Shown piece by piece: positions 1 through 64,000 of a stretch of 64,000 nt of DNA (its first letter is position 1; each line of letters starts with the position of its first letter). Position numbers and translations under genes: made by a program. Source of the stretch: Melioribacteraceae bacterium (GTDB taxonomy: Bacteria > Bacteroidota > Ignavibacteria > Ignavibacteriales > Melioribacteraceae); NCBI GenBank assembly GCA_026417375.1, contig JAOADJ010000008.1:1-64000 (forward strand), in the 5' to 3' direction. The notes under the pieces were generated by a model. That model saw only the letters and a program-made list of their open reading frames with translations. It was not told the origin of the DNA and did no database searches.

Positions 1-50
1 GATCTACACTAGATCGCTCGTCGGCAGCGTCAGATGTGTATAAGAGACAG
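1..50. other. Illumina Nextera adapter (artefact)
   Basis: The bases match the Nextera library end from memory: P5 tail 1-9, an 8-base i5 index TAGATCGC 10-17, the read-1 primer part 18-31, and the 19-bp transposon end AGATGTGTATAAGAGACAG at 32-50. This is untrimmed library adapter at a contig end, not genome. Translated on the minus strand it gives SYTHLTLPTS, a familiar adapter-derived contaminant peptide. Confidence 0.98.
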
Positions 51-546
51 CATCAATATTATCACCTGTTTGTCCACCTGGTGCGGCATGAAGATCGAGT
101 ATGACATAAAGATTTTCTTCTCTACACCATTTAATAACATCATCTAATCTTTTAAATCCTTCATCCAACCATATTTCTGGATGATCTTCAACTAGAAATA
201 ATTTGAAATTAAATGGAACACGAATATGATTTAACCCGGTTGATTTTATGAATTGAATATCTTCTTTTGTAATATAATTGTCTCTAAAAGTTTTCCAGAA
301 TTTTCTTGCTTCATCGGCTCCGATTAATTCTTTGATTGTATTATCAATTAATCTGAAAGAATTAACGTTATTAAATTTAAACATATAACCTTCTGGATTA
401 AGCCAATTACCAAGATTAATTCCACGTAGCAAAATTTTTTTACCACTAGGTTCTATAAAATCTTTACCTGCAACTTCAACAAACTTATTGTTTTGAGAAA
501 AAATAATTGATGTAAAAAATAAAATTGCCACAAAACATTTCTTCAT
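51..546 (-). CDS. GH5 endoglucanase/exoglucanase, N-terminal fragment
   Basis: Secreted glycoside hydrolase family 5 enzyme, of which only the first 165 residues remain because the contig ends. Residues 1-18 form a signal peptide ending ...IIFSQ. The GH5 start RGINLGNWL is near residue 41, the strand GLNHIRVPF near residue 104, and LDLHAAPGGQTG near residue 151; the last resembles the HAAPG loop of GH5 exo-beta-1,3- and endo-glucanases. The catalytic glutamates would lie downstream and are missing. The open frame continues 15 codons into the adapter, which should not be annotated as protein. It follows the esterase gene after a terminator, so it is probably a separate unit in the same beta-glucan cluster. 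The family is clear; the exact substrate is inferred from neighbours. Confidence 0.85.
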
Positions 547-557
547 AATTACCTCAT

Positions 558-602
558 AAAAAAAATAGTGTAATATGAAATTTTATAATTCATATTACAC
601 TA
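558..602 (-). terminator. Rho-independent terminator after the esterase gene
   Basis: A perfect 14-bp stem (566-579 with 589-602) closes a 9-base loop. On the minus strand it is followed by eight T (558-565), and on the plus strand by seven A (603-609), so it could work in both directions. It lies between the esterase stop and the GH5 start, ending the gluP-glk-GH3-GH3-esterase unit. Confidence 0.85.
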
Positions 603-611
603 AAAAAATTC

Positions 612-1391
612 TTAACGTTTATCTAAAGATTGATTTAATAACCAATCATAAATTTCTTGATTGTTATAAGTTTCTGTCCATGAATCATGATTAGCATCCG
701 GATAAACAGTAAATTTAACATTACCACCAGAACGTTTAATAGATTCAACCATAACTTCGGAAGAGCTTAAAGGTACAACAACATCTTTAGCACCATGAAA
801 AACCCAGACAGGTAATTTTCCCATCATCATTGCAGAAAAAGGATCGCCCCAACCACAAATTGGTATTATAGCTGCAAGACGATTTGGAATTTCTGCAGCA
901 AGTTTCCAGGTTCCATTTCCTCCCATGCTTAATCCTGTAACATAAATTCTGTTTTCATCAATTTTATAATTTGTAATAATGTAATCTATTAATGCAATTA
1001 AATCAGTTGGTTCCCATCTTTTATCTTTTGGACACTGCGGAGATACAATTACAAATGGAAATTCTTTTCCCTGTTCAACTAATTTTGCTGGTCCATGAGT
1101 TTTTACTAATTCTAAATTATCACCTCTTTCGCCTGCACCATGAAGAAATAACATTAATGGATGTTTTTCTTTTTGTTCATAATCTTTAGGTAAATAAAGA
1201 AGATAATTTAATTTAACAAGCTTTTCATATTTACCAATAAATGTTTTTGCTAATTGTTTTGTCTCTGAATTTTTTATTAATGTTTCACTTGAACAATCAA
1301 TTAATCCAAATAAAATTATAATTACAAAAAATTTTTTTATTGAATTATTGAACTCATGTTTTTGAATAAAGAGTTTTTCAATTGTTTTCAT
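612..1391 (-). CDS. Secreted alpha/beta-hydrolase esterase (COG4099-like)
   Basis: A 259-residue alpha/beta hydrolase of the predicted peptidase/feruloyl-esterase-like type. LMLFLHGAGERG near residue 79 supplies the oxyanion region. GLSMGGNGTW near residue 153 carries the nucleophile serine, HGAKDVVVP near 199 the acid aspartate and DANHDSW near 232 the histidine. The N-terminus has a hydrophobic stretch (about residues 20-33) ending LIDC; an Asp just before the Cys is unusual for a lipobox, so lipidation is uncertain. AGGTG lies just before the ATG, and only eight bases separate it from the upstream GH3 gene, so they are cotranscribed. It may remove ester decorations from polysaccharides degraded by the neighbouring hydrolases; that role is inferred. 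Confidence 0.8.
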   Translation of the reverse strand: MKTIEKLFIQKHEFNNSIKKFFVIIILFGLIDCSSETLIKNSETKQLAKTFIGKYEKLVKLNYLLYLPKDYEQKEKHPLMLFLHGAGERGDNLELVKTHGPAKLVEQGKEFPFVIVSPQCPKDKRWEPTDLIALIDYIITNYKIDENRIYVTGLSMGGNGTWKLAAEIPNRLAAIIPICGWGDPFSAMMMGKLPVWVFHGAKDVVVPLSSSEVMVESIKRSGGNVKFTVYPDANHDSWTETYNNQEIYDWLLNQSLDKR

Positions 1392-1399
1392 TTTTTCAC

Positions 1400-3619
1400 C
1401 TATTCAATTACTTTAAATGAAGCTTCCTTCACATCAATAGAATTAGTTCCAACAAAAACTTTGAAATCACCCGGTTCGACAACATAATTCATATTAATAT
1501 CATGAAACTTTAATTTATCGGGGGTAATAATAAAATCTACTTTTTTGGTTTCACCTGGTTTAAGATTTATTTTCACAAAATCTTTTAACTCTTTAACAGG
1601 GCGTGTTACACTTCCAACCAAATCTCTAATATAAAGTTGAACTACTTCACTTCCTTCACGTTCGCCACTGTTTTTAACTTCAACACTCACTTTTAATGTC
1701 TCATTCATCTTAATTTCTTTTTTATCAAGCTTAATATCTGAATATTCAAACGTTGTATAACTCAATCCAAAACCAAAAGGATAAAGAGGAGTGTTTTCCA
1801 AATCCATATAGTATGATGTGTAATGATCATTTGGATTGTGAGGTCTTCCGGTATTTTTGTGATTATAATAAATTGGAACTTGTCCAACATATCTTGGAAA
1901 AGTTACAGGTAATTTTCCACTTGGATTATAATCACCAAATATAATATCAGCAACTGCATCACCGCCAGAAATTCCGGGACTCCAGATTTCTAAAATTGAA
2001 TTTACATTTTCTTGAACCCATGGTATTGTCAATGGTCTTCCATTCATTAATACAACAACAATTGGTTTACCGGTTTTTTTCAATTCTTTAAGTAAATCTT
2101 CCTGAACACCGGGAATATCTAAAGTTGCACGAGATGCAGCTTCACCGTTCATATATCTTCCTTCACCAACAACTGCAATTATTACATCAGATTTTTTTGC
2201 AACTTTTATTGCTTCCTTAAAACCACTTTTATCATTGCCTTTAAACTTTGCACCAACAGCATAATTAATTTTAATTTCCTTACCAACTTTTTTCTCAATT
2301 CCTTCAAGTATAGAAACTACACTATTAGAATCCCCTTTTTGAGACCAGCCTCCCAAAGGATCATCTTTTGATTTTGCTAATTGTCCCACAACAGCAATAG
2401 ATTTTAATTTTTTACTTAATGGTAAAAGATTTTTTTCATTCTTTAAAAGAACAATTGATTCTAAAGCTACTTCTTTTGTTGCTTTAATTATTTCTTTACT
2501 CATTATAGTTTTCTTTTCTCTTTCTTCGTCACAATATTTATAAGGATCATCGAACAAGCCTAATTTGAATTTTGCAATTAACACGCGGCGTACAGCATCA
2601 TCAACAAATTTTATATCTACTTTACCTTCTTTTACTAAATCAACCAAATGATAATAATATGCATTTGATTCCATATCCATATCAACTGTTGCTTTTATAC
2701 CAAGTTCGGCAGCTTGTTTTAAATCTTTTGCAACACCATGAGGAATTAATTCTCCAATTGAATTCCAATCGCTAACAACAAAAGCATCTGTTTTCCATTC
2801 ATTGCGTAAAATGTGTGTCATTAAAAATTGTGAAGATGAAGCAGGAACGCCACCGATTTCATTAAAACAAGCCATTAAAGAACCAGCTCCGGCTTCAATT
2901 GCTGCTTTGTATGGTGGCAAATAAAAATCTCTGAAATTTCTTTCTGACATATCAACTGTATTGTAGTCGCGACCACCTTCTGCACCACCATATGCTGCAT
3001 AATGTTTTACGCAAGCAAGAATAGTATTATTAGCTGATAAATCATTTCCCTGATAACCACGAACGCGAGCTGCAGCCATTACAGAACCAAGATATGGATC
3101 TTCACCACTTCCTTCCATTATTCTTCCCCAACGTGGATTGTGTGCAATATCAACCATTGGGTTGAATGTCCAATTTATTCCAGCTGCAGATGCTTCAATT
3201 GCTTGCATCCGTGCAGATTTTTCTACTAATGCTGGATTCCAAGTGCTTGCTTCTGCTAATGGTATTGGAAATGTTGCTTCATATCCATGAATTACATCAA
3301 GTCCAAATATTAAAGGTATTTTTAATCGAGATTCTTCAACTGCAATTTTTTGTAATTTTTTAATTTTAGAAACACCAGTAATATTTAGAAAAGATCCAAC
3401 TTTTCCCTTTCTGATTAATTCATCGCTACCTTCTTTGGGTCTGCTTGTTTCAGCACCAGTTGCCCAATCTCCACTATATTGAACAAGCTGACCAACTTTT
3501 TCTTCAAGCGTCATTAAAGCAAGAACAGAATCTGCTCTTTCTTTAAAAGATTTTTTTTGTGCTATTACAGTTAAAGAAAGAGTTATAAAAAAAATTAAAA
3601 TTAATTTTATGTTTTTCAT
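1400..3619 (-). CDS. bglX: GH3 beta-glucosidase with fibronectin-III-like C-terminus
   Basis: A 739-residue periplasmic or secreted beta-glucosidase that releases glucose from the non-reducing end of beta-gluco-oligosaccharides. A signal peptide covers residues 1-20 (...TVIAQ). The GH3 barrel spans about 25-370, with KHYAAYGG (K205, H206) and the nucleophile Asp284 in VVSDWNS. The second sandwich domain follows at about 385-610, and the fibronectin-III-like domain closes the protein. Length and order match the BglX family. The start has an upstream AAGGAA. It sits 21 bases after a second GH3 gene in the gluP-glk operon, so released glucose can be imported and phosphorylated by neighbours. Linkage preference cannot be read from sequence. 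Confidence 0.93.
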   Translation of the reverse strand: MKNIKLILIFFITLSLTVIAQKKSFKERADSVLALMTLEEKVGQLVQYSGDWATGAETSRPKEGSDELIRKGKVGSFLNITGVSKIKKLQKIAVEESRLKIPLIFGLDVIHGYEATFPIPLAEASTWNPALVEKSARMQAIEASAAGINWTFNPMVDIAHNPRWGRIMEGSGEDPYLGSVMAAARVRGYQGNDLSANNTILACVKHYAAYGGAEGGRDYNTVDMSERNFRDFYLPPYKAAIEAGAGSLMACFNEIGGVPASSSQFLMTHILRNEWKTDAFVVSDWNSIGELIPHGVAKDLKQAAELGIKATVDMDMESNAYYYHLVDLVKEGKVDIKFVDDAVRRVLIAKFKLGLFDDPYKYCDEEREKKTIMSKEIIKATKEVALESIVLLKNEKNLLPLSKKLKSIAVVGQLAKSKDDPLGGWSQKGDSNSVVSILEGIEKKVGKEIKINYAVGAKFKGNDKSGFKEAIKVAKKSDVIIAVVGEGRYMNGEAASRATLDIPGVQEDLLKELKKTGKPIVVVLMNGRPLTIPWVQENVNSILEIWSPGISGGDAVADIIFGDYNPSGKLPVTFPRYVGQVPIYYNHKNTGRPHNPNDHYTSYYMDLENTPLYPFGFGLSYTTFEYSDIKLDKKEIKMNETLKVSVEVKNSGEREGSEVVQLYIRDLVGSVTRPVKELKDFVKINLKPGETKKVDFIITPDKLKFHDINMNYVVEPGDFKVFVGTNSIDVKEASFKVIE

Positions 3620-3640
3620 ATTTATCTATTCCTTTTTTTA

Positions 3641-5437
3641 TTAATATGTCAACCCGTATCCAAAAGGAAAAAGTGGATCATAATTTTTATCACCAACATT
3701 AATTGGAATTTGATTCATAGATTTTGGCCATGAATGAGGAAGTTTTCCAACAGGTTTGAAATCTCCGAATAAAACATCAGCAACACCTTGACCTTCGGTG
3801 CCTGGTAACCATGCTGCAATAAATCCATTTACTTTAGATATTTGTTCTGTAATTATCATTGGTCTTCCGGAAAGTAAAATTACAACAACAGGTACTCCCG
3901 AAGATTTTGCTTTTTCGATTGTTTGAATATCATCATTTGAAAGAGATAAATCTTCGCGGTCACCAAACATTTCTGCATAAGGTTTTTCGCCAACAACTAC
4001 AATACAAACATCAGATCCTTCAGCACCAGAACCATCTATCGAAGAAGTTACTTGTGTGTTTTTAGAAACTGTATTTTTAATTGCTTGAAGAATTGTTGTT
4101 CCACCACTAATTACATTTCCACTATTTCCCTGCCAAGAAATTGTCCATCCACCACATTGATAACCAATACTATCAGCTGCTTTTCCAACAACATGAATTC
4201 TCTTTAAGCTTTTTGAGAGTGGTAAAACATTATTTTCATTTTTTAATAAAACAAGTGATTGACGAACTGCTTGGCGTGCTACTTCTCTATGTTCTTTCGA
4301 ACCAATTTTTGAAGTTAGTTTTTTATCAACTTTATAATTATTAAAAAGATTCATTTCATATTTTACTGTCAAAATTCTTTTTACTGCATCATTAATTCTT
4401 TCTATTGAAACTTTACCTTCATCAACTAACTCTTTTAAATATTGTATAAACTGTACATAATTATTGTTTTGAGTTGGACCATTAGGAATCATAATCATAT
4501 CTAAACCGGCATTAATAGATATTTCGATAACATCTTTATAATTTTTTCCTAATTGATCAATTGCAGCCCAATCAGAAACTAAAAAACCTTTAAAACCAAA
4601 TTCTTTTTTAAGTACATCTGTTAATAAATATTTATTGCCGTGCATTTTAATTCCATTCCAACTACTATAAGAAACCATAATATTTTTTGCACCTGCTTTA
4701 ATTGCATCGATGTAAGGTGCAAGATGAATTTCTTTCATTGTTTTCATATCACATTCTGTATTTCCCTGATCTTTTCCATTTGTTGTTCCACCATCACCTG
4801 CATAATGTTTAACACTTGCTAAAACAGAAGTTTGATCTGCTAGGTTATTTGTTTGAAGACCTTTTACAGCAGCAGCACCGAGTGATTTTGCTAGTTCAGG
4901 ATCTTCACCAAAACTTTCATAAGTTCTACCCCAACGTTCATTTCTTGCTACTGCAACACATGGTGCAAAAGCCCATTGCATTCCGGTTCCTTTAACTTCA
5001 AGGGCTGTTATTCTTGAAACTTTTTCAACAAGTTTTTCATTTCTCGTTGCCCCTAATCCAATATTATGTGGAAAAATTGTTGCACCATCAACATTGTTAT
5101 GTCCATGAACAGCGTCAATACCAAAAAGGATTGGAACTTTAAGTCTTGTTTTCAATGCTAAACTTTGATAGTACTCATAAGCTTTTGCCCAACCTTTGGG
5201 AGATAAATCTTCAATTTCTGTATTTCCACCGCAAAGCAAAGAACCTAAATAATATTTTGTAACATGATCAGGATTTTGTTTAATAGCATCTAAATCAACT
5301 TGGGTCATTTGTCCAATTTTTTCTTCCAATGTCATTTTAGAAAGCAAAGCATCAACTTTTTTTTCGATTGCACTTTTTTGTGCATTAGTATTCGATGATA
5401 AAAGAAGCATTGTTGTAAAAAGAATTAGATATTTCAT
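3641..5437 (-). CDS. GH3 beta-glucosidase/exoglucanase, short form
   Basis: A 598-residue GH3 enzyme with a signal peptide (residues 1-19, ...NTNAQ). The barrel includes KHYAGDGG near residue 210 and the nucleophile Asp289 in [10 protein letters not shown]; a sandwich domain runs to the end at FPFGYGLTY. It lacks the fibronectin-III-like tail of its neighbour and resembles the barley exo-beta-glucanase/ExoP type, which normally ends here, so I do not treat it as truncated. The EDPELAK and [12 protein letters not shown] loops are well kept. Having two GH3 enzymes of different subtype in one operon suggests complementary linkage or chain-length preferences. That is inference; the family assignment is firm. 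Confidence 0.92.
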
Positions 5438-5480
5438 TTCTACCTCTGAATTGAATTTTTTTGATGTGTATTTAGAGAAA

Positions 5481-5525
5481 GCTGATTTAATAATTATTAC
5501 AATTAATTTAATTATTTAAATCAGC
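5481..5525. terminator. Imperfect hairpin between glk and the GH3 gene
   Basis: GCTGATTT (5481-5488) pairs with AAATCAGC (5518-5525), and AT-rich inner pairing extends the stem with a bulge. On the minus strand the 3' side continues TTTCTC, a poor U tract. It may be a weak terminator or processing site that lowers GH3 expression relative to glk. On the plus strand it is followed by a T tract, but no plus gene uses it. Confidence 0.35.
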
Positions 5526-5536
5526 CTTCTTTTTTT

Positions 5537-6508
5537 TTATAATTTCTTTTTAGCTAATTCATTCCAAATTAAAGCACTTGAACCAAGAACTGCGGCATCC
5601 GCACCAGGTAAAGCCGAAGGAAGTATTTTAACTTTGTTTTTAAAGATATTTAATAAATTTTCTTCCATATATTTTTTAGTTGGTTCAAGGATTAAATTTC
5701 CAGCAAGAGCCAATCCACCAAAAAGTATTATGGCTTCGGGACTTAAATAAGCTACAGAATCAGCTAATTTTAATCCTAAAATTTTAGCAGTATAATCAAA
5801 AGCATAAATAGCTAATTGGTCACCAGAATTTGCGGCATCGGCAATATCTTTTGATGTTAATTCATTAAAAGATTTTTCTCTTAAATTACTTTGAATATTA
5901 GTTGAACCAATTAATTCAAATACTGTTCTACGAATTCCTGTAGCTGAAGCATAAGTTTCCAAACATCCTTTTCGTCCACAACCACATTCTCTTCCTTCCG
6001 GAAAAACAATTGTATGACCAATTTCACCTGCAAATCCATCATCACCATAAACCAAATCACCATTTACAATAATTCCACTTCCTAAACCTGTACCTAAAGT
6101 AATTACAATAAAATTTTTCATTCCTTTAGCAGCACCAAAAATCATTTCACCAATAGCTGCAGCATTTGCATCATTAGTTATTGCAGAAGGAAGTGGTGTA
6201 TATCTTTTAATTAATTCTAAAACATTTACAATTCCCCAATTTAAATTTGGGGGCATTTCAACAGTACCTTTATAATAATTTGCATTTGGGGCACCAATAC
6301 CAATTCCAACTATTTCATATTCGTTCTCAATTTTTTTAACTGAAGAATTAATATCTTCAAATAATCTTTCAAATAATTGATTTGCTTCTTTTTCTGCATA
6401 GGTGGGAATAGAATTTGAGTGAATTATTTTTCCATTTTTATCAACAAAACCATAAACAGTATTTGTTCCACCAATATCAACACCAATAGTTACTTTTATT
6501 TTTTCCAT
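5537..6508 (-). CDS. glk: ROK-family glucokinase
   Basis: A 323-residue cytoplasmic sugar kinase that phosphorylates glucose to glucose 6-phosphate with ATP. The ATP-binding motif GVDIGGTNT is at residues 9-17. ITNDANAAAIGE near 109 carries the catalytic Asp, and ITLGTGLGSGI near 136 is the second phosphate loop. GEIGH with CGCGRKGCLE near 170-185 is the ROK zinc site (one His, three Cys). There is no signal peptide. It is the second gene after the permease, 18 bases away, so imported glucose is trapped at once. Other ROK members act on fructose, mannose or N-acetyl sugars; glucose is the best guess because of the GH3 neighbours. Confidence 0.9.
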   Translation of the reverse strand: MEKIKVTIGVDIGGTNTVYGFVDKNGKIIHSNSIPTYAEKEANQLFERLFEDINSSVKKIENEYEIVGIGIGAPNANYYKGTVEMPPNLNWGIVNVLELIKRYTPLPSAITNDANAAAIGEMIFGAAKGMKNFIVITLGTGLGSGIIVNGDLVYGDDGFAGEIGHTIVFPEGRECGCGRKGCLETYASATGIRRTVFELIGSTNIQSNLREKSFNELTSKDIADAANSGDQLAIYAFDYTAKILGLKLADSVAYLSPEAIILFGGLALAGNLILEPTKKYMEENLLNIFKNKVKILPSALPGADAAVLGSSALIWNELAKKKL

Positions 6509-6526
6509 AGTTTGGAGAAATCCTTT

Positions 6527-7834
6527 TTATTGTGCAAATGTTGGTTTGTAACCTTTCAATCCATAATATGCTATATACATATAACACAAAACTGGTATAA
6601 AGAAAGCATGTTGAATTCCAATATTATCTGCAAAGTAACCCTGTAAAACAGGAATTAAAGCGCCACCAACTATAGCTGTACATAAAATTCCAGAACCTTG
6701 ACCAGTGTGTTTTCCTAAACCATTAATTGCAAGAGTAAAAATAGTTGGGAACATAATTGAATTAAAAAATCCAACTGCAAGAATTGACCACATTGCAACT
6801 TGTCCATTGGTCAACATCGAAACTACAACTAACGAAGCAGCAACAAAAGCATTAAAAGCAAGATATTTATTTGGTTTAATAATAGTTTGAAGGTATGAAC
6901 CTAAAAATCTTCCAACCATAGCTCCGCCCCAATAAAAAGAAACTAATTTACCTGCTTCAGCTTCTTTTAGTCCTGCAATATTTGGTTGTCCAAAATAATT
7001 TACTAAAAATGATCCGATAGAAACTTCGCCACCTACATAAACAAAAATTGCAACTGCACCTAAAACTAAATGACGATAACCCCAAGCGCTATCATGATGA
7101 TGATCAAAACTACCATTTCCATCTGAAGAAGCAACTTCAGATGCTTCTATTTTTGGTAATTTAATTATTGCAAAAACTGCTGCTATTACAAATAATACAG
7201 CTGCAATTAATAAATAAGGTGTTTGAACTGCACTTGCTTCAGCTAATTTATATGCTGTTACTTCATCGGGTGTCATTGATTTTAATTCTTCGGCAGTTTT
7301 AACAGCAACAGATAAAATTAACATTGAACCAAAAAGTGGAGCTATTGTTGTTCCTAATGAATTGAATGCTTGCGTTAAATTTAATCTGCTTGATGCTGTT
7401 TCTGGTTTTCCTAAAATTGCAACATATGGATTAGCAGCAACTTGTAATAATGTGATTCCACTTGCCAAAATAAATAAAGCACCCAAAAACATTATATAAG
7501 ATTGATAAGCAGCGGCCGGATAAAAAAGTAAGCTGCCAATTCCTGTTGTTATTAATCCAATTACAATTCCATTTTTATAACCAATTTTTTCAACAAGCAT
7601 TCCAGATGGAAGTGATACTATTGCATAAGCAGTAAAAAAGCTAAATTGAATCATCATTACTTGAGTATAATTCAAAGTGAAAACAGCTTTAAGATGTGGA
7701 ATTAAAATATCATTTAAGCAGGTGATAAATCCCCACATAAAGAATAGTGATGTTAAAACTGTAAGAGCAAATGTATAATTCTGCCCATTATTGTTAGCTT
7801 TGATGTTTGTTGAAGAAGTTGTAGTAGAAGCCAT
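6527..7834 (-). CDS. gluP: MFS sugar permease, FucP/GluP type
   Basis: A 435-residue major facilitator protein with about twelve hydrophobic segments, importing glucose/galactose-type sugars with a cation. [19 protein letters not shown] near residue 32 is the typical FucP/GluP first helix. The long central loop (about 225-250) contains a DHHHDS cluster, unusual but compatible with a cytoplasmic linker. Glycan-utilisation clusters of Bacteroidota commonly carry this permease beside ROK kinases. The start has GGAG seven bases upstream. It is the first gene of the operon, preceded by a candidate promoter. The exact sugar is not provable from sequence. Confidence 0.88.
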
Positions 7835-7850
7835 TTATTTCTCCATATTT

Positions 7851-7880
7851 ATTATAGAATTGAATTTTCTTACTTGGCAA
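7851..7880 (-). promoter_or_regulatory. Candidate promoter of the gluP operon
   Basis: On the minus strand, TTGCCA (7875-7880) lies 18 bases before a perfect TATAAT (7851-7856). The predicted transcript would start only a few bases before the GGAG ribosome site, giving a very short leader. Bacteroidota often use a different -33/-7 consensus, so this is a candidate only. Confidence 0.45.
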
Positions 7881-8116
7881 ATCTTGTGCCTTTCAAAATC
7901 TATTTTTTAATATATAAAACTTTGATTTGAAGCTATTTTGCAAATTTTTTTCTTTATAAATTTTAATGTTTTTAAGAAAATTTATTATAATAATAACTCG
8001 GGTTATTAAATTAATAAATAAAATATTAGGAAAGATTTTTGATAAATAAATTAAATAGAATTAGACTTTAATAATGAAAAATTTTTGATAAAAATTATTT
8101 TTACTAACAATTCCAC

Positions 8117-8145
8117 TTGACAAAAAAAAAAAAAAATCGTATTAT
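8117..8145 (+). promoter_or_regulatory. Promoter with poly-A spacer
   Basis: A consensus TTGACA (8117-8122) and TATTAT (8140-8145) are separated by exactly 17 bases. Fifteen consecutive A (8122-8136) run from the last base of the -35 box through most of the spacer. The predicted start is near 8152, and GAGGG lies five bases before the ATG at 8186. The match is much stronger than other candidates in the window. Slippage in the A tract would change the box spacing. Confidence 0.7.
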
Positions 8146-8185
8146 ATTACGAGTGTAAATTATTAACTTTACAACGAGGGCTAAT

Positions 8186-9208
8186 ATGAGAGCCACAATT
8201 CTTATTATTTCAATTCTTTTAATCTTTTTAAGTTTATCATGCAAACACTTAACCGAACCAGAACCGCAACCCGGTAGAAGAGATTATGTGTGGAGTGCCG
8301 ACACAATTGATATCCCTTTTGATAGTTTTGTTTCCATTTGGGGTTCTTCTCCAACTGATGTATGGGCCGGGGGTGTTCAGCCTAGCGATTTATACCACTT
8401 TACCGGAGTGAGATGGGAAAAATGGAAGAAATATATTAACTCAACTTGTGAAGCATTATGGGGCCTTTCAAATACTAATATATGGATGGGTGGAAGTGAT
8501 GGAACGATTTGGCATTTTGATGGTAATCAATGGAAAGAAAATTTTGTTTATAAAAACAAAAACTACGCTTATGCTACTATAACTGATTTTTGCGGAAGCA
8601 CTCCGAATGATATATATGCAGTTGGAATTCTAAGTCCTGGAGTGGGTGATTTACAGAGAGGATTTATCTTGCACTATGACGGATATCAATGGAAGGAAAT
8701 TTATGTTGCAAATTCCCAATCACAATTTTTTAGGATTAAAAAGCAAGAGAACAAATACTACATAAATAGTATTGCTGTTAATAACGCAACCGGGAGGGAT
8801 ACTATTGCTTTTTATGAATATAACGGAAAAGAACTGAAAAATATTTTTGCCAAACCGTTAACTGAAATTACATTTGGTACATTTAACACCATAGGAGAAA
8901 AATTATACTTCCTGATTTCCAAAGATGTTTATAATTATCAGAACGGCAGTTTTATAAAAAAATTCTCACTTGATATCCCAGATTTTGGATATCAAATATA
9001 TGGAAGAAGTGAAAAGGATTTATTTGTTAGAATGAAAAATGGTTTAGCGCATTATAACGGTACTACTATAGAGTACTTGTATAGATTTGATAGTAACTGG
9101 ACAAGTGTGTCAAGCCAAGCTGCAATCTTTGAGAAGGAAGTTTTTTTTACAGTTAATGATCCAATAAATAATAAAGATTTTATTCTTCATGGTAAACTAA
9201 AAGAATGA
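8186..9208 (+). CDS. Lipoprotein with propeller-like W-G repeats
   Basis: A 340-residue lipoprotein with an N-terminal helix and lipobox LSLSC (Cys19). It contains at least three repeats of the form WGSSPTDVWAGG ... HFDGNQWKE, at about residues 51-80, 91-121 and 135-172; later copies are weaker. Such S-x-D-V-W-A-G repeats occur in secreted proteins of Bacteroidota/Ignavibacteria, often mislabelled glucosyl transferase, and are expected to form a beta-propeller. No catalytic motif is visible. It has its own strong promoter with a poly-A spacer and stands alone on the plus strand among minus-strand operons. Function is unknown; surface binding is a guess. Confidence 0.7.
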   Translation: MRATILIISILLIFLSLSCKHLTEPEPQPGRRDYVWSADTIDIPFDSFVSIWGSSPTDVWAGGVQPSDLYHFTGVRWEKWKKYINSTCEALWGLSNTNIWMGGSDGTIWHFDGNQWKENFVYKNKNYAYATITDFCGSTPNDIYAVGILSPGVGDLQRGFILHYDGYQWKEIYVANSQSQFFRIKKQENKYYINSIAVNNATGRDTIAFYEYNGKELKNIFAKPLTEITFGTFNTIGEKLYFLISKDVYNYQNGSFIKKFSLDIPDFGYQIYGRSEKDLFVRMKNGLAHYNGTTIEYLYRFDSNWTSVSSQAAIFEKEVFFTVNDPINNKDFILHGKLKE

Positions 9209-9261
9209 GGGAGGTGAAAAAACGGGAAAAAGAAAAGAATAAAAAATGCCTAACTAAACAG

Positions 9262-9292
9262 AAGGGATAGCGCTTGTACCACTACCCCTTTT
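9262..9292 (+). terminator. Hairpin after the lipoprotein gene
   Basis: AAGGG (9262-9266) pairs with CCCTT (9286-9290), then one A/C mismatch and TAG/CTA (9268-9270 with 9282-9284), with an 11-base loop. Four T follow (9289-9292). It plausibly terminates the lipoprotein transcript, with moderate strength because of the mismatch. Confidence 0.5.
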
Positions 9293-9297
9293 AATAA

Positions 9298-9361
9298 AGA
9301 ATAATCCGCTAAGGTTGGTACCTTAAAAGTAGTCTTAAACTACTACGGTTATTCTCTTTTT
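9298..9361 (+). ncRNA. Three-way-junction RNA element, leader of the next gene
   Basis: The closing stem is 9298-9304 plus 9306-9308 paired with 9346-9355 (7+3 bp, one bulged T). Inside are two helices: 9310-9315 with 9320-9325 (6 bp, 4-base loop) and 9328-9333 with 9339-9344 (6 bp, 5-base loop). A T5 run (9357-9361) follows. This is a compact three-helix fold ending in a terminator-like tail, 37 bases before the next start. It could be a terminator, an attenuator or a small RNA. I do not recognise it as a known riboswitch. Confidence 0.4.
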
Positions 9362-9397
9362 AAAAATAACATTTTTTTAACAAAAAGGAGATTTTCA

Positions 9398-11143
9398 ATG
9401 AAAAAGTTCATTATCAGTTTTCTCAGTCTTTTTCTATTAGTAAAATTAATTCACGCTCAGCCAATAATTACCGAAACTAAATTATTGTACCCATCAGGTA
9501 CAAGCATTGTGAAAAACATCGAAAGCGGCAATTCAACTTATGCCTACGGTAGTTATAACATCGGGAAAGAATTAAGCGGTGCCATTCAAAAAATCTACAG
9601 AACATATTTTAGTGTTGATTTATCAACAATCCCTACGAATGCAACAATTCAAGAAGTAAAAGTAAATTATTCAACCGATTACAAAAGTTATACTTTTAAG
9701 CTCACCAATATTTCTTCATTGGGCAGCGGGCTTGGTGCAAATTGGGCAGCAATAGGGAGTGGAAGCACCTTACATTCGGGCATAGGATATGGCGGCGGAA
9801 CAATTACTTCAACTCCGGTAAAAAATCAAATGCAAAGTGCTCTTTCAAGCAGAAGTATGATAATTGGAGGTGTAGGTGAAAATGAAACCGCAAATGATTC
9901 TTATTCATATTTATCCATAAATATTGAAGTTAGATATACAAGACCCGCAGCTTCCTTAAATTTTATTGCACAGAATTATATGGATGGTGGTAACTCTGGT
10001 AATATAGGTGTTGGTATAAATACACCCACAATCACAAGCCGGACAAGCCCTTTTAGTTTTTCAATTTATGAAAACCAAACAATGTACTTCCAAGCATACG
10101 ATAATCAATCGTACAATAATTATAACTGGGTTTTCAATGATAGTGAAGCTCCTTCAAATCCTAGTAGATGGGAAAGAGATCATTTTGGTGATGTACTTAA
10201 TTTAGGTCAATCATCCTCAGCATCACGTCCGGCATTAACCTCGGAGAACGGCTCAACATTTCAAGCAGTACTTAGAAAACTCTGCAACCTAACCTTCAGC
10301 AGTTCTGGTGGTTATGTTTATGTTAATGGTAGTAAATTTTCATCACCTAAAGAAGTACAAGTTGTTGAGCAAAATTCTGTTTATGCTGTTGGTCAATGGT
10401 ATTATTCTAATGGAATAGAATATTCTTTCTCTCATTGGATAAGTGATGGTCAATCTTTTTCAAGTAATATTACTGCTTCTGAACATAAACAATTTAATGC
10501 TGTTTATATTGGCAAACCTGCTAATTCTGTTGAATATGTTCACTTCGGTAACCAAGTTAATCAACCTATCGTTATCTATTGGAATGATAATCCAAATCCA
10601 AATGTTACTCAATATCAAATCTGGAGAAAAGTTAAACATAATGGCATTATGGGTAATCCTGTTTTATTAGCTACGGTTAATCGTGGTGTCGGCTCTTTTA
10701 CTGATTATGATTATACTTTAACTTCTTCTTACTCTGATGATCTTTTACTTTATGATGTGCGTGCTTTTTACTCTGTCGATAATTCTTATTCTGATGAAGA
10801 GTGGTTTTCTGTTTTCGGTAAAATGAGTTTAGCTAATATGAAAAATGAAAATCTTAATTTAGTTGTTAATAATGAACTACCTTCTTTTTATTCTATCTCT
10901 AACTTCCCTAATCCTTTTAATCCTGAAACAACCATTAATTTTCAATTACCTGAAAATGGTTTTGTTACCTTAAAAGTTTATGATATTCTAGGTAAAGAAA
11001 TTTCTACGCTTGTTAATGAAAATAAAACGGCTGGTTTTTACAAAGTTAATTTTAATGCTACTAATTTACCGAGCGGCATTTATATTTATACAATTAGTGT
11101 TAATGGTTTTCTGCAATCTAAGAAAATGATTTTAACGAAGTAG
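9398..11143 (+). CDS. Secreted T9SS sorting-domain protein of unknown function
   Basis: A 581-residue secreted protein. The signal peptide is residues 1-20 (...KLIHAQ). Residues about 21-180 form a beta-rich domain resembling DNRLRE-type modules (RTYFSVDLSTIP, then SYLSINIEVRYT). Residues about 300-370 look like an Ig-like/bacterial repeat domain and 375-465 like a fibronectin-III module (YQIWRKVK). Residues about 495-581 are a type A T9SS sorting domain with FPNPFNPETT, LKVYDILGKE and KKMILTK, so the protein is expected on the cell surface. AAGGAG lies upstream of the ATG. No enzymatic motif is seen. Adhesion or a structural role is possible but not shown. Confidence 0.75.
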   Translation: MKKFIISFLSLFLLVKLIHAQPIITETKLLYPSGTSIVKNIESGNSTYAYGSYNIGKELSGAIQKIYRTYFSVDLSTIPTNATIQEVKVNYSTDYKSYTFKLTNISSLGSGLGANWAAIGSGSTLHSGIGYGGGTITSTPVKNQMQSALSSRSMIIGGVGENETANDSYSYLSINIEVRYTRPAASLNFIAQNYMDGGNSGNIGVGINTPTITSRTSPFSFSIYENQTMYFQAYDNQSYNNYNWVFNDSEAPSNPSRWERDHFGDVLNLGQSSSASRPALTSENGSTFQAVLRKLCNLTFSSSGGYVYVNGSKFSSPKEVQVVEQNSVYAVGQWYYSNGIEYSFSHWISDGQSFSSNITASEHKQFNAVYIGKPANSVEYVHFGNQVNQPIVIYWNDNPNPNVTQYQIWRKVKHNGIMGNPVLLATVNRGVGSFTDYDYTLTSSYSDDLLLYDVRAFYSVDNSYSDEEWFSVFGKMSLANMKNENLNLVVNNELPSFYSISNFPNPFNPETTINFQLPENGFVTLKVYDILGKEISTLVNENKTAGFYKVNFNATNLPSGIYIYTISVNGFLQSKKMILTK

Positions 11144-11216
11144 GTTATGAGAAATGTCAGTCTTCGACAACCTGTATAAAATCATGCAGGGCTCAGACTG
11201 ACATTTTATAACTTTT
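11144..11216. terminator. Large palindrome/bidirectional terminator between convergent genes
   Basis: A 12-bp perfect stem (11152-11163 with 11195-11206) is extended outside by GTTAT/ATAAC (11144-11148 with 11208-11212) and inside by a 6-bp helix with one G-U pair (11171-11176 with 11185-11190). Four T follow on the plus strand. The TGTCAGTCT...TTCGACA / CTCAGACTGACA content resembles a dispersed intergenic palindrome that I recall from Bacteroidota genomes. Confidence 0.7.
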
Positions 11217-11240
11217 GAGTCAGCTCTTTTCAATAAAAAA

Positions 11241-12038
11241 TTATTTTGGTAAAGCAAGTTTAAAAGTTGTTGAATAATTCAATGGTTCGAATGATTGCAT
11301 AATTCCAGCACCGGGAAAATTTCCTTGCATCTGTCCACCACCACGATTTCCACTCATTTGTCCGCCACCTTGTCGCATCATTCCAATTCTTTGTCCCATT
11401 GCTTCATTTTGTTCGGTTTCAAATTTTATTTTTAAATCTTCTCCTGGTAATGCTGCAATTTGAAATGAATAATCTTCATGAACCGCTAAAGGAATTTTCA
11501 TTTCATAAACAAATTTGTTTTCAGTATAACCAAGTTTTAATTCAATGCCATCTTTATTTTGTAATGGTAAAAGAGAAAGAGAAAACTTATCTTTATTTAA
11601 AACTTGAAATTCATTTTGCTTTTCTAAAAACATATCTACTAATTTCATCAGGTTTTCAGGTTGAAACATTTCTCTTCCAATATTTTGCATTTCTTCTCTT
11701 TTAGGCATTTTGTTTGGCCTTGGATATTTTATTCCAAATGCTGCATCAGAATTATTAGTCGCAATAAACCAAGTAATTAAACCATTTCTCATCATTTGCA
11801 TTGCTTTAATTCTATCTTCGGTAACAAGACATAAATAAAAAAACTTATCATCATTTGTTGTACCGAGCCAAATTTTTTGTTCTGGAATTTGTTTTAGTTC
11901 TGTTCCCCATTCATCAGATTTTCCATCAATTACAATTTCTTTCGAGCGATAATTAATAGGAATTGCACTTCCACCACCACACGAACTAAAAATTACTAAA
12001 CTAATTAAACCTAAGAATGCATGAAAATATTTTTTCAT
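11241..12038 (-). CDS. Lipoprotein with CBM9-like sugar-binding domain
   Basis: A 265-residue lipoprotein with lipobox VIFSSC (Cys20) followed by GGG. Residues about 35-215 resemble a DOMON/CBM9-like sandwich, starting IVIDGKSDEW and continuing FFYLCLVTEDRIKAMQMM, which suggests surface carbohydrate or ligand binding. The C-terminus (about 220-250) is low complexity, rich in Gly, Met and Gln. It is the last gene of the minus-strand glucan locus, 83 bases after the GH16 gene, and could present glucan to that enzyme. The fold call is moderate and the ligand is inferred. Confidence 0.6.
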   Translation of the reverse strand: MKKYFHAFLGLISLVIFSSCGGGSAIPINYRSKEIVIDGKSDEWGTELKQIPEQKIWLGTTNDDKFFYLCLVTEDRIKAMQMMRNGLITWFIATNNSDAAFGIKYPRPNKMPKREEMQNIGREMFQPENLMKLVDMFLEKQNEFQVLNKDKFSLSLLPLQNKDGIELKLGYTENKFVYEMKIPLAVHEDYSFQIAALPGEDLKIKFETEQNEAMGQRIGMMRQGGGQMSGNRGGGQMQGNFPGAGIMQSFEPLNYSTTFKLALPK

Positions 12039-12121
12039 TGTATCACTCCTTTTATTTTCATTTACAAATTAACAAATATTTAACAAAAATAATTTAAGAA
12101 ATGATTAATGAGTTTGATGAA

Positions 12122-13978
12122 TTATTTGACTAAAATCATTTTGCGGGTTTGAATAAAATCGCCAGCTTTAAGTTGATAAAAATAAACACCGGAAGATAAT
12201 GTATAATTTATAATGGAAAATGTATAATTGTAATTTCCAGGTTTTTGGTTTTCGTTTATTAATGTTGCTACTTCTCTTCCTAATACATCGTAAACTTTTA
12301 AGGATACGTGTATGTCACTCTTCAACGAGACATGCCTATCGTCAGTCAAGCTCAGGTTGACATTGGGAATTGCGTATCTTATTGTTGTTGATGGATTAAA
12401 TGGATTTGGATAATTTTGGTATAAAATAAATCGTGTTGGTAATTCAACATTTTTACCAATATCGGTTTCAATTTGCTCAATTATAATTCCATTTATTAAT
12501 GGTCTTTGAATTAATGCGGCAAAATGAATATCAAGCATGTAGTTATCAACTTCAATATTATCGAAAGTTTTTTCTAATACTGTTTTAGCTCCAACTTCTT
12601 TTACAATATCAAGTGCTGAAATTAATTTTTTACCTTGAATATAAACATCAAAAACTCTTTCGTTTGGATTTTGAATATAATTTTCAGCAAACAAAAGTTT
12701 TATTCTGTATTTACCATTTGGAATTTTAACAACATATTTTGCCAATCCATTAATTTCAGTTTGATAAATATAATCGTCATTTGTTCCTATTATATTATCA
12801 GGAGAAAAAGCTTTGCTGCCTTCCATAAAACCATAACTCGATGTATCAGTTTTAAATTCTTTATCTGAAATAAAATCATTAAAAGCATCACCACCAATAT
12901 TTATTTTTAATGGGAATTTAAAACTCGGTGGAGCTAAAATTGCTTTTGCAAACATTGAAGTTGAATTGCCAAATAAGTCTTTTATTCCAGAATTTATAAT
13001 CATTAAAGGTAAAGATTTTAAATCAAGTTTTTCGGTTTCAAGTAATAAAGTTCTTTTATCATTTTGTAATGTTGCTTTTTTAACTGGAGACAATCCAACC
13101 AAATTATATTTTGAAATATTTTCAACACTTTGTTTTTCAACTTCTTCAGAAAAAAATATTTGAATTTTATTTTCACTTAATGCAATAATACTCATTATTG
13201 CTGGTGCTTTTTTATCTGTAAATCCAACATCATTTTTATCAGTTAAACATAAAATCATTTTCCCATCTTTGAACACAATATTTTCAGGAAGCATATCAGA
13301 GTTATTTCCATCCCAGGTATGAGTAGCCTTTTCCCATCTTGTTTCATCGAAAGAATTAAAATCATCTTTCCATTTAAAAGTAAAATTATTGTTTGTGCCA
13401 TAATTTCCTTTATTTGGAGTATACGAATAATATGCAGCCCAATCATAATAGGTAAATGCAGGAAGTAAATTATCACTCCACATACCAACCCAATTCGGAT
13501 AATTTGGAAGCCAAACATTAAACATAAATTTTTGTGGGCGGATTAAAGTTTTAACAAAATCCTCAGTTTGTCTGTAAACTTCAATTCCATCAATAAACCA
13601 TGCTACATAATCCGGAGTCCATTCAAACGCATAAGTATGATAATCTTCTGCTGGATTAAAATTCACATAATGATGTCGGACATGATTAATCATTGAAGGT
13701 GTTATGGTATTAAACTGCACATCATTTTTATATCTACCCAAAATTTCAATATCAATTTCGTTCCATTTACTTGTGCTGAAAGGATCATTTTCTAATCCAT
13801 CAAAATATGTAAACATAGTGCTTAATGAACCCTCTTTTCCGGAAGCTTTAAAACTTGCTTCAAATCTTCCATAAAGAAATGATTCTTTAGTTCTGTATTC
13901 AGCTCCTTTATAATTTTTTGAAAATGAACTTATAACCGGAAATAAAATAAATATTACAATAAAAAAAATTTTTCTCAT
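12122..13978 (-). CDS. Circularly permuted GH16 lichenase with malectin and T9SS domains
   Basis: A 618-residue secreted beta-1,3-1,4-glucanase. The order of GH16 parts is inverted as in Fibrobacter succinogenes lichenase. The protein begins YRTKESFLYGRFEASF and the catalytic motif EIDIE (E74, D76, E78) comes early. The block that is N-terminal in ordinary lichenases (DDFNSFDETRWEKATHTW) is at about 205-247. Residues 257-350 look Ig-like, 355-502 are a malectin-like domain and 520-618 a T9SS sorting domain. I start at the ATG 13978, with GGAG upstream; the longer GTG frame begins inside the upstream terminator stem. The sorting domain carries an extra 17-residue loop coded by a GC-richer palindrome. 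Confidence 0.88.
   Translation of the reverse strand: MRKIFFIVIFILFPVISSFSKNYKGAEYRTKESFLYGRFEASFKASGKEGSLSTMFTYFDGLENDPFSTSKWNEIDIEILGRYKNDVQFNTITPSMINHVRHHYVNFNPAEDYHTYAFEWTPDYVAWFIDGIEVYRQTEDFVKTLIRPQKFMFNVWLPNYPNWVGMWSDNLLPAFTYYDWAAYYSYTPNKGNYGTNNNFTFKWKDDFNSFDETRWEKATHTWDGNNSDMLPENIVFKDGKMILCLTDKNDVGFTDKKAPAIMSIIALSENKIQIFFSEEVEKQSVENISKYNLVGLSPVKKATLQNDKRTLLLETEKLDLKSLPLMIINSGIKDLFGNSTSMFAKAILAPPSFKFPLKINIGGDAFNDFISDKEFKTDTSSYGFMEGSKAFSPDNIIGTNDDYIYQTEINGLAKYVVKIPNGKYRIKLLFAENYIQNPNERVFDVYIQGKKLISALDIVKEVGAKTVLEKTFDNIEVDNYMLDIHFAALIQRPLINGIIIEQIETDIGKNVELPTRFILYQNYPNPFNPSTTIRYAIPNVNLSLTDDRHVSLKSDIHVSLKVYDVLGREVATLINENQKPGNYNYTFSIINYTLSSGVYFYQLKAGDFIQTRKMILVK
12313..12362 (-). repeat. 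REP-like palindrome inserted in coding sequence
   Basis: Fifty bases bounded by TGTCA (12313-12317) and TGACA (12358-12362) encode extra residues in the GH16 sorting domain. The block is 48% GC against about 30% around it, and contains GAGCTTGACTGAC and GTTGAAGAGTGACA on the minus strand. This resembles the intergenic palindrome at 11144-11216. The insertion keeps frame. Confidence 0.55.
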
Positions 13979-13993
13979 TTTAACTCCATAAAT

Positions 13994-14019
13994 AAAAAAG
14001 GGTGAAATTTCTTTCACCC
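13994..14019 (-). terminator. Rho-independent terminator after the PorV-like gene
   Basis: A perfect 8-bp stem GGGTGAAA/TTTCACCC (14000-14007 with 14012-14019) has a GAAA tetraloop on the minus strand and six T after it (13994-13999). It separates the TonB/PorV operon from the GH16 gene, whose ATG lies 16 bases further on. Confidence 0.92.
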
Positions 14020-14065
14020 TATATTACCGTAATTAATCTAGGAGGCACCATGATTTTATACGGAT

Positions 14066-15094
14066 TTAAAAATTTACACTCAGGGTAAATTTTTGTACAT
14101 TTTTTAATCTGCCAAAATCACCATAAGAATAATCAATTTTCAAAGCCACATTTCCAATAAAATTTTGTTTGATTCCGGCACCAACTGTAAAAGATTCTTC
14201 AGAATCTTTTAAGAATAATGATTTGAACCCACCACGAACAAAGAACATATCATTAAATCCATATTCGGCACCTACGTTAACACTTTCATAATCATCAGCT
14301 GGATGCATTGCATCAAGAGCAACGGTTAATTTGTGCATTTCAGATTTTATTGGATCATAAGATAAACCAACTCTAAAATTTAATGGTAATTCCCAATAAT
14401 CAGTTTGTAGATATGCAGGAATTTGGCCATTATTTCCAGTACTATTTGGGTCTGGATCATATAAAACTAAAGTGCTGTTACCATCCAATTTCATTTTAGT
14501 GCCAAAATTTGAAATAGACATAGCAAGCATAATTCCATCAAAAGGTGTTCTATAAATTACGCCCAGATCAAGTGCAAAAGCTGATGCAGAAGTTCTCCAA
14601 ATTTTTTGCATTACAAATTTCGGATTAAATCCAATTGCAAAATTATCTGTAAGATTAATTGCATAAGCAATTGAGAAATAAGCATCAGTTACACCAAAAG
14701 TTTCACCTGTACCTTCAGGGCTTTCAATAGTTCTAACAGCCATTTCTTCAATTGAAGAAGTTAAAAATGAAACACCAATAGCACCATAATCGCCAAGATT
14801 GTAAGATGCAGCAAGGAAATTATATTTTATATCTGCAATCCAATTAGTATGGTCAAATATTACAGCCCCACCAGGAATTTTTGCAATACCAGAAGGATTC
14901 CAAAACAGAGTAGATGGGTCATCTGCAACAGCTACAAATGCACTTCCCATTGCAGATGCTCTTGCACCTTGACTAATTGATAAAAATGGTGCGGCTGTTG
15001 TTCCTCTTTTAGAAACATTTGAAACAAAGTTTTGTTGTGCATTTACAAATGCAAAACTAATAAGTATCATTAAAATTAAATTTATTCTTTTCAT
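14066..15094 (-). CDS. PorV/PorQ-family outer-membrane protein
   Basis: A 342-residue outer-membrane beta-barrel of the PorV/PorQ (UPF0164) family. It has a signal peptide (residues 1-19, ...FVNAQ), then the family signature FLSISQGARASAMGSAFVAVADDPSTLFWNPSG (split here as about residues 39-71), and ends in beta strands with a terminal Phe. PorV proteins work with type IX secretion as a shuttle or partner of sorted surface proteins. Here it follows a 1037-aa secreted protein and a TonB receptor, suggesting a dedicated partner. I choose the ATG at 15094 because GGAGA lies correctly upstream; a GTG 15 bases earlier is less likely. A terminator follows. Confidence 0.82.
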   Translation of the reverse strand: MKRINLILMILISFAFVNAQQNFVSNVSKRGTTAAPFLSISQGARASAMGSAFVAVADDPSTLFWNPSGIAKIPGGAVIFDHTNWIADIKYNFLAASYNLGDYGAIGVSFLTSSIEEMAVRTIESPEGTGETFGVTDAYFSIAYAINLTDNFAIGFNPKFVMQKIWRTSASAFALDLGVIYRTPFDGIMLAMSISNFGTKMKLDGNSTLVLYDPDPNSTGNNGQIPAYLQTDYWELPLNFRVGLSYDPIKSEMHKLTVALDAMHPADDYESVNVGAEYGFNDMFFVRGGFKSLFLKDSEESFTVGAGIKQNFIGNVALKIDYSYGDFGRLKNVQKFTLSVNF

Positions 15095-15109
15095 ATTAAT
15101 TCTCCGCAC

Positions 15110-18100
15110 CTATTTAATTATCGCAAATTTGCCAATGTATTCACCGATACCCGGTGCATCAACATGATAAATATATAAACCATATGCTAAGTCCATTCCA
15201 TCTTCGCTTATTAAATTCCAACTCACAGTTCCATCTTCTGCACCATTTGTTTTTTCTATAGTTTTGATCAATTGTCCTGTTACGGTATAAATTCTAATGG
15301 TACACTGAACTGGAAGATGAATAAAATCTAATCTTCTTTCACCGCGTCCTGTTTGATTAAGATTTCTCTTTTCCCATGCATTTGCACTGATATATGGATT
15401 AGGAACTACAGCAATTTTATTCAAAGAGTTTTTAGCCAATTCCTGATCAATTACAGCTCCTTTTGTGCTGAATTCAAAATAGTCACCTTCTTTAAATGGT
15501 CTTGAAGTAGTAAATCTAAATACATCACCGGCACGTGGTGCAGCCCACATTGGAGCAGCAGGAATTCTTAACTGAATTCTCCATGTTAATCTGAACTGAT
15601 TATTTTCATATTCAATAATTACAATATCATCACCCATTGTTAATTTACCATCTTTATCATTATCAAATACTTCTAAATCGCAAGCCCTTCCTTCAGTAAT
15701 ATTTCTTCCTTTAATTGGAACAACTAATTTTTGAAATGGTGTTGTATATGTTTGTCCATCCGGCAACCATTCAATTTCATAATCAGCTGGCCAGGTTACA
15801 TTTCTTGTAGGTGAAGATTTATCCGGAGCTACTAGTATATCAATATTGCTATATCCTTTAACAAAACCTTTTGTTTTTACCGCTCCCATTGTATCTAAAT
15901 TTACAGATACTACTAAACCATCAAATGGAGCACTAAATTGACCTTTGCTGAATTGTGATGAATCAACTTTAGCAAAAATTGTTTCTTCTTTGCCGGCTAA
16001 TGTTCTTGTTATTGAATATGCTGTAGTTTTATATTTTGCAGAAGTTCCACCACTTGAAAATCTAACTTTATATGTAGCACCTTCCTGAACCTGACGAGGA
16101 TCCAAAACAACTAAGTTTAATTTTCCAGTACCAATTCCTTGTTTTACTTTAGAAACATCACCTAAAACCTGAGGTGGTTTATAACCTGCAGAAGGTGCAT
16201 TAGGAGTAACAACTGCACAGTTTATATCCACAAAACGAATTGAACCAGAAAAATCCTGTGTTATAATTTTTGTTGTTTCAGTTGGTATTAATCCTTTTGT
16301 ACCAAAACTTGGATCTCCTTGGTCATAAGCTACTAAAGCATAATAATAAGTTGAACCATTAACAACTGTTGTATCAATAAATGAATGTTGTAATCCGGTA
16401 TCACTTCCTCTCCAAAAATGAGCGCCATTAATACCAATTGGGTCTGGTCCTTTAATTCCATTTTTCAAATCAAATTGTGCAATTGGTTTCCAATATTTAG
16501 CTTCCCCTTTTGAATCTGTAATTACTTTTATATCATTAAATTCTGGTTCCTGACTTCTATAAAGTAAATATCCTTCAAAATCGAACTTTCGTAAAAAGTT
16601 ATCATAAGATTTTTCTGCTTTATTATCCCAGTATAAAAATACTTTTTTATCACCGGGAATAGCGGTTAAAGTTGGTTTCAAAGGTGGTTTAGAAAAATTA
16701 TAATTTGCATTATAAATATTTTGAACAGTTTCCTTATTGAAAACCATATCTTGATAATCGCTACCAAAAACTAACGCAACAGAAAATCTTTCTCTTCTAT
16801 ATTTTTTCAATGGGAATGGACCTGAACCAAAAAGAATCTGAATATTTGATTTTGTTAAAGAGGTATCAAAACTTCCATAATTCATTTTACGCCATATAAC
16901 TTCATCATTCTTTGGCCAAATTGCACTTGGACCTTTATTAGATAATCTTTCAATTACTAAACTTGTTAAACCAATTTGATCTGATTCATCTTTATCTGTT
17001 GCATCAAAATTTGGTTCGCCTGGTGTAGGTTTTCCATCCCCTTCTCCTTCATCTGGTCCGGTATATTGAGGATCGTAAGTGCCAACACCATCTTTACCTA
17101 AGTCATCATTTAAAGGTTCATTTTCATCTGGATCCCATTTACCATTTTTATTTAGATCAGTAAAAGATTGCCAGTCTTTATCATTATCAATTCCATCATC
17201 TCTTTTTTCATCAATCATTCCATCTTCATCATCATCTGCATTGTTAAAACCATTTCCTGGTGATTCCAAGAAAGCATATCCAACATAACCAGTTTTCCAA
17301 TTATCGGGTGGTGCAATGCCATCAGCATCATAAGCATATGCAATATCAAGTTTGGTATTATAAGAAGCATTGTCATCACCATTATCATCAACACCGCCTA
17401 CTCCGGTATCGCAATAAAAACCGAAATAAGTTGTATCATAATTTACGTCAGACATATTAACAATATCGAAGTGCCAGAAGATTATATCTTCGGCTAATAC
17501 GTGAGACCATTGAAATCCACGAACTTCTTCTCTTAAACCTAATCCTCCTCTATCTTTTTGAGCAGCTATTGGATAATAACCGTAGGGAGGACGAGTAAAT
17601 TCCATATCACGCGAATCATCCATTACATAAAAAGTTTCAACATCTGCATTCTGAACTCCACGACCAAAATAACCAAACCAATATCCATCCCAGGTGGGAT
17701 CTGTATTTGGAAGAGAACGGGGCCATTGATCTGGCCAGGTTTTTGGCTTGGTACTTATAGCTGGTTGTTCACTACCTGGTGCAGCATAGCCGGGTACTGG
17801 CTCCATAACCCAAAGTTCATTTGTTGTTGGATTAAAATCAACTTCTTCACGATATGATGTTTGAGCCGGGTGAACAATTTGTTGATTCATAGGAGCTAAT
17901 ATAGATGCCGTAACAATTGGTGTACATCCATCTAAATAGTTTCTTCCAGTACCTTTTGGCCATTCACCCGAAGGTCTATCTGGCCAGTAACCAATTTGTC
18001 CATCGTTTGAAAAAAGAGTTCTCACTAAATTACCATCAAGAACACCTTTCTTACGATAGGTTTTATCCCCCATTGGTTCTCTTAAATATTTTTGTATTTG

Positions 18101-18172
18101 CTCTGCTGTTTGTGAAAAAATAATGTTTGAAACAAACATCAGAGTGATTAATAATAATATTCTATTCTTCAT
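15110..18172 (-). CDS. Large secreted Asp-rich (Ca-binding type) protein with sorting domain
   Basis: A 1020-residue secreted protein (from the ATG at 18172; GGAG is upstream; the open frame would allow 1037). The signal peptide ends ...NIIFSQ near residue 20. Residues about 275-400 are rich in DxDxDG-like motifs (NADDDEDGMIDEKRDDG, DLNKNGKWDPDE), typical of calcium-binding thrombospondin-3-like repeats. Fibronectin-like segments lie near 500-630. The C-terminus (about 930-1020) is a divergent sorting domain with VVPNPYISANAWEKR and IRIYTVTGQLIKTIE. It lies between the TonB receptor (28 bases) and the PorV-like gene (15 bases). It may be the surface glycan-binding partner of the receptor, since no SusD is present; that role is inference. 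Confidence 0.72.
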   Translation of the reverse strand: MKNRILLLITLMFVSNIIFSQTAEQIQKYLREPMGDKTYRKKGVLDGNLVRTLFSNDGQIGYWPDRPSGEWPKGTGRNYLDGCTPIVTASILAPMNQQIVHPAQTSYREEVDFNPTTNELWVMEPVPGYAAPGSEQPAISTKPKTWPDQWPRSLPNTDPTWDGYWFGYFGRGVQNADVETFYVMDDSRDMEFTRPPYGYYPIAAQKDRGGLGLREEVRGFQWSHVLAEDIIFWHFDIVNMSDVNYDTTYFGFYCDTGVGGVDDNGDDNASYNTKLDIAYAYDADGIAPPDNWKTGYVGYAFLESPGNGFNNADDDEDGMIDEKRDDGIDNDKDWQSFTDLNKNGKWDPDENEPLNDDLGKDGVGTYDPQYTGPDEGEGDGKPTPGEPNFDATDKDESDQIGLTSLVIERLSNKGPSAIWPKNDEVIWRKMNYGSFDTSLTKSNIQILFGSGPFPLKKYRRERFSVALVFGSDYQDMVFNKETVQNIYNANYNFSKPPLKPTLTAIPGDKKVFLYWDNKAEKSYDNFLRKFDFEGYLLYRSQEPEFNDIKVITDSKGEAKYWKPIAQFDLKNGIKGPDPIGINGAHFWRGSDTGLQHSFIDTTVVNGSTYYYALVAYDQGDPSFGTKGLIPTETTKIITQDFSGSIRFVDINCAVVTPNAPSAGYKPPQVLGDVSKVKQGIGTGKLNLVVLDPRQVQEGATYKVRFSSGGTSAKYKTTAYSITRTLAGKEETIFAKVDSSQFSKGQFSAPFDGLVVSVNLDTMGAVKTKGFVKGYSNIDILVAPDKSSPTRNVTWPADYEIEWLPDGQTYTTPFQKLVVPIKGRNITEGRACDLEVFDNDKDGKLTMGDDIVIIEYENNQFRLTWRIQLRIPAAPMWAAPRAGDVFRFTTSRPFKEGDYFEFSTKGAVIDQELAKNSLNKIAVVPNPYISANAWEKRNLNQTGRGERRLDFIHLPVQCTIRIYTVTGQLIKTIEKTNGAEDGTVSWNLISEDGMDLAYGLYIYHVDAPGIGEYIGKFAIIK

Positions 18173-18200
18173 TATTCGCTCCATTTTCTCTTTTCTCTTT

Positions 18201-20909
18201 TTAGAAGTTAACATTGAAACCAATACTTATTCTTCTTGGTGCTGAGTAATCAGCTGGATTTTTTAAATACTCTTCAATTGTATTCATTCCAATTACTGGT
18301 CCAGCAAATTTGGTATTCAAGTCAACTCCTGCTCTACCTGTCGAAGCACTAACTCCATATTCATTTTTAATATCAAACAAATTATAAACAAGTAAAAATG
18401 TATTAAAATTAAGACCAAAAATTTTGAATAGTTTATTTGCTCTCAAATCAACATTCAATGTACTTGGTTTTCTACCAAGGTTTTCAAATCTTAATCCTTT
18501 AGTATAACGTGGTTCTTCAGTATATGGTGCGCCACTTCCATAGCTTGCAATTATTCCGGCTGTCCAATCCATTGGATCACCAACAGTTAAAGCAACATTT
18601 AATGTATGGGTTTGGTCCCATGAAAGTGGAACAACTTTTTTATTTCCTTCAACTGGAGGATCTGCCTGATTGTTATAGTAGTTCTGCATTGGATCTGATG
18701 CATTACCTTGTGCTACCTGATATGTGTAATCAATTTTAGCTGAGAAGTAATCAGCAAAGCGTTTATCTAAAGAAAGTATTAACCCTTTAACGTTTCCATA
18801 GTCTCTGTTTATAAATCTACCGAATAAAAATCCTTCATAAGTTTTTAAGATTTCCATTCCAAGTAAATTTCTAATGTCGCTATAGTAAACAGAAAGATCG
18901 ATAGCAACATTTGGGAAAAGAACTTGTTGTAAACCAAGTTCATACTTAACAGTTTTTTGTGCTTTTAATTCAGGATTTCCAACAGTTGAAGAAAGAGATG
19001 TAGTTTGATCGATTATGTAGTTATAATTACTGTATAAATTTTCAAATGATGGAATTTGGAAAAAGTGACCATATGAAAAGTGAATAGCACCTTTATCAGA
19101 AATTGGGAAAGAAACACCTAAGCGTGGACTAATCTGATATTCTGTTTCAGCGTTTCTTTTTTCATTTGCTTTGGGGAAATTGGGATTGTTTAATGGATTT
19201 CTAATATCTGCTGGTAAATTGGTATTTGAACTAAAATAGTCAAAACGAATACCAGCATTTATTATCATAATGTCATATTCCATTTTATCTTGAATGTAAG
19301 CAGAAATTTCATATGGTTTTCTTACATAACTTTGATTGTATTTTGTATTCGGATCAGAATAACCAAGAGTAAATATTGGTCTTCCAGTTGAATCTATTTG
19401 TCCTTCGGTTAAATTTCTTATTGTTTTCCAACTGTTAAAAATTTCATGCAAGCGAGCTTCTGCTCCCATTTTAACTTTATGCTCTTTACTTACCTGAGAT
19501 TCAATTGCAAATTGGATAATATTTGTTAATGTATGTCTGTTATATCTATCAGTTTGATTTCCACCTTGTCTGAAAGTATATCCTGAATATGGTGTGCCTT
19601 GATTTGGTTCAACATATCTTTTATCATATTCATCTTCATATAAATAACCCCAGTACTTATGTAAGTTCGAAGAAAATTTCAATGTTGCAAAAGTACTTTG
19701 AGTTGGCAAAAACGATATTTGTAAATTATTGATTGTATTATTTCTATAATGATTGTTTATTCCATCCGGTGTCCATTTGAAAGCATGATCGTATCCTTTG
19801 CTCCAGTTATCGTCCCAGAAAAAGTTGTAACTAAATTTCCAATTTGAAAAGCCATAAGATAGTTTTCCATTAAAAGAAAATTTTTCATATGGATTCATCG
19901 GTACCCAGGCGCTATCACCTGTGTGTCTATCAATCCAAACAGTTTGATCAGCAGGATTAGGGAAGATTGGTCTGTCATCAGTTGTATTATAAATTCTTCT
20001 GCCATACATAGAACCTTCATCTCTGTAGTAACGACCAGTGATGAAGAAATTTAAATTATTCAAAATTTTTGTTGGACCACTTAGCGTTACTTGTACATCT
20101 CTTGGTCCTTTCAGGTTAAATTTATTTAAGTTTTGGAAAATATCTGTATGTGTTGTAAAATAATTTCCAACATAAGCAGAAACATTTCCTTCATAAATTG
20201 AACCACCATCTTTAGTAACGATATTAACAATACCGGACATTGCTTGTCCATATTCAGCATTGAAAGTACCGCTAATAACTTCCATTTCGCGGATTGAACT
20301 GTTTTCAACTTCAACAGACATACCACCATTGAATACGTCTGTAACAGTTACACCATCAACTAAGTAAGCAACTTCACCTGTACGACCACCGCGGAAGTGA
20401 CCATTAACAACACCAGCTTGCAAATTTATTACCTGATGAATGTTTTCAACTGGCATTAATTTAATTTCTTCAGATGAAACAATTGATGATGAAGCGGTTA
20501 AATCTTTTGTAATTAAAGGTCTTTGTGCTTGTATTACAACTTCTCCAACGCTAACTGAAGTTGGTACTAAATCAACATCTACTCTTGTTGTTAAGTCGAT
20601 TCTTACAATTACATTTTCAAGAGTATATTTATTATAACCAACAGAGCTTATAACAACAGTATATTTACCGGGAGGAAGATTGTTAATATAAAAATCACCC
20701 TCTAAATCTGTTGCGGCTCCATAATTAGTTCCTTTAATTACAACGCTAGCTCCAATAACACCTTCTTTTGTTTCACTATCTCTAATTCTTCCAGCAATTC
20801 TTCCTGTTGTACCTCCAAACAATTCCATATTAATAACAAATGCTAAAAGTAAAAACATCGGAATCGAAAGGTAAAATTTTGAAATCTCCTTTTTAATTAA
20901 TTTACACAT
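18201..20909 (-). CDS. TonB-dependent receptor with carboxypeptidase-regulatory-like domain
   Basis: A 902-residue outer-membrane active transporter. An N-terminal signal/helix (about 13-32) is followed by a carboxypeptidase-regulatory-like domain (TTGRIAGRIRDSETKEG to about residue 115). The plug is about 125-240 (VAYLVDGVTVTD, then YGQAMSGIVNIVTKDGGS) and a long beta-barrel ends with Phe. SusC-like receptors share this start, but no SusD gene is adjacent. I prefer the second ATG (20909), which places AAGGA eight bases upstream; the first ATG would be too close. A terminator precedes it, so it starts a unit with the 1037-frame protein and PorV-like gene. Substrate: probably beta-glucan oligosaccharides, from context. 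Confidence 0.88.
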   Translation of the reverse strand: MCKLIKKEISKFYLSIPMFLLLAFVINMELFGGTTGRIAGRIRDSETKEGVIGASVVIKGTNYGAATDLEGDFYINNLPPGKYTVVISSVGYNKYTLENVIVRIDLTTRVDVDLVPTSVSVGEVVIQAQRPLITKDLTASSSIVSSEEIKLMPVENIHQVINLQAGVVNGHFRGGRTGEVAYLVDGVTVTDVFNGGMSVEVENSSIREMEVISGTFNAEYGQAMSGIVNIVTKDGGSIYEGNVSAYVGNYFTTHTDIFQNLNKFNLKGPRDVQVTLSGPTKILNNLNFFITGRYYRDEGSMYGRRIYNTTDDRPIFPNPADQTVWIDRHTGDSAWVPMNPYEKFSFNGKLSYGFSNWKFSYNFFWDDNWSKGYDHAFKWTPDGINNHYRNNTINNLQISFLPTQSTFATLKFSSNLHKYWGYLYEDEYDKRYVEPNQGTPYSGYTFRQGGNQTDRYNRHTLTNIIQFAIESQVSKEHKVKMGAEARLHEIFNSWKTIRNLTEGQIDSTGRPIFTLGYSDPNTKYNQSYVRKPYEISAYIQDKMEYDIMIINAGIRFDYFSSNTNLPADIRNPLNNPNFPKANEKRNAETEYQISPRLGVSFPISDKGAIHFSYGHFFQIPSFENLYSNYNYIIDQTTSLSSTVGNPELKAQKTVKYELGLQQVLFPNVAIDLSVYYSDIRNLLGMEILKTYEGFLFGRFINRDYGNVKGLILSLDKRFADYFSAKIDYTYQVAQGNASDPMQNYYNNQADPPVEGNKKVVPLSWDQTHTLNVALTVGDPMDWTAGIIASYGSGAPYTEEPRYTKGLRFENLGRKPSTLNVDLRANKLFKIFGLNFNTFLLVYNLFDIKNEYGVSASTGRAGVDLNTKFAGPVIGMNTIEEYLKNPADYSAPRRISIGFNVNF

Positions 20910-20935
20910 AATCATTTCCTTGTGTTTGTTTATTC

Positions 20936-20962
20936 AAAAAGGGCTGCATATTTCAGCAGCCC
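20936..20962 (-). terminator. Rho-independent terminator after the 890-aa gene
   Basis: A perfect 7-bp GC-rich stem GGGCTGC/GCAGCCC (20941-20947 with 20956-20962) with an 8-base loop is followed on the minus strand by five T (20936-20940). It lies between the 890-aa secreted protein and the TonB receptor, so full-length transcripts across the locus may be limited. Confidence 0.92.
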
Positions 20963-20973
20963 AGTTTTTACAA

Positions 20974-23646
20974 TTATTTTACTAACATCATTTTCTTTAC
21001 GCTATTAAATGAACCACTTTCAATCTTATAGAAATAAACACCACTTGATAATCTGCTAGCATCAAAGTTAACAGTATAATTACCAGCTTCCTGATGTTTA
21101 TTAACTAATTCAGCTACCTGACGACCAAGTACATCGTAAACTCTTAATGTAACAACACCAGCTTGTGCTAATGAGTATTTAATTTGTGTTGTTGGGTTAA
21201 ATGGGTTTGGATAGTTTTGTTCAAGTGAATATGTAAATGGTAATGTTTCTTCAACATCAGTTGGAACTACATCATCATTACCCAACCAGGTGTACATTAA
21301 GTTTTGTGGATATTGCCAACCGCCATCGTTGTTAAATGGACCCCAGCTAATCATTCCTTCTCTGTTTCTCCAATCTTCCGGACCATTTGCTCCATCATTA
21401 TCATTTATTACTATATCAAACGGAATTTTGTAGCCTTTCTTAACATAAATTTTATCTAAAGCCATATCTTTAGATTTTCTTAAAGTAGCTAAATCATTTA
21501 ATTTAATTTTAGCTTCAATAACATATCCGCTTGGGAATTTTTCAGCAAAGTAATAGTTTGGTCCTGGTAACAACAATGAATCTTTTTCATTTGTCCAGTG
21601 GTCATTTCTTAATCTTAATTTGTTAAAGCGTAAGTGATAATCTGGTTCGGTTCCTCTTTTATATTCTGTATGTCCTTTAACAGTATTAAGATCATAGAAA
21701 CCCCATTCGAGATCGAGCGCATCTAAAGCCCAGGAGTTACCACGATCATAGTAACCTTTATCATCAAAAACAACATCATCATTAATATTTGCACCTACAT
21801 ACATATATTCTTTATCCATAGCAATATAAATTTCACCTGAACAATCAGCATCATCTTTTACTGTAAATCCAGTAACAACAGTTGCAGTACCTTTTGAAGG
21901 ATACATTTCAAATGGTCTTACACCTGCTCCCGTAAATTCATTTAGATTTCCATCAGCTTTAAAGTTTGGAGTAACCAAAGCCCAGGTTGGAATTCCTTTT
22001 GCTTTGTTTGTAATTGGACCTACAGCTTTTGGAGCACCAACGTTACCTGGTTTATCAACGCAGTTAACTGCATAATAATATGTTTCATCACGATCATTTT
22101 GAGGAGCTCTTAAAAGATGTTCCCAAACTTGTACACCTTCACCAACGTTAAGTTTTAATGCATTTACTCCAGCTGCATTTACATCGGTTATAGGTTTTGT
22201 GCTATAATAAATATTGTATTTTTCATTTGTTTCGCCAGGAACGTCTGTCCAGGTTATTAAATTTGAATATGTTCCTTTTACAACAGTAACTGCAGGAGCA
22301 GCTGGTGGAGTTTTATCAGCAAATTGGAAACCTGTTTGTTGCATTACATCTAATAATAAAGTACCTGTTAATTTTTCACCTTTTGGTCCGGCTAATGGTC
22401 CAGCACCAGCAGCTAAAATTTCAAAGCGAATTTTAGTAATTTTTTCTGGGTTAAAGTTTTTATCGCCATTATTTGATTTTGGTCCAAAAGCATTTGTTGG
22501 TGGATCTTGGTCACCATTAGGTAATGTGCCTTGCTTAAATGGTAATATGTATCTTTGCCAATCACTTGTTTTACTTAAGTCAATTGGTACTTTAATAATC
22601 CATTCTTCTGTTGCCCCAGCGCTATTTTCAAATATAAATACTCTTAACATTGCTCTTTCTGGTTTAGCACTTTGAATAGCTTTAACGTTTTTTAACCATA
22701 AAATTAAACCTGTTCTTTCATCAAATTTTGCTGGAGGTGTTACATCTTTATCAAAAGCTACAAAACCACCCCAATCTTGAGATGCATTACACATATAATC
22801 AAATTTCAAAGAACCAGTGCCTTGAATTTTGTCAGTAGCTTCATTTGTTAAAGTAACTGTTCCTTTACCAGAAGCACCAGCCCAACCCATATCATCAATG
22901 CCAAATACTGAAGCTTGGTTATCAAAGGTAAAGATTGGTGGAGCATAACGATCCCCTTCAATTGCAAAACCGTCAAATAATATTTCTCCTGATGCTGTTG
23001 GAGAATTAGTACTAGAACCACTAGTAATATAAACGAGAGCGAATTCAAATCCTTTTATTTTATCGAGTTGAATTTCGCGGTCGCCATCGCCAAATTGTAA
23101 ACCCCATTCTTTAGATTTATCGCCACCATCTTTGAATGGATCTAAATCAACTACAACTTGTTTCCATTGACCTGAAGCATCTTTTAAATCAACAGCAGGC
23201 ATTTCACGATACCAAAGGTCACGTTTACCTTCAGAATCATAATCTCCGATTTTGAATTCCATGAATACAGTACCTTCTTTTGTAGTAACTACAGGTTTTG
23301 TAACTTTATACCAAAAAGAAAGTTTTGTACCAGCAGAAAGATCGAGATAAGTATTTGCATATGGAGATGTTGGGTCTGTTGGTGGATTTGTTGTTCTTAC
23401 AATATAACCACCCCAACCATCACCAGCGCCAATAACATAGCTAACTTTTACAGAACCAGTACCTTCTTTTTTGTCAGCTGTGAAATCTTCTACATCAAAT
23501 TTGGCGGTTGCAGAACCTTGATTATTATAAATATTGTTCAAGTCCCACCATTTGTCTTTTACAGAAGTATCCATTTTCTGAAAGACATATGTTTGTGCCT
23601 GTATAGCTGCAGCAATTAAGAATATAGCCATTAACAGTTTTTTCAT
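20974..23646 (-). CDS. Secreted multi-domain glycan-binding-like protein, T9SS sorted
   Basis: An 890-residue surface protein with a signal peptide (residues 1-17, ...AAIQAQ). Two similar beta-sandwich modules follow (about 20-230 and 240-440), each with a GSVKVSY/GSLKFDY strand and a W-G-G-Y/F motif, typical of carbohydrate-binding folds. A fibronectin-III module (about 448-555) and a CBM9-like domain (about 560-790) come next, and a T9SS sorting domain (YPNPFNPTTQ, KKMMLVK) closes it. It has a very strong AAGGAGGAG ribosome site. It lies 61 bases after the sodium symporter and upstream of the TonB receptor. Polysaccharide capture is the likely role; no catalytic residues are seen. Confidence 0.75.
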   Translation of the reverse strand: MKKLLMAIFLIAAAIQAQTYVFQKMDTSVKDKWWDLNNIYNNQGSATAKFDVEDFTADKKEGTGSVKVSYVIGAGDGWGGYIVRTTNPPTDPTSPYANTYLDLSAGTKLSFWYKVTKPVVTTKEGTVFMEFKIGDYDSEGKRDLWYREMPAVDLKDASGQWKQVVVDLDPFKDGGDKSKEWGLQFGDGDREIQLDKIKGFEFALVYITSGSSTNSPTASGEILFDGFAIEGDRYAPPIFTFDNQASVFGIDDMGWAGASGKGTVTLTNEATDKIQGTGSLKFDYMCNASQDWGGFVAFDKDVTPPAKFDERTGLILWLKNVKAIQSAKPERAMLRVFIFENSAGATEEWIIKVPIDLSKTSDWQRYILPFKQGTLPNGDQDPPTNAFGPKSNNGDKNFNPEKITKIRFEILAAGAGPLAGPKGEKLTGTLLLDVMQQTGFQFADKTPPAAPAVTVVKGTYSNLITWTDVPGETNEKYNIYYSTKPITDVNAAGVNALKLNVGEGVQVWEHLLRAPQNDRDETYYYAVNCVDKPGNVGAPKAVGPITNKAKGIPTWALVTPNFKADGNLNEFTGAGVRPFEMYPSKGTATVVTGFTVKDDADCSGEIYIAMDKEYMYVGANINDDVVFDDKGYYDRGNSWALDALDLEWGFYDLNTVKGHTEYKRGTEPDYHLRFNKLRLRNDHWTNEKDSLLLPGPNYYFAEKFPSGYVIEAKIKLNDLATLRKSKDMALDKIYVKKGYKIPFDIVINDNDGANGPEDWRNREGMISWGPFNNDGGWQYPQNLMYTWLGNDDVVPTDVEETLPFTYSLEQNYPNPFNPTTQIKYSLAQAGVVTLRVYDVLGRQVAELVNKHQEAGNYTVNFDASRLSSGVYFYKIESGSFNSVKKMMLVK

Positions 23647-23707
23647 AGCTCCTCCTTTTATTTGGTTGTTGTTTTTTATTTATTGATTGTAAAAAACAAT
23701 TTATGTT

Positions 23708-25330
23708 TTATACAAAAATGTACCATAATCCTAAAGTTAAAATCAAAATTATTAATGATAGTAATAGTTGCAATCTTGTTTTTGAAATATTAATTAATCC
23801 TTTATCAATAGCCGTATAACTTGCATTTACGAATAGTAAAAAATTTGAATTGGAAATTTCTTTTCCTAAATGAAATACATAGCTAAATGCAAGGAGAAGT
23901 AAAGTTGTTAATACAAATAGTAAAATTGTAAAATGTAAATAATTTAATTTAACAAATGGTAATAGAATTGGACTTGTAATCATTTCATTACTATACAAAA
24001 ATTCAATTAAAAATCTTGAAACACCAACTAATTCTCCGATAATCAAAGAAACGAGAGCACTTTTAGCATCTATCTTTTTTAATAAAAAACCAAAAATAAA
24101 TACAGCACTAATAGGAGCACTTATGAAAGCTTGTGTACTTTGTAAGAAAATATAAATGTGTGAATTCATAAGTTTAATGAAAGGAACAAGAAGAATAACT
24201 ATAAAAATTATTACTATAGTTGCCATTCTTCCAACAAGTACTTGAGTTCTTGGACTTGCATCCTGATGTTTGGGAAGATAGAAATCAATTGTATAAAGGG
24301 CTGCAATGGAATTAAAAGATGCAGAAAGAGAAGACATTACAGCAGCTAAAAATCCAGAAATAATTATTCCCTTTATTCCTGCCGGAATTATATCACTTGA
24401 AATTAATAATGGATAAGCTTCATCTCCTTTAACTTCAGGAAAAAGAGCTATTGCAATTAATCCTGGTGTTACCAACAAAAACAATGGTAATATTTTTAGA
24501 AAGGCGGTTACTATTGTTCCTGTTCTTGCATGTTCAATAGATTTTGCACTTAAAATTCTTTGAACCATATAATGGTCTGCACACCAGTACCAAAAAGCAA
24601 TAATAGGGGCGCCAAAAATAATTCCTGTCCATGGAAAATCGGGATCATTTGCAGCTTTAAACATTTGAAAATATTCTGATGGTAATCTTTGATTTAAACC
24701 CGAAATTCCACCGACCTCTTTTAATCCAAAAATTGTTAAAAGAAATGCTCCGATTATTAAAAGAACACCTTGAAAAACCTGAGTTCTAACAACAGAAGAA
24801 AAACCACCGACAACAGTATAAATTCCTGTTAAAAGAATTATGATAATTGATGAAGTAAAAATACTCCATCCAAAAATTTTGTTGAATAATATCCCACCAG
24901 CGAAAAGAGTAACAAGAATTTTTGTGAAAATATATGTAAAAATTGAAAGCGCCGAATAGAATTTTCTATTTGTTGAATCAAATCTTTTTTCTAAAAATTC
25001 CGGTGTTGTTAATATTTCGGATTTACGATAAATAGGTGCAATGAACCAACCAAGTAAAATCAAAAAGAAGATAGCAATTAATTCAAACTGGGCAACAGCT
25101 AATCCACGTGCAGCTCCACCACCAGCTAATCCTATAAAATGCTCGCTTGATATATTTGTTGCAAACAAAGAAATACCAATTACAAACCATGTGAGGTTTT
25201 TACCGGAAAGAAAATAATCTGAAATATTTTTATCACTTCTTTTTACAAATAATCCAATAGCCAAAACAGAAATAATGTAAAGAAGTATAATTATTCCATC
25301 TATGAATGTAATTGGTGTTTGCATAGGCAT
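23708..25330 (-). CDS. Sodium:solute symporter, SGLT type
   Basis: A 540-residue inner-membrane symporter with about 13-14 hydrophobic helices, of the SSS family that includes vSGLT. Visible family features are FFLILLGWFIAPIYRKSEILTTPEFLEKRF near residues 86-115 (given in part), YTVVGGFSSVVRTQVFQG near residue 175, and WYWCADHYMVQRILSAKS near residue 248. It probably imports galactose, glucose or a related sugar with sodium. An earlier TTG start is possible, but the ATG at 25330 is preferred; no clear ribosome site is seen. It lies between the GH2 enzyme and the glycan-binding protein, matching uptake of the GH2 product. Confidence 0.88.
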   Translation of the reverse strand: MPMQTPITFIDGIIILLYIISVLAIGLFVKRSDKNISDYFLSGKNLTWFVIGISLFATNISSEHFIGLAGGGAARGLAVAQFELIAIFFLILLGWFIAPIYRKSEILTTPEFLEKRFDSTNRKFYSALSIFTYIFTKILVTLFAGGILFNKIFGWSIFTSSIIIILLTGIYTVVGGFSSVVRTQVFQGVLLIIGAFLLTIFGLKEVGGISGLNQRLPSEYFQMFKAANDPDFPWTGIIFGAPIIAFWYWCADHYMVQRILSAKSIEHARTGTIVTAFLKILPLFLLVTPGLIAIALFPEVKGDEAYPLLISSDIIPAGIKGIIISGFLAAVMSSLSASFNSIAALYTIDFYLPKHQDASPRTQVLVGRMATIVIIFIVILLVPFIKLMNSHIYIFLQSTQAFISAPISAVFIFGFLLKKIDAKSALVSLIIGELVGVSRFLIEFLYSNEMITSPILLPFVKLNYLHFTILLFVLTTLLLLAFSYVFHLGKEISNSNFLLFVNASYTAIDKGLINISKTRLQLLLSLIILILTLGLWYIFV

Positions 25331-25477
25331 TATTTTAATCAAAAATAATACCGTTATTTAATTTTATTTTTTAGCTAAAAAATGAATTAATATGATGTAT
25401 AACAATTATTTAACTTATTAATTTGATAAGCAGGTTCTTATTATTTTAATAAGCAATCTTTTTTTAATTCAATTTTT

Positions 25478-27829
25478 TCATTTCAGATATAACATTTTTA
25501 GAGTTTTAGAATAGTTTCCTGCTTTTAGTTCGTAGAAATAAACTCCACTTCCAAGCTTTAAATTTTTCATTGAAAATTGATAATTATAATTACCCGGTTT
25601 TTGATTTTCATTTACAAGAGTTGCTACTTCTTTTCCTAAAACATCATAAACTTTGAGTGTAACCAATATTTCGGATCTATTTTTTTCAAACTGTGGAATT
25701 GAATATTTAATTGTAGTTTCAGGATTAAAAGGGTTTGGATAATTCTGATATAATTCAAATTCAGTTGGAATTGTTTCGATATTATTTTCAATATTGACTG
25801 GAATTCCCTCTTTGCTTACAAATGGTAAATAAGTACTTCTTAAAACTGCAGCAACAGGTTTTTCTGTTATTCTATCCATCCCAATTAAACCCATAGTTTG
25901 CCAACCATTTTTCTTTTGTTTGTTTTGATACCAATCATAAACACACCACCAGGTTGTTCCCATTAAATTTCCATTTGGATTTTCATTGCCAAAAGAATCA
26001 TATGGCAAAAAGAATTTAAATGCTGTAAATGTTTCGTTTAATACTTTTACTTGTTCATTTGTTGTAGAACCATTTTCGGAAGACCAGTAACCAAATTCAG
26101 TATCAATAATTGGTTTATCCGGAAAATTTGTTTGTGCAGAATTAACGAATGAAAAAGTTGGTCCAGTATATTGTCCGCTTTTACCATAAAAAATTCCGAA
26201 ATAGATTGTCCAACCGGCAACATCCATTAAAGTTTGAGTTTGGTCAGCCCAACCAGGATTATCAGCTGCTGCAGATTGGGTCAATAATCTTCCATCATCA
26301 TAATTTGTTCTGTAATCAGTTTTTATGTTGTTATTAAATGTTAATCGTTCCATTCCATTCCAGTGACATTCGTTTGAAGTACTCCACATAAAAACTGATG
26401 GTCGGTTGAAATCTTTAAATACCATTTCGCGAAACATTTGTATATAAAGTTTTCTTGAATTATGAATATCATATACATCTTTACTATCCCATTGCCAAAC
26501 AGGAATTTCTTCCATAATTCCGATGCCCAATCTATCTGCAATTAAATAAGTGTATAAATGATTTGGATAATGTGCTGTTCTTAAATAGAGCGCATTTAAA
26601 TTTTTAATTTCTAACAAGTCTGAAAAAATCACATCTTTAGTTACACTTCTTCCAAATGTTGGATGTTCTTCGTGTCGTGCTACACCAGGTAAAAACATAA
26701 TTTTATTATTTAAAATAAATTTTCCTTTAGATGCCTTTACGGTTCTGATTCCAAATTGAGTATAATACTCATCCAAAATTGTTGGGTCACTTTGGCTTTT
26801 TTGTAATGTAATTTTCATTACATAAAGATTTGGATTTTTCATTGTCCATAATTTCGGATTTGGAATTTGGTGATTGAATTCGACAGCAAAAACACTTTTC
26901 TCATTTAATTGAATTAATTTTTCTGTTGTGCCATTTATTAATATTTCTTTTCCAATCAAGTCTTTAGCAAATTCTGATTTAATATTATTGCTGTTAATTG
27001 ATGCTTCATAAACATTTATTTTAACAAAAGCATTTTTTGCAACATCATTATTATTTATAATTAAGGTGGTTGAAAAATTTCCATCAATATCTTTAGGGAT
27101 TATATTTGCTCTTGTTAATGATGTTTTATCTGAAACTTCGAGATATAGATCATGAATAACTCCGGCATAGTTAAACCAATCAACATTATTAAAGGGAATT
27201 ATATCTTTTCTATCTCCCCAGGCAATATTATCAACACGAATTGCAATTAAGTTTTGTGAGCCATAATTAAGAAATGATGACACATCAAAAGCAAAAGGTG
27301 TATAACCACCTTCATGGTAACCGACATATTTTCCATTAATCCAAATATCGCAGACATAATTAACAGCATAGAACATGAGTTTAACAAATTTATTTGAATG
27401 GCTTGCATCAATATTGAATGTTCTTCTATACCAGATTCCATCATTATAAAATTCCGGGAAGTTATCAGCTGGTGCAATCATTGTGTTTTCTACACCTGGT
27501 AAATTTTTCTTTTGCCAATTTGAATCATCATAATTTGGAAGATGTTTTCCACCAGATTCATTTTCAATTGATGTTATAGTAGCAGCATCTCTTTTTGTTA
27601 AAGTTAAATTGTCGTTAGTTACAAATCTGAATTTTTTCCACTCGCCGGATAAATCTATAATTGTTCTTCCGCTTTGTTTTTCGAATGAGGGTAATGGTAT
27701 TCCATTTTGAAATGGAATGTTAATACCATTTACTTTTTGAAAATCAAAAGTTGTTTGAAGTGTTGCAGTTTGTGCATTTAATTTAATTACAAATATTAAG
27801 ATTAATAAAAGAACTTTTTTTAATTTCAT
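25478..27829 (-). CDS. GH2 beta-galactosidase/glucuronidase-like enzyme, T9SS sorted
   Basis: A 783-residue secreted GH2 enzyme. After the signal peptide (1-19) come the sugar-binding domain (about 50-230, WYRRTFNI, IWINGKYVGYHEGGYTPF), the Ig-like domain (240-365) and the TIM barrel. The acid/base is Glu487 in MWSTSNECHW and the nucleophile Glu578 in IIDTEFGYW. The usual SLGNE reads STSNE here, a permissible variant. A T9SS sorting domain occupies about 695-783, so the enzyme is surface-exposed. It is the first gene of the minus-strand uptake locus. GH2 covers galactosidase, glucuronidase and mannosidase, and I cannot choose from sequence alone. Confidence 0.88.
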   Translation of the reverse strand: MKLKKVLLLILIFVIKLNAQTATLQTTFDFQKVNGINIPFQNGIPLPSFEKQSGRTIIDLSGEWKKFRFVTNDNLTLTKRDAATITSIENESGGKHLPNYDDSNWQKKNLPGVENTMIAPADNFPEFYNDGIWYRRTFNIDASHSNKFVKLMFYAVNYVCDIWINGKYVGYHEGGYTPFAFDVSSFLNYGSQNLIAIRVDNIAWGDRKDIIPFNNVDWFNYAGVIHDLYLEVSDKTSLTRANIIPKDIDGNFSTTLIINNNDVAKNAFVKINVYEASINSNNIKSEFAKDLIGKEILINGTTEKLIQLNEKSVFAVEFNHQIPNPKLWTMKNPNLYVMKITLQKSQSDPTILDEYYTQFGIRTVKASKGKFILNNKIMFLPGVARHEEHPTFGRSVTKDVIFSDLLEIKNLNALYLRTAHYPNHLYTYLIADRLGIGIMEEIPVWQWDSKDVYDIHNSRKLYIQMFREMVFKDFNRPSVFMWSTSNECHWNGMERLTFNNNIKTDYRTNYDDGRLLTQSAAADNPGWADQTQTLMDVAGWTIYFGIFYGKSGQYTGPTFSFVNSAQTNFPDKPIIDTEFGYWSSENGSTTNEQVKVLNETFTAFKFFLPYDSFGNENPNGNLMGTTWWCVYDWYQNKQKKNGWQTMGLIGMDRITEKPVAAVLRSTYLPFVSKEGIPVNIENNIETIPTEFELYQNYPNPFNPETTIKYSIPQFEKNRSEILVTLKVYDVLGKEVATLVNENQKPGNYNYQFSMKNLKLGSGVYFYELKAGNYSKTLKMLYLK

Positions 27830-28074
27830 ATTAATTCCAATTATTTAAACATTATAAGTAGCCAAAATTAGTACCAAAAAATTTTATTGTTCTTCTTATA
27901 AAAGTTATCATAATCTAAGTATTTAATTTTATTTGAATTATTTTTTTATCAAACTAATAATTAACGCTTATTAAATTGATAAATTATTTTTCACAGGTTA
28001 AAAAGAATTTAACAACATTTAAATCAATTATTAATTTTATTTATTATTGCAATAAAAATATCAGGGTTATGTTG

Positions 28075-28566
28075 ATGAAAAATTTATTAATAATTGTATT
28101 AGTTTTAATTTCATTTAATGCTTGCACAAAAGAAGTACCTGAAAATGAAAAAAGGAACATAAAATCAATTGATGAAGCTGCTGTAAGAGAAGTAATTGAA
28201 AATTATTTTGCAGCATATAACTCTGGAGATATTGAAACTGCTGCCGAATATTTTGATAATGGCTATAAAGTAATAGCAACAGATTCATTAGATATTTCTG
28301 GTTATGAAAATGCAAAAGAAGATTTACTTCAATATCACAATCAATATCCTAAAGGGAAATGGGAAAATAAAATTGAAGAAATTATTATTTCGGATGGATA
28401 TGCTTATGTAGTTGCGAGTGCTTCATTTATGCAACCCGATCCATTGACTAATAAATTATCTCCAACATATTCTGAAAGAAGTATTAGAATTTTGAAGAAA
28501 GATAAAAATAAAATGTGGAAGTTGTTCAGATATTTATCTGCACCAACTTTTACTTATGGAGATTAA
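28075..28566 (+). CDS. SnoaL/DUF4440-like lipoprotein
   Basis: A 163-residue lipoprotein with lipobox ISFNAC (Cys17), followed by a small alpha+beta domain of the NTF2/SnoaL (DUF4440) type: VREVIENYFAAYNSGDIETAAEYF near residues 35-58 (given in part) and the strand WKLFRYLSAP at the end. I start at 28075, where AGGG lies eight bases upstream; longer in-frame starts add non-coding-like sequence. Such domains bind small ligands or act as isomerases, but many are of unknown function. It stands alone on the plus strand between divergent and convergent minus-strand genes. Confidence 0.78.
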   Translation: MKNLLIIVLVLISFNACTKEVPENEKRNIKSIDEAAVREVIENYFAAYNSGDIETAAEYFDNGYKVIATDSLDISGYENAKEDLLQYHNQYPKGKWENKIEEIIISDGYAYVVASASFMQPDPLTNKLSPTYSERSIRILKKDKNKMWKLFRYLSAPTFTYGD

Positions 28567-28648
28567 TTTTTTTCTTCAACCATAGATAAAAAAGTTTGGT
28601 TGCAAAAATAGAATTAAGAATTGACAAAAAAGTATAAGTTATTGGCTA

Positions 28649-29857
28649 TTAAATTTGCCATTCAATTTCTTCCCACCAGCGATAGAGCATTTCTTCATCC
28701 AATCTAATTATACCTGCTCGTGTAATTGTTTCTGGTGGAGGATAATAGTTGCTTATTATTTGAAAAATAATTTGTCGTTGCAGTTGATTAACTCTGGGAA
28801 TTAAAGCAAGTAAAGTAAGCATATCGTTTTGTTTTGCATTATTAATAATTTTTTCAACAGCTTTCTCTTCGCTGTTTTTAAATTCAAAAAAATCAACGGC
28901 AAGTTTTAGCGAATCGGATGCATCAACTCTAATAGGTAAACCTGGAATCATTCCTCTTTGAATTCTGCAGTAATATTTTTTATCAACTAAATAACTTTTG
29001 TTGTTATGAATTAATTCAACAAAACCACTTAATACTGATATTTCAACATTTTGCTGAATATCTACAGATACTATGAACTCACCAGCTCTATTGACAACTT
29101 CTAAATTGTGAATATTAAATTTTAATGATGGTATAAATTCAGTGTTTAATATTCTCAATTTGCCATAATTAATTTTTATTTCATTATTTCCTTTCTTTGC
29201 AGTTACCAATTCTATAAATGAATTACTTTCAACATAAACAACTCCAACTGCGGGAACAAGAATTTTTGCTTTCGAGTTATTTTCTGTTTTTAGTTTAGAA
29301 CCCTGAAACCAATTTCCATTATTAATTATTTCGTTATCAATTTTTGTAACTCCTTCAATCGAACTAATTTGCCATGGATGATTTATTCTTGATTGTTCAT
29401 AAATTATGTAACCAAGAATTAAAATTATAATTGGCAATATAATTTTTAATACTTTTTTTGAACCGCTTCGTGCATCGATATTTAATTTTTTCTTAACAAG
29501 CTTTTTGGTTACTTTACTTTTTTTAACAACTGGATTTGTTTTTGTAAGATGTTGAGTTTGTCTTTTTCTTTCTTTCAAAATTTTTTTTGTATGAGCTTTT
29601 GAAATATTCAATTCATCTTTATCCTTTACACCGCTTTCTTTGAGTAATTCATCTTTTATTCTATCAATTAAATCATTTGGTGGATTCACAGAAATGGGAA
29701 TGTCTTTTAACTTATCGAAGAAAAGCATTAATTTTTTATATTCTTTTATGCATGCATCACAATTGCGAACATGATATTCCAATTCGCGTCTTGTGAATTC
29801 ATCAAGTTCTTCATCTACGTAATCATTAAGATTTATTTTTACTTCTTCGCAGTTCAT
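28649..29857 (-). CDS. Anti-sigma factor with zinc finger and FecR-like domain
   Basis: A 402-residue membrane regulator. Residues 1-40 form a putative zinc-finger anti-sigma domain (Cys3, then HVRNCDAC near residue 29). A basic Lys/Arg linker (about 85-135) leads to one membrane helix (about 137-153, KIILPIIILILGYIIYEQ), followed by a periplasmic FecR-like beta domain (about 165-300). Its ATG overlaps the sigma-factor stop (TAATG), which indicates translational coupling. It should hold the ECF sigma factor inactive until a periplasmic signal is sensed. The signal and regulon are unknown. Confidence 0.82.
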   Translation of the reverse strand: MNCEEVKINLNDYVDEELDEFTRRELEYHVRNCDACIKEYKKLMLFFDKLKDIPISVNPPNDLIDRIKDELLKESGVKDKDELNISKAHTKKILKERKRQTQHLTKTNPVVKKSKVTKKLVKKKLNIDARSGSKKVLKIILPIIILILGYIIYEQSRINHPWQISSIEGVTKIDNEIINNGNWFQGSKLKTENNSKAKILVPAVGVVYVESNSFIELVTAKKGNNEIKINYGKLRILNTEFIPSLKFNIHNLEVVNRAGEFIVSVDIQQNVEISVLSGFVELIHNNKSYLVDKKYYCRIQRGMIPGLPIRVDASDSLKLAVDFFEFKNSEEKAVEKIINNAKQNDMLTLLALIPRVNQLQRQIIFQIISNYYPPPETITRAGIIRLDEEMLYRWWEEIEWQI

Positions 29858-30363
29858 TAAAATAATTTGTCCATTAAAATTTTTCTTGCAACTGCTAAAA
29901 TTGTTTTTAGTTCATCAATCATATATTCGGGAAATAAATTTTTAATTTCGTTATAACTATATCCTTCAAGATCATGTAAAACAAAAATTATTCTTTCTTC
30001 ATATGGTAAATTTTGAATTGCTAATTCAAGTTTTTCAACTTCGCTTAATTTTTCTTCATCTTTAATTTCTTTATGTGTAACAAAATGGCGAACTGATAAT
30101 TCTTCCATTGCTAAATTAATTGCAATATTTTTTAGCCAGACAATTAAAGGAATTTTTTCATCGAAGTATTTTATTTCTTTCCATGCTCTTAAATATGTTG
30201 AAGCAGTTACTTTTTTAGCACTCTCTTCATTATTCATTAATCTTAAAATTGTTGTATATACATTCGGTAAAGTAATCTGGCAAAGTTCAAGAAAGCCACG
30301 TTGTCTTCCTGTTTTTGAAATTTCGATTAAGTAGTTTAAATATGTTGTGTTTTCCTGAGGCAT
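29857..30363 (-). CDS. ECF-type RNA polymerase sigma factor
   Basis: A 168-residue sigma-70 family protein of extracytoplasmic-function type. Region 2 spans about 10-85 (ASTYLRAWKEIKYF, IPLIVWLKNIAINLA) and region 4 about 105-165 (LPYEERIIFVLHDLEGYSYNEIKNLFP). It is diverged: the helix-turn-helix is followed by EYMIDELKTILAVARK rather than the usual TVKSRLHRAR. I choose the ATG at 30363; an upstream TTG start is possible and no ribosome site is clear, so translation may depend on the preceding pilin-like gene, whose stop is two bases away. It acts with the anti-sigma factor encoded next. Confidence 0.82.
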   Translation of the reverse strand: MPQENTTYLNYLIEISKTGRQRGFLELCQITLPNVYTTILRLMNNEESAKKVTASTYLRAWKEIKYFDEKIPLIVWLKNIAINLAMEELSVRHFVTHKEIKDEEKLSEVEKLELAIQNLPYEERIIFVLHDLEGYSYNEIKNLFPEYMIDELKTILAVARKILMDKLF

Positions 30364-30364
30364 A

Positions 30365-30748
30365 TTAATTAACAACAGTTATTTTTATTCCACTTGCATC
30401 AACAATTGCATTAACTCTAACATTTGTAATACCATTCATCCCAATTTCCTTTCCTACTGCTGTAAGATTAACTTTATCCTGACTGACCAGTGCATTAAAA
30501 TTTCCGGATTCAGTATTTCTTAATTGCGTAGGTAAAACCCACCCATTAAAGGAGCCACCACCTCCACCAGCACTTACATCCTTTTTATAATATTGCTGTG
30601 CTAATAATCCAATATCATATATCGAAGAAATTAATTGTTCCCGGTTTGTGTTTTCAAGATAATCTTTGGCTATTGTGTAACCAGCAAAAATTGCAAGACC
30701 TGTAATTATAACTCCGAGAGCAATTAATAATAATTGTTGTGAACCCAT
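30365..30748 (-). CDS. Pilin-like single-pass membrane protein
   Basis: A 127-residue protein with a short MGSQ start, a hydrophobic helix (about 5-27, LLLIALGVIITGLAIFAGY) and a soluble domain with an AGGGGGSFNGW loop near residue 59. This layout resembles type IV pilins/pseudopilins without a clear prepilin peptidase site, so cleavage is uncertain. It sits immediately before the ECF sigma and anti-sigma genes and is likely cotranscribed. It may be a structural or sensory surface component. Family recognition is weak, but the gene is convincing. Confidence 0.6.
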   Translation of the reverse strand: MGSQQLLLIALGVIITGLAIFAGYTIAKDYLENTNREQLISSIYDIGLLAQQYYKKDVSAGGGGGSFNGWVLPTQLRNTESGNFNALVSQDKVNLTAVGKEIGMNGITNVRVNAIVDASGIKITVVN

Positions 30749-30805
30749 TTTAGTTTACTTCAATTTTTTGATTTTTATAATAACAAAATAAAAAGTTCAT
30801 TCAAA

Positions 30806-33196
30806 TCAATTTTTTATTTTAGAAAGAATTTCAATTTCATATACTAATGTTGAATTTGGTGATATCACTAATCTTTTTTTGTTTGGTAATGTTATACCAT
30901 AAAAACCTCTTTCTGCAAAAGCCAAACCGGATGGAATTATTACCAATCTTTTTTCTCCAACTTTCATATCAGAAATCATCAAATCAAAACCATCATTAAT
31001 TTTTGATTTGCCAATTTCATAATCAAAACTTTCAGCAATATCTGAATTATTAGCTCTTCCATTTTCATTAGTGCTTACAAATGAAATATCTTTGCTTAAA
31101 ACTTTTCCTTTGTAAACAACTTTAATTTTATCACCTGTGTTTAGTTTTTCCCCTTCACCATTTTTCAGAATTGAATATCTAATTCCATTATCTAACAAAA
31201 TGGTTTTTGAATACTCTTTATTTATAATATCATCTTCTAATTTTTTTTGTTTTAGATTTTCAGCTTTTACTTTTTCTCTAGCTTCTTCTACCATCTTTAA
31301 AAATGAATCGGTATTTGGTTTAAACTTATTTGCTTTTTCACCTATTCTAACTATTGATACAGTTTTGATTGTATCTCCCTGAACAATTTTATTTACAACA
31401 TCCATTCCTTCTTCAACCCAACCGAATAATGTGTAATTTCCATCTAAATATGATCTATCTGCAAGTGTAATATAAAACTGACTTCCATTGGTATGTGGAC
31501 CTGCATTTGCCATACCCAACATTCCTGCTTTATTGTGTGAAATTTTTGAAAAAATTTCATTTGGAAATTCATAACCTGGTCCTTCAATAGTGTCATTAAT
31601 GGATGGTTTACCAGCCTGAATTACATGCCCCGGCACAACACGATGCCAGATCGATCCGTTAAAGTAAGGTTTACCTTCTGGAAATACTTTGTTTCTAATT
31701 GTTCCTTCTGCAAGTCCAACAAAATTTGAAACTGTCATTGGCACATTTTCATAATCAAGTTTTAGTGTTATTCTTCCTTTGTTTGTATTTAAATCAGCAT
31801 AAACGCCATCATCAAGAAAAGAATTTTTTCTTTCCAAAAGATGATCCAGATTTGCAATTCCATAAGCGAGTAAAGCAATTTTAATTGAAGCATCTTCAAG
31901 AGCATCTGGAATTAATTCATTATATGTATCGAATAAAGTATGCCAGGTTCTTCCATATTTTTGTGGTCCTTCAGATCGTAAATAAGGAGTTGGAACATTT
32001 TCCATTAAGAAAGAATGACTATCTGTTCCACCACGTCCTGCTTTTCTAAATTTACCCATTTCAGTTACTTTAAATGGATATTTCAAATTAGCTTTTTCAA
32101 TTTCTTTTGAAACTAATTCAAAATCATTAATCATAGTTTTAGGAACTGAAACTCCAACAATTGGATTTGTACCAAAATCTTTATTAAACATAACAGAAAT
32201 TTTAGGAAGCAAGTTTTTGTTTTTATTGACCCAACTTTTTGATCCAACTAAACCTCTTTCTTCAGCAGCATAAATCTGAATCATAATAGACCTTTTAGGT
32301 TTTGCACCTGCTTTCATTAATAATCGAACTGCTTCAATCATTGGTGCAACTCCTGATGCATTATCAACCGCACCAGTTGCAGCATCGTATGAATCTAAAT
32401 GTGCTCCTAGTATTACATACTCATCCTTTTTTTCAACTCCCGGAATTACACCAATTACATTATGATATTTAATCGGTCCTTTTACAAAATGATTTCTAAT
32501 ATCAAATTCTAAAATTACTTCTTCCCCTTTTTCAACCAATGATTTTATTTCATCGTATTGTGAATCAAGTAATTTAATATCACATAAAGTTGGTAAATTA
32601 TTCCAGTCATTAACAGATCTTGAGTCGAGCAATCTAATCGGTAATTTTGAAGATTGAATTGTACCTAAAGCTCCTAATGAAACTAATTTTTTTGTTAAAG
32701 AGATTACTGAATCCCTATCACGGGCTAACCCTTCACTTATTCCATCAATTAAAACCCAGGCATTTTTAAATTTATCCTTTTGAATTTCTATCAATGATTC
32801 ATCTTTTGGATAAATTACAACATGTCCTTGTTGAACTCCTTTTGTTCCGGCAGTATAAGATGGTGTTCCAAATTCAAGAGTTTTAATTTGTGGTTTAATC
32901 ATTTTACCAAACCAGGCACCTCTGTTAAAACCAACGGGTACACTACCAACTTCATCATATTGAACTTTTAATCCATAATTTTTTAATTCATCATAAACCC
33001 AATTTGCAGCGTTAGTATAAGCTGCTGAACCAGTAACTCTTCCTCCAAATCTATTACATAAAACATCTGCTATGAACATTGTTTTATTATTCGATTTACC
33101 TTCAGAAATAATTTTTTCTGTTACTGAATTATTTTGTGAAAAAAGAAATGCGTTGAACGAAAAAAGAACGAACAAAGACAATTTTAATTTCTTCAT
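30806..33196 (-). CDS. M28 peptidase fused to cyclophilin and FKBP isomerase domains
   Basis: A 796-residue secreted protein with a signal peptide (1-20). Residues about 25-455 are an M28 zinc aminopeptidase: GAHLDSYD and VDNASG give metal ligands, AAEERGL the catalytic and ligand Glu, and WHTLFDTY a His; a protease-associated-like insert lies at about 120-230. Residues about 465-635 are a cyclophilin peptidyl-prolyl isomerase (IWHRVVPGHVIQAG, MANAGPHTNGSQFYITL, DGNYTLFGWV). Residues about 665-796 are an FKBP isomerase (TGDKIKVVYKGKVL, LVYEIEIL). All three look intact. GGTGA precedes the ATG. It probably processes peptides in the periplasm; why two isomerases are attached is not known. Confidence 0.85.
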   Translation of the reverse strand: MKKLKLSLFVLFSFNAFLFSQNNSVTEKIISEGKSNNKTMFIADVLCNRFGGRVTGSAAYTNAANWVYDELKNYGLKVQYDEVGSVPVGFNRGAWFGKMIKPQIKTLEFGTPSYTAGTKGVQQGHVVIYPKDESLIEIQKDKFKNAWVLIDGISEGLARDRDSVISLTKKLVSLGALGTIQSSKLPIRLLDSRSVNDWNNLPTLCDIKLLDSQYDEIKSLVEKGEEVILEFDIRNHFVKGPIKYHNVIGVIPGVEKKDEYVILGAHLDSYDAATGAVDNASGVAPMIEAVRLLMKAGAKPKRSIMIQIYAAEERGLVGSKSWVNKNKNLLPKISVMFNKDFGTNPIVGVSVPKTMINDFELVSKEIEKANLKYPFKVTEMGKFRKAGRGGTDSHSFLMENVPTPYLRSEGPQKYGRTWHTLFDTYNELIPDALEDASIKIALLAYGIANLDHLLERKNSFLDDGVYADLNTNKGRITLKLDYENVPMTVSNFVGLAEGTIRNKVFPEGKPYFNGSIWHRVVPGHVIQAGKPSINDTIEGPGYEFPNEIFSKISHNKAGMLGMANAGPHTNGSQFYITLADRSYLDGNYTLFGWVEEGMDVVNKIVQGDTIKTVSIVRIGEKANKFKPNTDSFLKMVEEAREKVKAENLKQKKLEDDIINKEYSKTILLDNGIRYSILKNGEGEKLNTGDKIKVVYKGKVLSKDISFVSTNENGRANNSDIAESFDYEIGKSKINDGFDLMISDMKVGEKRLVIIPSGLAFAERGFYGITLPNKKRLVISPNSTLVYEIEILSKIKN

Positions 33197-33326
33197 TTGT
33201 CACCAATATTTTTTATTAGTAGTCTCAAATTAATTAAAAAATTTTTGTTTAACATATTAAATAGGTTTACTTGATTTGTATTTAATTGAATAACTAACTT
33301 TGTTCACCAAATAAAAAGGGAGCAAT

Positions 33327-33770
33327 ATGAAAAAGTTATTAGTATTTATATTAATTATTACAACATGTATTATAGCAAAAGAAGATAAATTAGGTAAAGA
33401 AATTTCATTAAAGAATAAAACAGAAATTTCTAAAATCATTAAATCACCCGAAAAATTTGAAGGCAAACAAGTTTTAGTTGAAGGCAAAATTTTAAATGTT
33501 TGCCAGGATGCTGGTTGCTGGATTGAAATTGCAGGTAAAAACAAAAATGAAAAAATTCGTGTTAAAGTAAATGATGGAGAAATAGTTTTTCCGAAAGAAT
33601 CTAAAGGTAAAACCGCTGTTGTTGAAGGTGTAGTTGAAGAAGTTAAAAATGATGAATGTGCAGAGCATGAATCAAAAGATGCAAAACATAATGAAAAAGA
33701 GGATGAATGTTGTTCAAAAGAATCAAAAAAGAAATATCAGATAAAAGGTTTAGGTGCTGTTATAAAATAA
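33327..33770 (+). CDS. DUF4920 secreted protein with Cys/His-rich tail
   Basis: A 147-residue secreted protein with a signal peptide (1-17). An OB-fold-like DUF4920 domain follows (about 28-110), with the family hallmark CQDAGCWIEI near residue 59 and a GKTAVVEGVVEE strand. Residues about 110-133 form an acidic Cys/His segment (DECAEHESKDAKHNEKEDEC and a further Cys) that could bind metal. AAGGGAG precedes the ATG and a strong terminator follows. It is divergent from the M28 fusion gene. Function of the domain is unknown; metal handling or redox stress is a guess. Confidence 0.78.
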   Translation: MKKLLVFILIITTCIIAKEDKLGKEISLKNKTEISKIIKSPEKFEGKQVLVEGKILNVCQDAGCWIEIAGKNKNEKIRVKVNDGEIVFPKESKGKTAVVEGVVEEVKNDECAEHESKDAKHNEKEDECCSKESKKKYQIKGLGAVIK

Positions 33771-33784
33771 ATATTTCTTAAAAT

Positions 33785-33810
33785 AAAGCCGCACTTCTGC
33801 GGCTTTTTAT
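33785..33810. terminator. Rho-independent terminator, convergent genes
   Basis: A perfect 8-bp stem AAAGCCGC/GCGGCTTT (33785-33792 with 33799-33806) with a 6-base loop has five T on the plus strand from 33804. It ends the DUF4920 gene and can also serve the minus-strand propeller gene that converges on it. Confidence 0.93.
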
Positions 33811-33884
33811 TTAATATAAAATTGTAATTTATTTCTTCCCACTTTATTCGAATTCAAAATCTAATTTTTCATTTCTAAAATTTT

Positions 33885-36350
33885 TTACAATTCATATCCT
33901 CTGATTAAATCTTGATTTATTGTATAAATGAATTTTTCATTTGGAGAGAGTAAGAAAATTGGTCTTTTATTTTCTTTCGATTGCCAAATTGTTTTTCCGG
34001 TTTTCAGATCAAGGTTCGTAAACATTCTTTCAACACAATAAATTAATTTATCACCTATAATTATCGGTGAATACTGAACATTATCCTGGTCATATTCCCA
34101 TTTGTGAGTCCAAATTGGTTTACCATCGGCGGCATTGAATATTGCAATACCATCTTGTGCCATTGCAAAGATTGCATTATTATCATAAACAACTCGTAAA
34201 CATTTTTTTGCAGCTACACCCCAAACAGAAAACCAGGCTTCGTAATCTGTGGTTGCATCTGCTTCCTCTGCGGCTGAAAGAAATTTATAATATTCACTTC
34301 CGCCAATTCTAGTTGTTTTTATCATATAGTCGCCGGAAAAAGAAATTGAAATTGTTCCAATCTTCCATTCAGTAATGGTATAAGTTTTTTCGAATTGGAT
34401 TCCACCTAAATTGTTTTTACCAAAGTTTATAACATAATCATATTTACCACCATCTCTTTTCAATTGTAAAGCATAAATATTTTCTTCATCACCAAAGTAA
34501 AGTCGTTTTGTTGCTGGGTCATAGTTATCTTTAAAAGAAAAATTAGGTGTGAGAAAACTCGGGTCAACTTCTGTTTCTATTCGCCACAATAGATTTCCGG
34601 TTTTAGCATCATAAGCAGCAAAACCATAAGGATCTTCATCCCATTTCTTTTCTACTTTCATCGAAGGTGAATCGAAAGGAGGAAGTTTGGGTGGTTCAAC
34701 AGATACATTAAATCTGAACTCACCAAATTTTATATAAAGCACGCCATCAATTACAATTGCTTCTCTTGGAATTCCTTTAAGCGTTTCTTTATTAAGCCAT
34801 AATTGCTTTTTTTGTTTTAAATCATAAGCGGCAATATTTTCGTTACCTACAAGATATGCAATGTGACCATTTATGTATGGCATCATGTCGGAATATCTTA
34901 TGGCTCCGATTGACATTAAAGAATAATCACTTAATCGAAGATAATCTTTAAAAAGAATTTCACCGGTTTTAGGATTAATGATTACAATACCATCACCGCC
35001 AGATTTCATAGTTTCGGGGTTTTGCATAGGATTTATTGAAAGGACACCAAAAACTAAATTGCCATCAAACTCCTCAATTGAATAATTATATCCAATGTTA
35101 TCATATCCTAACGATTTACGAATTTCTTTTGCCCCCATAAATTTTGAAACGCCTCTGAAAATTGTACGCGCCCAATCTGCAGTTCCATAAGGACTATTAC
35201 TCAATGGAGGAGTTTTGTAATTAACTTTTCCAGTTAATGCATTTATGCTCATTAAATAAACATTTACACCTCCAACCGAAGCAGCAGTTATTGTGTAAGT
35301 AACTATCAAGTTTTCGCCATCAATTTTAATGTATCTATGTGCATAACCTTCAAAGTTGGGGTCATTTTTTTGTGAACGCCAAAGAACTTTACCATTAGAA
35401 ACATCAACAGCAAACATTTCATTTTTCATTCCGGCAAATAATATTTCTTTATCACCAACTTTCATTAATTCAAAAGTTCGGAAATCATTTATTGATGCAT
35501 TAACTTCTACAGCCTTGCCAGTTTCAGTATTAAAGAACACCGCAGCATCTTCGCCAAGAATTGCGCAACCAACTTCGGTTTCAAAAATTGCACCTTTCTC
35601 CTCATCGAATGTTGTCTTTGTTCTGAATATCTCTTTATCGTTTTGAACATCTATTATTGATACTGCTCCATCTAAAGTAAATACAATATATCTTTGATCG
35701 GGTGAGATGTAATACCATTGTTGACCGTTTTCTACAAGGTCGCCATCTATTTCAATATCTTTTTGATAAAGAGTTTCTTTTCCGTCGGAGTATTTATATA
35801 GACCAAGCGCATCAGCATCGAGAAGAACTAATAGCTTTTTTTGTTTATCGAGGGATAAGAAATTCCAGCCACCTTTTTTAACAACATCATCGTTGTAAGA
35901 AAGGCGCTGACGCCAAAATTCATTACCGTTTGTAATATCAATTGCAACGTGATTTAATCCATACCTCAATACACAAATATTTTCTACAAATCGAAGCTGT
36001 GTAAATTTATCTTGACTTATATCTTTGTATTCTTTTTCCCAAATTAATTTTCCGGTTAATGCATCATAACACCTTAAGTTATCATTTGAACTAACCAGAT
36101 ATTTTTCACCAACAAGTTGATGAACCGCATCTTTATCATAACCATCAACAGATAGAGAATAAATTTTTTGCCCAGTAAAAGCATTATAAAGAAAGACATC
36201 TTCAGCAATTCTAAAAAAAAGATAGTTTCCATCATCTAAAAAACTATAACCTTCTATCGGGTCATCTAATTCCAGCGACCACTTTGGCGCTTGAGAAAAT
36301 AATGTTGTTGCAATCAATAAAAACGAGAGAATAAAAATTTTAGTTTTCAT
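33885..36350 (-). CDS. PQQ-like beta-propeller protein
   Basis: An 821-residue secreted protein with a signal peptide (1-19). Many repeats of the form D-x-x-T-G-K-x-x-W (YDALTGKLIWE, DVSNGKVLWR, INALTGKVNYK, YDAKTGNLLWR, LDLKTGKTIWQ) show a PQQ-like (PF13360 type) double propeller. No Trp-docking PQQ cofactor pocket or catalytic Ca site is evident, so it is probably a binding or scaffolding propeller and not a dehydrogenase. AGGAG precedes the ATG. It is followed by nothing on its strand before the convergent terminator. It probably forms a unit with the 256-aa gene upstream, 21 bases away. Confidence 0.8.
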   Translation of the reverse strand: MKTKIFILSFLLIATTLFSQAPKWSLELDDPIEGYSFLDDGNYLFFRIAEDVFLYNAFTGQKIYSLSVDGYDKDAVHQLVGEKYLVSSNDNLRCYDALTGKLIWEKEYKDISQDKFTQLRFVENICVLRYGLNHVAIDITNGNEFWRQRLSYNDDVVKKGGWNFLSLDKQKKLLVLLDADALGLYKYSDGKETLYQKDIEIDGDLVENGQQWYYISPDQRYIVFTLDGAVSIIDVQNDKEIFRTKTTFDEEKGAIFETEVGCAILGEDAAVFFNTETGKAVEVNASINDFRTFELMKVGDKEILFAGMKNEMFAVDVSNGKVLWRSQKNDPNFEGYAHRYIKIDGENLIVTYTITAASVGGVNVYLMSINALTGKVNYKTPPLSNSPYGTADWARTIFRGVSKFMGAKEIRKSLGYDNIGYNYSIEEFDGNLVFGVLSINPMQNPETMKSGGDGIVIINPKTGEILFKDYLRLSDYSLMSIGAIRYSDMMPYINGHIAYLVGNENIAAYDLKQKKQLWLNKETLKGIPREAIVIDGVLYIKFGEFRFNVSVEPPKLPPFDSPSMKVEKKWDEDPYGFAAYDAKTGNLLWRIETEVDPSFLTPNFSFKDNYDPATKRLYFGDEENIYALQLKRDGGKYDYVINFGKNNLGGIQFEKTYTITEWKIGTISISFSGDYMIKTTRIGGSEYYKFLSAAEEADATTDYEAWFSVWGVAAKKCLRVVYDNNAIFAMAQDGIAIFNAADGKPIWTHKWEYDQDNVQYSPIIIGDKLIYCVERMFTNLDLKTGKTIWQSKENKRPIFLLSPNEKFIYTINQDLIRGYEL

Positions 36351-36371
36351 TTTTAGCTCTCCTAAAATTTT

Positions 36372-37142
36372 TCAAAAATCTAAGAACCATGCTAATTTAA
36401 TTTCGAGACGGGAGCCACTTAAACTAGGGCCTTCCTTTTTTGTTGCGGAATCAGTCATTCCCAAAATAATTGTGTAATCAATCCCAAAATAAAGACCATT
36501 ATTGTTCATAATGCCCGTAGTAAAATTTACAAAGTATGGATTCTTTGCTTCTTTAACTTCATTAAATTTTACCACCGGAAAAACCATCTGAAAACTTCCT
36601 TTTAGCATCCATTCGTTTGAAAGAAGATAATCTCCGTTAATGTATGGACCGAGATTCATGTAAGAACCTCTTTGAGCATTATAATTTCCTTGGCTATCCC
36701 AAATATTAACCACAAATGAGTTGGCTGATAAACCGGCTGCAGCTCGTGTTGTACGATCATAATAAAAATTTAATCCGCAGTTAAATTCAAGAATTGAGCA
36801 GAACCAAGGACCTGTAGATTTATTTTCATCTTGACTATTGATAGCAGATACTATAACCGGGACAAAATCATTCAGAAATTGTGATTTAAAGATTAGATTA
36901 AAAGCCCACTTGCCGGTTTGATTCCATTCGTTCCATAATGTGATGCTAAATGCTGTAGGATTTTTTTCATATTTTCTTTCCCCCTCAGAGGTTGTTACTA
37001 TTCCACCTATCGGATTTAAGCTGTGCATTATAAATGTTTTAACTATTCCAAAGGCGAAAGGATAATTGTAAAATTCATCTTGGTATTGTGGCTTTACAAA
37101 AGAGGAAGTAATTAAAAGAAAAAATAAAATTATTTTTTTCAT
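36372..37142 (-). CDS. Putative outer-membrane beta-barrel protein
   Basis: A 256-residue protein with a signal peptide (1-18). Alternating hydrophobic strands rich in aromatic residues run through it (FSITLWNEW, WAFNLIFKSQF, LNFYYDRTTRAAAGLSANSF, LYFGIDYTIILGM), and it ends SRLEIKLAWFLDF with a terminal Phe typical of outer-membrane barrels. I do not recognise a named family. It lies between two propeller proteins on the same strand with small gaps (21 and 35 bases), so it may anchor them or serve in the same surface assembly. GAGGTAAGG precedes the ATG. Confidence 0.6.
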   Translation of the reverse strand: MKKIILFFLLITSSFVKPQYQDEFYNYPFAFGIVKTFIMHSLNPIGGIVTTSEGERKYEKNPTAFSITLWNEWNQTGKWAFNLIFKSQFLNDFVPVIVSAINSQDENKSTGPWFCSILEFNCGLNFYYDRTTRAAAGLSANSFVVNIWDSQGNYNAQRGSYMNLGPYINGDYLLSNEWMLKGSFQMVFPVVKFNEVKEAKNPYFVNFTTGIMNNNGLYFGIDYTIILGMTDSATKKEGPSLSGSRLEIKLAWFLDF

Positions 37143-37177
37143 TGCCTTACCTCGTGAAATAAATTCTCTTTAAAAAA

Positions 37178-38500
37178 TTATTTCAAAAGAATCATTTTCC
37201 TTGTTTGTGAAAAAATTTGTCCAGAGCCCGCTGAATGATTATTAATTGTTAATCTGTAAAAATATACACCACTAGTTAGAGACATTCCATGGAACGTCTC
37301 TACGTTAGTCCCTGATTGTTTGTATTCGTTAACTAATGTTGAAACTTCTTTTCCTAAGAAATCATAAACCTTCATTGTTACCCAGCTGTTGACTGGTAAG
37401 TCATAACTTATTTCTGTCGTAGGATTGAATGGATTCGGATAATTTTGATATAATTGAAATTGCGTCGGTAGTTCATCTATATTTTTATCTTTTACAGATA
37501 TTATTACACCACCGCTACGATAAACAGCTAAGCCGCCTACATGAGTACCAATCCATTTGTTATCAGAGCCATCTATTGTTATTGTATAAATATCATTATC
37601 TGGGATATTACAATTTGTTTTCTTAAAAACCGTCCAGTTGGTACCAACAAATTTAGCTAAACCAGCATCGGTACAAATCCATTTATTATTAGAAACATCA
37701 ACTTTAACACACCAGATATAATTACTTGGCAACCCTGAATTAGATGTATTATAAACTGTCCAGTTAGCTCCATCAAACTTTGCTAGACCTTTTCCGTAAC
37801 CATGAGTTCCAATCCATTTTGTACCAGAACCTTCTATAGCAATTGAATTAACTAAATCAGCTGGCAAACCCGAATTAGATGTTTTATAAGAAGTCCAATT
37901 TGTTCCATCAAATTTTGAAACTCCGCTTGCAGTACCTATCCATTTATTGCCCTGTGCATCGAAAACAATAGATTGAATTTGATTTCCAGCCAAGCCAGAA
38001 TTCCAAGTAAAATAAGTTGTCCAATTTGTACCATCAAATTTTGCTAAACCGGCATAAGTACCAATCCACTTGTTACCGGTTGCATCAATTGCAATGGACT
38101 GAACACTATTACTCATCAAACCATTGTTTAATAAGTTATAGGTAGTCCAATTAATACCTTCAAATTTTGCCAGACCGTTATATGTGCCAATCCATTTATT
38201 GCCCTGTGCATCAATAGCAATAGAATAAACTGTATTATCAGGAAGTTGTGAATTTGATTTTGTGTAAACTGTCCATGACGAACCACTAAATTTTGCAAGA
38301 CCACCTTTTTCAGTTCCAATCCATTTTGTACCATTATTTTCGATTGCTATTGAATATACTGTTGTGTATGGAGAAGGGGTTGTGGATGTTATTGGAAGTC
38401 CTGAGTTTGAGGAATTGTAAATAATCCACTCCGGGTTTTGCTGACTAAATATTATTGTTGATATAGTAAAATTAATTATAAAAATTAATGAGGATTTCAT
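37178..38500 (-). CDS. Propeller-repeat protein with T9SS sorting domain
   Basis: A 440-residue secreted protein with a signal peptide (1-19). Seven or so repeats of about 43 residues (VYSIAIDAQGNKWIGTYNGL then AKF-DG-NWT-Y) match the propeller repeat found in sensor kinases of this phylum, here as a free surface protein. Residues about 345-440 are a T9SS sorting domain with NYPNPFNPTTE. It carries two unusual loops: ETFHGMSL coded by a 26-bp palindrome, and NHSAGSGQIFS before the final KMILLK. GGAGGATC precedes the ATG. An inverted repeat lies 69-88 bases upstream, and the two-component system lies just upstream, so it may be a target of that system. Confidence 0.78.
   Translation of the reverse strand: MKSSLIFIINFTISTIIFSQQNPEWIIYNSSNSGLPITSTTPSPYTTVYSIAIENNGTKWIGTEKGGLAKFSGSSWTVYTKSNSQLPDNTVYSIAIDAQGNKWIGTYNGLAKFEGINWTTYNLLNNGLMSNSVQSIAIDATGNKWIGTYAGLAKFDGTNWTTYFTWNSGLAGNQIQSIVFDAQGNKWIGTASGVSKFDGTNWTSYKTSNSGLPADLVNSIAIEGSGTKWIGTHGYGKGLAKFDGANWTVYNTSNSGLPSNYIWCVKVDVSNNKWICTDAGLAKFVGTNWTVFKKTNCNIPDNDIYTITIDGSDNKWIGTHVGGLAVYRSGGVIISVKDKNIDELPTQFQLYQNYPNPFNPTTEISYDLPVNSWVTMKVYDFLGKEVSTLVNEYKQSGTNVETFHGMSLTSGVYFYRLTINNHSAGSGQIFSQTRKMILLK
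37277..37302. repeat. 26-bp palindrome in sorting-domain coding sequence
   Basis: TAGAGAC (37277-37283) and GTCTCTA (37296-37302) flank TTCCATGGAA; only 37284/37295 mismatches. It encodes part of the ETFHG loop. The arms and CCATGG centre resemble a dispersed GTAGAGACGTT...AACGTCTCTAC palindrome I recall in Bacteroidota and cyanobacteria. Confidence 0.7.
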
Positions 38501-38568
38501 AAGAAGATCCTCCCTAAGTATTAATATTTTTTTCTGTTAAATAATAATTAGATGTTGTTAATATTAAC

Positions 38569-38588
38569 AATGACACAAATATGTCATT
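38569..38588. promoter_or_regulatory. Inverted repeat AATGACA-N6-TGTCATT (copy 1)
   Basis: A perfect 7-bp inverted repeat with a 6-base spacer, 69-88 bases upstream of the propeller/T9SS gene start and just past the response-regulator stop. An identical arrangement occurs at 39293-39312. It is a candidate operator for the NarL-type regulator. Confidence 0.5.
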
Positions 38589-38612
38589 TAAGGAATTGCA
38601 TTTTGAGAGAGG

Positions 38613-39242
38613 TTAGATAAGACCTTGTTTAATTGCTTTTACAACTGCTTGCGATTTCGAATGAACATGAAGTTTTTCGTAGATGTGACGAATGTGGTTC
38701 CTAACTGTATCAATACTAATGTACAATTTTTCAGCAATTAAATTATAGTTCATTCCTTCAACAAGTAGAGCAAGTATTTCTTCTTCACGGGGAGTTAGTT
38801 GAATATGTTCATCTTCAGTAGGAATATATTTCTTGAACATCTCAACTGCTCTTCTTGCAATTACTGGGGTCATTGGCATTCCACCTGAAGCAGCGTCTTC
38901 AATTGCATGTAGTAATCTTGCTGGTGGAGTTTTTTTGAGTAAATATCCGTTAGCGCCATTTAATATTGAATGAAAAATAAGATTATCATCGTCTCGCCCG
39001 GTCAACATAACAATTTGTGCTTCAGGTAATTTTTTTCTAATTGCACTAATACCTTCGATGCCAGAAATACCGGGCAACCCAATATCTAATAAAACAACAT
39101 CTGTTTCTTGTAGCTTCAACAATGCTTCTTCTATTCTTTCAAACTTACCAACACACCGAAAACCTTCTGTACTTTGAATCATATGATAAAGACCTTCGCG
39201 AAAGTCTTCGTTGTCTTCTATTATCGTTACCCGTATTGACAT
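38613..39242 (-). CDS. NarL/LuxR-family response regulator
   Basis: A 209-residue cytoplasmic two-component regulator. The receiver domain (1-120) has the acidic pair IIEDNED, phospho-acceptor Asp53 in VVLLDIGLPG, Thr in MLTGRDDD and Lys in LLKKTPP. The LuxR helix-turn-helix spans about 145-205 (LTPREEEILALLVEGMNYN, then TVRNHIRHIYEKLHVHSKSQ). It lies 60 bases after the histidine kinase gene. A perfect AATGACA-N6-TGTCATT repeat lies 51-70 bases upstream of its start, and a second copy lies before the next gene, suggesting autoregulation and control of the propeller gene. No clear ribosome site is seen. Confidence 0.92.
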   Translation of the reverse strand: MSIRVTIIEDNEDFREGLYHMIQSTEGFRCVGKFERIEEALLKLQETDVVLLDIGLPGISGIEGISAIRKKLPEAQIVMLTGRDDDNLIFHSILNGANGYLLKKTPPARLLHAIEDAASGGMPMTPVIARRAVEMFKKYIPTEDEHIQLTPREEEILALLVEGMNYNLIAEKLYISIDTVRNHIRHIYEKLHVHSKSQAVVKAIKQGLI

Positions 39243-39292
39243 TTTATTATCTTATTACTACAAATAACTTAAAGAGTGAAAAGTGTATTTAC

Positions 39293-39312
39293 AATGACAT
39301 TTTTATGTCATT
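39293..39312. promoter_or_regulatory. Inverted repeat AATGACA-N6-TGTCATT (copy 2)
   Basis: Same arms and same 6-base spacer as 38569-38588. It overlaps the histidine-kinase stop codon and lies 51-70 bases upstream of the response-regulator start. It could be an operator or a weak processing hairpin. Confidence 0.5.
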
Positions 39313-41468
39313 CTTTTTATTAATAAAATTTTTGTTCCTTTACCTGGTGAAGATTGAAAAGTAAACTCAGCATTAATTTCTTCAGCCCGTTTTTTCATGT
39401 TATTAATTCCATGGCCTGATAATGCATGAGTGCTTTTATCTTTAAAAAATTTACCGGCATCAATATCAAAACCTTTTCCGTTATCTATAATTATCATTTC
39501 GAAATTATTATCACAGAATTTTGTGCTGAAATTAATTTTAGTTGCATTAGCATGCTTAATAATATTATTCATTGCCTCTTTAAAAATTAGATAAATATTT
39601 CTTCTTGCTTCTTCATCAATCGAAACATTCTCATTTATTTCTTGAACACTAATTTCATATTCAATTCTGTTTATACTACATTGTTCCACAATATGATTTT
39701 TCATGCGAATAAGCATATCGTTAAGCGAATCATGTTCGGGTGCAACTGACCAAATAATATCACTCATGTGATCAATTGCTTCAGAGGAAAGCACACTGAT
39801 TTTATCTAACATTTTCTTCTGCTGTTCGGATAATTCAGGATATTGACGCTTGAATGATTCAGAATATAATGCAATGCTACCTAAGGTTGAAGAAATATCA
39901 TCATGTAAATCACGCGATATTTGTAATCGGGTTTTATCTTTTTCTTCTCTTAACTGTTTATCATGTTCTAGTTTAGCTATTTTTATTCGAAGCTTTCTTG
40001 TTGAATAAAATCTTATTGTACCAACAAGTACACTTAAAAAGAAAATTGATATTATTGACAAGAACCATGTTGTCTCCCAAAATGGAGAAGAAATAATAAA
40101 TGTAATTTGTGCCGGTTGAGTTGAATAAATACCATTACCATTAATTGCAAATACTTTAAAAGTCTTTTTGCCAGGAGTTAAGTTTCTGTAACGTACATTT
40201 TTTTCCGAAGTTGGTTCAGACCAATTTTCATCGAATCCTTCCATTTTATATATATACTTTATTTTCTCTTCGTCTGAAAAACTCAAAGCACAAAAATTAA
40301 TTGTTACATCGTTTTGAGTATAATCGAGAGTAGTAATATTGTCTTTTGATTTGTAATAAGAATTATTAATTGAATTAAAGAAATAAGTTGTATCGGTATA
40401 TGCTTCTTCAATTCCTACTTTGGGCGGATAATTTTCAAAATCTATTTGTGATAAATCAACTCTGATTGCTCCTTCGGTAGTTGCTAACCAAAGTATGGAA
40501 GAACCTTTTCTGTGATAAACATTATTTATGCTGACATCATGAGAAGGAATTAAAGTATAATTTCCCAAGCTTATAATTCTATCTTCCTTTAATTTGTGCA
40601 GTGATTTATCTGTTACAATCCAAAATTCTGTTTTATCAGTTGAGGGAAAAATAGCCCAAACAGTTTTACTAAGTAACCCGCTCTCTGTAGAATAAGTTGT
40701 AATTCTATTTTCACTTATTTGAACTAAACCCTCATCAGTCCCCAAGAAAATATTTTTATCATCTTCATATACATCGTAAATTGTGTTGGATGGCAACCCA
40801 GTTGCTTTTGAATAGTTATTGAAAATATTGTTGTTGTATCTACTCGCACCATTATTACGGGATAAAAACCAAATAGCGTTATTTGTATTAATGGTTTTTT
40901 CAATCATGTTACTTGCTAAGCCATCTGAAATTGTAAATAGCTTGAATTTATCATTCGAGTATTTATATGTTCCTCCACCATAAGTCGAAATCCAGATTGA
41001 ATTTTCATTATTATAAAAAATTGAAGCAACACCATAAGGAATTGTCCATACCTTGATTTTCTGTTTAGCGAGAATCTGATTTAAAGAGGTTGGTCCATAC
41101 ATTGGATCGAAAGTTCCGATATAAATGTTTCCTTTCGAATCTTCTGTAAAGCAACGAACTTCTTTGATATTAGGAATATATTTTTCAAGAGGGATTACAT
41201 TGTTTTTAGAAATTACAGAAACACCATTACGCATTCCTAACCAAACATTACTAAATCTATCTTCGTAAATAACCGTTATATCATCTGATGGCAATCCGCT
41301 TTTAGTGTCATACATTTTTATATGTGACCCAAGAAATTTTTGAACACCGCTTCCCATAGTACCGAACCATAAATTACCTTCGTAATCACAAAATGCAGAA
41401 CTAATTCTATCTTGGATGTTTTTTTTACAATGCATTTCACAAATTGATAAGAATCTTTTTCGAAGCAT
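39303..41468 (-). CDS. Hybrid propeller histidine kinase, 3' part (frameshifted)
   Basis: The C-terminal 721 codons of a NarL-type sensor kinase. It continues the propeller repeats (DYEGNLWFGTMGSGVQKF, RFSNVWLGMRNGVSV) and then has a Y_Y_Y domain (about 395-460), one membrane helix (FLSIISIFFLSVLVGTI), a HisKA_3 dimerisation domain with RDLHDDISSTLG, and a HATPase domain (IIDNGKGFDID, GHGINNMKKRAEEI). The N-terminal part is in the other frame at 41318-42316. Adding one A to the A8 tract (41419-41426, minus strand) fuses both into 1004 residues. The annotated ATG here is probably not a real start. The response regulator follows. Confidence 0.85.
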   Translation of the reverse strand: MLRKRFLSICEMHCKKNIQDRISSAFCDYEGNLWFGTMGSGVQKFLGSHIKMYDTKSGLPSDDITVIYEDRFSNVWLGMRNGVSVISKNNVIPLEKYIPNIKEVRCFTEDSKGNIYIGTFDPMYGPTSLNQILAKQKIKVWTIPYGVASIFYNNENSIWISTYGGGTYKYSNDKFKLFTISDGLASNMIEKTINTNNAIWFLSRNNGASRYNNNIFNNYSKATGLPSNTIYDVYEDDKNIFLGTDEGLVQISENRITTYSTESGLLSKTVWAIFPSTDKTEFWIVTDKSLHKLKEDRIISLGNYTLIPSHDVSINNVYHRKGSSILWLATTEGAIRVDLSQIDFENYPPKVGIEEAYTDTTYFFNSINNSYYKSKDNITTLDYTQNDVTINFCALSFSDEEKIKYIYKMEGFDENWSEPTSEKNVRYRNLTPGKKTFKVFAINGNGIYSTQPAQITFIISSPFWETTWFLSIISIFFLSVLVGTIRFYSTRKLRIKIAKLEHDKQLREEKDKTRLQISRDLHDDISSTLGSIALYSESFKRQYPELSEQQKKMLDKISVLSSEAIDHMSDIIWSVAPEHDSLNDMLIRMKNHIVEQCSINRIEYEISVQEINENVSIDEEARRNIYLIFKEAMNNIIKHANATKINFSTKFCDNNFEMIIIDNGKGFDIDAGKFFKDKSTHALSGHGINNMKKRAEEINAEFTFQSSPGKGTKILLIKRMT

Positions 41469-42316
41469 AATATTCCATTGCTTTCAGTACCACACCAAAG
41501 ACGACCTTCTTTATCCTCTGTGACTGACTCTATTGAGATGTTGTATAATTTTCTTACTGCAATTGGATTTTTCCCTTCAACATTTTTTAGCTCGATAAAT
41601 CCGGTCATTCCAAAAAGACAAACGTTTCCATTAGATCGAACAAAAGCGCCCAATGGTCCAAAGTGTGGTTTAAATATTTTCTTTACTTCTTTTGGAACAT
41701 TTACAGTTGTTGTTTTGAATTCTAAATCGTCAGTTGGTATAATTCTTTTATATGAAAGAGAATCTTCAATTAGAATAGTGCCATCTTGCAAAACAGAAAG
41801 TAACCGATGTTGATTATGCAATTTTAATAAAGAAAATTTTTCTTGAAATAATAACACGATTCCATTTTCAACATCAAAATAGATACAACCAAATTTATCT
41901 TCCAATATATTTTTAACTGAATTACCTAAGGGACTATTTTTACTATTATATGTATAAAAATTTTTACCATCATATTTTGTAACTCCACTTTCATGTAAGC
42001 CGAACCACATAGAGCCGTTACGATCTTGAAAAATCTTTAAAACAAAGTTATTGCCTAATCCGTTGCTTGCATTAAGAATCAAGAAAGATTTTCCATTATA
42101 TCTTGCAGCACCTCTATCTGTACCAAACCAAAGATATCCGGCTCTATCCTGATAAGTGCACATTATGTAATCACTTGGTAATCCGTTAGCCCGATTGTAA
42201 GTTTTGAAAACATGTTGTTGAGATGATAATGGAATTGATATTATAAAATATATAGCTAAGTTGAATAGAATCTGGAATTGCCCAAACAAACGAATTATAT
42301 AAAATTCTTTTGGCAT
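41318..42316 (-). CDS. Hybrid propeller histidine kinase, 5' part (frameshifted)
   Basis: The N-terminal part of the same kinase. It has a signal/anchor helix (about residues 9-31) and two-component propeller repeats (GLPSDYIMCTYQDRAGYLWF, then GTDRGAARYNGK; FQDRNGSMWFGLHESGVTKYDG; EDKEGRLWCGTESNGI). The true reading leaves this frame after ...SYQFVKCIV, at the A8 tract. The remaining 40 or so codons (after KKTSKIELVLHF) are out-of-frame tail that ends with a chance stop. Propeller sensors of this type bind extracellular ligands, often glycans. It lies 27 bases downstream of the kelch gene. Confidence 0.75.
   Translation of the reverse strand: MPKEFYIIRLFGQFQILFNLAIYFIISIPLSSQQHVFKTYNRANGLPSDYIMCTYQDRAGYLWFGTDRGAARYNGKSFLILNASNGLGNNFVLKIFQDRNGSMWFGLHESGVTKYDGKNFYTYNSKNSPLGNSVKNILEDKFGCIYFDVENGIVLLFQEKFSLLKLHNQHRLLSVLQDGTILIEDSLSYKRIIPTDDLEFKTTTVNVPKEVKKIFKPHFGPLGAFVRSNGNVCLFGMTGFIELKNVEGKNPIAVRKLYNISIESVTEDKEGRLWCGTESNGILCFEKDSYQFVKCIVKKTSKIELVLHFVITKVIYGSVLWEAVFKNFLGHI
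41419..41426 (-). other. A8 tract at the kinase frameshift
   Basis: On the minus strand GTAAAAAAAAC reads as V-K-K-T in the upstream frame and K-K-N-I in the downstream frame. One extra A, or slippage by one base during transcription or translation, restores a single 1004-residue kinase. It may be a real mutation, a phase-variable tract or an assembly error. Confidence 0.8.
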
Positions 42317-42343
42317 CTAACAAAATATTTATTTTAAAAAATT

Positions 42344-44725
42344 CTATTTCAGAAAAATCATTTTACGAACAGAAGAAAAATTGTTTGCAGTTAATCGATA
42401 AAAATATACACCACTTGGTAAAGTCGTTCCATGGAACGTCTCTACATATATTCCAGGTTGTTTGTATTCATTTACTAATGTTGTTATTTCATTTCCTAAT
42501 AGATCATAAATCTTTAATGTAGTCCAAACACCTACTGGTAACTGATAACTGATAACCGTTACTGGATTGAACGGATTGGGATAGTTTTGAGATAAATTAA
42601 ATTCTGTAGGTAAATGTTCAATGCTAACATCAGTAATACGAACAGTAACTTCTTCAGAATACTTTGAAAATAATTCGCCAACAAAAGATCTTATTCTATA
42701 CGAGTATTCATTCCCAACTGTTACATTTTTATCAAGATATTTGTTTGTGTTCGGCTCGGTTCTTGTTAGTTCAAAATATTGCGACTGGTTTTCTCGTCTT
42801 TCAATACTCGATCTCGGATTGTTATTAGATTTATTAATCCAATTTATTTCAATACCATCTTTTTTACATATACAACTAACATTTTGTGGCTTCGGTGGAT
42901 AAACATTAATTGCTTCTGCATTAGAATGTTCAGACTCAGCAAAGTCATTAAAAGCTGTTACTGTGTAAGTATATCTTTCTCCGTCTTTGAAAGATGTATC
43001 ATTATAATATTGCTCGTTTGCATTTACAGTCCCGATAATATTCGCATTAGAACCGATAGCGTTTCTATATATTCGAAAACCTTTTTCATTATTTGAAAGA
43101 TCTCTCCATGAAATTAAAATAATAATACAAGAAGTATCATCGAATGTTACTGGGTTTAAAAATGGGGCAATAGGAGGACCGATTAATTCAATTTTTACCT
43201 CATTACAATAACCTGAGAATAATTCACGAATGAAAGCCCGAACTCTATAAGTATACTCTTTCCCATATTCCAAATTTGTATCTATATACTTTGTTTGGTT
43301 AGGGTTCGTGTTTGTTATATTACTGAATGGCTCACTTCCAATTTTTCGTTCAACACTAAATTGCGTTTTGTTATCAGAATTATTTTTCCAGGTAAGCTCA
43401 ACATTTTTAGACACTTGTTTACATACAAGATTGGTTGGCGCGGGTGGTATTAATGAGATTTTTATTGGATTAGAATGCTCAGATTCTCCCGCATCGTTAA
43501 AAGCTGTAACAGTGTAAGTATAGATATCCCCGAAAGAGTAGGACTGATCATAATAAATTGTTTGGTTAGCGCCTTCGGCTCCAATAACCACAGGATTTGA
43601 ACCGTTACTGTTTCTATAGATTCGAAAACCATTTTCGTTATCAGAATTATCTATCCAATATATTTTAATTACTCTGGTTGTATCATCATTGAATACTTTT
43701 TCTAATTTTGGAGCTAAAGGAGGATGTGGTAATGTAATAATTTCTGTTTTTGCTACAGGTTGACCACCACTTAATCCACCAAATAAAATTATTTGATTGT
43801 TACCAAGATTAGCTGCACCACCCCGGCTTCTTGTAATTTGAGCGTCTGGTAGCTTCTTAAATTCATTATCCTTTAATAAATGTACATTCGAATTTTGCTC
43901 GGAAGTATTTTCTCCGCCGATAATTAAAACTGTTTTATCCGTGTCTCCAACCACAACTATATTTGTATGGCTTGCTGCAAGAGGAGTTGAGCCAGTATAG
44001 TTTTGTTTTGTCCAAGTTTTTGTTGATAAATCTAGAATCCATCCCTCATTTGTATATTTTGGGTTATCATTTCCACCAAACCCACCAAAGATATTTATCT
44101 TATTTGCTATTACCCATGCAGCGTATCCATATATCACTCCCGGGCTTGGTTGAAAAGGTACGCTAATCATAGTTCCTTCTTGTGTTGCCGGATTATATTT
44201 ATAAATAAAACTTGATAATGATCCGTTACTGGTTTTTCCTCCTATTAAGTAAATCTCATTACCAATCACTACTGCTGAATGGCCATATCTACGAGGGGGA
44301 TTGTACTGATTACTGTTCCAACTTTTATTCTCCCATGCATTTGTATCCGGGTTGTAGCTCCAAATATCATCTAAAACACCATTGGGTCCAACACCTCCAA
44401 AGATGTATAATAAATTCCCAAATACGCACAAGGCAAATGAATGACGCTCCGGGGGTAATTGACTTTGTGGTTCGTTTTTTGTCCAACGCTGATTTTTGTA
44501 ACACCATAAGTCATTTAGTAAATCACCAGCAACAGAGTATTCATTAGTGTTGTTACCAGATTTCATCATAGCTTGAGGTACAGAACCAGCACCTCCAAAT
44601 AAATAAACATTACCCTTGATGTTTACCATGCCATGCCCAAACCGGGCAGAAGGCTCAGTAGTTTGTGAAAAAGTAAAGTCATAATTAATTAGCAACAGCA
44701 TGAGTGAAATAATAATGAGTCTCAT
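42344..44725 (-). CDS. Kelch plus fibronectin-III protein with T9SS sorting domain
   Basis: A 793-residue surface protein. After a signal peptide (1-20) comes a kelch propeller (about 25-330; repeats such as IYLIGGKTSNGSLSSFIYKY, LLYIFGGVGPNGVLDDIW). Four fibronectin-III modules (about 337-690) follow in an A-B-A-B pattern: the first and third share FRIYRN..GSN and YTYTVTAFND, the second and fourth share ERK/ERR, Y-YR-R-F and ELFS. A T9SS sorting domain (about 705-793, NYPNPFNPVT, ETFHGTTLPSG) closes it. AGGTGGAAT precedes the ATG. It lies 11 bases after the next repeat protein, so they are one operon. Adhesion or glycan binding is likely; no active site is seen. Confidence 0.8.
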   Translation of the reverse strand: MRLIIISLMLLLINYDFTFSQTTEPSARFGHGMVNIKGNVYLFGGAGSVPQAMMKSGNNTNEYSVAGDLLNDLWCYKNQRWTKNEPQSQLPPERHSFALCVFGNLLYIFGGVGPNGVLDDIWSYNPDTNAWENKSWNSNQYNPPRRYGHSAVVIGNEIYLIGGKTSNGSLSSFIYKYNPATQEGTMISVPFQPSPGVIYGYAAWVIANKINIFGGFGGNDNPKYTNEGWILDLSTKTWTKQNYTGSTPLAASHTNIVVVGDTDKTVLIIGGENTSEQNSNVHLLKDNEFKKLPDAQITRSRGGAANLGNNQIILFGGLSGGQPVAKTEIITLPHPPLAPKLEKVFNDDTTRVIKIYWIDNSDNENGFRIYRNSNGSNPVVIGAEGANQTIYYDQSYSFGDIYTYTVTAFNDAGESEHSNPIKISLIPPAPTNLVCKQVSKNVELTWKNNSDNKTQFSVERKIGSEPFSNITNTNPNQTKYIDTNLEYGKEYTYRVRAFIRELFSGYCNEVKIELIGPPIAPFLNPVTFDDTSCIIILISWRDLSNNEKGFRIYRNAIGSNANIIGTVNANEQYYNDTSFKDGERYTYTVTAFNDFAESEHSNAEAINVYPPKPQNVSCICKKDGIEINWINKSNNNPRSSIERRENQSQYFELTRTEPNTNKYLDKNVTVGNEYSYRIRSFVGELFSKYSEEVTVRITDVSIEHLPTEFNLSQNYPNPFNPVTVISYQLPVGVWTTLKIYDLLGNEITTLVNEYKQPGIYVETFHGTTLPSGVYFYRLTANNFSSVRKMIFLK
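42354..42439 (-). repeat. 86-bp direct repeat, copy 1 (sorting-domain 3' end)
   Basis: Identical to 44747-44832 except at two positions (42368, 42424). It encodes the end of the sorting domain (TLPSGVYFYRLTANNFSSVR). Such similarity between otherwise different proteins suggests recent gene conversion or duplication of the sorting module. It includes a palindrome centred on 42431/42432. Confidence 0.9.
42422..42441. repeat. CGTTCCATGGAACG palindrome in coding sequence
   Basis: A 20-bp palindrome with one mismatch (42424/42439), centred on CCATGG. The right arm continues GTCTCTAC as in the 37277-37302 element. It encodes the ETFHGT loop. Confidence 0.7.
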
Positions 44726-44736
44726 ATTCCACCTAT

Positions 44737-46848
44737 TTATTTAAGCAAAATCATTTTACGCACAGAAGAAAAATTGTTTGCAGTTAATCGATAAAAATAT
44801 ACACCACTTGGTAAAGACGTTCCATGGAACGTAGCTTCATATGTTCCAGCTGGTTTAAATTCGTTTACTAATGTTGCAATCTCATTTCCCAATACATCAT
44901 AAACTTTTAATGTGGTCCAACTACCTTCTGGTAGCTGATAACGAATTATTGTAGTGGGGTTGAAAGGATTGGGGTAATTCTGGTGTAAAACAAAATTTTG
45001 TGGCATCTCAAATTCACTCTCTGTTTTAATAGAAGTTGGAATATCACCACCGTTTGAGGTTTTCAAAATCGAACCCCACATAGTTGCAGCATATCCAACG
45101 TTTTCATTTAAAAAGTATAATGAACTTATTGCGTCATAATATGTTGGAAAAGTTTGCACTTTCCAAGTATTTCCTCCATCAGTTGTTTTATATAATTGTC
45201 GTGTACTTGTTGAAACCCAGCCAATGTTTTTTGAAGCAAAAAAAGCTGTTATAAAATTACCTTCAAAATTTATCGGGAAATTGGTTGCTTGATAAATCCA
45301 TGAATTACCAGCATTTGTAGTTTTATAGATAGTTTTATTATCCCCTAAAACCCAACCATTATTTTGATCAACAAAAAATACTTTTGATAAAAATTCAGTG
45401 GAAGGGAATGATAATTTTACCCAACTTTCACCAACATCAGTAGATTTGAATACAACACCATTTTTCCCAACAATATAACCAGTAGTTGAAGTAGGGAAAT
45501 GAACTGAAGTTAAATTTTCAGTCGTGCTTATATTAATTTTTTTCCAACTTTCACCGCTATTAAAAAATTTAATAACAGTACCTTTATCCCCAACAGCACA
45601 TAAATTTGAATTATCAATTTTACTAATAGAAATCAAATCAATAGTTTTATCTATACTATTTTTTATTGAGGTTATTTCTTCCCAAGTCGTTCCATAACTT
45701 ATTGTTTTATAAGCTGTCGCATTTGAACCAACCACAATGGCTGAAGTTGCTCCTGTATAATCAAAGGAGGTAAATGAATTGCTGGCATCACCTATTATAA
45801 GAACATCCCACTTGTCACCATTATTTGCTGTCCGCATAACAGTTTTATTTTTGCCAACAGCTAAACCAAACGCTGAAGCTGTGCTATTAAATTTAATATC
45901 GTTTATAAATGGTCGTAGATTTGAATTTAATTTGCTTGTCCAATTAATTCCCCCATCTGTTGTTTTAAAAATACTACCCATAAAACCAACAGATATACCA
46001 ACATTTTTATTAACGAAAAAAATGCTGTTAATTGTTCCTAAATCAGAAAGTTGATTCCAGTTACTCCCACCATTTGTTGTTTTGAATAAATTAGCAGCTG
46101 AATAAAAACCTATATTATTATCTATTAAAAATAGTGCGGTTAAATCGGAGGTTGTACTTGTAGTTTGCTTTATCCAATCACTTCCACCATTGACAGTTTT
46201 TAATAGAGTTCCTTTTTCTCCTGATACAAAACCAAAATTTGCATCAACAAATGAAATTGATAATAAATTTTCGGTTGTATTACTTGTTTGTGTTAACCAA
46301 ACCAATCCACTTGTTACTGTTTTTAATATTGTCCCTTTTTGTCCAATAATATAACCAGTAGTTGAATTTATAAATTTTACTTTTCTTAAATTGTTTGTAG
46401 TATAACTTACTTGTTGAACCCAAGTATTTCCACCATTAGTAGTTTTAAGTATTATCGCATTATCTCCAACAACAAATCCAAGATTTTCATCAACAAATGA
46501 AACTGAATATAAATTTTTATCTGTGCCGCTTGTTAACTTTTTCCAGGTTGTTCCTCCATCTGTAGTTTTTATAATTAATCCTTCACTACCTACTGCATAA
46601 CCTAAATTTGTATTTATAAAATCAATTGATTGTAGATTATTATTTACACCACTTTTTAGTAATGACCAATTTTCTCCAGCATCAGTTGTTTTTATAATTG
46701 AGCCATATAAACCAACGGCAAAACCAACGTTTTCATTTACAAAATCTAATGAATAGAGATCATTACCTTGTGGTTTGGGATATTGCCATTCCCATTGCGA
46801 GAGGTTAATAGAAGTACACAATATTAATAGTAATAATATTTTCTTCAT
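44737..46848 (-). CDS. YCF48/BNR-repeat protein with T9SS sorting domain
   Basis: A 703-residue secreted protein with a short signal peptide (1-17). About thirteen repeats of about 42-45 residues of the form F-x-N-x-N-x-G-Y-x-V-G-x-x-G-x-I-x-K-T-T-D-G-G-x-x-W (FINTNLGYAVGSEGLIIKTT, then DGGTTW) match the YCF48/photosystem-II-assembly-like or sortilin/BNR propeller repeat. It ends in a T9SS sorting domain (about 615-703, NYPNPFNPTTI, ATFHGTSLPSG). The GGGGAG ribosome site lies in the loop of a small hairpin. It starts an operon with the kelch protein and possibly the kinase. The ligand is unknown. Confidence 0.8.
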   Translation of the reverse strand: MKKILLLLILCTSINLSQWEWQYPKPQGNDLYSLDFVNENVGFAVGLYGSIIKTTDAGENWSLLKSGVNNNLQSIDFINTNLGYAVGSEGLIIKTTDGGTTWKKLTSGTDKNLYSVSFVDENLGFVVGDNAIILKTTNGGNTWVQQVSYTTNNLRKVKFINSTTGYIIGQKGTILKTVTSGLVWLTQTSNTTENLLSISFVDANFGFVSGEKGTLLKTVNGGSDWIKQTTSTTSDLTALFLIDNNIGFYSAANLFKTTNGGSNWNQLSDLGTINSIFFVNKNVGISVGFMGSIFKTTDGGINWTSKLNSNLRPFINDIKFNSTASAFGLAVGKNKTVMRTANNGDKWDVLIIGDASNSFTSFDYTGATSAIVVGSNATAYKTISYGTTWEEITSIKNSIDKTIDLISISKIDNSNLCAVGDKGTVIKFFNSGESWKKINISTTENLTSVHFPTSTTGYIVGKNGVVFKSTDVGESWVKLSFPSTEFLSKVFFVDQNNGWVLGDNKTIYKTTNAGNSWIYQATNFPINFEGNFITAFFASKNIGWVSTSTRQLYKTTDGGNTWKVQTFPTYYDAISSLYFLNENVGYAATMWGSILKTSNGGDIPTSIKTESEFEMPQNFVLHQNYPNPFNPTTIIRYQLPEGSWTTLKVYDVLGNEIATLVNEFKPAGTYEATFHGTSLPSGVYFYRLTANNFSSVRKMILLK
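44747..44832 (-). repeat. 86-bp direct repeat, copy 2 (sorting-domain 3' end)
   Basis: Partner of 42354-42439 with 84 of 86 bases identical. It encodes the same end of the sorting domain and stops at the palindrome. Confidence 0.9.
44817..44832. repeat. Perfect 16-bp palindrome ACGTTCCATGGAACGT
   Basis: Perfect palindrome centred on 44824/44825, in the codons of the ATFHGT loop. It is the third coding copy of this CCATGG-centred element in the window; the outer GAGAC/GTCTC arms have decayed. Confidence 0.75.
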
Positions 46849-46850
46849 TG

Positions 46851-46866
46851 TAAGCTCCCCAGCTTA
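46851..46866 (-). promoter_or_regulatory. Ribosome site in a hairpin loop
   Basis: On the minus strand TAAGCT-GGGG-AGCTTA forms a 6-bp stem whose loop is the GGGG of the ribosome-binding site for the YCF48-repeat gene (start at 46848). Access to the site could depend on folding. The stem is short and AT-containing, so the effect is uncertain. Confidence 0.4.
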
Positions 46867-46947
46867 ATTATTATAGTTTAATTAATTTATAATGTTATGT
46901 TAAAAATCAACTAAGCTAGAATAGAAAATATTATTACTACTAACAGG

Positions 46948-46970
46948 AATATCTTTAGAGTGAAGATATT
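46948..46970. promoter_or_regulatory. 8-bp inverted repeat upstream of the YCF48-repeat gene
   Basis: AATATCTT (46948-46955) and AAGATATT (46963-46970) with a 7-base spacer lie about 100 bases upstream of the start at 46848. It is a possible operator; only one copy is seen. Confidence 0.3.
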
Positions 46971-47005
46971 TAACAATGAGTACTAAAACAATAGTTTATA
47001 TCACA

Positions 47006-47044
47006 AAAGTTGACAGTCTTATAATTTAAGCGACTGTCAACTTT
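47006..47044. terminator. Terminator after glyS
   Basis: A perfect 13-bp stem (47006-47018 with 47032-47044), AAAGTTGACAGTC against its complement, with a 13-base loop. On the minus strand it is followed by TTTTG, 16 bases past the glyS stop. The loop is large but the stem is strong. Confidence 0.75.
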
Positions 47045-47060
47045 AAATAATAATGTCAGA

Positions 47061-48506
47061 CTATCTAAGTTTTTCTAACAAATAAATTAATAGTTTATCA
47101 ATAGAAACACGTTCCTGTTCCATGGTATCTCTTTGGCGGACTGTTACAGTTTGATCTTGAAGGGTTTGAGTATCAACGGTAATACAGAAAGGAGTTCCAA
47201 CTTCATCCATTCTTCTGTAACGGCGACCAACTGCACCTTTGTCGTCATAAAAAATTCTTAAGTAAGGACGAAGATCGGCTTCAATTTTACGAGCAACTTC
47301 AGGCATACCATCTTTATTAACTAATGGAAGAATTGCGGCTTTAATTGGGGCAAGTTTTGGATGAAACCGAAGAACGCTTCTCATTTCACCTTTTACTTCT
47401 TCTTCGTAATAAGCATCAATCAAAAATGCCATAAATGAACGGCTTGCACCGGCTGATGTTTCAATTATATATGGAATATATTTTTCTTTTGTTTCATCAT
47501 CGAAATATTGTTGTGATTTACCGGAATATTCCTGATGTCTGCTTAAATCGAAATCTGTTCTGTTATGAATACCTTCAATTTCACCCCAACCAAACGGAAA
47601 TTCATATTCAATATCAGTTGCATTTTTTGCATAATGTGCAAGTTTATCTTTGGGATGATCATGAAAACGTAATTTTGTTGGTGTCATTCCTAATGATTTG
47701 AACCATTCAATTCTTCTTTCTTTCCATTCTTCATAATGTTGTGTATCAGTTCCGGGTTTACAAAAATATTGCATTTCCATTTGTTCAAATTCTCTGGTTC
47801 TGAATAGAAAATTTTTTGTATTAATTTCATTACGAAATGCTTTACCAATTTGTGCAATACCAAATGGTAATTTTTGGCGACTTGAATTCTGAACATTTAA
47901 AAAATTCACAAAAATACCTTGAGCAGTTTCTGGACGTAAGTAAATTACATTCGCTGCATCGTCAACTGGTCCTAAAAATGTTTTGAACATTAAATTAAAT
48001 TTACGTGGTTGAGTGAAAGTGCCTTTATTACCACATTGAGGACAATTAATAAATTCTAATAGTTTAGAAGCATTATTCTGATCTTCTAAAATCTTTTCAA
48101 ATTTTTCATTAGTTGAACCATCTGAATTTAATATGCTTTGATCAAATTCTTTTAAGGCTTTTTCTTTATTTTTATCTGAGATTAATTCTGTAAGAGTATC
48201 AACACGGAAGCGAGCTTTACATTGTTTGCAGTCAATCATTGGGTCGGTGAAATTTTCTACGTGTCCACTTGCTTCCCAAACTCGTGGATGCATTAAAATT
48301 GCCGCATCTAGTCCTTCAACATCTTCGCGATAAGTCATCGCTTTCCACCATTCTTCTTTTATGTTTTTTAGAAGTTCAACACCAAGCGGACCGTAATCCC
48401 AACATCCATTTAATCCACCATAAATTTCAGATGATTGAAAAACAAAACCTCTGCGTTTTGCAAGAGAAACAATTTTTTCTACCGTTTCATTTTGTTGCTT
48501 TGCGAT
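47061..48506 (-). CDS. glyS: Glycyl-tRNA synthetase (dimeric type) with non-ATG start
   Basis: A class II aminoacyl-tRNA synthetase that charges tRNA-Gly. From 48506 it is 481 residues. The conserved N-terminus is fully in frame: VEKIVSLAKRRGFVFQSSEI, then GGLNGCWDYGPLG and EEWW. It continues into RPETAQGIFVNF, FRNEINTKNFLFRTREFEQM and the class II motif 3 (ETSAGASRSFMAFL). The first in-frame ATG (48338) would delete the first 56 residues including motif 1 sequence, so it cannot be the true start. AGAGAGGTG lies just upstream of tandem in-frame ATC codons (48507-48509, 48504-48506), and ATC is the probable start unless the base is an error. A Cys4 zinc site (CKQC, CPQC) is visible. Confidence 0.9.
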   Translation of the reverse strand: MAKQQNETVEKIVSLAKRRGFVFQSSEIYGGLNGCWDYGPLGVELLKNIKEEWWKAMTYREDVEGLDAAILMHPRVWEASGHVENFTDPMIDCKQCKARFRVDTLTELISDKNKEKALKEFDQSILNSDGSTNEKFEKILEDQNNASKLLEFINCPQCGNKGTFTQPRKFNLMFKTFLGPVDDAANVIYLRPETAQGIFVNFLNVQNSSRQKLPFGIAQIGKAFRNEINTKNFLFRTREFEQMEMQYFCKPGTDTQHYEEWKERRIEWFKSLGMTPTKLRFHDHPKDKLAHYAKNATDIEYEFPFGWGEIEGIHNRTDFDLSRHQEYSGKSQQYFDDETKEKYIPYIIETSAGASRSFMAFLIDAYYEEEVKGEMRSVLRFHPKLAPIKAAILPLVNKDGMPEVARKIEADLRPYLRIFYDDKGAVGRRYRRMDEVGTPFCITVDTQTLQDQTVTVRQRDTMEQERVSIDKLLIYLLEKLR

Positions 48507-48519
48507 GATACACCTCTCT
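48504..48519 (-). promoter_or_regulatory. glyS ribosome site and ATC start
   Basis: On the minus strand AGAGAGGTG (48511-48519) is followed by T, ATC, ATC and GCA. No ATG, GTG or TTG lies in frame between this site and the conserved protein start. Rare ATC/ATT starts are known for infC, where they allow feedback control. Confidence 0.6.
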
Positions 48520-48613
48520 AATTATTTAGATTAAATTTAGGTGCAAATATAATAAATGATAAATGAAGTGAGAAGATTGATCTAATTAAAAAACTTATGA
48601 TACTTTTTATAAT

Positions 48614-50557
48614 TTAAGTCGGTAATGAAAAACTAAATGTAGTTCCCTTTCCAATTAAACTTTCAACCCAAATTTTTCCTTTGTTCCTTTCGACAAACTC
48701 TTTGCATAAAATTAAACCTAACCCTGTTCCTGTTTCACCACGAGTTCCTCTTCCACTAAATATTGAATCAACTTTGAATAATTTATCTAAAATATTTTGT
48801 TCAATACCAATGCCATCATCGCTAATTGAAATTATTTGATTATTACTTTTTTCATTTAAAGATATTTTTATTACTCCAAAGTCATTAGTGAATTTAACTG
48901 CATTTGACAATAAATTTCTTAAAACTGTTTTAATCATTTCTTCATCTGCAAAAACTTCGTTTTGAGGTTTCTCTTCATATTCAATTTTAATTTTTTTTGA
49001 TTTTGCGGATTCATTCAATAACGAAATTGTATCAATTATAATATCATTAATATCAAATTTCTTTGGGTTAAATTCTAATTTTCCTGTTTGGGTTCGCGCC
49101 CAATAAAGAAGGTTTTCTAAAAGTTTATATGTTTGCTTACTTGCTGTATCTATTGATTTGATTATTTCAAGTTTTTCTGCATCAGTCATTTTATGAAATT
49201 CTTCTATTAAAATTGATGTCAAACCAAACTGAGATGTGATTGGATTTTTTAAATCGTGTGCTATTATTGAAAAGAATTTATCTTTTGTTGCGTTTAACTC
49301 TTTTAATTTTTCTGAAGTTTTTTTGTTGTTTCTGTATAGAATAAAAAGTGTTGATGCTAAACCAATGAAGAGTACTGCAATTAAAATAATGTAATTAGTT
49401 CTGGTTTTTTGTTGCTCTAATTTGGTTTTAAGTAAAAGGTTTTCTTTATCAATCTTTGAAATTTGATATGCTGATTCAACTTCGCTGATTGCAGCTCTTT
49501 TTTCTTTCTCATAAATCAAATCTTGATGTTGTTTTAACAACTTTAAATATTTATAAGCATTATTTAAGTCGTTTAATGTTTCAAAATAGAAAACATAATT
49601 TTTATATGTTGTTATTTTTAATTCGGAAGAATTGAATTTATCTGAAACATTTTTTGCTTCATCCAAATATTTTTTTGCTAATGAATAATTTTTAGTAATG
49701 GTATAAAGATTTGCAAGTTCACTTAAGTTTGTAACTATTCCACTTATGTCATTAAAATTTTTGGATAACTTTAATGCTTCTTCTCTTTCAAGAATTGCTT
49801 TTTGATAATCTTTTTTTCTTTTGTAAATATCTGCCAAACCCATTCTAATTACATTTAAGCCTCTCTGATCAGAAAAAGATTTAAAATTATTTTCTACTTC
49901 ATTAAAAATTTCGAGAGCTTTTTTATCGTTACCCATTCTAAGATAAACTTCTGCAATTCTACCCAGAGCTTTTGTTTTACCTTCATGGTCATTTATTTTA
50001 TTTCTTATCTCAACTGTTTTTTGGAAAACTTCTAATGCTTTATTGTAGTTTTCCTGTTTTAAGTAAACAAATCCTAAATTATAATAACAATAACCAATTC
50101 CAACACTATCATTTATACTTTCGAAAATTTTTAGTCCTTCATATAATTTTTCAATGGCATCTGAATAATTACCCATTAATCTATAAATAGTAGAAATGTT
50201 GTTATATGAATATGCAATTTCAGTAAAATCATTTGCTTGTTGGGCAACATCAAGTCCGCGATTAGCAAGCTTTAATGATTTTTCATATTCACCCTGATCG
50301 CGGTAAATAACACTTAGGAAATTAAGAGATTTTGATATGAAGTGTTTATCATCAATACTTTCTGCCAGCATTAGTGCGATGTTTCCAGCTCTTAAAGCTT
50401 GCTTTGGATCTTTATCCCTATAAACCCAGCAAAAGTCATCCAGAATTTTAATTTTTTCTATGGTAGATTTATTTTGTATAGCTGTAACAATCGAATCAAC
50501 TTTATCTTGTGCAAAAAGAGTTGTTGATAAAAGAAATATAAGTATTAACTTTTTCAC
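48614..50557 (-). CDS. TPR-containing sensor histidine kinase
   Basis: A 647-residue membrane kinase. A signal peptide (1-16) is followed by about seven tetratricopeptide repeats (about 35-335; e.g. AYSYNNISTIYRLMGNYSDA, YNLGFVYLKQENYNKA). A membrane helix comes next (about 388-407, YIILIAVLFIGLASTLFILY). The HisKA domain has phospho-His in FFSIIAHDLKNP, and the HATPase domain shows N-box RNLLSNAVKF, ISDDGIGI and GTGLGLILCKEFVERNKG. The start is GTG (50555-50557). No response regulator is adjacent, so its partner is elsewhere (orphan kinase). Periplasmic TPR sensors of this type are common in Bacteroidota. The signal is unknown. Confidence 0.9.
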   Translation of the reverse strand: MKKLILIFLLSTTLFAQDKVDSIVTAIQNKSTIEKIKILDDFCWVYRDKDPKQALRAGNIALMLAESIDDKHFISKSLNFLSVIYRDQGEYEKSLKLANRGLDVAQQANDFTEIAYSYNNISTIYRLMGNYSDAIEKLYEGLKIFESINDSVGIGYCYYNLGFVYLKQENYNKALEVFQKTVEIRNKINDHEGKTKALGRIAEVYLRMGNDKKALEIFNEVENNFKSFSDQRGLNVIRMGLADIYKRKKDYQKAILEREEALKLSKNFNDISGIVTNLSELANLYTITKNYSLAKKYLDEAKNVSDKFNSSELKITTYKNYVFYFETLNDLNNAYKYLKLLKQHQDLIYEKEKRAAISEVESAYQISKIDKENLLLKTKLEQQKTRTNYIILIAVLFIGLASTLFILYRNNKKTSEKLKELNATKDKFFSIIAHDLKNPITSQFGLTSILIEEFHKMTDAEKLEIIKSIDTASKQTYKLLENLLYWARTQTGKLEFNPKKFDINDIIIDTISLLNESAKSKKIKIEYEEKPQNEVFADEEMIKTVLRNLLSNAVKFTNDFGVIKISLNEKSNNQIISISDDGIGIEQNILDKLFKVDSIFSGRGTRGETGTGLGLILCKEFVERNKGKIWVESLIGKGTTFSFSLPT

Positions 50558-50603
50558 TATAATTTTTATAATAATTATCGGTTTTATTTTATAAATCTTT
50601 AGT

Positions 50604-53003
50604 TCATTTTATTTTTAATTCATGAATTCCACCAGCAAAATCTTTTAACGACTGAATTTCAATTTTAACAGCTTGTGTTTTTACGGTTTCAAATTCAACT
50701 AAATTATATTTGTCTTTTTCTGTTGAATATGGATTTGAATTTGTTGGATATACAGCTCTCCATTTATCATTTTCATCTTTATAAAATACTTTCCATGATT
50801 CAGGAACTCTGCATTCACCAATTCCGGTATCGTCAAACCAATAAATTTCAACAGAAGAAATTTCTTTAGGTTCAGCAAAATTAATTTCAATAAATTCTTT
50901 TTCACCTTTGCTGGGCCACCAATGAAAATATGGATAAGAATTATCATTAGAAAATTTTGGTTCGAGTTGATCTTTAATTGCATCTAAATTTTTCCCGTGT
51001 GATGAGTTTAGTTTTGCATCAGATAAAATTGATTTCCCGTAAAGTGGCCGAACATATTTTTCATCTTTTGCAATCCAGACACTCATTTCACCTTTCCCAC
51101 GATGAGCCCATGCATAGTAAGGAATCGCCGTGAATTCCTGTTCTTCAAAAATTAGTTTGTTTTCATTGTTCACTTTATAACCTTTTGCTTTTCCGGTTAT
51201 AATTTGTACACCATTCAATAAATCTTTTTCATATCTGGTTTTTAATTCATCTTCCTCATTCAATAAAATATTTCTTACAAAACCATCTTTGTTATCTTTC
51301 CATTCTAAAGCATAAATTATTGGTCCACGTTGTAATGCAATTTTTCCTTTATCAGCTTCAACTTTTTCATGAGCTTCTATTCGTCTAATTTCCATTGGGA
51401 AATAAATTTCTATTTTATCATTTTTATTCCAGGTTCTTTCAATTGTTGCATAACCATTTTGAATTTTAGGTGATGTAATATTTCCATTTACACTTAAAAA
51501 AACTTTTTCTTTTTGAAAATCTATAAATTTATAAAGGTTAGATGGCATAGCTTTATTTTGAGACCAACCCGGTATTCTTATTTTAATTGTGAATTTTTGA
51601 TTTTCTTTTTCCGGATTAATTATCAAATCAATTTTACCTTGCCAGGGATATTCGGTTATTTGTTCAATTGTAACTTTTCCAGTTGGTGTTTCTAATGTGG
51701 TTTCGTTGTTAGTAAAAAGATTAACAAAAATTTTATCTTCATTAATTGCATAAATATAATTTGCAACTGAAGCAATAAAACGAGTAACATTTGTTGGACA
51801 ACAAGCACAATCGAACCAGCGAGAACGTTCATGTGTTCCGAAAGATTCTAAAACATTCGGATAAAAAAACAAATCGCCACTCATTCCAATTCCTGAAAGC
51901 AAAGCATTGTATAATGTTTTTTCTAAGATATCTATATACTTTGAATCCCCTTTTAACAAAAACATTCTGTGATTCCACATAATATTTGCAATTGAAGCAC
52001 AGGTTTCGTTATAAGCACTTGCATTTGGCAATTCATAATTTTTTCCAAATCCTTCCCAAGAACCTGTTGCCCCTAAGCCACCGGTTAAATATATTTTTTT
52101 ACTAACAACATTATCCCAAATTTTATCGAGTGCTTTTATATAATTTTTATCACCTGTTAATGCCGCAACATCTGCCATTGCAGAATACATGTATCCGGCA
52201 CGAACAGCATGACCCACAGCTTCGTTTTGTTCTATTACTGGTTTATGGTCTTGATTATATTCTCCCCAAGATTTTCTGCCATTTAAATACTTTCCACGCA
52301 TATCAAGAAAAAATTTTGCAAGTTTTAAATAACTTTCTTTTCCTGTTAACCTATATAATTTTACTAAACCAATTTCAATTTCTTGATGTCCTGTTGGCAA
52401 TTGTAATTTTCCTACACCAAAATTTTTTTCAACTAATTCAGCACTTTTCAAAGCAATGTCCAAAAGATTTTTTTTGCCGGTTGCTAAATGATGAGCAACA
52501 GCTGCTTCATATAAATGACCAAGATTATAAAGTTCATGACTCCATTCTTCATTTAACCATCTTTTTTCTCCCATAACTTTTTCAAATTTTTTTGTTCCCA
52601 TTGTTCTTGGAGTATAGAGATATCCATCTTCTTCTTGAGCAATTGCAATAAGATTAATAACTGAATCTATTTTCGTTTCAAGATTTGGATCTGGCTTTAA
52701 CATAAGTGAATAAGAAGCTCCTTCAATTACTTTAAATACATCACTATCATCAAAATAAAATTTGCTACAAAAGTCACCTGTTTCTTTTTTGCCGGCTATA
52801 GCAAAATTTTTAATTCTTCCTGTTTCCTCTAGTAATTTTAAAGCATATGGAATTGTAACAGTTCTGTTTGTTTCCATTCTTTTAAACCAAAATCCATCTT
52901 TTAAATGAACCTTCGTAAAGGGAATGGGTTGAATGGGATAATCTTTTGTTTGAGAGAAAATGAATGTTGATAAAGCAATGCAAAGAAAAATTACTTTTTT
53001 CAT
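50604..53003 (-). CDS. GH127 beta-L-arabinofuranosidase-like enzyme
   Basis: A 799-residue secreted GH127 (DUF1680) glycosidase with a signal peptide (1-17). The (alpha/alpha)6 barrel spans about 25-430. NEAVGHAVRAGYMYSA supplies a zinc-site Glu region, and WFDCACCPTNVTRF holds the zinc-bound cysteines, one of which is the nucleophile in HypBA1. Beta domains follow, and residues about 690-799 resemble a discoidin/F5-8-type binding module (EFIEINFAEPKEISSVEIYW, VKIEIQSLKDF). GAGGAAAAA precedes the ATG. It diverges from the mannosidase operon. GH127 members act on beta-L-arabinofuranosides, and some relatives on other sugars, so the substrate is provisional. Confidence 0.88.
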   Translation of the reverse strand: MKKVIFLCIALSTFIFSQTKDYPIQPIPFTKVHLKDGFWFKRMETNRTVTIPYALKLLEETGRIKNFAIAGKKETGDFCSKFYFDDSDVFKVIEGASYSLMLKPDPNLETKIDSVINLIAIAQEEDGYLYTPRTMGTKKFEKVMGEKRWLNEEWSHELYNLGHLYEAAVAHHLATGKKNLLDIALKSAELVEKNFGVGKLQLPTGHQEIEIGLVKLYRLTGKESYLKLAKFFLDMRGKYLNGRKSWGEYNQDHKPVIEQNEAVGHAVRAGYMYSAMADVAALTGDKNYIKALDKIWDNVVSKKIYLTGGLGATGSWEGFGKNYELPNASAYNETCASIANIMWNHRMFLLKGDSKYIDILEKTLYNALLSGIGMSGDLFFYPNVLESFGTHERSRWFDCACCPTNVTRFIASVANYIYAINEDKIFVNLFTNNETTLETPTGKVTIEQITEYPWQGKIDLIINPEKENQKFTIKIRIPGWSQNKAMPSNLYKFIDFQKEKVFLSVNGNITSPKIQNGYATIERTWNKNDKIEIYFPMEIRRIEAHEKVEADKGKIALQRGPIIYALEWKDNKDGFVRNILLNEEDELKTRYEKDLLNGVQIITGKAKGYKVNNENKLIFEEQEFTAIPYYAWAHRGKGEMSVWIAKDEKYVRPLYGKSILSDAKLNSSHGKNLDAIKDQLEPKFSNDNSYPYFHWWPSKGEKEFIEINFAEPKEISSVEIYWFDDTGIGECRVPESWKVFYKDENDKWRAVYPTNSNPYSTEKDKYNLVEFETVKTQAVKIEIQSLKDFAGGIHELKIK

Positions 53004-53113
53004 TTTTTCCTCTTTTATTTATATGTAAGTTAAGCCAAGTGAAATTAATTATCTATATTTTAAAAGCTGGTTCTTTAATTTTTTTTATTCATAACAATTT
53101 TAAGATTATTAAA

Positions 53114-53632
53114 ATGTTTAATGAAAGGTTTGCAAAATCAATATTTATAATAACTTTATTAATAAGTTTATTACTACCAATTTATTTTTATGTACAATTG
53201 CCGGAAAGAATTGCTTCTCATTTCAATTTTAATAATGAAGCTGATGGATGGATGAATAAATCGAGCTATTTGCTTTTTCATTTTGGAATGATTTTTTTCT
53301 TTGTTATTATTTTCACTGGTTTATCCTATCTCATTCCAAAATTTCCTGTTACCTTAATCAATTTACCTAACAAAGATTATTGGTTAAATGAGAAAAGAAA
53401 ATTATTTACTTTCTCTTTAATTAAAACTTTGCTTTACCATTTAAATTCTTTGTGTTTAATACTTTTTGTTGTTATTGATTATCTTATTTATAAAGCCAAC
53501 ATAGATGGCACAAACAAACTTTGGTCTTTTTCATGGTTTATAATTTTATCATTTCTTTTCGCAACCGGATTTTTAATTATTAAATTCATTTTATTTTTTA
53601 ACAATAAAGAAAATCAAATGGGTGAAGAATGA
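53114..53632 (+). CDS. DUF1648-family membrane protein
   Basis: A 172-residue inner-membrane protein with about four helices (residues about 9-27, 57-78, 112-128, 141-160). The loop YVQLPERIASHFNFNNEADG, then WMNKSS, between helices 1 and 2 is the DUF1648 signature also found in SdpI-type proteins. I choose the ATG at 53114; longer in-frame starts run into the divergent promoter region. Its stop overlaps the GH20 start by four bases (ATGA), so it is the first gene of the glycan operon. The role is unknown; it may be unrelated to glycans and only cotranscribed. Confidence 0.72.
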   Translation: MFNERFAKSIFIITLLISLLLPIYFYVQLPERIASHFNFNNEADGWMNKSSYLLFHFGMIFFFVIIFTGLSYLIPKFPVTLINLPNKDYWLNEKRKLFTFSLIKTLLYHLNSLCLILFVVIDYLIYKANIDGTNKLWSFSWFIILSFLFATGFLIIKFILFFNNKENQMGEE

Positions 53633-55842
53633 AATTAAAAGCTTTTCTATTTTTAAGTTTTTTATTTATTACAACAAACTATTCCAAAGAAAACATTTCG
53701 ATAATTCCGAAACCACTAAAGTTAGAAATTAGCTCCGGAGAATTTGTTTTTAACCAAAGCACAAAAATTTGGATTGACCCGGGCAAAGAAATGGAAACGC
53801 TTGGTAATTATTTTACAGATTTTATTAATCACAAAACTGGTTTAAAACTTTTGGCAACCTGGAAAATGACACAAGATATTCCCAAAAGTTTAGTTCGCAT
53901 AGAATTCAAAAATGATTTTAAAAATGATGAAGCTTACTCTTTATCAATAAAACCAAATGTTATAAAAATAAGTGCTAAAACTGGTGCGGGAATTTTTTAT
54001 GCTTTCCAAACATTGTTTCAATTATTCTCACCCAATGAAAGACAAAATAAAATTCAATGTTTAAATATTTATGACGAACCACGCTTTCAATGGAGAGGTG
54101 CACATCTTGATGTTTGCCGTCATTTTTTCCCGATTGAATTCGTAAAAAAATATATCGACATACTTTCAATGTATAAAATGAATAGATTTCATTGGCATTT
54201 GACTGAAGATCAGGGTTGGAGAATTGAAATAAAAAAATACCCAAAGCTTACAGAAATTGGTGCCTGGCGTAAAGATATAAATGGAAATTTATATGGTGGA
54301 TTTTATACTCAGGAACAAATTAAAGATGTAATTGAATACGCAAAGAAAAAATATATTACTATTATCCCCGAAATTGAAATGCCCGGACATTCTGTTGCCG
54401 CTCTTTCTGCTTATCCCGAACTATCTTGTTCAGGCGGACCTTTTGAAGTTGAAACTAATTGGGGAATTTTTAAAGATGTTTTTTGCGCCGGCAATGATAG
54501 TACATTTAATTTTCTTCAAAATATTTTAAGTGAAGTTATTGATTTGTTTCCAAGTGATATTATTCATATCGGTGGCGATGAAGTTCCAAAAGATAGATGG
54601 AAAGAATGTTTAAAATGTCAATTGAGAATGAAAACCGAAAACTTAAAAGATGAACATGAATTACAAAGTTACTTTATCCATAGAATAGAAAAATTTGTAA
54701 ACTCAAAAGGGAAAAAAATTATTGGCTGGGACGAAATTCTTGAAGGTGGTCTGGCACCAAACGCATTAGTTATGAGTTGGCGTGGCGTTTCCGGTGGAAT
54801 TGCTGCTGCAAAAGAAAAACATTATGTTGTTATGAGTCCCGGAACACATTGTTATTTTGACCATTATCAAGCTTTGCAAAATGAACCTAAAGCAATCGGC
54901 GGTTACACTTCCTTAGAAAAAGTTTATTCCTATGAACCAATTCCATCAGAATTAAATGATGATGAAGCAAAATACATTCTCGGCGCTCAGGCTAATCTTT
55001 GGACTGAATATATTGAAACTACTGACCATGTTGAATATATGTTACTGCCAAGATTAATTGCTTTGAGTGAAGTTGTTTGGTCAGATAAAAATTCTAAAAA
55101 CTTAGATGACTTTTTATCAAGAATCAAAAAACATTACGATCTGTTAATAAGCAAGAACATTAATTTCAGAATTCCGACACCACTTCAAGATGAAAATGAA
55201 ATTTTATTTTCGAATGAAACTAAAGTTGTTTTCAATAAACCAATTGAAAACTCAAAAATATTTTTTACAATTGACGGAACCGAACCGACAACAAATTCTA
55301 TAGTTTACAAAGAACCTCTGGTTATTGAAAATGATTTGTTAATCAAAGCAAAAACATTTTTACCAAATGGTAAATCAAGTTCTGTTTCAACAGTTCAATT
55401 TTCCAAAATTGATTCAACATTCAATGGCATCTTTTATAAATATTTTGAAGGAGTGTTTGATTCAATTCCGAATTTTTCAAATCTAAAACCAACGAGAGAA
55501 GGAAAAATTTATAAACTTAATCTAAGAGAACTAAAACCTGAAAAAGAAAGTTTTGCGGTTTCAATTTCTGGTTATATAAATATTGAAAAAGATGACAACT
55601 ATAAATTCTACCTTTCTAGTGATGATGGAAGTAAGCTTTTAATAAATAACAAAATATTAATTGATAATGATGGCTCTCACTCTTTAAGAGAAATGACTAA
55701 TTCAATCTTTTTAACAAAAGGAAAAGTTCCATTTGAAATTCAATACTTCAACAAATGGGGTTCAAGTAATCTTAAATTAGAGTTTGAAACTTCTGATTCG
55801 AAAAGAAAATCAATTTCTGCAAATATGCTTTTATCAAATTAA
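53629..55842 (+). CDS. GH20 beta-N-acetylhexosaminidase with PA14-like domain
   Basis: A 737-residue secreted exo-hexosaminidase that removes terminal beta-GlcNAc or GalNAc by substrate assistance. After a signal peptide (1-19) come the GH20b domain (about 22-150) and the TIM barrel (about 152-500), with FHWHLTEDQGWR and the catalytic pair Asp317-Glu318 in IGGDEVPK. A chitobiase-type Ig-like domain (about 525-585) and a PA14-like binding module (about 595-737, DDNYKFYLSSDDGSKLLINN) follow. Translation is coupled to the DUF1648 gene (ATGA). With GH125 and GH92-GH47 downstream it fits N-glycan trimming. Confidence 0.93.
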   Translation: MKLKAFLFLSFLFITTNYSKENISIIPKPLKLEISSGEFVFNQSTKIWIDPGKEMETLGNYFTDFINHKTGLKLLATWKMTQDIPKSLVRIEFKNDFKNDEAYSLSIKPNVIKISAKTGAGIFYAFQTLFQLFSPNERQNKIQCLNIYDEPRFQWRGAHLDVCRHFFPIEFVKKYIDILSMYKMNRFHWHLTEDQGWRIEIKKYPKLTEIGAWRKDINGNLYGGFYTQEQIKDVIEYAKKKYITIIPEIEMPGHSVAALSAYPELSCSGGPFEVETNWGIFKDVFCAGNDSTFNFLQNILSEVIDLFPSDIIHIGGDEVPKDRWKECLKCQLRMKTENLKDEHELQSYFIHRIEKFVNSKGKKIIGWDEILEGGLAPNALVMSWRGVSGGIAAAKEKHYVVMSPGTHCYFDHYQALQNEPKAIGGYTSLEKVYSYEPIPSELNDDEAKYILGAQANLWTEYIETTDHVEYMLLPRLIALSEVVWSDKNSKNLDDFLSRIKKHYDLLISKNINFRIPTPLQDENEILFSNETKVVFNKPIENSKIFFTIDGTEPTTNSIVYKEPLVIENDLLIKAKTFLPNGKSSSVSTVQFSKIDSTFNGIFYKYFEGVFDSIPNFSNLKPTREGKIYKLNLRELKPEKESFAVSISGYINIEKDDNYKFYLSSDDGSKLLINNKILIDNDGSHSLREMTNSIFLTKGKVPFEIQYFNKWGSSNLKLEFETSDSKRKSISANMLLSN

Positions 55843-55853
55843 AGATAAACATT

Positions 55854-57287
55854 ATGAAAAACAGAAGAGAATTTATTAAAACAAGTTCGCTTGCAATTGC
55901 CGGTATCAGTTTATCGAATTTAAATTTTACTACAAATTTTGTCTTCAAAGAGTTTGAATCAAAAAGACCAAAACTTGCTGAAAGAAAATTCATAAGCACA
56001 GCAGTAGAAAATGAAATTGAAAAAATGAAAAGTAAAATTGCCGATAAAGAACTAGGCTGGCTTTTCGAAAATTGTTTTCCAAATACATTAGATACAACTG
56101 TTACTTTTAAAGTTATTGATAATAAACCGGATACATTTGTAATTACAGGTGATATACATGCAATGTGGTTAAGAGATTCTACTGCTCAGGTTTGGCCTTA
56201 TCTGCAATTAGTTAATAAAGATGAAAAATTAAAACAATTGATTGCAGGAGTAATTAATAGACAAACAAAATGTATTTTAATTGATCCATATGCAAATGCA
56301 TTTAATGATGGACCCGGCGATTCACCATGGAAAAATGATATTACAGAAATGAAACCCGAACTTCATGAACGCAAATGGGAAATTGATTCATTATGTTATC
56401 CGATCAGATTAGCATATGGCTATTGGAAAACAACAAATGATAAATCAATCTTTTCGAAAGAATGGATTGATGCAATGAACCTTGTTTATAAAACATTTCG
56501 CGAGCAACAAAGAAAAGATGGAACTTCACCCTATAAATTTATGAGAACAACTTCCTGGGCAACTGATGGTGTTGTTCTTGGTGGTTATGGAAATCCCATA
56601 AATCCTGTTGGATTAATTGTTTCTATTTTTAGACCGAGTGATGATGCTACAATTTTTCCATTTTTAATTCCTTCAAATTATTTTGCATTGGTATCAATGC
56701 GTCAATTAACCGAAATTTTTAATACTGCACTGAACGATAACGAAACTGCTATGAATTGGCTTTTATTTGGAGATGAACTTGAAGAAGCGTTAAACATTTA
56801 TGCAGTACACGATCACTTAAATTTTGGAAATATATTTGCTTATGAAGTTGATGGTTTCGGAAACAAATTATTTATGGATGATGCCAATATTCCAAGTTTA
56901 CTTTCACTTCCATATCTAAAGGCTGTTAATCAAAATGAAGAAGTTTATCAAAACACAAGAAAATTTTTATTTAGTAAAAACAATCCATATTATTTTGAAG
57001 GGAAAGCAGGAAAAGGTATTGGTGGTCCTCACGCAGGTTTAAATATGATTTGGCATTTATCAATTATAATGCGTGGATTAACAAGTAATAATAAAAATGA
57101 AATTCGTGAGTGTATAAAAACTTTAAAATATACACACGCAAATAGTGGTTTTATGCACGAATCATTTCATAAAGATGATGCTTCGAAATTTACACGTAAA
57201 TGGTTTGCATGGGCTAACACTTTGTTTGGTGAATTTATATTAAAGGTAAATGATTTGTACCCCGAGTTATTAAAAGAAATATATTAA
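55854..57287 (+). CDS. GH125 exo-alpha-1,6-mannosidase
   Basis: A 477-residue enzyme with a Tat-like signal (NRREFIKTSSLAIAGISL). The GH125 barrel contains FVITGDIHAMWLRDSTAQVWPY near residue 100 (given in part), MRTTSWATDGVVLGGYGNPINP near 230 and GIGGPHAGLNMIWHLSIIMR near 387, all typical of the family. It removes alpha-1,6-linked mannose without a metal. The start is 11 bases after the GH20 stop. In the operon it complements the alpha-1,2-specific GH92-GH47 protein, so the branches of high-mannose glycans could be removed in sequence. Specificity is from family knowledge. Confidence 0.93.
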   Translation: MKNRREFIKTSSLAIAGISLSNLNFTTNFVFKEFESKRPKLAERKFISTAVENEIEKMKSKIADKELGWLFENCFPNTLDTTVTFKVIDNKPDTFVITGDIHAMWLRDSTAQVWPYLQLVNKDEKLKQLIAGVINRQTKCILIDPYANAFNDGPGDSPWKNDITEMKPELHERKWEIDSLCYPIRLAYGYWKTTNDKSIFSKEWIDAMNLVYKTFREQQRKDGTSPYKFMRTTSWATDGVVLGGYGNPINPVGLIVSIFRPSDDATIFPFLIPSNYFALVSMRQLTEIFNTALNDNETAMNWLLFGDELEEALNIYAVHDHLNFGNIFAYEVDGFGNKLFMDDANIPSLLSLPYLKAVNQNEEVYQNTRKFLFSKNNPYYFEGKAGKGIGGPHAGLNMIWHLSIIMRGLTSNNKNEIRECIKTLKYTHANSGFMHESFHKDDASKFTRKWFAWANTLFGEFILKVNDLYPELLKEIY

Positions 57288-57342
57288 ACTTCACACACCA
57301 AAAGTATTTTACTTAATTATTAATTTTAAATTCAGGTGAAAT

Positions 57343-60300
57343 ATGAGAGCAAAAATTTTAATTCTACTTTTTATTTCAACTTCATTTCTTAATTCACAAA
57401 ATTTTGTAAAGTATGTAAATCCATTTATGGGAACGAACGGGCATGGTCATGTTTATCCTGGTGCAACTGTACCATTTGGAATGGTTCAACTTAGTCCCGA
57501 TAATGGAAGAGGTGGTTGGGATTGGTGCTCGGGTTATAATTATTCCGATAGCTTAATTGCTGGTTTTAGCCATACTCATTTGAGTGGCACTGGTATTGGT
57601 GATTTGTGTGATATTAGTTTTATGCCTTTTGTATCAAAAATTTATTTAACTGAAAATGAATTAGTTAAAAAAAATTTTCAAACTAAATTCAATCATAAAA
57701 ATGAAAAAGCTTCACCTGGGTTTTACTCTGTTCAACTTGATAATAAAATTAAAGTTGAATTAACTGCTTCATTAAGAACAGGATTACAACAATATGTTTT
57801 TCCAAAAGGGGAAAATAATTACGTTAAAATTGATCTTGGTTTTGCAATTAATTGGGATACACCTGTTGAAACTTATATTAAAGTTATCGACTCAAGAAAA
57901 ATTGTTGGGTATCGTTTATCAAAAGGTTGGGCAGAAGATCAAAGAGTTTATTTTGTAACAGAATTTTCTAAACCATTTTCAAAATATTTAATTGCAAATG
58001 ACACAACAGCTTTTCTAACTCTTTCAGAATTAAAATCCAAAAAAGCAAAAATCATTTTAAAATTTGATGATAATGATCTGTTAATTAAAACATCAATATC
58101 ATCTGTAAGCATTGAAAATGCTGAAAAGAATTTACTGGCAGATAAAGTTGAATGGGATTTCAAAAAAACAAAACTTGAAGCTGAAAAACTTTGGAATAAA
58201 GAATTGAGCAAAATAGTTGTTAAAAGCAAAGACAAAAAATTATTAACAACTTTTTACACATCACTTTATCGTACAATGCTTGCACCAATAATTTTTAATG
58301 ATGCAAATGGCGAATACAAAGGAGCCGATGGAAAAATTCATAAAGCAGAAAATTATAATCGCTATTCAATTTTTTCTTTGTGGGATACTTTTCGGGCTGA
58401 ACATCCACTTTTTACAATATTCCAATCTGAGAGAGTTAATGATTTAATAAATTCTATGCTGGCACATTACAGAGAATATGGGTTGCTACCTGTTTGGGAA
58501 TTACTTGGAAACGAAACAAATTGTATGATTGGCTATCATGCAATCCCGGTTATAGCAGATGCAATTCTAAAAGGTTACAATGGTTTTGACCATCGCGAAG
58601 CCTACACAGCAATGAAACTTTCAGCAATGCAAGATCAATTTGGTTTAAAGTTTTATCGCGAGTTTGGTTACATTCCTGCTGATTCAATTAATGAATCTGT
58701 TTCACGCACACTTGAATATGCTTACGATGATTGGTGCATTGCACAAGTTGCCAAAAAGCTTGGTGAAGAAGAAGATTACAAATATTTCTTAACTCGTTCT
58801 GAATATTATAAAAACTTATTTGATCCTGTCACAAAATTTATGCGTGGTAAATTTGCTGATGGTAAATGGAGAACTCCTTTTAATCCTAAAGTTTCAGATC
58901 ATCATACACATGATTTTACAGAAGCAAATTCATGGCAGTATTCTTTTTTTGTTCCTCATGATATTCAAGGGTTAATTAATCTTTATGGTGGTAAAGAAAT
59001 TTTCGAAAGGAAAGTAGATTCACTTTTTACAATTGATTCGATTGTTGAAGGAGAAAAAGTAAGTCCGGATATTAGTGGAATGGTAGGACAATATGCCCAT
59101 GGAAATGAACCGAGCCATCATGCTGCATATCTTTTTAATTTTGTTGGTCAGGCATGGAAAACTCAAAAATATGTTAATCATATTTTAAGAACTTTGTATA
59201 ACTCAACTCCCGATGGTTTATGTGGCAACGAAGATTGTGGTCAAATGTCTGCCTGGTATGTTTTAAGTTCATTAGGAATTTATTCATTTAATCCGGCAGA
59301 CCAAAAATATGTAATTGGTTCACCATTATTTGATGAAGCAATTATTAATTTATCAAATGGGAAAAGTTTTAAAATTTCAGCTTCAAATGTGTCGCAAAAA
59401 AATATTTATATAAAATCAGCAAAACTTAATGGCAAATTATTATCACGAAGTTTTATAACTCATGATGAAATTTTAAACGGTGGAAATTTAGTTTTTCAAA
59501 TGAGTTCAAAACCAAACACAAAACTTTGGAGCGATATAAATTCATATCCACAATCTGAAACAAAAATTATTGAAACGGACAGGATTAACAAGAATGAATA
59601 TGCAGAGAAAGTTAAACAAGATTTTCTTCACGCATGGAACGCATATAAAAGATATGCCTGGGGATATGATGAACTAAAACCACTAACAAAAACTTCTCGT
59701 AATTGGTATGAAGAAACTTTATTAATGACTCCGGTTGATGCATTTTCAACAATGAAATTAATGAAGCTCGAAAATGAAGCTAATGAAACAAAAAAATTAA
59801 TTTTTGACAAACTAACTTTCGATAAAAATTTTTTTGTAAGCAATTTTGAAATCACTATTCGTTTGCTTGGTGGATTAATTTCTGCTTTTCAGCTTGATGG
59901 TGATATTCAATTTTTAAAATTAGCCGAAGATTTGGGGAACAGATTATTGCCTGTTTTCAACTCACAAACAGGAATGCCATATCAACAAATAAATTTAAAA
60001 ACAGGAGAGAAAAAAGGAAGAATAAGTAACCCGGCAGAAATTGGAACATTAATGATTGAGTTCGGAACATTGAGTAAATTAACAGGTAATCCAATTTTTT
60101 ATGAAAAAGCAAAAAAAGCTTTTGTTGAATGCTATAACCGTCGTTCTTCAATTGGTTTAGTTGGAACAACAATAGATGTTGAAACGGGTGAATGGAAAAA
60201 TAAAGAAAGTCATATTAGCGGAATGATTGATAGTTATTATGAGTATATGATAAAATCATATTTACTTTTCAAAGATGATGATTTTAAAAAGATGTATGAA

Positions 60301-60861
60301 TCAAGTATAACTTCAGTTAATAAATATTTATATGATGAAGTTGAAACAGGTGCATGGTATGGAAGGGCTGATATGAATAACGGTCTTATTACAAGAAAAT
60401 TATTTGGTGCTTTAGATGCTTTTATTCCTGCTGTTCTTGTTCTTGGTGGTGATATTGCCCGTGCTGAAAAAATTCAAAACAGTTGTTACAAAATGTGGAA
60501 TCAATTTGGAATTGAGCCGGAAGAATTTAATTATAACACTTTTGAAATAACTCATAAAAGTTATGTATTACGACCCGAAATAATTGAATCAGCATTCTAT
60601 TTATACCGTTCAACTAAAGATCAAAAATATTTAGAAATGGGTATAACATTTTTTGAAAGCCTTCGGAAATATTGTAAAGTTGATGAAGGATATGCATCAT
60701 TAAAAAATGTTATGAGTAAAGAGAAATTAGATAAAATGGAAAGTTTTCTTTTTGCTGAAACATTTAAGTATTTGTATTTACTTTTTGCACCAGAAGAAAC
60801 TCTAGATTTATCTAAATATGTTTTTAATACAGAAGCTCATCCGATCAAAATTGTAAATTAA
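57343..60861 (+). CDS. GH92-GH47 fusion, two alpha-mannosidases in one chain
   Basis: A 1172-residue secreted protein with a signal peptide (1-18). Residues about 20-745 are a GH92 alpha-mannosidase: VNPFMGTNGHGHVYPGATVP, FSHTHLSGTG, GNEPSHHAAYLF near 587 and GNEDCGQMSAWYV near 628 are family hallmarks. Residues about 758-1172 are a GH47 class I alpha-1,2-mannosidase: FLHAWNAYKRYAWGYDELKP, EIGTLMIEFGTLSKLTG, DSYYEYMIKSY near 963, LRPEIIESAFYLYR near 1077 and the Ca-binding NTEAHP near 1162. Both catalytic units look complete and both families are Ca-dependent and inverting. AGGTG precedes the ATG. The fusion should remove terminal alpha-1,2-mannose; the reason for pairing two families is unknown. 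Confidence 0.92.
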   Translation: MRAKILILLFISTSFLNSQNFVKYVNPFMGTNGHGHVYPGATVPFGMVQLSPDNGRGGWDWCSGYNYSDSLIAGFSHTHLSGTGIGDLCDISFMPFVSKIYLTENELVKKNFQTKFNHKNEKASPGFYSVQLDNKIKVELTASLRTGLQQYVFPKGENNYVKIDLGFAINWDTPVETYIKVIDSRKIVGYRLSKGWAEDQRVYFVTEFSKPFSKYLIANDTTAFLTLSELKSKKAKIILKFDDNDLLIKTSISSVSIENAEKNLLADKVEWDFKKTKLEAEKLWNKELSKIVVKSKDKKLLTTFYTSLYRTMLAPIIFNDANGEYKGADGKIHKAENYNRYSIFSLWDTFRAEHPLFTIFQSERVNDLINSMLAHYREYGLLPVWELLGNETNCMIGYHAIPVIADAILKGYNGFDHREAYTAMKLSAMQDQFGLKFYREFGYIPADSINESVSRTLEYAYDDWCIAQVAKKLGEEEDYKYFLTRSEYYKNLFDPVTKFMRGKFADGKWRTPFNPKVSDHHTHDFTEANSWQYSFFVPHDIQGLINLYGGKEIFERKVDSLFTIDSIVEGEKVSPDISGMVGQYAHGNEPSHHAAYLFNFVGQAWKTQKYVNHILRTLYNSTPDGLCGNEDCGQMSAWYVLSSLGIYSFNPADQKYVIGSPLFDEAIINLSNGKSFKISASNVSQKNIYIKSAKLNGKLLSRSFITHDEILNGGNLVFQMSSKPNTKLWSDINSYPQSETKIIETDRINKNEYAEKVKQDFLHAWNAYKRYAWGYDELKPLTKTSRNWYEETLLMTPVDAFSTMKLMKLENEANETKKLIFDKLTFDKNFFVSNFEITIRLLGGLISAFQLDGDIQFLKLAEDLGNRLLPVFNSQTGMPYQQINLKTGEKKGRISNPAEIGTLMIEFGTLSKLTGNPIFYEKAKKAFVECYNRRSSIGLVGTTIDVETGEWKNKESHISGMIDSYYEYMIKSYLLFKDDDFKKMYESSITSVNKYLYDEVETGAWYGRADMNNGLITRKLFGALDAFIPAVLVLGGDIARAEKIQNSCYKMWNQFGIEPEEFNYNTFEITHKSYVLRPEIIESAFYLYRSTKDQKYLEMGITFFESLRKYCKVDEGYASLKNVMSKEKLDKMESFLFAETFKYLYLLFAPEETLDLSKYVFNTEAHPIKIVN

Positions 60862-60870
60862 TTGAGTAAA

Positions 60871-60950
60871 ATCCCAACATATTATGAAGTTGTTAAAAAT
60901 ATTTTTTTGACATGATGAAAAATTAATTTTTAATGTGTTGGGATCTTTTA
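60871..60950. terminator. Long-stem terminator between convergent genes
   Basis: A 13-bp stem (60871-60883 with 60932-60944, one T-G pair), ATCCCAACA against TGTTGGGAT, is followed by CTTTTA on the plus strand. The loop is long (48 bases) and AT-rich, so the fold is less efficient than the other terminators. It lies 10 bases after the GH92-GH47 stop. Confidence 0.6.
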
Positions 60951-60972
60951 TAAAATAAATCGCATATAATTA

Positions 60973-61905
60973 TTAAATCTTACCGGACAAAATAAAATTC
61001 ATTTTATCTTTCATTCCTTCAATACCTTGTAAACCACCTGTGTGAATACAAACAATTGTTTTATTTTTTTCAAAATAATTTTTTCTTGCTAAATCATAAA
61101 CAGCATATAACATTTTGCCGGTATAAATCGGATCTAATTTAACTTCATTTAATTCTTCAATTTGATTTATGAATATTAATAATTCACGATTGATTTTTGC
61201 ATAACCACCGAAGTGATAATTATGAACTATAGACCAATTATTAAATTTTTGTTTAGATGTTTTAGAAGTAAAAAATTCTACATTTTTATTAAGAAATTCT
61301 GCACCTTTTAAAACTGCAACACCCAAAACTTTTTTGTAATTATTTAATCCAACTATTAATCCTGACAAAGTACCGGCTGTACCAGATGCAGTAATAACAT
61401 AATCATAATCAATTTCAATTAATGAAGGAATTTCTGAAGCACCTTTTATTGCAAGTTGATTTGAACCTCCTTCAGGAACAATAAACACATCTCCAAATTT
61501 TTTCTTTATCCAAGCATAAAATTCTTCACTGTTTTTTTTTCTATAATCACTTCTTGAAACGTAAAAAAGTTTCATTCCGTTTTTTGAAGCAAATGATAAT
61601 GTTGGATTTAAAGGCAGATGTTCTTCTCCTCGTATTATTCCTATAGTTTCAAATCCAAAAATTTTACCGGCTGCAGCAGTTGCATGAATATGATTAGAAT
61701 ATGCGCCACCAAAAGTCAATATGGTGTTAAAATTATTTTCTTTTGCATATTGAAGATTATACTTCAGCTTGAAATATTTATTTCCATTTATGAATGGATG
61801 AATTAAATCAAACCTTTTTACAAAAACATCAACATTTATTTTTTCCGGAAAAATTATTTTTTGTAATACTGCTTTAGATAAATCTATTTCTTTTTCTGAA
61901 TTCAC
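60973..61905 (-). CDS. D-cysteine desulfhydrase / ACC deaminase-like PLP enzyme
   Basis: A 310-residue cytoplasmic fold-type II PLP enzyme. GNKYFKLKYN holds the Schiff-base Lys43. LTFGGAYSNHIHATAAAG (about 64-81) is the phosphate-binding and substrate loop, EGGSNQLAIKG lies near 145, and TASGTAGTLSGLI near 171 is a second phosphate site. IHTGGLQG near the end is typical of ACC deaminase/D-cysteine desulfhydrases. The sequence alone does not separate the two; D-cysteine desulfhydrase is the commoner function. The start is GTG, with a 4-base GTGA overlap with the amidohydrolase stop, so they are translationally coupled. Confidence 0.82.
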   Translation of the reverse strand: MNSEKEIDLSKAVLQKIIFPEKINVDVFVKRFDLIHPFINGNKYFKLKYNLQYAKENNFNTILTFGGAYSNHIHATAAAGKIFGFETIGIIRGEEHLPLNPTLSFASKNGMKLFYVSRSDYRKKNSEEFYAWIKKKFGDVFIVPEGGSNQLAIKGASEIPSLIEIDYDYVITASGTAGTLSGLIVGLNNYKKVLGVAVLKGAEFLNKNVEFFTSKTSKQKFNNWSIVHNYHFGGYAKINRELLIFINQIEELNEVKLDPIYTGKMLYAVYDLARKNYFEKNKTIVCIHTGGLQGIEGMKDKMNFILSGKI

Positions 61906-63617
61906 TTGGACCCGTAAACTATTTTACCATTCAGAATTGTATAAAGCACTTTTGTTTCCGGAATTTTTTCTTCATCACAAGTCAATATGTTGTTTGATAA
62001 TACAACTATATCAGCAAGTTTATCTTTTTTAATAGTTCCTTTTATTTTTTCTTCAAATGAAACATAAGCACCATTTAAAGTATACGATTTCAATGCTTCA
62101 ATTCTTGTCATTTTTTGTTCAGGGAAAAATGATTTTCCTTCTTTATTTTTTCTTGTAACTGCAGAATAAAAACTTTCAATTGGATTAATATCTTCAACCG
62201 GTGCATCTGTGCCGTTTGATATTATAGCACCACTATCAATTAATTTTCTCCAAACATATGCACCTTCTTCAGCTCTTTCATTTCCTAATCTTATCGGAAC
62301 AAAGTTCATGTCGCTTGTACAATGAACCGATTGCATTGCAGCTATAACTCCAAGTTTTGAAAATCGTGGTATATCATCTTTTGATAAATGTTGTGCATGT
62401 TCAATACACCAACGTAAATCTTTTTTATCAGGATATTTTTTAAATATACTTTCATAAAGATTCAGAACTTCTCTGTTTCCTCTATCACCAATAGCATGAA
62501 TTCTCATTTGAAAATCATTTTGAATTGCAAGCTCCGAAATATTTTTCAACTGATTAATTGGTGTTACATTCGATCCTGTTGAATTTGGCAAATCATTATA
62601 TGGTTTTAATAACCAAGCACCTCGTGAACCTAAAGCTCCATCAATATATTGTTTTATAGAACGAACTGTTAAAAAATTATTTCCATACCCAATAAGTTTA
62701 TAATTAGATAAATTCTTTTTTAAATTTTCATATGAATCGCCAATCATTACATTTAATCTAACTGGCAATAAATTTTCATCTGTAATTTTTTTTAATGCAT
62801 CAATTTCATTAAAAGTTAATCCGGCATCCGAACATGAAGTAATTCCTTTTCTTAAACATTCTTCACCAGCAAGTTTAATAATCTTTTTTAGGTGTTCTAG
62901 TTTTTCTTCCTCGGTTCTTTTTGACAAATAATCATCATAAAATTTTCTTATTAAGTTTTCTGCATTTTCTTCAAATACACCAATCGGGTTTCCATCTTTA
63001 TCTTTAACAATTGTTCCTCCTTCAGGATTTTTAGTTTGTTTAGTTATACCGGCAAGTTTCATTGCATATTCATTTACAAAAATAGCATGACCACTTGCAT
63101 GAGAAAGCATAACCGGATTGTTGGGAGAAACTTTACTTAGTTCATTATGAATTGGATATCCATTTACACTTGGATTTGGTGCGGGTGAAAATTTTTCCTG
63201 ATGCCAACCACGACCAATTATCCATTCGCCTGGTTTTGAATTTTTTACAGCATTATCAACTATTGAAATTACTTCGTTCCAGTTTTTTGCATTTCTTAAA
63301 TCGAGATTTAAGAGAGATTCACCTAAACCTAAAAAATGTGCATGACTATCGTTAAAGCCGGGCATTACAAATTTTTCATTTAAATCAATAATATTTGTTG
63401 TTGAACTTATAAATTTTCCGACATCCTGATTTGAACCAACGAATATTATTTTTCCATCTTTTATTGCCAAAGCTTGTGCCGTTGGAATTGAATCTTCAAG
63501 GGTAATAATCGTTCCGTTTCTTAAAACAATATCTGCTTTATGTTCCATTTGTATTTTCCCACAACTTATTAATAAAAAAGAAAACAGAACAAAAAGTAAA
63601 ATAATTTTTACTTTCAT
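61902..63617 (-). CDS. YtcJ-like amidohydrolase lipoprotein
   Basis: A 571-residue metal-dependent amidohydrolase (family 3, YtcJ type) with lipobox FLLISC (Cys19), so it is likely membrane-attached. Metal ligands are visible: HAH in MPGFNDSHAHFLG near residue 91, IHAIGDRG near 373, WCIEHAQHL near 405 and GTDAPVEDINP near 467. Such proteins hydrolyse amide or related bonds of small substrates, often undefined. GAGGC precedes the ATG. The PLP enzyme gene overlaps its end, suggesting a shared step in amino-acid or thiol turnover, which is speculative. Confidence 0.85.
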   Translation of the reverse strand: MKVKIILLFVLFSFLLISCGKIQMEHKADIVLRNGTIITLEDSIPTAQALAIKDGKIIFVGSNQDVGKFISSTTNIIDLNEKFVMPGFNDSHAHFLGLGESLLNLDLRNAKNWNEVISIVDNAVKNSKPGEWIIGRGWHQEKFSPAPNPSVNGYPIHNELSKVSPNNPVMLSHASGHAIFVNEYAMKLAGITKQTKNPEGGTIVKDKDGNPIGVFEENAENLIRKFYDDYLSKRTEEEKLEHLKKIIKLAGEECLRKGITSCSDAGLTFNEIDALKKITDENLLPVRLNVMIGDSYENLKKNLSNYKLIGYGNNFLTVRSIKQYIDGALGSRGAWLLKPYNDLPNSTGSNVTPINQLKNISELAIQNDFQMRIHAIGDRGNREVLNLYESIFKKYPDKKDLRWCIEHAQHLSKDDIPRFSKLGVIAAMQSVHCTSDMNFVPIRLGNERAEEGAYVWRKLIDSGAIISNGTDAPVEDINPIESFYSAVTRKNKEGKSFFPEQKMTRIEALKSYTLNGAYVSFEEKIKGTIKKDKLADIVVLSNNILTCDEEKIPETKVLYTILNGKIVYGSK

Positions 63618-63647
63618 AATTGCCTCAATTAAAATTTATGATTGTTT

Positions 63648-64000
63648 TTATTTTTTTCTTATGAATGAATTTATTTTAATTAATGATGAAAACTCTTTGG
63701 ATAATTTTTCATTATCATATAAAACTTTTTCTAAAAATAAACCTGATGGCGGTGCAGTAAATTTTGATGGTTCTTTAGATTCTTTTTCTAAATATGTTTT
63801 TATCTCTTGTTCGTTTAGTTTTCCTCTGCCAACTTCAACCAGAACTCCTACAATTCTTCTCACCATTTTCCATAAAAAATGTGAAGCGATAATTCTTATT
63901 AAAATTAAATCATCTTCTTTTTTTAATTGAATATCATCAATCAAAACTTTAGTTGATTTTTCTGTTTCGTCTTTATCTGAAAAAGAAATAAAATCATGCA
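63648..64000 (-). CDS. truA: tRNA pseudouridine synthase A, C-terminal part
   Basis: The last 117 residues of TruA, which modifies U38-40 in tRNA anticodon stems; the gene continues beyond the window. Visible are HDFISFSDKD at the edge, the C-terminal core SHFLWKMVRRIVGVLVEVGRGK, and APPSGLFLEKVLYD. The catalytic Asp lies in the missing N-terminal part. FLWKM in place of the common FLRHM is a mild variation. It ends 31 bases before the amidohydrolase gene, so they may be cotranscribed. Identity is firm despite truncation. Confidence 0.9.
   Translation of the reverse strand, partial: HDFISFSDKDETEKSTKVLIDDIQLKKEDDLILIRIIASHFLWKMVRRIVGVLVEVGRGKLNEQEIKTYLEKESKEPSKFTAPPSGLFLEKVLYDNEKLSKEFSSLIKINSFIRKK

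Follow-up and report, generated by a model that had tools for sequence, protein, structure and literature searches.

The GH92-GH47 fusion gene and its locus

The window analyzed here, a stretch of 64,000 nucleotides from a Melioribacteraceae bacterium (contig JAOADJ010000008.1, positions 1 to 64,000), carries on its forward strand a gene for a single polypeptide in which two complete alpha-mannosidase families, GH92 and GH47, are fused in one chain. The gene and its upstream neighbors are laid out as follows:

52964..53632, +, gene for a DUF1648 protein, overlapping the GH20 gene by 4 bp
53629..55842, +, GH20 (hexosaminidase) gene with a PA14 domain, 11 bp upstream of the GH125 gene
55854..57287, +, GH125 (metal-independent alpha-mannosidase) gene, 55 bp upstream of the fusion
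57343..60861, +, GH92-GH47 fusion gene, ATG start, 1,172 aa
57343..57399, +, signal-peptide-like stretch, residues 1 to 19 (sequence judged by eye)
57412..58101, +, GH92N domain, residues 24 to 253 (Pfam, 2.1e-79)
58117..59505, +, GH92 catalytic domain, residues 259 to 721 (Pfam, 2.3e-186; profile 1-463/464)
59506..59598, +, linker or junction, approximately residues 722 to 752 (GH92 tail, then INKxEYAEKVK of the GH47 N terminus)
59623..60852, +, GH47 catalytic domain, residues 761 to 1170 (Pfam, 9.7e-126; profile 2-455/455)

The ORF translation of the fusion frame runs through all 1,172 codons with no internal stop. Both GH92 Pfam domains and the GH47 domain scored above the curated cutoffs and covered the whole or nearly the whole of their profiles, and a TIGR01180 (NCBIfam) match agrees with the GH92 assignment. 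The motifs that the first-pass annotation had quoted as hallmarks of the two families were all recovered in the translation, which bears out its reading of a single 1,172-residue chain. Among the sequences of solved structures, the best relatives of the GH92 half are BT3130 and BT3965, and those of the GH47 half are the mammalian class I alpha-1,2-mannosidases. The protein is probably exported, judging from its N-terminal stretch; because the first cysteine is residue 62, there is no lipobox, and a Pfam scan of the fusion protein gave no match to a T9SS tail. No signal peptide is present at the GH47 N terminus within the fusion. The DUF1648 gene is possibly the first of the operon, a membership that we infer. 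Promoter-like sites numbered 41 (44.5 expected) and terminator-like sites 0, an uninformative outcome, and no match to SusC or SusD was found among the 11 frames of at least 150 aa between positions 42344 and 63617.

Alignment with characterized enzymes placed the following active-site positions:

58921-58923, +, GH92 general acid E527, aligned to BT3130 E535
59233-59235, +, GH92 general base D631, aligned to BT3130 D637
59848-59850, +, GH47 E836, aligned to human ERManI E330
60229-60231, +, GH47 D963, aligned to human ERManI D463
60577-60579, +, GH47 E1079, aligned to human ERManI E599
60829-60831, +, GH47 calcium Thr T1163, aligned to human ERManI T688

BT3130 E535 and D637 are described as the acid Glu and the base Asp, respectively (PMC5930347); in ERManI, E330 is described as the acid, E599 as the base, and Thr688 as lying on the calcium (PMC12550843), with D463 as the third proposed catalytic residue (PMC5035969). 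A check for catalytic residues missing from either half found the GH92 acid and base and the GH47 Glu, Asp, Glu, and calcium Thr all in place. The position of ERManI R461, which we take to be one that steers arm choice, is occupied by M961 in the window protein and by Leu in the mouse Golgi enzyme.

A structure of the fusion was predicted from an alignment (A3) that includes one row (L093 GH92, 984 aa) whose C-terminal part is foreign; another alignment (A4), in which the GH92-only rows had lower identities, was set aside. The model (mean pLDDT, 85.6; pTM, 0.70) contains both the two-domain GH92 fold and the GH47 barrel fold as predicted. Residues 748 to 1170, where the GH47 half is mostly at a pLDDT of at least 90, superpose on the Caulobacter GH47 (PDB code 4ayr; Z = 60.0, rmsd 1.2, 423 residues aligned), and residues 18 to 730 superpose on GH92 BT3130 (PDB code 6f90; Z = 43.3, rmsd 1.9, 684 aligned), which Foldseek also ranked at the top. 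Several GH92 loops have a pLDDT below 50; as these include segments 523 to 529 (E527) and 631 to 634 (D631), the model is not usable for the geometry of the GH92 active site.

Distribution and origin of the fusion

In the window's order, 37 of 164 genomes have a Pfam GH47 match, which is strong in 33 of them; weak matches (at most 22.9 bits per stretch) in G031, G032, G125, and G157, as well as additional weak ones in G022 and G061, were excluded from the GH47 gene set. The neighborhoods of the 33 strong loci, including the window, were surveyed by scanning frames with the window proteins (E values up to 1e-10) in stretches of 5 to 19 kb, some of which ran into the end of a contig, with neighbors judged within these stretches only. 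Six loci encode complete fusions (the window, G145, G146, G098, G041, and G045), and a seventh (G148) encodes a cut one, in which the junction is spanned and the contig start truncates the frame. At five further loci (G013, G015, G017, G020, and G119), a separate GH92 gene is directly followed by the GH47 gene on one strand with a gap of 23 to 123 bp. A single locus (G072) has the reverse gene order, and another (G122) has both GH125 and GH92 genes in the stretch in nonadjacent positions. Since GH125 adjoins GH47 with no GH92 in the stretch at 9 of the 33 loci (G016, G018, G019, G102, G106, G107, G108, G110, and G136) and neither is present in the stretch at 10 others (G014, G021, G022, G024, G061, G099, G100, G127, G130, and G135), pairing of GH92 with GH47 is not obligatory.

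A sample of the phylum yielded GH47 in 41 of 395 genomes, with fusion-length frames solely in G000, G098, and G146. The phylum of G520 yielded it in 35 of 396, with strong-match frames of at most 576 aa and a single 758-aa frame with a weak (24.6-bit) GH47 match. A scan of genome contigs recovered 461 stretches that encode GH47 relatives; the best 80 of these 461 loci include three complete fusions (L064, L065, and L066) and one cut fusion (L063), and as L063 to L066, judged by length, are the contigs of G148, G146, G041, and G098, they are not additional fusions. No fusion-length frame was found outside the window's order, either in the sampled genomes or among the best 80 of the 461 loci. 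Against these counts, the first-pass annotation's view of GH47 as a rarity in bacteria appears out of date. Among the titles and abstract starts listed by searches of an open-access library, none describes a GH92-GH47 fusion. The plasmid collection gave no match to the GH47 half with megablast, a weak negative from a mode that needs near-identical DNA.

The GH47 tree was built from 49 rows, comprising 32 loci of the order and 17 picked from 101 loci (L063 to L163); some genomes occur twice in it under two identifiers (L049/L072 and L075/L143), and G021, with a broken GH47, was excluded from the alignment and the tree. The seven fused rows make up one side of a branch with a support of 100/99 and are nested among rows from separate GH47 genes. 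Likewise, in the 20-row GH92 tree, from which G148 was excluded because its GH92 is cut and in which L143 and L144 were included as cut frames, the six fused rows make up one side of a branch with a support of 100/100. These trees are consistent with one origin of the fusion, in Ignavibacteriales. Two independent fusion events are unneeded, as the fused rows form a single group in both trees. Because the fused group spans two families of the order (f1 and f2) and G098 has different partners in the GH92 and GH47 trees, transfer between families or noise in the trees is possible.

The separate-gene relatives offer a view of how the fusion might have arisen. At four loci (G013, G015, G017, and G020), a GH125 gene directly precedes the GH92 gene, which stops soon after a tail resembling that of the fusions and is followed, after a gap of 25, 25, 29, or 123 bp, by a GH47 gene that encodes a signal peptide of its own. 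In the fusions, the GH92 tail continues with neither stop nor signal peptide into the INKxEYAEKVK segment (beginning IDK in G148 and LNK in G145). In the Balneolaceae, the paired GH92 and GH47 genes are unfused, with a spacing that ranges from -49 bp (an overlap) to +3 bp. On the basis of this comparison and the two trees, we propose that neighboring GH92 and GH47 genes became one when the stop codon of the former, the short intervening gap, and the signal peptide of the latter were lost.

Proposed linkage specificity and function

In the GH92 family, a D-E-D motif together with a His-Glu pair has been tied to alpha-1,2 specificity, and N-D-D or N-E-D has been tied to alpha-1,3 specificity (PMC12858847). 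The window GH92 has N-E-D (in GNEDCGQ) rather than D-E-D and has P575-D576 at the position of His584-Glu585 of BT3990 (the 580-loop), so that both alpha-1,2 features are absent. As it lacks the His-Glu pair and carries N-E-D, our best guess is that this half is probably an alpha-1,3-mannosidase. The motif patterns missed or misplaced several motifs in the relatives, and only the N-E-D, loop, and window readings were used. The separate GH92 proteins of G013, G015, G017, and G020 have N-D-D, and those of the Balneolaceae have N-E-D. The assignment carries uncertainty because BT3965, the second-nearest solved GH92, which also has N-D-D in the alignment, is described as alpha-1,4 specific, the exception in a BT3130 and BT3965 clade that is otherwise alpha-1,3 or mixed (PMC5930347), and because GH92 alpha-1,3 enzymes are described as sharing no conserved +1-subsite residues (PMC9522356).

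The explanation that we favor overall, at somewhat better than even probability, is that the fusion is a probably exported bimodular exo-alpha-mannosidase, most likely of single origin, that would trim first alpha-1,2- and then alpha-1,3-linked mannose from high-mannose glycans. GH47 is an alpha-1,2-mannosidase family, and GH20 is a hexosaminidase family. From its residues, the GH47 half would remove terminal alpha-1,2-mannose first, and the GH92 half would take the alpha-1,3-mannose so exposed. If the family activities hold, the product of the upstream GH125 gene would next take alpha-1,6-mannose, and the GH20 enzyme would remove terminal HexNAc. The substrate would most likely be N-glycans of the high-mannose type, or oligosaccharides resembling them, within the periplasm, and the benefit of the fusion would probably be fixed 1:1 amounts of the two activities and the colocation of two consecutive steps. 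The first-pass annotation had suggested that the two halves may act on different arms of high-mannose glycans with no release of substrate in between; the sequence indicates instead different linkages in turn (alpha-1,2 by GH47 and probably alpha-1,3 by GH92). Together, the alpha-1,2, alpha-1,3, alpha-1,6, and HexNAc activities make up the set that a high-mannose N-glycan needs, which suggests linkage-by-linkage trimming. GH125 has been described as alpha-1,6 specific, and the exo-mannosidases characterized so far for high-mannose N-glycans are given as GH38, GH92, and GH125 in a review whose main text makes no mention of GH47 (PMC10154615). A broader view, which we consider doubtful, is that Ignavibacteria and Balneolaceae process high-mannose glycans by a GH47-GH92-GH125 pathway in which bacterial GH47 regularly performs the alpha-1,2 step, and that the fused GH47-GH92 of this lineage cleaves two consecutive linkages of one glycan before letting it go. 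In the window's own genome (2.83 Mb, 99% complete), the fusion is the single GH47, one more GH92 lies on another contig, and one GH18 has a T9SS tail attached. GH85 had no match in this genome, and the GH18 is at most a putative endo-N-acetylglucosaminidase; both points, which bear on how the glycan would be released, we counted against the N-glycan proposal. The PNGase profile PF09113 also had no match, but its control likewise matched nowhere, which makes that search uninformative.

We give even chances to the fusion being a neutral loss of the stop between cotranscribed genes of an operon, with the halves acting independently and the kinetics unchanged, which would be compatible with the linkage assignment. 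It fits a short linker modeled at low confidence (mean pLDDT of 67 for residues 731 to 740 and 51 for residues 741 to 750), as well as the identical gene order in the separate-gene relatives; retention of the fusion in both families, at an almost constant linker length, fits use rather than neutrality but is no proof of it. 

The target might be side chains of fungal or yeast alpha-mannan (alpha-1,2 and alpha-1,3) in place of N-glycans, which we regard as rather unlikely. The linkages suit mannan equally well, and BT3130, the nearest solved GH92 relative, is described as strongly active on yeast alpha-mannan (PMC5930347). On the other hand, described alpha-mannan systems carry a GH76 endo-alpha-1,6-mannanase (PMC10154615), and no match to GH76 or GH38 was found in the 99%-complete own genome, in which the control profiles did match; their absence speaks against full degradation of yeast mannan, and the adjacent GH20 gene suits N-glycans better.

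That one half of the favored bimodular enzyme is noncatalytic and serves for binding is very improbable: pseudo-enzymes are known in general, but E527, D631, E836, D963, E1079, and T1163 are invariant in the alignment of the six complete fusions, and both halves look to be under selection, with dN/dS of about 0.1. Between the window and G145, this ratio is 0.09 in the GH92 half, 0.28 across the linker, and 0.12 in the GH47 half; in three further pairs it is below 0.2 in both halves, but synonymous sites there are at or near saturation. Finally, an assembly or frameshift error that joined two genes can practically be dismissed, because the same frame and junction recur in six other genomes, where the five complete fusions are 66 to 85% identical to the window protein and one sits on a 735-kb contig.

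Comparison with known systems

GH92 and GH47 are different calcium-dependent mannosidase families, of which the former is best known from bacterial glycan feeding and the latter from eukaryotic N-glycan processing. The fusion is a conserved new arrangement of known enzymes that most likely had a single origin and goes back to a pair of genes organized like an operon. Its gene neighborhood points to a role that could be tested for many GH47 genes of bacteria. Related species that have the two enzymes fused or separate offer a ready-made experiment on the value of joining consecutive exo-steps, and the fusion could serve as a one-protein glycan-trimming tool.

BT3130 and BT3965 of Bacteroides thetaiotaomicron (PDB codes 6f8z and 6f91) share the whole GH92 fold and the catalytic pair with the window protein but are stand-alone enzymes lacking GH47 and have N-D-D where the window has N-E-D. 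The whole fold of the GH47 half is that of human ERManI (PDB code 1fmi), whose catalytic residues and calcium Thr it matches, of mouse Golgi IA (PDB codes 1nxc and 5kkb), and of CkGH47 of Caulobacter K31 (PDB code 4ayo), none of which carries a GH92 domain. Its sequence identity is 36 to 38% to the mammalian enzymes versus 30% to CkGH47, whereas its fold score is higher with CkGH47 (the Z of 60.0 given above) than with the mammalian enzymes (Z = 54.7). Closest in organization are the GH125-GH92-GH47 runs of G013, G015, G017, and G020, with the same enzymes, order, and strand, and the GH92-GH47 pairs of the Balneolaceae (L075, L076, and L078 to L080), with the same order and strand; both differ from the window in encoding separate polypeptides, and each separate GH47 protein whose N terminus was inspected starts with a signal peptide, unlike the GH47 of the fusion. 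In the high-mannose operon of B. thetaiotaomicron, exo-enzymes are described as removing alpha-1,2-, alpha-1,3-, and then alpha-1,6-linked mannose, the same succession as that proposed for the window, but three GH92 enzymes cover all of the steps there (PMC10154615), whereas in the window the alpha-1,2 step would fall to GH47 and the alpha-1,6 step to GH125.

Separate genes and longer forms of GH47

Separate GH92 and GH47 genes that overlap or lie no more than 3 bp apart were found at the GH47 loci L075, L076, and L078 to L080, all from Balneolaceae, and at L143, L144, and L147 to L152, which come from genomes of one family and include some repeats of the same genomes. In the three of these that were inspected (L075, L076, and L078), the N terminus of the GH47 protein looks like a lipoprotein signal. 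Two further GH47 proteins, from the window's own order (Ignavibacteriales) and sister rows in the GH47 tree, have an extended N-terminal part:

L037 (genome G024), 925 aa, GH47 at residues 409 to 825
L038 (genome G022), 574 aa, GH47 at residues 58 to 474

Neighboring gene and other multidomain proteins of the window

Domain matches identified the following proteins, the first of them encoded beside the mannosidase genes:

50604-53003 (-), GH127-like protein with an F5/8 type C domain
30806-33196 (-), Peptidase_M28 (residues 246 to 437), cyclophilin (467 to 613), and FKBP-type isomerase (683 to 791) in a single 796-residue chain
12122-14017 (-), GH16 protein that also carries a malectin domain, plus a T9SS tail

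The GH127-like gene adjoins the mannosidase genes on the opposite strand and overlaps the DUF1648 frame upstream of them by 40 bp; the top NCBIfam match of its product is aceric acid hydrolase, with a score under that family's cutoff.

Comparison with characterized GH47 enzymes

The GH47 domain of the fusion protein (59623-60852) shows 38% identity to human ERManI versus 30% to the Caulobacter GH47, the eukaryotic enzyme being the nearer by sequence. It carries Ala at residue 1026, a position that seems to match the disulfide Cys527 of ERManI in an alignment read by eye.
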